Positions 1-12,195 of a stretch of 12,195 bases of DNA are shown piece after piece (the first letter of the stretch is position 1; each line of letters opens with the position of its first letter). The position numbers and the translations under genes are program-made. The DNA comes from Kiritimatiellia bacterium. Its GTDB lineage: Bacteria; Verrucomicrobiota; Kiritimatiellia; RFP12; UBA1067. The stretch is taken from positions 1 to 12,195 of the forward strand of contig JAFRBA010000177.1 in assembly GCA_017405115.1 (NCBI GenBank), in the 5' to 3' direction. A model generated the notes under the pieces. That model was not told the origin of the DNA, made no database searches, and saw nothing but the letters and a program-made list of their open reading frames with translations.

Positions 1-1
1 A

Positions 2-298
2 CGATTTGGGGACGGCCTATGTCGGTTTGGCAGGACTATGTGGCGGGGACTTGTCCCCACGAACCTTGAAAGTACGCTAAAGGCGAGGATTGAAATGCAG
101 GGCGAAACACCTATCGTGACTTGGGATCCGAACCTGAACGAAGATGGCGTAGAGCGGCGGCTCTACAAGGTCTACGGCAGCGAGACGCTGGAGAACGGCG
201 GCGAGTGGCAGTACCCGACCAACTCGCTTCACCGCTTCTTCAAGGCCTTGGTTGAGAGGCGTAGGGGTAGGGTTGACCAACAAACTAAGATTTGGTAA
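2..298 (+). CDS. C-terminal piece of a probable surface/secreted protein, 5'-incomplete
   Basis: The frame is open from base 2 to the TAA at 296-298, so the gene may begin before the window. An ATG at 38 exists but has no convincing ribosome-binding site. The recognisable part is 'TPIVTWDPNLNEDG', then 'YKVYGSETLENG', then 'YPTNSLHRFFKALVE'. From memory this resembles the short beta-rich C-terminal module (tryptophan, 'PNLN', 'PTN...RFFKV') that ends many large extracellular proteins of Kiritimatiellota-type bacteria; no function is known to me. The last residues after 'ALVE' (RRRGRVDQQTKIW) do not look like the usual ending, and a palindrome (45-58) sits in the same frame. The piece may therefore be a decaying remnant rather than the end of an intact gene. 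Whether it is expressed cannot be told from the sequence. Confidence 0.4.
   Translation, partial: RFGDGLCRFGRTMWRGLVPTNLESTLKARIEMQGETPIVTWDPNLNEDGVERRLYKVYGSETLENGGEWQYPTNSLHRFFKALVERRRGRVDQQTKIW
45..58. repeat. GGGGAC-TT-GTCCCC palindrome
   Basis: This is a perfect inverted repeat with six-base arms and a two-base centre. It is the same family as the four copies in the permease gene near 11.3 kb, which have a one-base centre. Here it is read in frame as 'GLVP' within the partial protein at 2-298. A lone GGGGAC half-site also occurs at 8-13. Confidence 0.7.
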
Positions 299-301
299 AC
301 T
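273..301 (+). promoter_or_regulatory. Putative promoter of the antitoxin-toxin pair
   Basis: TTGACC (273-278) is separated by exactly 17 bases from TAAACT (296-301), which is preceded by TGG, an extended -10. It ends 28 bases before the antitoxin GTG start, leaving room for a short leader with a ribosome-binding site. In this class of module the promoter is normally repressed by the antitoxin itself. I do not see a clear palindromic operator here. Confidence 0.5.
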
Positions 302-317
302 ATCGGCGAAATCTAGA

Positions 318-325
318 AAGGAGGG
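318..325 (+). promoter_or_regulatory. Ribosome-binding site fixing the antitoxin GTG start
   Basis: AAGGAGGG is a strong Shine-Dalgarno sequence whose end lies four bases before the GTG at 330. It supports GTG 330 over the upstream in-frame TTG codons, including the one at 252 that would add a low-quality N-terminus. Confidence 0.6.
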
Positions 326-329
326 TTGC

Positions 330-584
330 GTGCCGACTACATTGAATGTGAACGAAGCGAAGACACACTTCTCGAGCGTGGTTTCCGAAGTCGAGAAAAA
401 CCTTGTCGCATTTACTATCATGCGATATGGACGGCCTGTCGCCAGGATCGTCCCGCTTGAGTCGCCGCGCAGAACGTTCAAGCCCATTCCCGGCTTGGCC
501 GGAAAAGTCAAGGTGAAGTGCAATCTGTTTGACGACTCCTCTTGTGAATGGGAGGCCTGCGGCGATGCGCCCACTGCTTCTTGA
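330..584 (+). CDS. Phd/YefM-family antitoxin
   Basis: This is an 84-residue DNA-binding antitoxin of a type II toxin-antitoxin pair. Residues 1-46 have the Phd/YefM pattern: 'LNVNEAKTHFSSVVSEVE' followed by 'YGRPVARIVPLE', the strand-helix-strand core that dimerises on operator DNA. Residues about 50-84 ('FKPIPGLAGKVKV...LFDDSS') form the acidic, probably disordered tail that in this family wraps the toxin and blocks it. The start is GTG, chosen because AAGGAGGG precedes it. Its last 20 bases overlap the toxin gene, implying translational coupling. Base composition is unlike the downstream genes: 27 of 60 bases are G/C at 361-420 against 46 of 60 at 1201-1260, consistent with horizontal acquisition. 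Family assignment is firm; the exact regulatory behaviour is inferred from the family. Confidence 0.85.
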   Translation: MPTTLNVNEAKTHFSSVVSEVEKNLVAFTIMRYGRPVARIVPLESPRRTFKPIPGLAGKVKVKCNLFDDSSCEWEACGDAPTAS

Positions 585-954
585 CACGTGTGCAGTCCTT
601 CGGCTGGCGAACGGCGAGTTCAGAAAGTTCTCGGCTTCGGCCATGAAGGCGATGCGCGAGGCCGACATCCTCTACGTGAGTCCGATATCTGAATGGGAGA
701 TAGCGCTGAAATGGCGGGATGGCGGAATTGAGCTTCCGATGCCGCCAAGGGATCTTATGCGTACGCTTGTCGATTCCTATTCCCTTTCGTTGATTCCTTT
801 GTCGGAAGAGGTCATGTTCAAGGCGACGGAGCTGCCGGCGGTGCATCGTGACCCGGCGGATCGTTTCATAATAGCAACGGCGTCACTCGGCAATCTGACC
901 GTTGTCACAACAGACCGCCGATTCCGGGAATATGGGGTTCGCGTAATCTCATGA
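565..954 (+). CDS. PIN-domain toxin (VapC-like ribonuclease, COG3744 type)
   Basis: This 129-residue protein fills a single PIN domain. The acidic metal-binding residues expected of a PIN nuclease are present: Asp7 in 'LLLDTC', Glu43 in 'ISEWEIALKW', Asp96 and Asp99 in 'HRDPADRFIIA', and Asp117 in 'VVTTDRRF'. The 'SEWEIALK' and 'HRDPADR' motifs match the subgroup of PIN toxins paired with Phd-type antitoxins. Members of this superfamily cut RNA, often tRNA or rRNA; the target here is unknown. The ATG at 565 follows GGGAGG (550-555) at a good distance, so I prefer it to the in-frame TTG at 529. The gene overlaps the antitoxin by 20 bases, the usual antitoxin-first order. No catalytic residue is missing, so the toxin is probably active. 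Confidence 0.85.
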   Translation: MRPLLLDTCAVLRLANGEFRKFSASAMKAMREADILYVSPISEWEIALKWRDGGIELPMPPRDLMRTLVDSYSLSLIPLSEEVMFKATELPAVHRDPADRFIIATASLGNLTVVTTDRRFREYGVRVIS

Positions 955-1022
955 GGCCAGTCGCTGCGGCGAACGCGTCAAGCGGCAAAGGCGGCGCGGA
1001 CTGCGGTGTGCAGGGAAGAATC

Positions 1023-2309
1023 ATGAACATCGAGATGACGATCGAGGAGCTGAAGGCCGAGCTGCGCGCGGGGGCGCGGGCGATACTCCAGGTCAGGCAC
1101 GCGGAGCGTCCGAAGATGGACCCCGACGACCCGACCTTCGGCGACGCGCTGCACCTGACGCGCGAGGGCGTCCGCACGTCGCGCCTCCTCGGCGAGTCGC
1201 TCGCCGAGTTCGCGGGCGACGCGGCGTTCGCGTCCAGCCCGCTCACGCGCACGCGCGAGACCGCCGCGTACATAGCCGAGGGCATGGGGCTCAGGGGCGC
1301 GCTGATCGCCACGGACGAGCTGCTCGGGAACGGGTCGTTCTTCTACGAGGCCCCCATGCAGGTGCTCCACACCTTCAAGGACCTCGAGTTCTTCAACGCA
1401 TGCTTCACGTACTTCAGGGAGAGGCGGCTGCCGGGCTTCAGGGAGCTCGGCGCGGCGGCCGACGCCTGCGAGCGGTGGCTGGACGAGCACGCCGGCGGGA
1501 GGCGGCTCTTCGTGGCCGTCACGCACGACTGCTACATCGCGGCGTTCCTGAACGCGCGCGGCGCGTACGGCCCCGGCTCGCGGAAGGACTGGGTGAGGTT
1601 CCTCGACGGCGGCGTCACGCTGGTCTACCCGGACGGGTCGCGCCGCTATGCGCTGGTGCGCGCCGGGCTGTCGCACGGAATCTGCGGGGTTAGGCCGACG
1701 AGGGGGGTGGTGTTCGACTTCGGCGGCGTCATGACGACGACGACGATGCCGACGCGCGTGAGAAAGGTAACGGACTCCTTCGGCATAGAGTGGGCCGACC
1801 TCGAGCGCGGCTTCGCGAGGTACAGGCGGCTCATGGACGGCGGGTTCATCACGATAGACGACCTCTACTCGCTGATCTGGGCCGACGCCGACATAGACCT
1901 GCCGGAAGACGTCCGTGCGCGGATACTCGAGGAGGACTACGCGAGCTTCATGGAGGGGTACCGCAACCTCAAGACGCTCGAGTGGATGAGGGAGCTCAAG
2001 GCCGCCGGGTTCAAGATCGGGATACTGACGAACATGCCGCCGTCGATGGCGCCGCGGTTCAGGAAGGTCTTCGCCGACTTCATAGCGCTGGCCGACGCCG
2101 TGGTGGTGTCCGGCGAGGAGCGCATGTTCAAGCCCCAGCGCCGCATCTACGAGCTGCTCCGTTCGAGGATAGGCCTGGAGCCCGACGAACTGTGCTTCAT
2201 AGACGATGTTGAGTCGAACTGCGAGGGCGCCCGGCGCAGCGGCTGGCATGCGGTCCGCTTCGTGGACAACGACCAGGCCGCGCGGGACTTCAGGGAGCGG
2301 TTCGGCTGA
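1023..2309 (+). CDS. Histidine phosphatase-HAD hydrolase fusion protein
   Basis: This 428-residue cytosolic protein carries two unrelated phosphatase domains. Residues about 17-215 form a histidine phosphatase: 'RHAE' at 25-28 with the nucleophile His26, 'SSPLTRTRETA' at 71-81 with the phosphate-binding arginines, and 'VTHD' at 166-169 with the second His168. Residues about 226-428 form a HAD-IA phosphatase: motif I 'FDFGGV' (Asp232), motif II 'GILTN' (Thr336), motif III 'FKPQ' (Lys370), and motif IV 'FIDDVESN' (Asp394, Asp395). The second motif I aspartate is Gly234, as in YihX-like members. Both active sites look complete, so the protein may remove phosphate from two substrates or act twice in one pathway; substrates cannot be told. 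ATG 1023 follows AGGGA at 1012-1016. An in-frame ATG at 951 overlapping the toxin stop would add 24 unlikely residues. The stop shares one base with the next gene. Confidence 0.8.
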   Translation: MNIEMTIEELKAELRAGARAILQVRHAERPKMDPDDPTFGDALHLTREGVRTSRLLGESLAEFAGDAAFASSPLTRTRETAAYIAEGMGLRGALIATDELLGNGSFFYEAPMQVLHTFKDLEFFNACFTYFRERRLPGFRELGAAADACERWLDEHAGGRRLFVAVTHDCYIAAFLNARGAYGPGSRKDWVRFLDGGVTLVYPDGSRRYALVRAGLSHGICGVRPTRGVVFDFGGVMTTTTMPTRVRKVTDSFGIEWADLERGFARYRRLMDGGFITIDDLYSLIWADADIDLPEDVRARILEEDYASFMEGYRNLKTLEWMRELKAAGFKIGILTNMPPSMAPRFRKVFADFIALADAVVVSGEERMFKPQRRIYELLRSRIGLEPDELCFIDDVESNCEGARRSGWHAVRFVDNDQAARDFRERFG

Positions 2310-3247
2310 TGGAGAACCTGCTTGAGGTTGCGCAGCAGGTGGCGGTCCTCTTCGTGATGATGGGGGTCGGGGCGGCGCTTCGCCGGCTTCGGATGCTGGA
2401 CGACGCCGCGGTCGGCGGCATGGTGAACCTCCTTATGTTCGTCGTCACGCCGTGCGTGGTCGTCGACTGCTTCCAGCGTCCGTTCGACGGCGCAATGCTC
2501 GGCGGGCTGGGAATTGCGTTCGCCATCGCCTCGCTGGGGCATCTTGCGCTAATTGCAATCGCCGCGCTGTGCGTGCGCTGCCGCGGGGAGGACACGCGGC
2601 GGACGCTCATGCTCGCCGCGGTCTTCTCGAACGCGGGCTTCATGGGGCTGCCGCTGGAGCAGGCGATTCTCGGGCAGCGCGGGGTCTTCTTCGGGGCCGT
2701 CTACGTAGTCGTGTTCAACCTGTTCATCTGGAGCTGGGGCGTGAAGGCGATGGGAGGAGGGGGAAAGGAAGAAGGAAGGGGTGCGGTGTGGAAGATGGTG
2801 CTCAACCCCGGGACTGTCGGGATTGCGCTTGGACTGCCGCTCTTTCTCCTTTCGGTGCGACTGCCTGCTGTGGTCGCGGTGCCGGTCCACCATCTCTCGA
2901 ACCTGAACACGCCGCTTGCGATGGTCGCGATCGGCTACAGCCTCGCAGGCGCGCGGCTCGGCCGCGTGGCGAGGACCGGCGGCGTGTGGGTTGCCTCGAC
3001 GGTACGCCTGTTCGTCAGCCCGCTGGTCCTCGTGGCCATGATGTACCCGTTCAGGCGCAGCCTCGACGCGGACATGATGCTCGCGATGGTCATCGCGGCG
3101 TCCGCGCCCGTGGCTGCGATGGTGTCCATCTTCGCGTCCAAGTTCCGGCGAGACGTGGACGCCGGGGTCGCCGTGGTCAGCGGCACGACGCTGGCGAGCA
3201 TCGCGACGATGCCGATCGTCGTCGCGTTCGCGAAATTCGTTCTTTAG
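2309..3247 (+). CDS. AEC-family (auxin efflux carrier-like) transporter
   Basis: This 312-residue inner-membrane protein has about ten hydrophobic segments and a short polar loop in the middle ('MGGGGKEEGRGA', near residue 150). Family signatures are 'VFSNAGFMGLPL' in the N-terminal half, then 'NPGTVGIALGLPLFLL' and 'LSNLNTPLAMVAIGYSLA' in the second half, the inverted-repeat architecture of the bile/arsenite/riboflavin (BART) superfamily. Bacterial AEC proteins export or import small organic acids such as malate; the substrate is not readable from the sequence. Its ATG overlaps the TGA of the phosphatase fusion (TGATG), so the two are almost certainly co-translated. An intrinsic terminator lies just after its stop. 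Confidence 0.88.
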   Translation: MENLLEVAQQVAVLFVMMGVGAALRRLRMLDDAAVGGMVNLLMFVVTPCVVVDCFQRPFDGAMLGGLGIAFAIASLGHLALIAIAALCVRCRGEDTRRTLMLAAVFSNAGFMGLPLEQAILGQRGVFFGAVYVVVFNLFIWSWGVKAMGGGGKEEGRGAVWKMVLNPGTVGIALGLPLFLLSVRLPAVVAVPVHHLSNLNTPLAMVAIGYSLAGARLGRVARTGGVWVASTVRLFVSPLVLVAMMYPFRRSLDADMMLAMVIAASAPVAAMVSIFASKFRRDVDAGVAVVSGTTLASIATMPIVVAFAKFVL

Positions 3248-3252
3248 CCCTA

Positions 3253-3273
3253 TTGCCGCGGCGGCGATTTTTT
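3253..3273 (+). terminator. Intrinsic terminator after the AEC permease gene
   Basis: TTGCCG (3253-3258), loop CGG, and CGGCGA (3262-3267) make a six-pair stem with one T-G wobble, followed by six T residues (3268-3273). It begins five bases after the permease stop codon. The stem is short, but the position and T-run fit a rho-independent terminator. Confidence 0.5.
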
Positions 3274-3281
3274 GGTATCAT
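3253..3281 (+). promoter_or_regulatory. Putative sigma-70-type promoter for the pal-tat operon
   Basis: TTGCCG (3253-3258), 17 bases, then TATCAT (3276-3281) preceded by TGG, an extended -10. The -35 hexamer is also the left arm of the terminator stem, so ending one transcript and starting the next use the same 29 bases. Transcription would start near 3288, about 35 bases before the pal ATG. Confidence 0.55.
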
Positions 3282-3323
3282 ATGCGTCGGATTTTCCAAC
3301 TAACACTAAGGAGAAACAAGACA

Positions 3324-3887
3324 ATGAAGCTCTCGACGATGGTAACGGTTCTCGCGGTCGCGCTCTGCGTGGCGGGCTGCAAGTACAACAAGCCCGGCAA
3401 GGGTGGCGCAGGCGGGGCCGGCGGCGACGGGGCCAGCGGGCGCGACATCTCTTCCGAGGAGTTCAACAATTCCCAGGCGGGGTCGATAGGCGACGCCTCC
3501 GAGGGCAAGTTTGAGGACATGTACGCGCGCTGCACCGACGTCGACTTCGCGCCGGTGTACTTCGGCTTCGACTCGACTGTCGTGCCGCAGGGCGAGCTTG
3601 GCAAGATCGACGCGGTCGCGCAGCACCTCAATTCGCATTCCGAGCGAGTGGTGGTTGTCGAGGGCAACTGCGACGAGCGCGGCTCCAACGAGTACAACAT
3701 GTCGCTCGGCGAGAACCGCGCGGTCATAGTGCGCAACTACCTGGTGCAGAACGGCATCTCGGCGAACCGGATCCAGACCCGCAGCTACGGCGAGGAGAAG
3801 CCCGCGGCCGACGGCCACGACGAGAGCGCGTGGTCGATGAACCGCCGCGGCGAGTTCGCGATCTACGACACGACCCAGAGGAAGTGA
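3324..3887 (+). CDS. pal: Peptidoglycan-associated lipoprotein (Pal/OmpA-like)
   Basis: This 187-residue outer-membrane lipoprotein binds peptidoglycan and tethers the outer membrane to the wall. Residues 1-19 are a lipoprotein signal ending in the lipobox 'VAGC', with Cys19 the lipidated residue. A glycine-rich linker follows (about 25-40). The OmpA-like domain spans about 75-185: 'PVYFGFDSTVVP', then 'VEGNCDERGSNEYNMSLGE' with Asp117 and Arg119 positioned to bind diaminopimelate, and 'NRRGEFAI' near the end. The usual His of 'GHCDERG' is Asn here. ATG 3324 follows AAGGAG (3308-3313); an upstream in-frame ATG at 3282 would put an arginine-rich stretch before the signal peptide. No tolA, tolB or tolQ neighbour is visible. 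Instead Tat genes follow at once, 11 bases downstream. Confidence 0.9.
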   Translation: MKLSTMVTVLAVALCVAGCKYNKPGKGGAGGAGGDGASGRDISSEEFNNSQAGSIGDASEGKFEDMYARCTDVDFAPVYFGFDSTVVPQGELGKIDAVAQHLNSHSERVVVVEGNCDERGSNEYNMSLGENRAVIVRNYLVQNGISANRIQTRSYGEEKPAADGHDESAWSMNRRGEFAIYDTTQRK

Positions 3888-3898
3888 CGACGGTCTAG

Positions 3899-4330
3899 AT
3901 GGCATTCGCGATCGTTTTTGATAGCGTGGGGGCCGGCGAGTGGTTGGTGCTGCTCGCCGTGCTTCTTGTCGTGATGGGGCCCAAGCGGCTGCCGTCCGTC
4001 ATACGTTCGTTCGGAAACCACTACGCGAAGTTCCGCCGCGCCGCGGAGAGCTTCAAGCGGCAGATAATGGAGATGGACACCGAGTTCGAGCGGGCCGTCG
4101 ACTCTGCCGCCCGCGAGGCCGAGGAGGCGGCGAAGATACCGGACGTCGCGGATGATCCCGCCGTGGATCCCGCGTATGGCCCTGATGGGCCGTATGGTTC
4201 GGACGGGCCCTACGGCCCTGACGGCCCGGAATCCCCGGAGGGTTCCGCAGGTCGTGAAACCCAGGACGCTCCGGAGGGGGGTGCGGAGCAGGCGGCGGCA
4301 GATGGCGATCGAGCTTCTCAAGAATCCTGA
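3899..4330 (+). CDS. tatB: Twin-arginine translocase TatA/TatB-family subunit (TatB-like)
   Basis: This 143-residue protein has one N-terminal membrane helix (about residues 14-27, 'EWLVLLAVLLVVM'), the hinge 'GPKRLP' (27-32), and a long amphipathic, charged helix to about residue 80. Glu14 before the helix, 'GP' instead of 'FG' at the hinge, and the long helix resemble TatB more than TatA, but the two cannot be separated safely by eye. With TatC it would form the receptor for folded proteins bearing twin-arginine signals. The tail is acidic and proline/glycine-rich, with three copies of a six-residue repeat (93-110), presumably disordered. It sits between pal and tatC and overlaps tatC by 29 bases in another frame. 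If this is TatB, a separate TatA should exist elsewhere in the genome. Confidence 0.8.
   Translation: MAFAIVFDSVGAGEWLVLLAVLLVVMGPKRLPSVIRSFGNHYAKFRRAAESFKRQIMEMDTEFERAVDSAAREAEEAAKIPDVADDPAVDPAYGPDGPYGSDGPYGPDGPESPEGSAGRETQDAPEGGAEQAAADGDRASQES
4175..4228 (+). repeat. Three tandem 18-base repeats coding YGPDGP-type hexapeptides
   Basis: Units at 4175-4192, 4193-4210 and 4211-4228 encode YGPDGP, YGSDGP and YGPDGP. Third-codon positions differ between the units, so the peptide repeat seems kept while the DNA has drifted. It lies in the cytoplasmic tail of the TatB-like protein. Confidence 0.8.
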
Positions 4331-5075
4331 CGCGCGGAACGATCCGCCGCGTCCGCTTCTCGAGCACCTTCTGGCGCTTCGCGACATGATAGTCTTCGCG
4401 GCTGTCTCGTGGGTCGTGTGCGCGGTCGTGGCCGGCGTCTTCTCCCCGACGATACTCGCCTGGCTGAAGAGCCCGGCTGCGGCTAGCGAGGACATGCTGC
4501 AGGGGCTTGACCTCACGAGCGGCTTCTCGACCATCATGTCCATCTCGCTCTGGGGCGGCACGGCCCTAGCGTTTCCGTTCATCGCCTACGCCATACTCAG
4601 GTTCGTCTTCCCCGCGCTGACAAACCGCGAGAAGCTCGTGATACTCTCCATTCTGATCGCGGGCTCCGGCTTCTTCCTCGTCGGGGTGGTGCTTGCGTAC
4701 GCGAAGACCCTGCCGATGGTCGTTGCCGTGTTCCAGAAGATAAACGCGTGGGTCGGGCTGCCGAACACGGTGATCCGGATCGAGGGCTACATTTCGATCG
4801 TGATGAAGACCATCATCGCCTTCGGCCTCGTGTTCCAGCTGCCGCTCATCCTGTTCGTGCTGGGCTGGTTCGGCGTCATAACCTCCAAGACACTGCGCGA
4901 GAAGCGCAGGGTCGCGATAGTGCTGTCGTTCTTCTTGGCGATGTTCCTCACGCCGCCGGATCCGATGAGCCAGTTCTTCATGGCCGTGCCGCTCTGCCTA
5001 CTCTACGAGCTGTCCATCTGGCTGATCTGGCTCAAGGAACGGGGCTCCTTCTCGAAGCGGGGCGCTGCGGCATGA
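4302..5075 (+). CDS. tatC: Sec-independent protein translocase TatC
   Basis: This 257-residue inner-membrane protein has six expected transmembrane helices and is the signal-peptide-binding core of the Tat translocase. Conserved sites: 'LLEHLLALRD' at 19-28 (the TatC 'HLxELR' region, with Glu replaced by Ala25), 'FPFIAYAILRFVFPALTNRE' at 91-110 with Phe101 and Glu110 at the nine-residue spacing of E. coli Phe94/Glu103, 'FGLVFQLP' (174-181) where E. coli has Glu170 but this protein has Gln179, and 'LTPPDPMSQ' (216-224) with Asp220. The start at 4302 lies inside the preceding gene and gives the usual N-terminal length; the frame is open further upstream to 4152, but that extension is the TatB-like repeat region in another frame and is not convincing. 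The stop overlaps the next start (ATGA). Confidence 0.93.
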   Translation: MAIELLKNPDARNDPPRPLLEHLLALRDMIVFAAVSWVVCAVVAGVFSPTILAWLKSPAAASEDMLQGLDLTSGFSTIMSISLWGGTALAFPFIAYAILRFVFPALTNREKLVILSILIAGSGFFLVGVVLAYAKTLPMVVAVFQKINAWVGLPNTVIRIEGYISIVMKTIIAFGLVFQLPLILFVLGWFGVITSKTLREKRRVAIVLSFFLAMFLTPPDPMSQFFMAVPLCLLYELSIWLIWLKERGSFSKRGAAA

Positions 5076-6385
5076 GGCGCCGGTCCTCGGTGGCGCTCGG
5101 CTTTCTGGCGCTTATCCTAGTCGGCGCGATTCTCCTCTCCTCGCCATGGGCCCGCGCGGCCGGCGAGTGGGGGCCGTTCGGCGAAGCCCTCTTCACCGCA
5201 TGCTCGGCCGTCTGCGTGACGGGGCTGTCCGTCGTCGAGGTCGGCAGGGAGTATTCGCACGCCGGCATAGTGGTGCTGACGGCGCTTGTCGAGATCGGTT
5301 GCATCGGTCTTATGACCTGCGGCACGTTCCTCGTCGTCGCCATCGGGCGGCGGCTTTCGCTGCATCGCGAGTTCTCGCTGATGAACGCCTACGGCGTGCC
5401 GGCGGTGAAGGGCCTCCGCGGGCTCATCATATGGGTCGTCGGCTCGATGCTTACTTTCCAGTTCATCGGGGCCGTCGCGCTTCATGCGCACGGAGTCGGC
5501 GTGGCCCGCTCGCTGTTCTACTCGATCATGAACTTCTGCAACGCGGGCTTCTCCATGGACCCCGATTCGCTGGCGCCGTGGGCGGACGACCCGTTCGCGG
5601 TCGTGACGATGGGCGTCCTCACTATCCTCGGCGGCATCGGGTTCCTTGTGCTCTTCAACCTGTTCACGTTCCGCTTCTTCTCGTTCCGCCCGGCCTCGCG
5701 CGGGCGGCTCACGCTCCACACCCGCACTGTGCTGCGCGTCTCGGCGATCCTGCTGGCGGTCACGTTCGTGGCGTTCCTCGCAGCCGAGTGGCGTCACTCG
5801 CTCGCGGACATGCCGACGGCGAAGCGCCTGTGGGTCGGCTTCTACCAGGCCATAACGCCGCGCACGTGCGGCTTCTGCCTCGTGCCGACGGAGGACCTGC
5901 AGCCGCTCACGCGCCTCGTCTACGAGGTGATGATGTTCTTCGGGGGCGCGCCCGGCTCGGCCTGCGGCGGGATAAAGGTGACGACTCTGACGGTCCTGAT
6001 CTGCACCCTCACGGCGATGTGCCGGGGGGAGACCGAGACGGTCGTCTCGCGCAGGACGGTGTCGACGGAGATCGTGCGCGAGTCGATCGTGATATTCATG
6101 ACCCTCGCGGCGCTGATTACCGTCGTCATGGGGTTCCTGCTCGTGACCGAGCGGGGGAGCGGCATCGCGCAGGACGCGCTGTTCTTCGAGGCGGTGTCGG
6201 CCGTCACCACGACCGGGCTCACCGTCGGAGACACGACGCGGAGCCTTTCCGCGGGCGGGAGGTGCGTGCTGATGGCCGCGATGTTCTGCGGGAGGCTCGG
6301 CGCGCTCGCCGTCGTCATGATGATCGGCGACCGCGAGTCGAAGCGCCACATCCGCTATCCGCAGGAGGAGCTTGTTGTTGGATAG
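5072..6385 (+). CDS. TrkH/KtrB-family potassium uptake subunit
   Basis: This 437-residue inner-membrane protein is the K+-conducting subunit of a Trk/Ktr system. The four pore-loop filter segments are visible: 'SAVCVTGLSV' (Gly51), 'NFCNAGFS' (Gly159), 'TPRTCGFC' (Gly267) and 'SAVTTTGLTV' (Gly382). Filter 3 has Cys where 'RTAGF' is common. The conserved 'GGAPGSACGGIK' (291-302) precedes the later helices. The length matches KtrB (about 440-450 residues) better than long TrkH. The gating partner (TrkA/KtrA, an RCK-domain protein) is not in this window, so it must be encoded elsewhere or be absent. The ATG overlaps the tatC TGA (ATGA), indicating translational coupling. The Tat genes and this channel are in one operon but have no known direct link. 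Confidence 0.88.
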   Translation: MRRRSSVALGFLALILVGAILLSSPWARAAGEWGPFGEALFTACSAVCVTGLSVVEVGREYSHAGIVVLTALVEIGCIGLMTCGTFLVVAIGRRLSLHREFSLMNAYGVPAVKGLRGLIIWVVGSMLTFQFIGAVALHAHGVGVARSLFYSIMNFCNAGFSMDPDSLAPWADDPFAVVTMGVLTILGGIGFLVLFNLFTFRFFSFRPASRGRLTLHTRTVLRVSAILLAVTFVAFLAAEWRHSLADMPTAKRLWVGFYQAITPRTCGFCLVPTEDLQPLTRLVYEVMMFFGGAPGSACGGIKVTTLTVLICTLTAMCRGETETVVSRRTVSTEIVRESIVIFMTLAALITVVMGFLLVTERGSGIAQDALFFEAVSAVTTTGLTVGDTTRSLSAGGRCVLMAAMFCGRLGALAVVMMIGDRESKRHIRYPQEELVVG

Positions 6386-6403
6386 GCAAGGAGGGGAGGG
6401 GAA

Positions 6404-7384
6404 ATGAACAGGATAGTGTTCTGCGGCAGCATGATAGCCGACGTCATAAAGACGTTGCCGACATGGCCCGACAAGGGCATGCTCGTGCCGATTACCGCCA
6501 TCCGCCGGCAGATCGGCGGGGCCGTGTGCAACTCGGGGGTGGACCTCAAGACGCTGGACCCCTCGGTGGAAGTCCGCGCGGTCGGCGCGGTCGGCGCCGA
6601 CGACAACGGCGACTTCGTCGTGGACTACCTCTCCTCGCGCGGCCTTGACTGCTCGCAGGTGAGGCGCGTGAAGGGCGTGCCGACGTCCTTCACCGACGTG
6701 ATGACCGTCGAGCCCACGGGCGAGCGCACGTTTTTCAACATGCACGGCGCCGACTCCACGCTCGTGCCCGAGGACATCGACGTCTCCCGGCTCGACTGCG
6801 ACATATTCCACTTCGGCTACCTGCTGCTCCTGGACGGCATGGACGCGCCGGACCCGGAGTACGGGACGAAGGCCGCGCGGCTCCTAGCCGCGGTGCAGGC
6901 GGCGGGCATCCGCACCTCCATCGACATCGTGAGCGAGCAGTCCGACCGTTTCGCCCGCATCGTGAGCCCCGCGCTCAGATACTGCGACTACTGCATCGTG
7001 AACGAGATCGAGGGCTCCATGGCCACCGGCGCGCCGTCAGACGACCTGCGCGCCATCTGCGAGGGGCTGCTTGCGGCGGGGGTGCGCGAGCAGGCCGTCG
7101 TGCACTGTCCCGACGCCGGGGCGTCGCTCGACAGGAACGGCAATTTCGCGCGCGTCGGCTCGCTCCGGCTGCCGCAGGGCTGGATCAAGGGGTCGGTCGG
7201 CGCCGGCGACGCCTTCTGCGCCGGCGTGCTGTACGCGATCATGAAGGGTATGGACGCCGACCAGGCGCTTCGGCTCGGCTCCTGCACGGCGGCGATGAAC
7301 CTGTCCGTCACCGACTCGGTCAGCGGCGCGAAGTCGTACGCCGAGACGATCGCGCTCGATTCGAAGTTCGCAAGGCGGGACTAG
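6404..7384 (+). CDS. PfkB-family carbohydrate/nucleoside kinase
   Basis: This 326-residue cytosolic kinase transfers phosphate from ATP to a sugar or nucleoside hydroxyl. The N-terminal PfkB pattern is present ('GSMIADV' at 8-14, 'IGGAVCNSGVDL' at 37-48, 'AVGAVGADDNGDF' at 59-71). The C-terminal signature 'GSVGAGDAFCAG' lies at 263-274 with the anion hole and catalytic base Asp269. 'CDYCIVNEIEG' (194-204) is the 'N..E' ATP-site region. The substrate (fructose, ribose, adenosine or another) cannot be decided by eye. The ATG has a strong Shine-Dalgarno GGAGGGG (6390-6396). It starts 18 bases after the potassium channel gene and ends two bases before the RNase gene, so it is within the same transcript. 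Confidence 0.88.
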   Translation: MNRIVFCGSMIADVIKTLPTWPDKGMLVPITAIRRQIGGAVCNSGVDLKTLDPSVEVRAVGAVGADDNGDFVVDYLSSRGLDCSQVRRVKGVPTSFTDVMTVEPTGERTFFNMHGADSTLVPEDIDVSRLDCDIFHFGYLLLLDGMDAPDPEYGTKAARLLAAVQAAGIRTSIDIVSEQSDRFARIVSPALRYCDYCIVNEIEGSMATGAPSDDLRAICEGLLAAGVREQAVVHCPDAGASLDRNGNFARVGSLRLPQGWIKGSVGAGDAFCAGVLYAIMKGMDADQALRLGSCTAAMNLSVTDSVSGAKSYAETIALDSKFARRD

Positions 7385-7386
7385 GG

Positions 7387-8991
7387 ATGAAAATGGATTT
7401 CCAGAGGAAAGAGGAGCGGATGCTCCTGCCGGAGCCGGGCAAGACGCCACGCGAGGACACTGCGGCGGTGATGAAGTTCTACAAGCTGCCCAGGGCGTTT
7501 CCGCCGGCGGTCCTCGCGGAGGCGCGGCGCATTTCCTCGCAGGCGCCGACCGATGCAGAGATAAAGCGCTCCGGGCGGCTGGACCTCAGGCGCAGGTTCA
7601 TATTCACCTGCGACCCCGAGACCGCGCGCGACTACGACGACGCCCTGTCGCTGGAGACGGACCGCCGCGGCAATAGGGTGCTCGGCGTGCACATCGCCGA
7701 CGTCAGCCACTACGTGCTGCCGGGCTCGGCGCTGGACGACGAGGCCTACCGAAGGTCGACAAGCGTGTACTTCTGCGACCGCGTCGTGCCCATGCTTCCG
7801 GAGGCGCTCTCCAACGGCGTGTGCTCGCTCGTGCCGGGCGAGGACAGGCTCGCGTTCTCCGTCTTCATGACATTCGACCGCAATGGCGAGATGACGGCGC
7901 GCAGGTTCGCGAAGTCCGTCATCCGCTCTAAGGCCCGCTTCACCTACGAGCAGGTGATGACAGTGATCGGAGGCGGCCGGCTGCGGGCCGTGTCGGCGCC
8001 AGGCGGCGGCGCGAAGGGGGCCGCCAGGACGATAAGGGCGATAAGCGAGCTCGCGCAGCAGCTCAGGGCGCGGCGGTTCGCCGCCGGCGCGCTCGACATC
8101 GAGCTGCCCGAGACGGAGGTGCTGCTGGACGGCGACGGCGAGATGTCGGGCATTGTGACGCATCCGTACGACGAGTCCCACCAGATGGTCGAGGAGTGCA
8201 TGGTCGCGGCAAACGAGGCCGTCGCGAAGGAGCTGTGGACGCACGGCGTGAAGATCCTCGCGCGCCTGCACGAGCCGCCGGACCAGGAGAAGATGCTCAT
8301 GCTCCGCGCCGAGCTGCGCGGGCTCGGCGTCAAGGCGGGCGACCTCTCGAAGCCGAAGGTGTTCGCGCAGTTCCTGAAGACGGTCAAGTCGCATCCGCTC
8401 TATCCGACGATCGCGACGATGGTGCTTCGGTCGATGAAGCGCGCCGTCTACGACGCCTCGGCGATGGGCCACTTCGGGCTGGCCAAGCGATACTACGCGC
8501 ACTTCACGTCGCCCATACGGCGATATCCCGACCTCACGCTGCACCGGCAGCTGGCGGACTACCTCGGGCAGCGGCCCTCCGCGCGCGTCGCGCAGCCGGT
8601 CCTGGCGAAGTGGGCGGCGCACACCAGCGAGCGCGAGGAGATCGCAGCGGAGGCCGAGCGCGCCCTGCTGGAGATCAAGAAGTTCCGGCTCCTCGAGGCG
8701 CAGCTGCAGTCGCGGCAGGTCGTCGACTACGACGCGGTCGTCGCCAAGTGCATGCCGTTCGGCTGCTTCGTGGACGTGCCGGAGCTGGCCGTCTCGGGGC
8801 TCGTGCACGTGTCGCTGCTGTCGCAGCGATTCGTGCGGTTCAACGAGTCCGACCAGACGCTCTCCGCGCCCGGCGGCGGCAGCTGGCGCATCGGCGACCG
8901 CATGCGGGTCCATGTGGCGCGCGTCGACTTCCGCCAGCGCCGCATCGACTTCACTCCGGTGGGGCGCGGAGACCGCCGGAAGATGGTATAA
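7387..8991 (+). CDS. Short RNase R/RNase II-family 3'-5' exoribonuclease
   Basis: This 534-residue enzyme degrades RNA from the 3' end. The RNB catalytic domain starts near residue 68: 'CDPETARDYDDALS' (75-88) with Asp76, Asp82, Asp84 and Asp85, the +6/+8/+9 spacing of the RNase R metal-binding aspartates. Other landmarks are 'TSVYFCDRVVPMLPE' (125-139), 'HQMVEECMVAAN' (265-276), and 'HFTSPIRRYPDL' (372-383). A C-terminal S1 RNA-binding domain covers about 446-523. RNase R proteins usually have two cold-shock-like RNA-binding domains before RNB and run past 640 residues. Here only the linker 'KFYKLPRAFPPAV' precedes RNB, so those domains are absent. In-frame ATG codons at 7393 and 7420 are alternative starts; the one at 7420 would delete 11 residues and change nothing in the domains. 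The stop TAA lies inside a TATAAT box. Confidence 0.88.
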   Translation: MKMDFQRKEERMLLPEPGKTPREDTAAVMKFYKLPRAFPPAVLAEARRISSQAPTDAEIKRSGRLDLRRRFIFTCDPETARDYDDALSLETDRRGNRVLGVHIADVSHYVLPGSALDDEAYRRSTSVYFCDRVVPMLPEALSNGVCSLVPGEDRLAFSVFMTFDRNGEMTARRFAKSVIRSKARFTYEQVMTVIGGGRLRAVSAPGGGAKGAARTIRAISELAQQLRARRFAAGALDIELPETEVLLDGDGEMSGIVTHPYDESHQMVEECMVAANEAVAKELWTHGVKILARLHEPPDQEKMLMLRAELRGLGVKAGDLSKPKVFAQFLKTVKSHPLYPTIATMVLRSMKRAVYDASAMGHFGLAKRYYAHFTSPIRRYPDLTLHRQLADYLGQRPSARVAQPVLAKWAAHTSEREEIAAEAERALLEIKKFRLLEAQLQSRQVVDYDAVVAKCMPFGCFVDVPELAVSGLVHVSLLSQRFVRFNESDQTLSAPGGGSWRIGDRMRVHVARVDFRQRRIDFTPVGRGDRRKMV

Positions 8992-8992
8992 T
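8984..8992 (+). promoter_or_regulatory. Putative extended -10 promoter of the EF-G gene
   Basis: TGG plus a perfect TATAAT (8987-8992) ends 11 bases before the EF-G ATG. No -35 hexamer is recognisable 16-18 bases upstream, so recognition would depend on the extended -10. Transcription would begin near 8999, leaving only about 4-6 bases of leader. The RNase stop codon TAA (8989-8991) lies within the box. Confidence 0.5.
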
Positions 8993-9003
8993 ACTCAGTC
9001 ATC

Positions 9004-11076
9004 ATGAGCGCAGACCTTTCGAACGTCAGGAACATCGGCATCGTCGCCCACATCGACGCGGGCAAGACGACGACGACCGAACGCATTCTCTTCTACACCG
9101 GCAAGATACACAAGCACGGCGACGTGCACGACGGCAACACGACCACCGACTTCATGGTGCAGGAGCGCGAGCGAGGCATCACGATCCAGTCCGCCGCGAT
9201 CTCCTGCGAGTGGAAGGGCTGCGCGATCAACATCATCGACACGCCCGGCCACGTCGACTTCACGATGGAGGTGGAGCGCTCGCTGCGCGTCCTCGACGGC
9301 GCGGTGTGCGTGTTCTGCGCCGTCGGCGGCGTGCAGCCGCAGTCCGAGACCGTCTGGCGCCAGGCCGACCGGTACAACGTGCCGCGCCTCGCGTTCGTGA
9401 ACAAGATGGACCGCATGGGCGCCGACTTCCAGCGCGTGGTGGACGAGCTGCGCGGCAAGCTGAAGGCGGAGGCCTGCCCGGTCGAGATACCCATCGGCCG
9501 GGAGGAGTCGTTCACGGGTGTGGTGGACCTCATCGAGATGAAGTCGATAGTCTACGACGAGGCGACGGAAGGCAAGACGTTCACCGTGGGCGAGGTGCCC
9601 GACGAGCTGAAGGACGACGCGGAGCTCGCCCGCGCGGAGCTCGTCGAGAAGGTGGCGGACCTCGACGAGGGCGTGATGGAGGCGTATCTCGAGAAGGGCG
9701 ACCTCTCGAGGGACGAGCTGGTGCCGGCGATACGCAGGCTGGTCGTCGCAGGCCGGCTCGTGCCCGTGCTCTGCGGGACTTCGCTCCGGGACAAGGGCGT
9801 GCAGCCTCTCCTCGACGCGGTCTGCGCGTACCTGCCGAGCCCGGCGGACAGGCCGCCAGTCGCGGCGACCGACCTCAAGACCGGCGAGCGCGTGACGCGC
9901 GAGCAGAAGGACTCCGAACTCCTGACCGCGCTCGTGTTCAAGATCGCGACGGACCCGTACGTTGGGCGGCTTTTCTTCGTGCGCGTGTACGGCGGGGTGC
10001 TCAAGAAGGGCGCGAACGTCTTCAACCCGCGCACGCGCAGGCGCGAGCGCATAATGAAGATCGTGCGGCTCTTTGCGGACGACCAGATAGAGGTGGACGA
10101 ACTTAGCGCCGGCGACATCGGCGCCATAGTCGGCCTGAAGGAGGCGACCACGGGCGACACGCTCTGCGCGGAGGTGAAGTCGTGCTACCTCGAGCGCATC
10201 ACAGCGCCGCAGCCCGTCATGTTCATGGCGATCGAGCCGAAGAGCTCGGCCGACAAGGATAAGCTCGTGGAGTCGATGAAGGCCCTGGCCGCGGAGGACC
10301 CGACTTGCCAGTTCCGTGAAGACGAGGAGACGGGGCAGACCATCCTCTCCGGCATGGGCGAACTTCACCTCGAGATACTGGTGGACAGGCTGAAGCGCGA
10401 GTTCAAGTGCGCGGCGAACACCGGCAAGCCGATGGTGTCGTACTGCGAGACGGTTACGAAGCCATCCGAGGCCGACTTCACGTTTGACCGCGAGCTGGGC
10501 GGCAAGCGCCACGCGGTGTCGCTGCGCATAGCCGTGAAGCCGCTCGAGCGCGGCGCGGGACACAAGGTGACGCTCTCCCGCGAGTTCACCGGACTCGTCA
10601 CCGACCGGCATCTGCAGGAGTGCGTAACCCAGGGCCTCGAGGACGGCGTAGCCACCGGGGTGCTGGCGCGCTATCCTATGACGGACATAGAGGTGACGTG
10701 CCTCGCCGCCACGCTCGTGGACCCGGAGGTGTCTGACGAGGTGGCGTTCCGCTCTGCGGCCATGATGGGCTTTCGCGAGGCGGCGGCGGGCGCAGCGCCG
10801 GAGTTCCTCGAGCCTATCATGAAGCTGGAGATCACTACGCCGCCGGAGTCCGTCGGCGAGGTGCTCGGCGACCTGAACGGACGCCGCGGCACGGTGCTCG
10901 ACATGGAGATGCGCGGCGACATGCAGATCGTGCATGCGCGCGTGCCAATGGCCCAGATGTTCGGCTATTCGACGGCCATGCGGTCCCTTACCAAGGGCCG
11001 GGCCTCCTACTCGATGGAGCCGGACATGTTCGAGATCGCGCCGAAGAACGTGCGCGACGCGATCCTGGCGATGTGA
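9004..11076 (+). CDS. fusA: Translation elongation factor G
   Basis: This 690-residue GTPase drives ribosome translocation and/or recycling. G-domain motifs: 'AHIDAGKT' (15-22), switch I '[12 protein letters not shown]' (54-65), 'DTPGHVDF' (79-86), '[10 protein letters not shown]' (133-142) and 'CGTS' (257-260). Domain II is around 300-400, domain III contains '[15 protein letters not shown]' (449-463), and domain V ends with '[20 protein letters not shown]' (648-667). It differs from the common str-operon EF-G: 'GITIQSAA' rather than 'GITITSAA', Cys105 where 'FDAVGG' is usual, and in domain IV 'LGGKRHAV' (498-505) where 'GGRGQYG' is typical. It lies beside an RNase and a permease, not rpsL/rpsG/tuf, so it may be a paralogue. 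No Shine-Dalgarno is visible before the ATG. The family is certain; the subtype is not. Confidence 0.9.
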
Positions 11077-11118
11077 CGCATGCGCCGGCGGGTCCTTCGC
11101 CGCGAGGGTGCCATACGG

Positions 11119-12048
11119 ATGACCGACAGGGCGAAAGGCATTGCAGCCATAACAGCGAGCGCGTTTGGCTTCGCGCTCATGGCGGCATGCGTGAGACTGG
11201 CGGACGACTACGGCAGTCCGATTTCTAGCTTCCAGAAGAGCTTCTTTCGGAATGTCGTCGCGCTTGCGATAGCCTTTTCTGTCTTCATTCGCAGGGGCCT
11301 GTCCCCGTCCAAAGGGGGCCTGTCCCCGTTCAAGCCGTCCATGTGCGGGTCGTCAAAGGGGGGACTGTCCCCGGTTTTTGGGGGACTGTCCCCAAAGGCC
11401 GCCGGGCTGCTTATTTTGCGAAGTCTGCTTGGAACCTGCGGAATATTCGCGAATTTCTACGCTCTCGGGCTTGTGCCGATAGCCGACGGACAGACGCTCA
11501 ACAAGACCGCGCCGTTCTTCACCGTGGCGTTCGCCTGGCTCTTTTCCGGCGAGAAGGCGTCCATGCGGCAGGTCGTTGCCCTCGCGTTCGCCTTCGCCGG
11601 GGTGGTCTTCGTGGCCAAGCCCGGCTTTGCCGGAGACGCGGCCTTTCCGCTTGCGATGGGGCTGCTCGGCGGGGCGTGCGCCGGCGGGGCGTACGCGTGC
11701 GTGCGCGCGCTCAGGCGCCATGCGGTGGAGCCCGCGTTCATCGTGCTCTTCTTCAGCGCGTTCTCGTGTCTTGCGTCCGTTCCGTTCATGCTGGCGCGCT
11801 TTGACCCGATGAGCGCAAGCCAAGTGGCGATACTCTTCGGCGCCGGGGCGGGCGCGGCCATAGGGCAGTTCGGCATCACGCTCGCATACGGCTACGCCGC
11901 TCCGCGCGACATAGCGGTCTACGACTATTCGAACATCCTCTTCACCGCGGCATTCGGGCTTCTCCTCTTCGGCCAGGTGCCGGATGTCTGGTCGGTTCTC
12001 GGCTTCGCGCTCATTCTGGCTGCGGCATTTCGTCTCAACCGCCCGTAA
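11119..12048 (+). CDS. EamA/DMT-family permease with repeat-derived insertion
   Basis: This 309-residue inner-membrane protein has the two EamA halves of about five helices each. The first half includes 'SFQKSFFRNVVALAIAF' (37-53) and 'GLVPIADGQTLNKTAPFFTV' (117-136); the second runs from about 175 ('PLAMGLLGGACAGGAYACV') to 'VLGFALILAAAFRLNRP' at the end. Drug/metabolite transporters of this kind move amino acids, nucleotide precursors or other small metabolites; the substrate is unknown. Between helices 2 and 3, residues about 60-93 are an extra loop containing four 'GLSP' units made by palindrome copies; relatives usually have a short loop there. The reading frame is intact across it, so the protein is probably still made. 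ATG 11119 follows GAGGG at 11104-11108. An earlier in-frame ATG at 11080 would add 13 arginine-rich residues and is possible. It begins 42 bases after EF-G. Confidence 0.85.
   Translation: MTDRAKGIAAITASAFGFALMAACVRLADDYGSPISSFQKSFFRNVVALAIAFSVFIRRGLSPSKGGLSPFKPSMCGSSKGGLSPVFGGLSPKAAGLLILRSLLGTCGIFANFYALGLVPIADGQTLNKTAPFFTVAFAWLFSGEKASMRQVVALAFAFAGVVFVAKPGFAGDAAFPLAMGLLGGACAGGAYACVRALRRHAVEPAFIVLFFSAFSCLASVPFMLARFDPMSASQVAILFGAGAGAAIGQFGITLAYGYAAPRDIAVYDYSNILFTAAFGLLLFGQVPDVWSVLGFALILAAAFRLNRP
11294..11393. repeat. Four REP-like palindromes in two pairs inside the permease gene
   Basis: The copies are at 11294-11306 and 11315-11327 (GGGGCCTGTCCCC, one arm mismatch) and at 11360-11372 and 11381-11393 (GGGGACTGTCCCC, perfect six-base arms around T). 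Each pair has an 8-base spacer, giving a 21-base period; 32 bases separate the pairs. Because 21 is a multiple of three and the pairs are 66 bases apart, all four copies are read in the same frame as 'GLSP'. The paired arrangement recalls REP/BIME elements moved by REP-associated tyrosine transposases in other bacteria. No such transposase is in this window, so that link is inference. Confidence 0.85.
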
Positions 12049-12051
12049 ATA

Positions 12052-12060
12052 TGGTATAAC
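12052..12060 (+). promoter_or_regulatory. Putative extended -10 promoter for a downstream gene
   Basis: TGG plus TATAAC begins four bases after the permease stop codon. The best -35 at a 17-base spacer (12032-12037, GTCTCA) is weak, and it would lie within the end of the permease gene. It resembles the elements at 293-301, 3273-3281 and 8984-8992. Transcription would start near 12067, leaving about 78 bases before the ATG at 12145. Confidence 0.4.
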
Positions 12061-12106
12061 CCGACTTTGCCACTTGAATTTTTGAAAAGTGCGGTTTGAG
12101 CCAATG

Positions 12107-12125
12107 TTCACGCGGGCCGCGTGAA
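12107..12125. repeat. Perfect inverted repeat TTCACGCG-GGC-CGCGTGAA
   Basis: Eight-base arms surround a three-base centre, between the putative start of transcription and the next possible gene. It could be an operator or an mRNA hairpin. No T-run follows on either strand, so it is not a typical terminator. A six-codon reading frame (ATG 12104 to TGA 12124) runs through it but has no ribosome-binding site. Confidence 0.55.
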
Positions 12126-12144
12126 AAAGTAGCCATAATTTTAT

Positions 12145-12195
12145 ATGACTACATTTCAGAACACCTTTACATTTGACTTCAGCGCCGTCAGCCCT
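12145..12195 (+). CDS. Possible start of an unidentified gene, 3'-incomplete
   Basis: An ATG opens a frame of 17 codons running off the window (MTTFQNTFTFDFSAVSP). There is no clear Shine-Dalgarno; the leader before it is A/T-rich. The gene cannot be identified from this much sequence. Support comes only from the open frame and the promoter-like element about 85 bases upstream. Confidence 0.3.
   Translation, partial: MTTFQNTFTFDFSAVSP

Follow-up and report, generated by a model that had tools for sequence, protein, structure and literature searches.

A 13-bp palindrome in gene loops of gut Kiritimatiellae-type bacteria and its association with a tyrosine transposase clade

The four short palindromes that lie in frame in a permease gene of the window (the whole 12,195-nt stretch of DNA that was analysed) are interpreted here, with a probability of roughly 0.7, as members of a miniature 13-bp repeat family of gut Kiritimatiellae-type bacteria, which is linked to RAYT/TIRYT transposases, whose copies inside genes persist in loops, where they grow by short tandem duplication, and whose mobility we infer. 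Copies of the motif surround a transposase gene, are nearly confined to a family of 114 genomes, and occupy intergenic as well as coding positions; orthologous proteins repeatedly have them in the same loops.

The earlier work on Rickettsia palindromes and intragenic REPs left unsettled how repeats enter genes and whether proteins are shaped by them. In the 114-genome family one transposase clade, an associated 13-bp motif, and orthologues with and without copies coexist, so that insertion, loss, and loop growth could be counted on a tree. A simple rule, according to which the G4 and C4 arms of the palindrome are translated into Gly...Pro in any frame, can make such a repeat tolerable within genes.

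The palindrome array and the TM2-TM3 loop of the permease

The exact-match scan of the window detected four copies of GGGGNCTGTCCCC (Table 1), all in the GLSP-reading frame of the EamA permease ORF and spaced by 21 bases inside each pair and by 66 bases from pair to pair, which confirmed the sites, the spacing, and the frame given in the sequence-only reading. Only 0.01 exact matches per window are expected, and none of 200 shuffles reached four. When up to two mismatches were allowed, 10 matches were obtained against 1.4 expected, eight of which are the four permease copies counted on both strands, while the other two lie at 46-58 and 9844-9856.

Table 1. Features of the window.
Feature	Position	Strand	Description
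Near-copy of the palindrome	46..58	+	GGGACTTGTCCCC, 2 mismatches, degenerate, may be chance; 5' of first gene
Phd/YefM-type antitoxin and PIN-domain toxin gene pair	252-584 and 529-954		PF02604, PF01850
Single ORF fusing histidine phosphatase and HAD hydrolase domains	951-2309		PF00300, PF00702
EamA/DMT-family 10-TM permease gene carrying the array	11080..12048	+	ORF; PF00892, E 6e-18
Palindrome copy 1	11294..11306	+	GGGGCCTGTCCCC, read as (R)GLSP
Codons of non-helical low-confidence loop, residues 75-104, TM2 to TM3	11302..11391	+	AlphaFold model
Palindrome copy 2	11315..11327	+	GGGGCCTGTCCCC, read as (G)GLSP
Palindrome copy 3	11360..11372	+	GGGGACTGTCCCC
Palindrome copy 4	11381..11393	+	GGGGACTGTCCCC

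Synonymous-codon resampling of the 39-residue stretch of the permease, in which the same residues were kept and codons were drawn according to the codon use of the window, yielded a mean of 0.14 copies and a maximum of 3 in 20,000 trials versus the four observed. Therefore the DNA is conserved beyond the need of the peptide, and the repetition is one of DNA and not merely of peptide.

The 21-bp units that start at copies 1 and 2 are identical at 18 of 21 bases, and so are the units that end at copies 2 and 3 (the 13-mer with 8 upstream bases, which alone agree at 6/8 positions); for copies 3 and 4 the identity is only 14-15 of 21 bases, little more than the 13-mer itself. If the match upstream of copies 2 and 3 is set aside, the two pairs have no more than 2/8 positions in common in their 8-base spacers, and single 21-bp units thus fit better than the duplication or movement of a pair as a unit, which had been proposed from the C shared by both copies of the first pair. 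This C is a weak sign of duplication, since it fills the same position at 26% of 236 aligned sites (see below), and the unit identities of copies 1/2 and 2/3 are the better evidence of local duplication.

The AlphaFold model of the permease built from 103 sequences has a mean pLDDT of 86.1 (only 53 in a model built from 26 sequences) and the DMT fold, with LicB (7paf_A) as the best Foldseek match (TM-score 0.84 by target and 0.74 by query). In this model 30 non-helical residues connect helix 50-74 to helix 105-131, and among them the pLDDT falls below 50 at 78-81 and 87-96; by the usual DMT topology this TM2-TM3 loop is presumably cytoplasm-facing. Measured between two conserved blocks, SFFRNVVA and LRSLLGTCGIFAN, the loop has 51 residues, against 27-54 (median 36) in the 120 listed homologues of 1,557. 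The motif-bearing stretch covers about 33 residues, and the extra loop of about 34 residues claimed earlier shrinks to a net excess of about 15 when set against the median of these 120 listed homologues and of 24 when set against the shortest. The longer loop is probably without effect on transport.

Among the same 120 listed homologues (of 1,557) only P0001, P0002, P0005, and P0008 carry at least two GLSP in the loop. P0001 is 96% identical to the window permease and has the same loop save for one residue, and P0002 (90% identical) has three GLSP in a loop 15 residues shorter than that of the window. Repeated GLSP is lacking in P0003, P0004, P0006, and P0007, which are 81-84% identical, and P0003 and P0004 (83-84%) have no GLSP at all. 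Therefore the array, present in P0001 and P0002 versus absent in P0003 and P0004, varies among close relatives, and the alignment of the permease to its relatives shows the loop array to be absent from most homologues.

It is extremely improbable that the array is a conserved protein feature, in which a GLSP repeat is selected for its function in the permease loop, although the four homologues with at least two GLSP could be cited in its favour. Their share among the listed homologues and the lack of repeated GLSP in the 81-84% identical proteins are against it, the synonymous null rejects it, and the EamA gene of the relative G012 carries the same DNA motif in the corresponding loop in another frame, where it is read as GPVP; this explanation was rejected on the null together with such frame changes between genomes. 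The null and the G012 loop also speak, indirectly, against the refuting condition named in the sequence-only reading, namely close homologues whose GLSP-rich loop is encoded by different DNA. Among 39 distinct EamA loops located in genomes of relatives the motif is present in that of G012 alone, which counts against the transposase-linked repeat family.

The occurrence of the same 13-mer in loci of different projects (RUG, RGIG, UBA, and RUI), many of them with intact frames, and the loop of P0001, which represents a cluster of its own with 14 member sequences, make an assembly artefact of metagenome contigs scarcely credible, even though, to judge by titles, metagenome assembly seems to be the origin of the window and of most relatives, and repeats can be misassembled.

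Distribution of the motif and the associated transposase clade

An alignment scan gave 55 loci, mostly labelled Kiritimatiellae, Verrucomicrobia, Lentisphaerae, or uncultured rumen-project bacterium, and the 13-mer was present in seven of them. The reference family for further counts comprised 114 genomes, labelled Kiritimatiellae or Verrucomicrobia, around G001, the home of the best EamA locus (L001, 72% identity). The A-form of the motif occurs in 58 of these 114 genomes with up to 98 copies each, in total 1,194 sites versus 3 for the reversed control, so that over-representation, on which the proposal of a repeat family depended, was found in relatives. Outside the family, in the 368 genomes that are left of a 387-genome sample of the phylum after removal of 19 family members, any A-form is found in 16 genomes and in none of them more than three times.

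The palindrome has no stop in any reading frame of any of its four variants, and every frame encodes Gly-x-x-Pro, the G4 arm providing a Gly codon and the C4 arm a Pro codon whatever the frame. In the alignment of 236 sites the conservation ends sharply at 13 bp (the best flanking column reaches 0.24 bits), and no conserved GTAG/GTGG-like foot was found across these sites. Conservation of 13 bp only, with no flanking element, would also suit a functional DNA site, for instance a highly iterated palindrome like HIP1 or a signal for methylation, repair, or protein binding, which accumulates by substitution and gene conversion in coding and noncoding DNA and is used by a domesticated transposase. 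This alternative is considered rather unlikely, and the span of A-form counts from 0 to 98 within a single family is one of the facts against it. HIP1 of cyanobacteria is likewise a palindrome of very few bases that abounds in coding sequence; the 13-bp motif differs from it by its transposase link, HIP1 not being known to have one.

The 236 sites include 58 neighbour pairs less than 60 bp apart, 44 in the same and 14 in the opposite orientation, and a distance of exactly 21 is the commonest spacing (14 pairs). Such spacing and the 18/21 unit identities in the permease gene are consistent with ordinary tandem repeat growth, in which a chance GGGGNCTGTCCCC in a loop was expanded by replication slippage and no mobile element took part. 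As the full cause slippage is disfavoured and improbable, because it leaves unexplained why a genome can have as many as 98 dispersed copies, why the motif is almost limited to one family, and why it is concentrated at one transposase clade; it is retained as a local amplification step within the transposase-linked family.

The transposase in question was recognized in G007 as a 378-residue Y1_Tnp protein (L191:3486-4619), which scores over the cut-off and has motif copies on either side of its gene. Its relatives in G011 and G013, likewise with motif copies around them, show 40-51% identity with it and between themselves along some 400 residues. In the clade seeded by this protein the motif is present at 14/14 loci versus 3/30 other Y1 loci (Fisher 6e-9; L085, L086, L091, L101, L208, and L211 were omitted as duplicates or fragments), so that a REP-type tyrosine transposase clade, of the kind that the sequence-only reading proposed to look for, is tied to the motif in relatives. 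The family-wide search gave a transposase match of at least 100 bits in 14 genomes, all of which have at least 6 A-form sites versus 23 of the 100 others (Fisher 2e-8, one-sided, without kinship correction), and in G016 none of the 8 A-form sites is farther than about 1.1 kb from the transposase gene. The clustering at the transposase gene, both at the 14 loci and in G016, also argues against the functional-site explanation.

Y1_Tnp was over the cut-off in 6/6 clade proteins tested, and the NHxH motif is present in 12/12 printed clade members, which had been found by that motif. The REP_Tyr_transpos profile NF047646 gave 46.6 and 63.9 bits with a cut-off of 80 for the two clade proteins tested, which are thus related to this profile but divergent. 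In the six proteins no Pfam match to Bac_DnaA_C, HTH_23, or HTH_28 was obtained up to E 5, a search that a diverged HTH might escape. After the HUH motif the transposase has a loop of its own, in which 8/12 readable members (L197 and L204, with an unreadable loop, being excluded) carry an in-frame copy with no more than one mismatch, exact in 6 of them.

Against the link count 18 genomes with at least 10 A-form sites (up to 98, in G102) and G012 with its 78 N-form sites, in all of which no transposase match of at least 100 bits was found; these motif-rich genomes favour the functional-site alternative, and MAG gaps may be the reason for the missing matches. The 12,195-nt window itself contains no transposase gene, and neither a mobility event nor a target-site signature was seen in the analysed genomes. 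The transposase link is an association only, uncorrected for relatedness.

Motif copies inside genes

The location of copies was studied in G007 and G012, which were picked as motif-rich, with CDS predicted by a home-made codon-model caller trained on the window genes and then on the loci (an earlier version often picked the antisense frame in high-GC DNA and was superseded by the retrained one). Inside called CDS lie 22 of 40 sampled sites in G007 (79 in the genome) and 57 of 72 sampled sites in G012 (78 in the genome). About 91-92% of the sampled sequence was called coding, and thus, with 55-79% of sites inside genes, the intragenic copies are rarer than expected by chance, yet abundant.

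In-frame copies were found in Pfam-backed genes for radical SAM (HemW-like) protein, histidine kinase, Proton_antipo_M, GH106, GH43, SNF2, and 2-hydroxyacid dehydrogenase, and in GH106 and GH43 they are located right behind the N-terminal hydrophobic segment. The adjoining GH106 and GH43 genes of G012 (L164:6-3089 and 3089-4252) bear similar three-copy arrays whose spacings of 22 and 23 bp put the copies into two reading frames.

The HemW-like gene, whose protein was matched in 106/114 family genomes, is the only one for which insertion against orthologues was demonstrated. In G007 its loop has 96 residues with five copies, while the loop of five orthologues, whose identity is 80-87% up to residue 265 and 57-61% from residue 306 on, has 54 residues with a single 1-mismatch copy, and in the L227 orthologue (79% identical) it has 42 residues and no copy. 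The loop made 42 residues longer than in the five orthologues by the five-copy array is a further argument against a functional site gained by substitution and gene conversion. A copy with no more than one mismatch is present in 16 of 40 HemW-like orthologues, 8 of them exact, and the copies gather at few alignment positions; the 40 consist of the 30 best-scoring ones (11 with a copy) and 10 hand-picked ones, mostly from motif-rich genomes (5 with a copy). The peptide encoded in this same loop shifts with frame and strand among genomes, which speaks for the DNA and not the peptide as the repeated unit, and appears as GQSP, GLSP, GQTP, GVCP, or GQAP. One HemW-like gene (L282, G078:C12) contains seven motif copies, one of them mismatched, scattered over several places.

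In FolC the copies are present in 10 of the 30 best open frames, some of them outside the matched part, and in the conserved core of G012 FolC the motif swaps two residues for three and is not a 13-bp insertion. The replacement in place of insertion is in favour of a functional site, and so is the 13-mer at a fixed peptide in TsaB orthologues, where the conserved GTGP is spelled GGGACAGGCCCC after G and the exact 13-mer occurs in 8/30 orthologues (L302-L331). Nevertheless, about 3.6 such cases are expected among the 27 orthologues with GTGP when codon counts are multiplied as independent, the orthologues being counted irrespective of shared descent. The TsaB matches are probably due to ordinary codons and descent, so they are regarded as nothing unusual and call for caution with intragenic counts; TsaB was dropped as a proof of motif selection, and some intragenic matches, those of TsaB among them, are probably ordinary codons and not insertions.

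The earlier suggestion of a dispersed family of palindromes, settling in coding sequence and tolerated in protein loops, is supported.

Relation to known repeats and the proposed course of events

Published systems are compared below as far as the available portions of the cited papers describe them. Intragenic REPs, RPEs, and REPs inside tnpA-REP genes are already published, while a family as short as this one, appearing again and again in the same loops of proteins, seems to be new. The literal 13-mer was absent from the literature searched, and the search for Kiritimatiell with RAYT or palindromic gave no publication on the subject, judged by titles and abstract openings. The O. terrae mentioned below is, we assume, Opitutus terrae, a verrucomicrobium.

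The intragenic REPs keep the ORF frame, and over half of them are dimers or groups encoding 20-30 residues, with a link to tyrosine transposases (Di Nocera, De Gregorio and Rocco 2013, PMC3733652); O. terrae had the largest number of GTAG repeats within genes (PMC3733652). The palindromes described here resemble them as frame-keeping and often grouped elements in ORFs with a tyrosine transposase link, whereas the published ones are GTAG- or CGTC-tagged and mostly lie between genes, and the 13-mer is untagged with 55-79% of the sampled G007 and G012 copies in genes. Compared with the REP definition in the available part of PMC8266576, the motif has only 13 bp and no conserved foot, and it is not mostly intergenic, as the 22/40 and 57/72 sites in called CDS of the two motif-rich genomes show, while high copy number and RAYT association are found in relatives. 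Of the REP-like element proposed earlier, the copy number and the transposase link in relatives have stood, and a REP in the strict sense, with a GTAG/GTGG foot, has not. As length, foot, and location differ, the family is classed as a RAYT/TIRYT-linked variant and not as REP.

In TIRtrons (TIRYTs) the tyrosine transposase genes are flanked by GGGGWSAS repeats, with dimers and clusters possible (PMC3733652), and the TIRYTs are placed in subclass 2.1, all 20 of which are said to have an HTH C-terminus (PMC6006769). The likeness lies in GGGGACAG within GGGGACAGTCCCC, that is, one arm and the centre of the motif, which fits GGGGWSAS and flanks a Y1 transposase (PMC3733652). The differences are that the 6/6 clade proteins are without Pfam HTH, unlike the TIRYTs of subclass 2.1 (PMC6006769), and that the repeats known from the literature are presented as terminal inverted ones (PMC3733652, PMC6006769). 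Subclass 2.4 is similar in having REPs in frame within the tnpA-REP gene after the HUH motif, but these are long and some have a double foot (PMC6006769), whereas here the 13-bp units occur in 8/12 readable genes. The Rickettsia palindromic elements are also in-frame palindromes in unrelated genes; however, they are about 150 bp long with a conserved peptide (PMC10969869), and the 13-bp motif uses all six frames.

The course of events proposed for this transposase-linked family would begin with the transposase recognizing the G4...C4 hairpin in single-stranded DNA and spreading copies, an idea of single-stranded hairpin copying taken from the TnpA-REP biochemistry as presented in the available part of PMC8266576. 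Insertions in genes would be partly purged, as suggested by the lower share of copies in genes, and the remaining copies may persist in disordered, indel-tolerant loops, because the palindrome lacks stops in any frame and encodes the turn-friendly Gly-x-x-Pro in all six. With Gly and Pro codons in any frame, a copy landing in a loop would therefore add Gly-x-x-Pro. The surviving copies could then expand or shrink via tandem duplication of short units (21 bp being 7 codons), and by such growth the TM2-TM3 loop of the permease may have been lengthened by about 15 residues over the median listed homologue. A further-reaching view, that the 13-bp unit is a coding-compatible mobile element acting as a family-wide generator of loop diversity via repeated insertion and 21-bp expansion, the loop of its own transposase included, is put forward as a tentative and rather doubtful extension.

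Other repeats were observed in the same loops. In G004 the loops of two unrelated genes, EamA (L004) and FolC (L255), contain the identical 26-nt stretch AGGTTGAGGTTGAAGGTGGAGGTGGA, possibly a second repeat family of the same habit; in G012 these two loops bear the 13-bp palindrome. A 17-base pattern taken from a palindrome-like EamA insert of G011 was found once in G011 and was absent from five other genomes, so that no exact repeat family is present there. The view that the EamA loop is struck by many other dispersed repeat families was borne out only in part, AGGTTGAGGTTGAAGGTGGAGGTGGA being for it and the G011 pattern against it. Odd in-frame inserts, AFAKATAGRR and NPVNPV, are found in the EamA loops of L018, L030, and L034, the first being the source of the G011 pattern.
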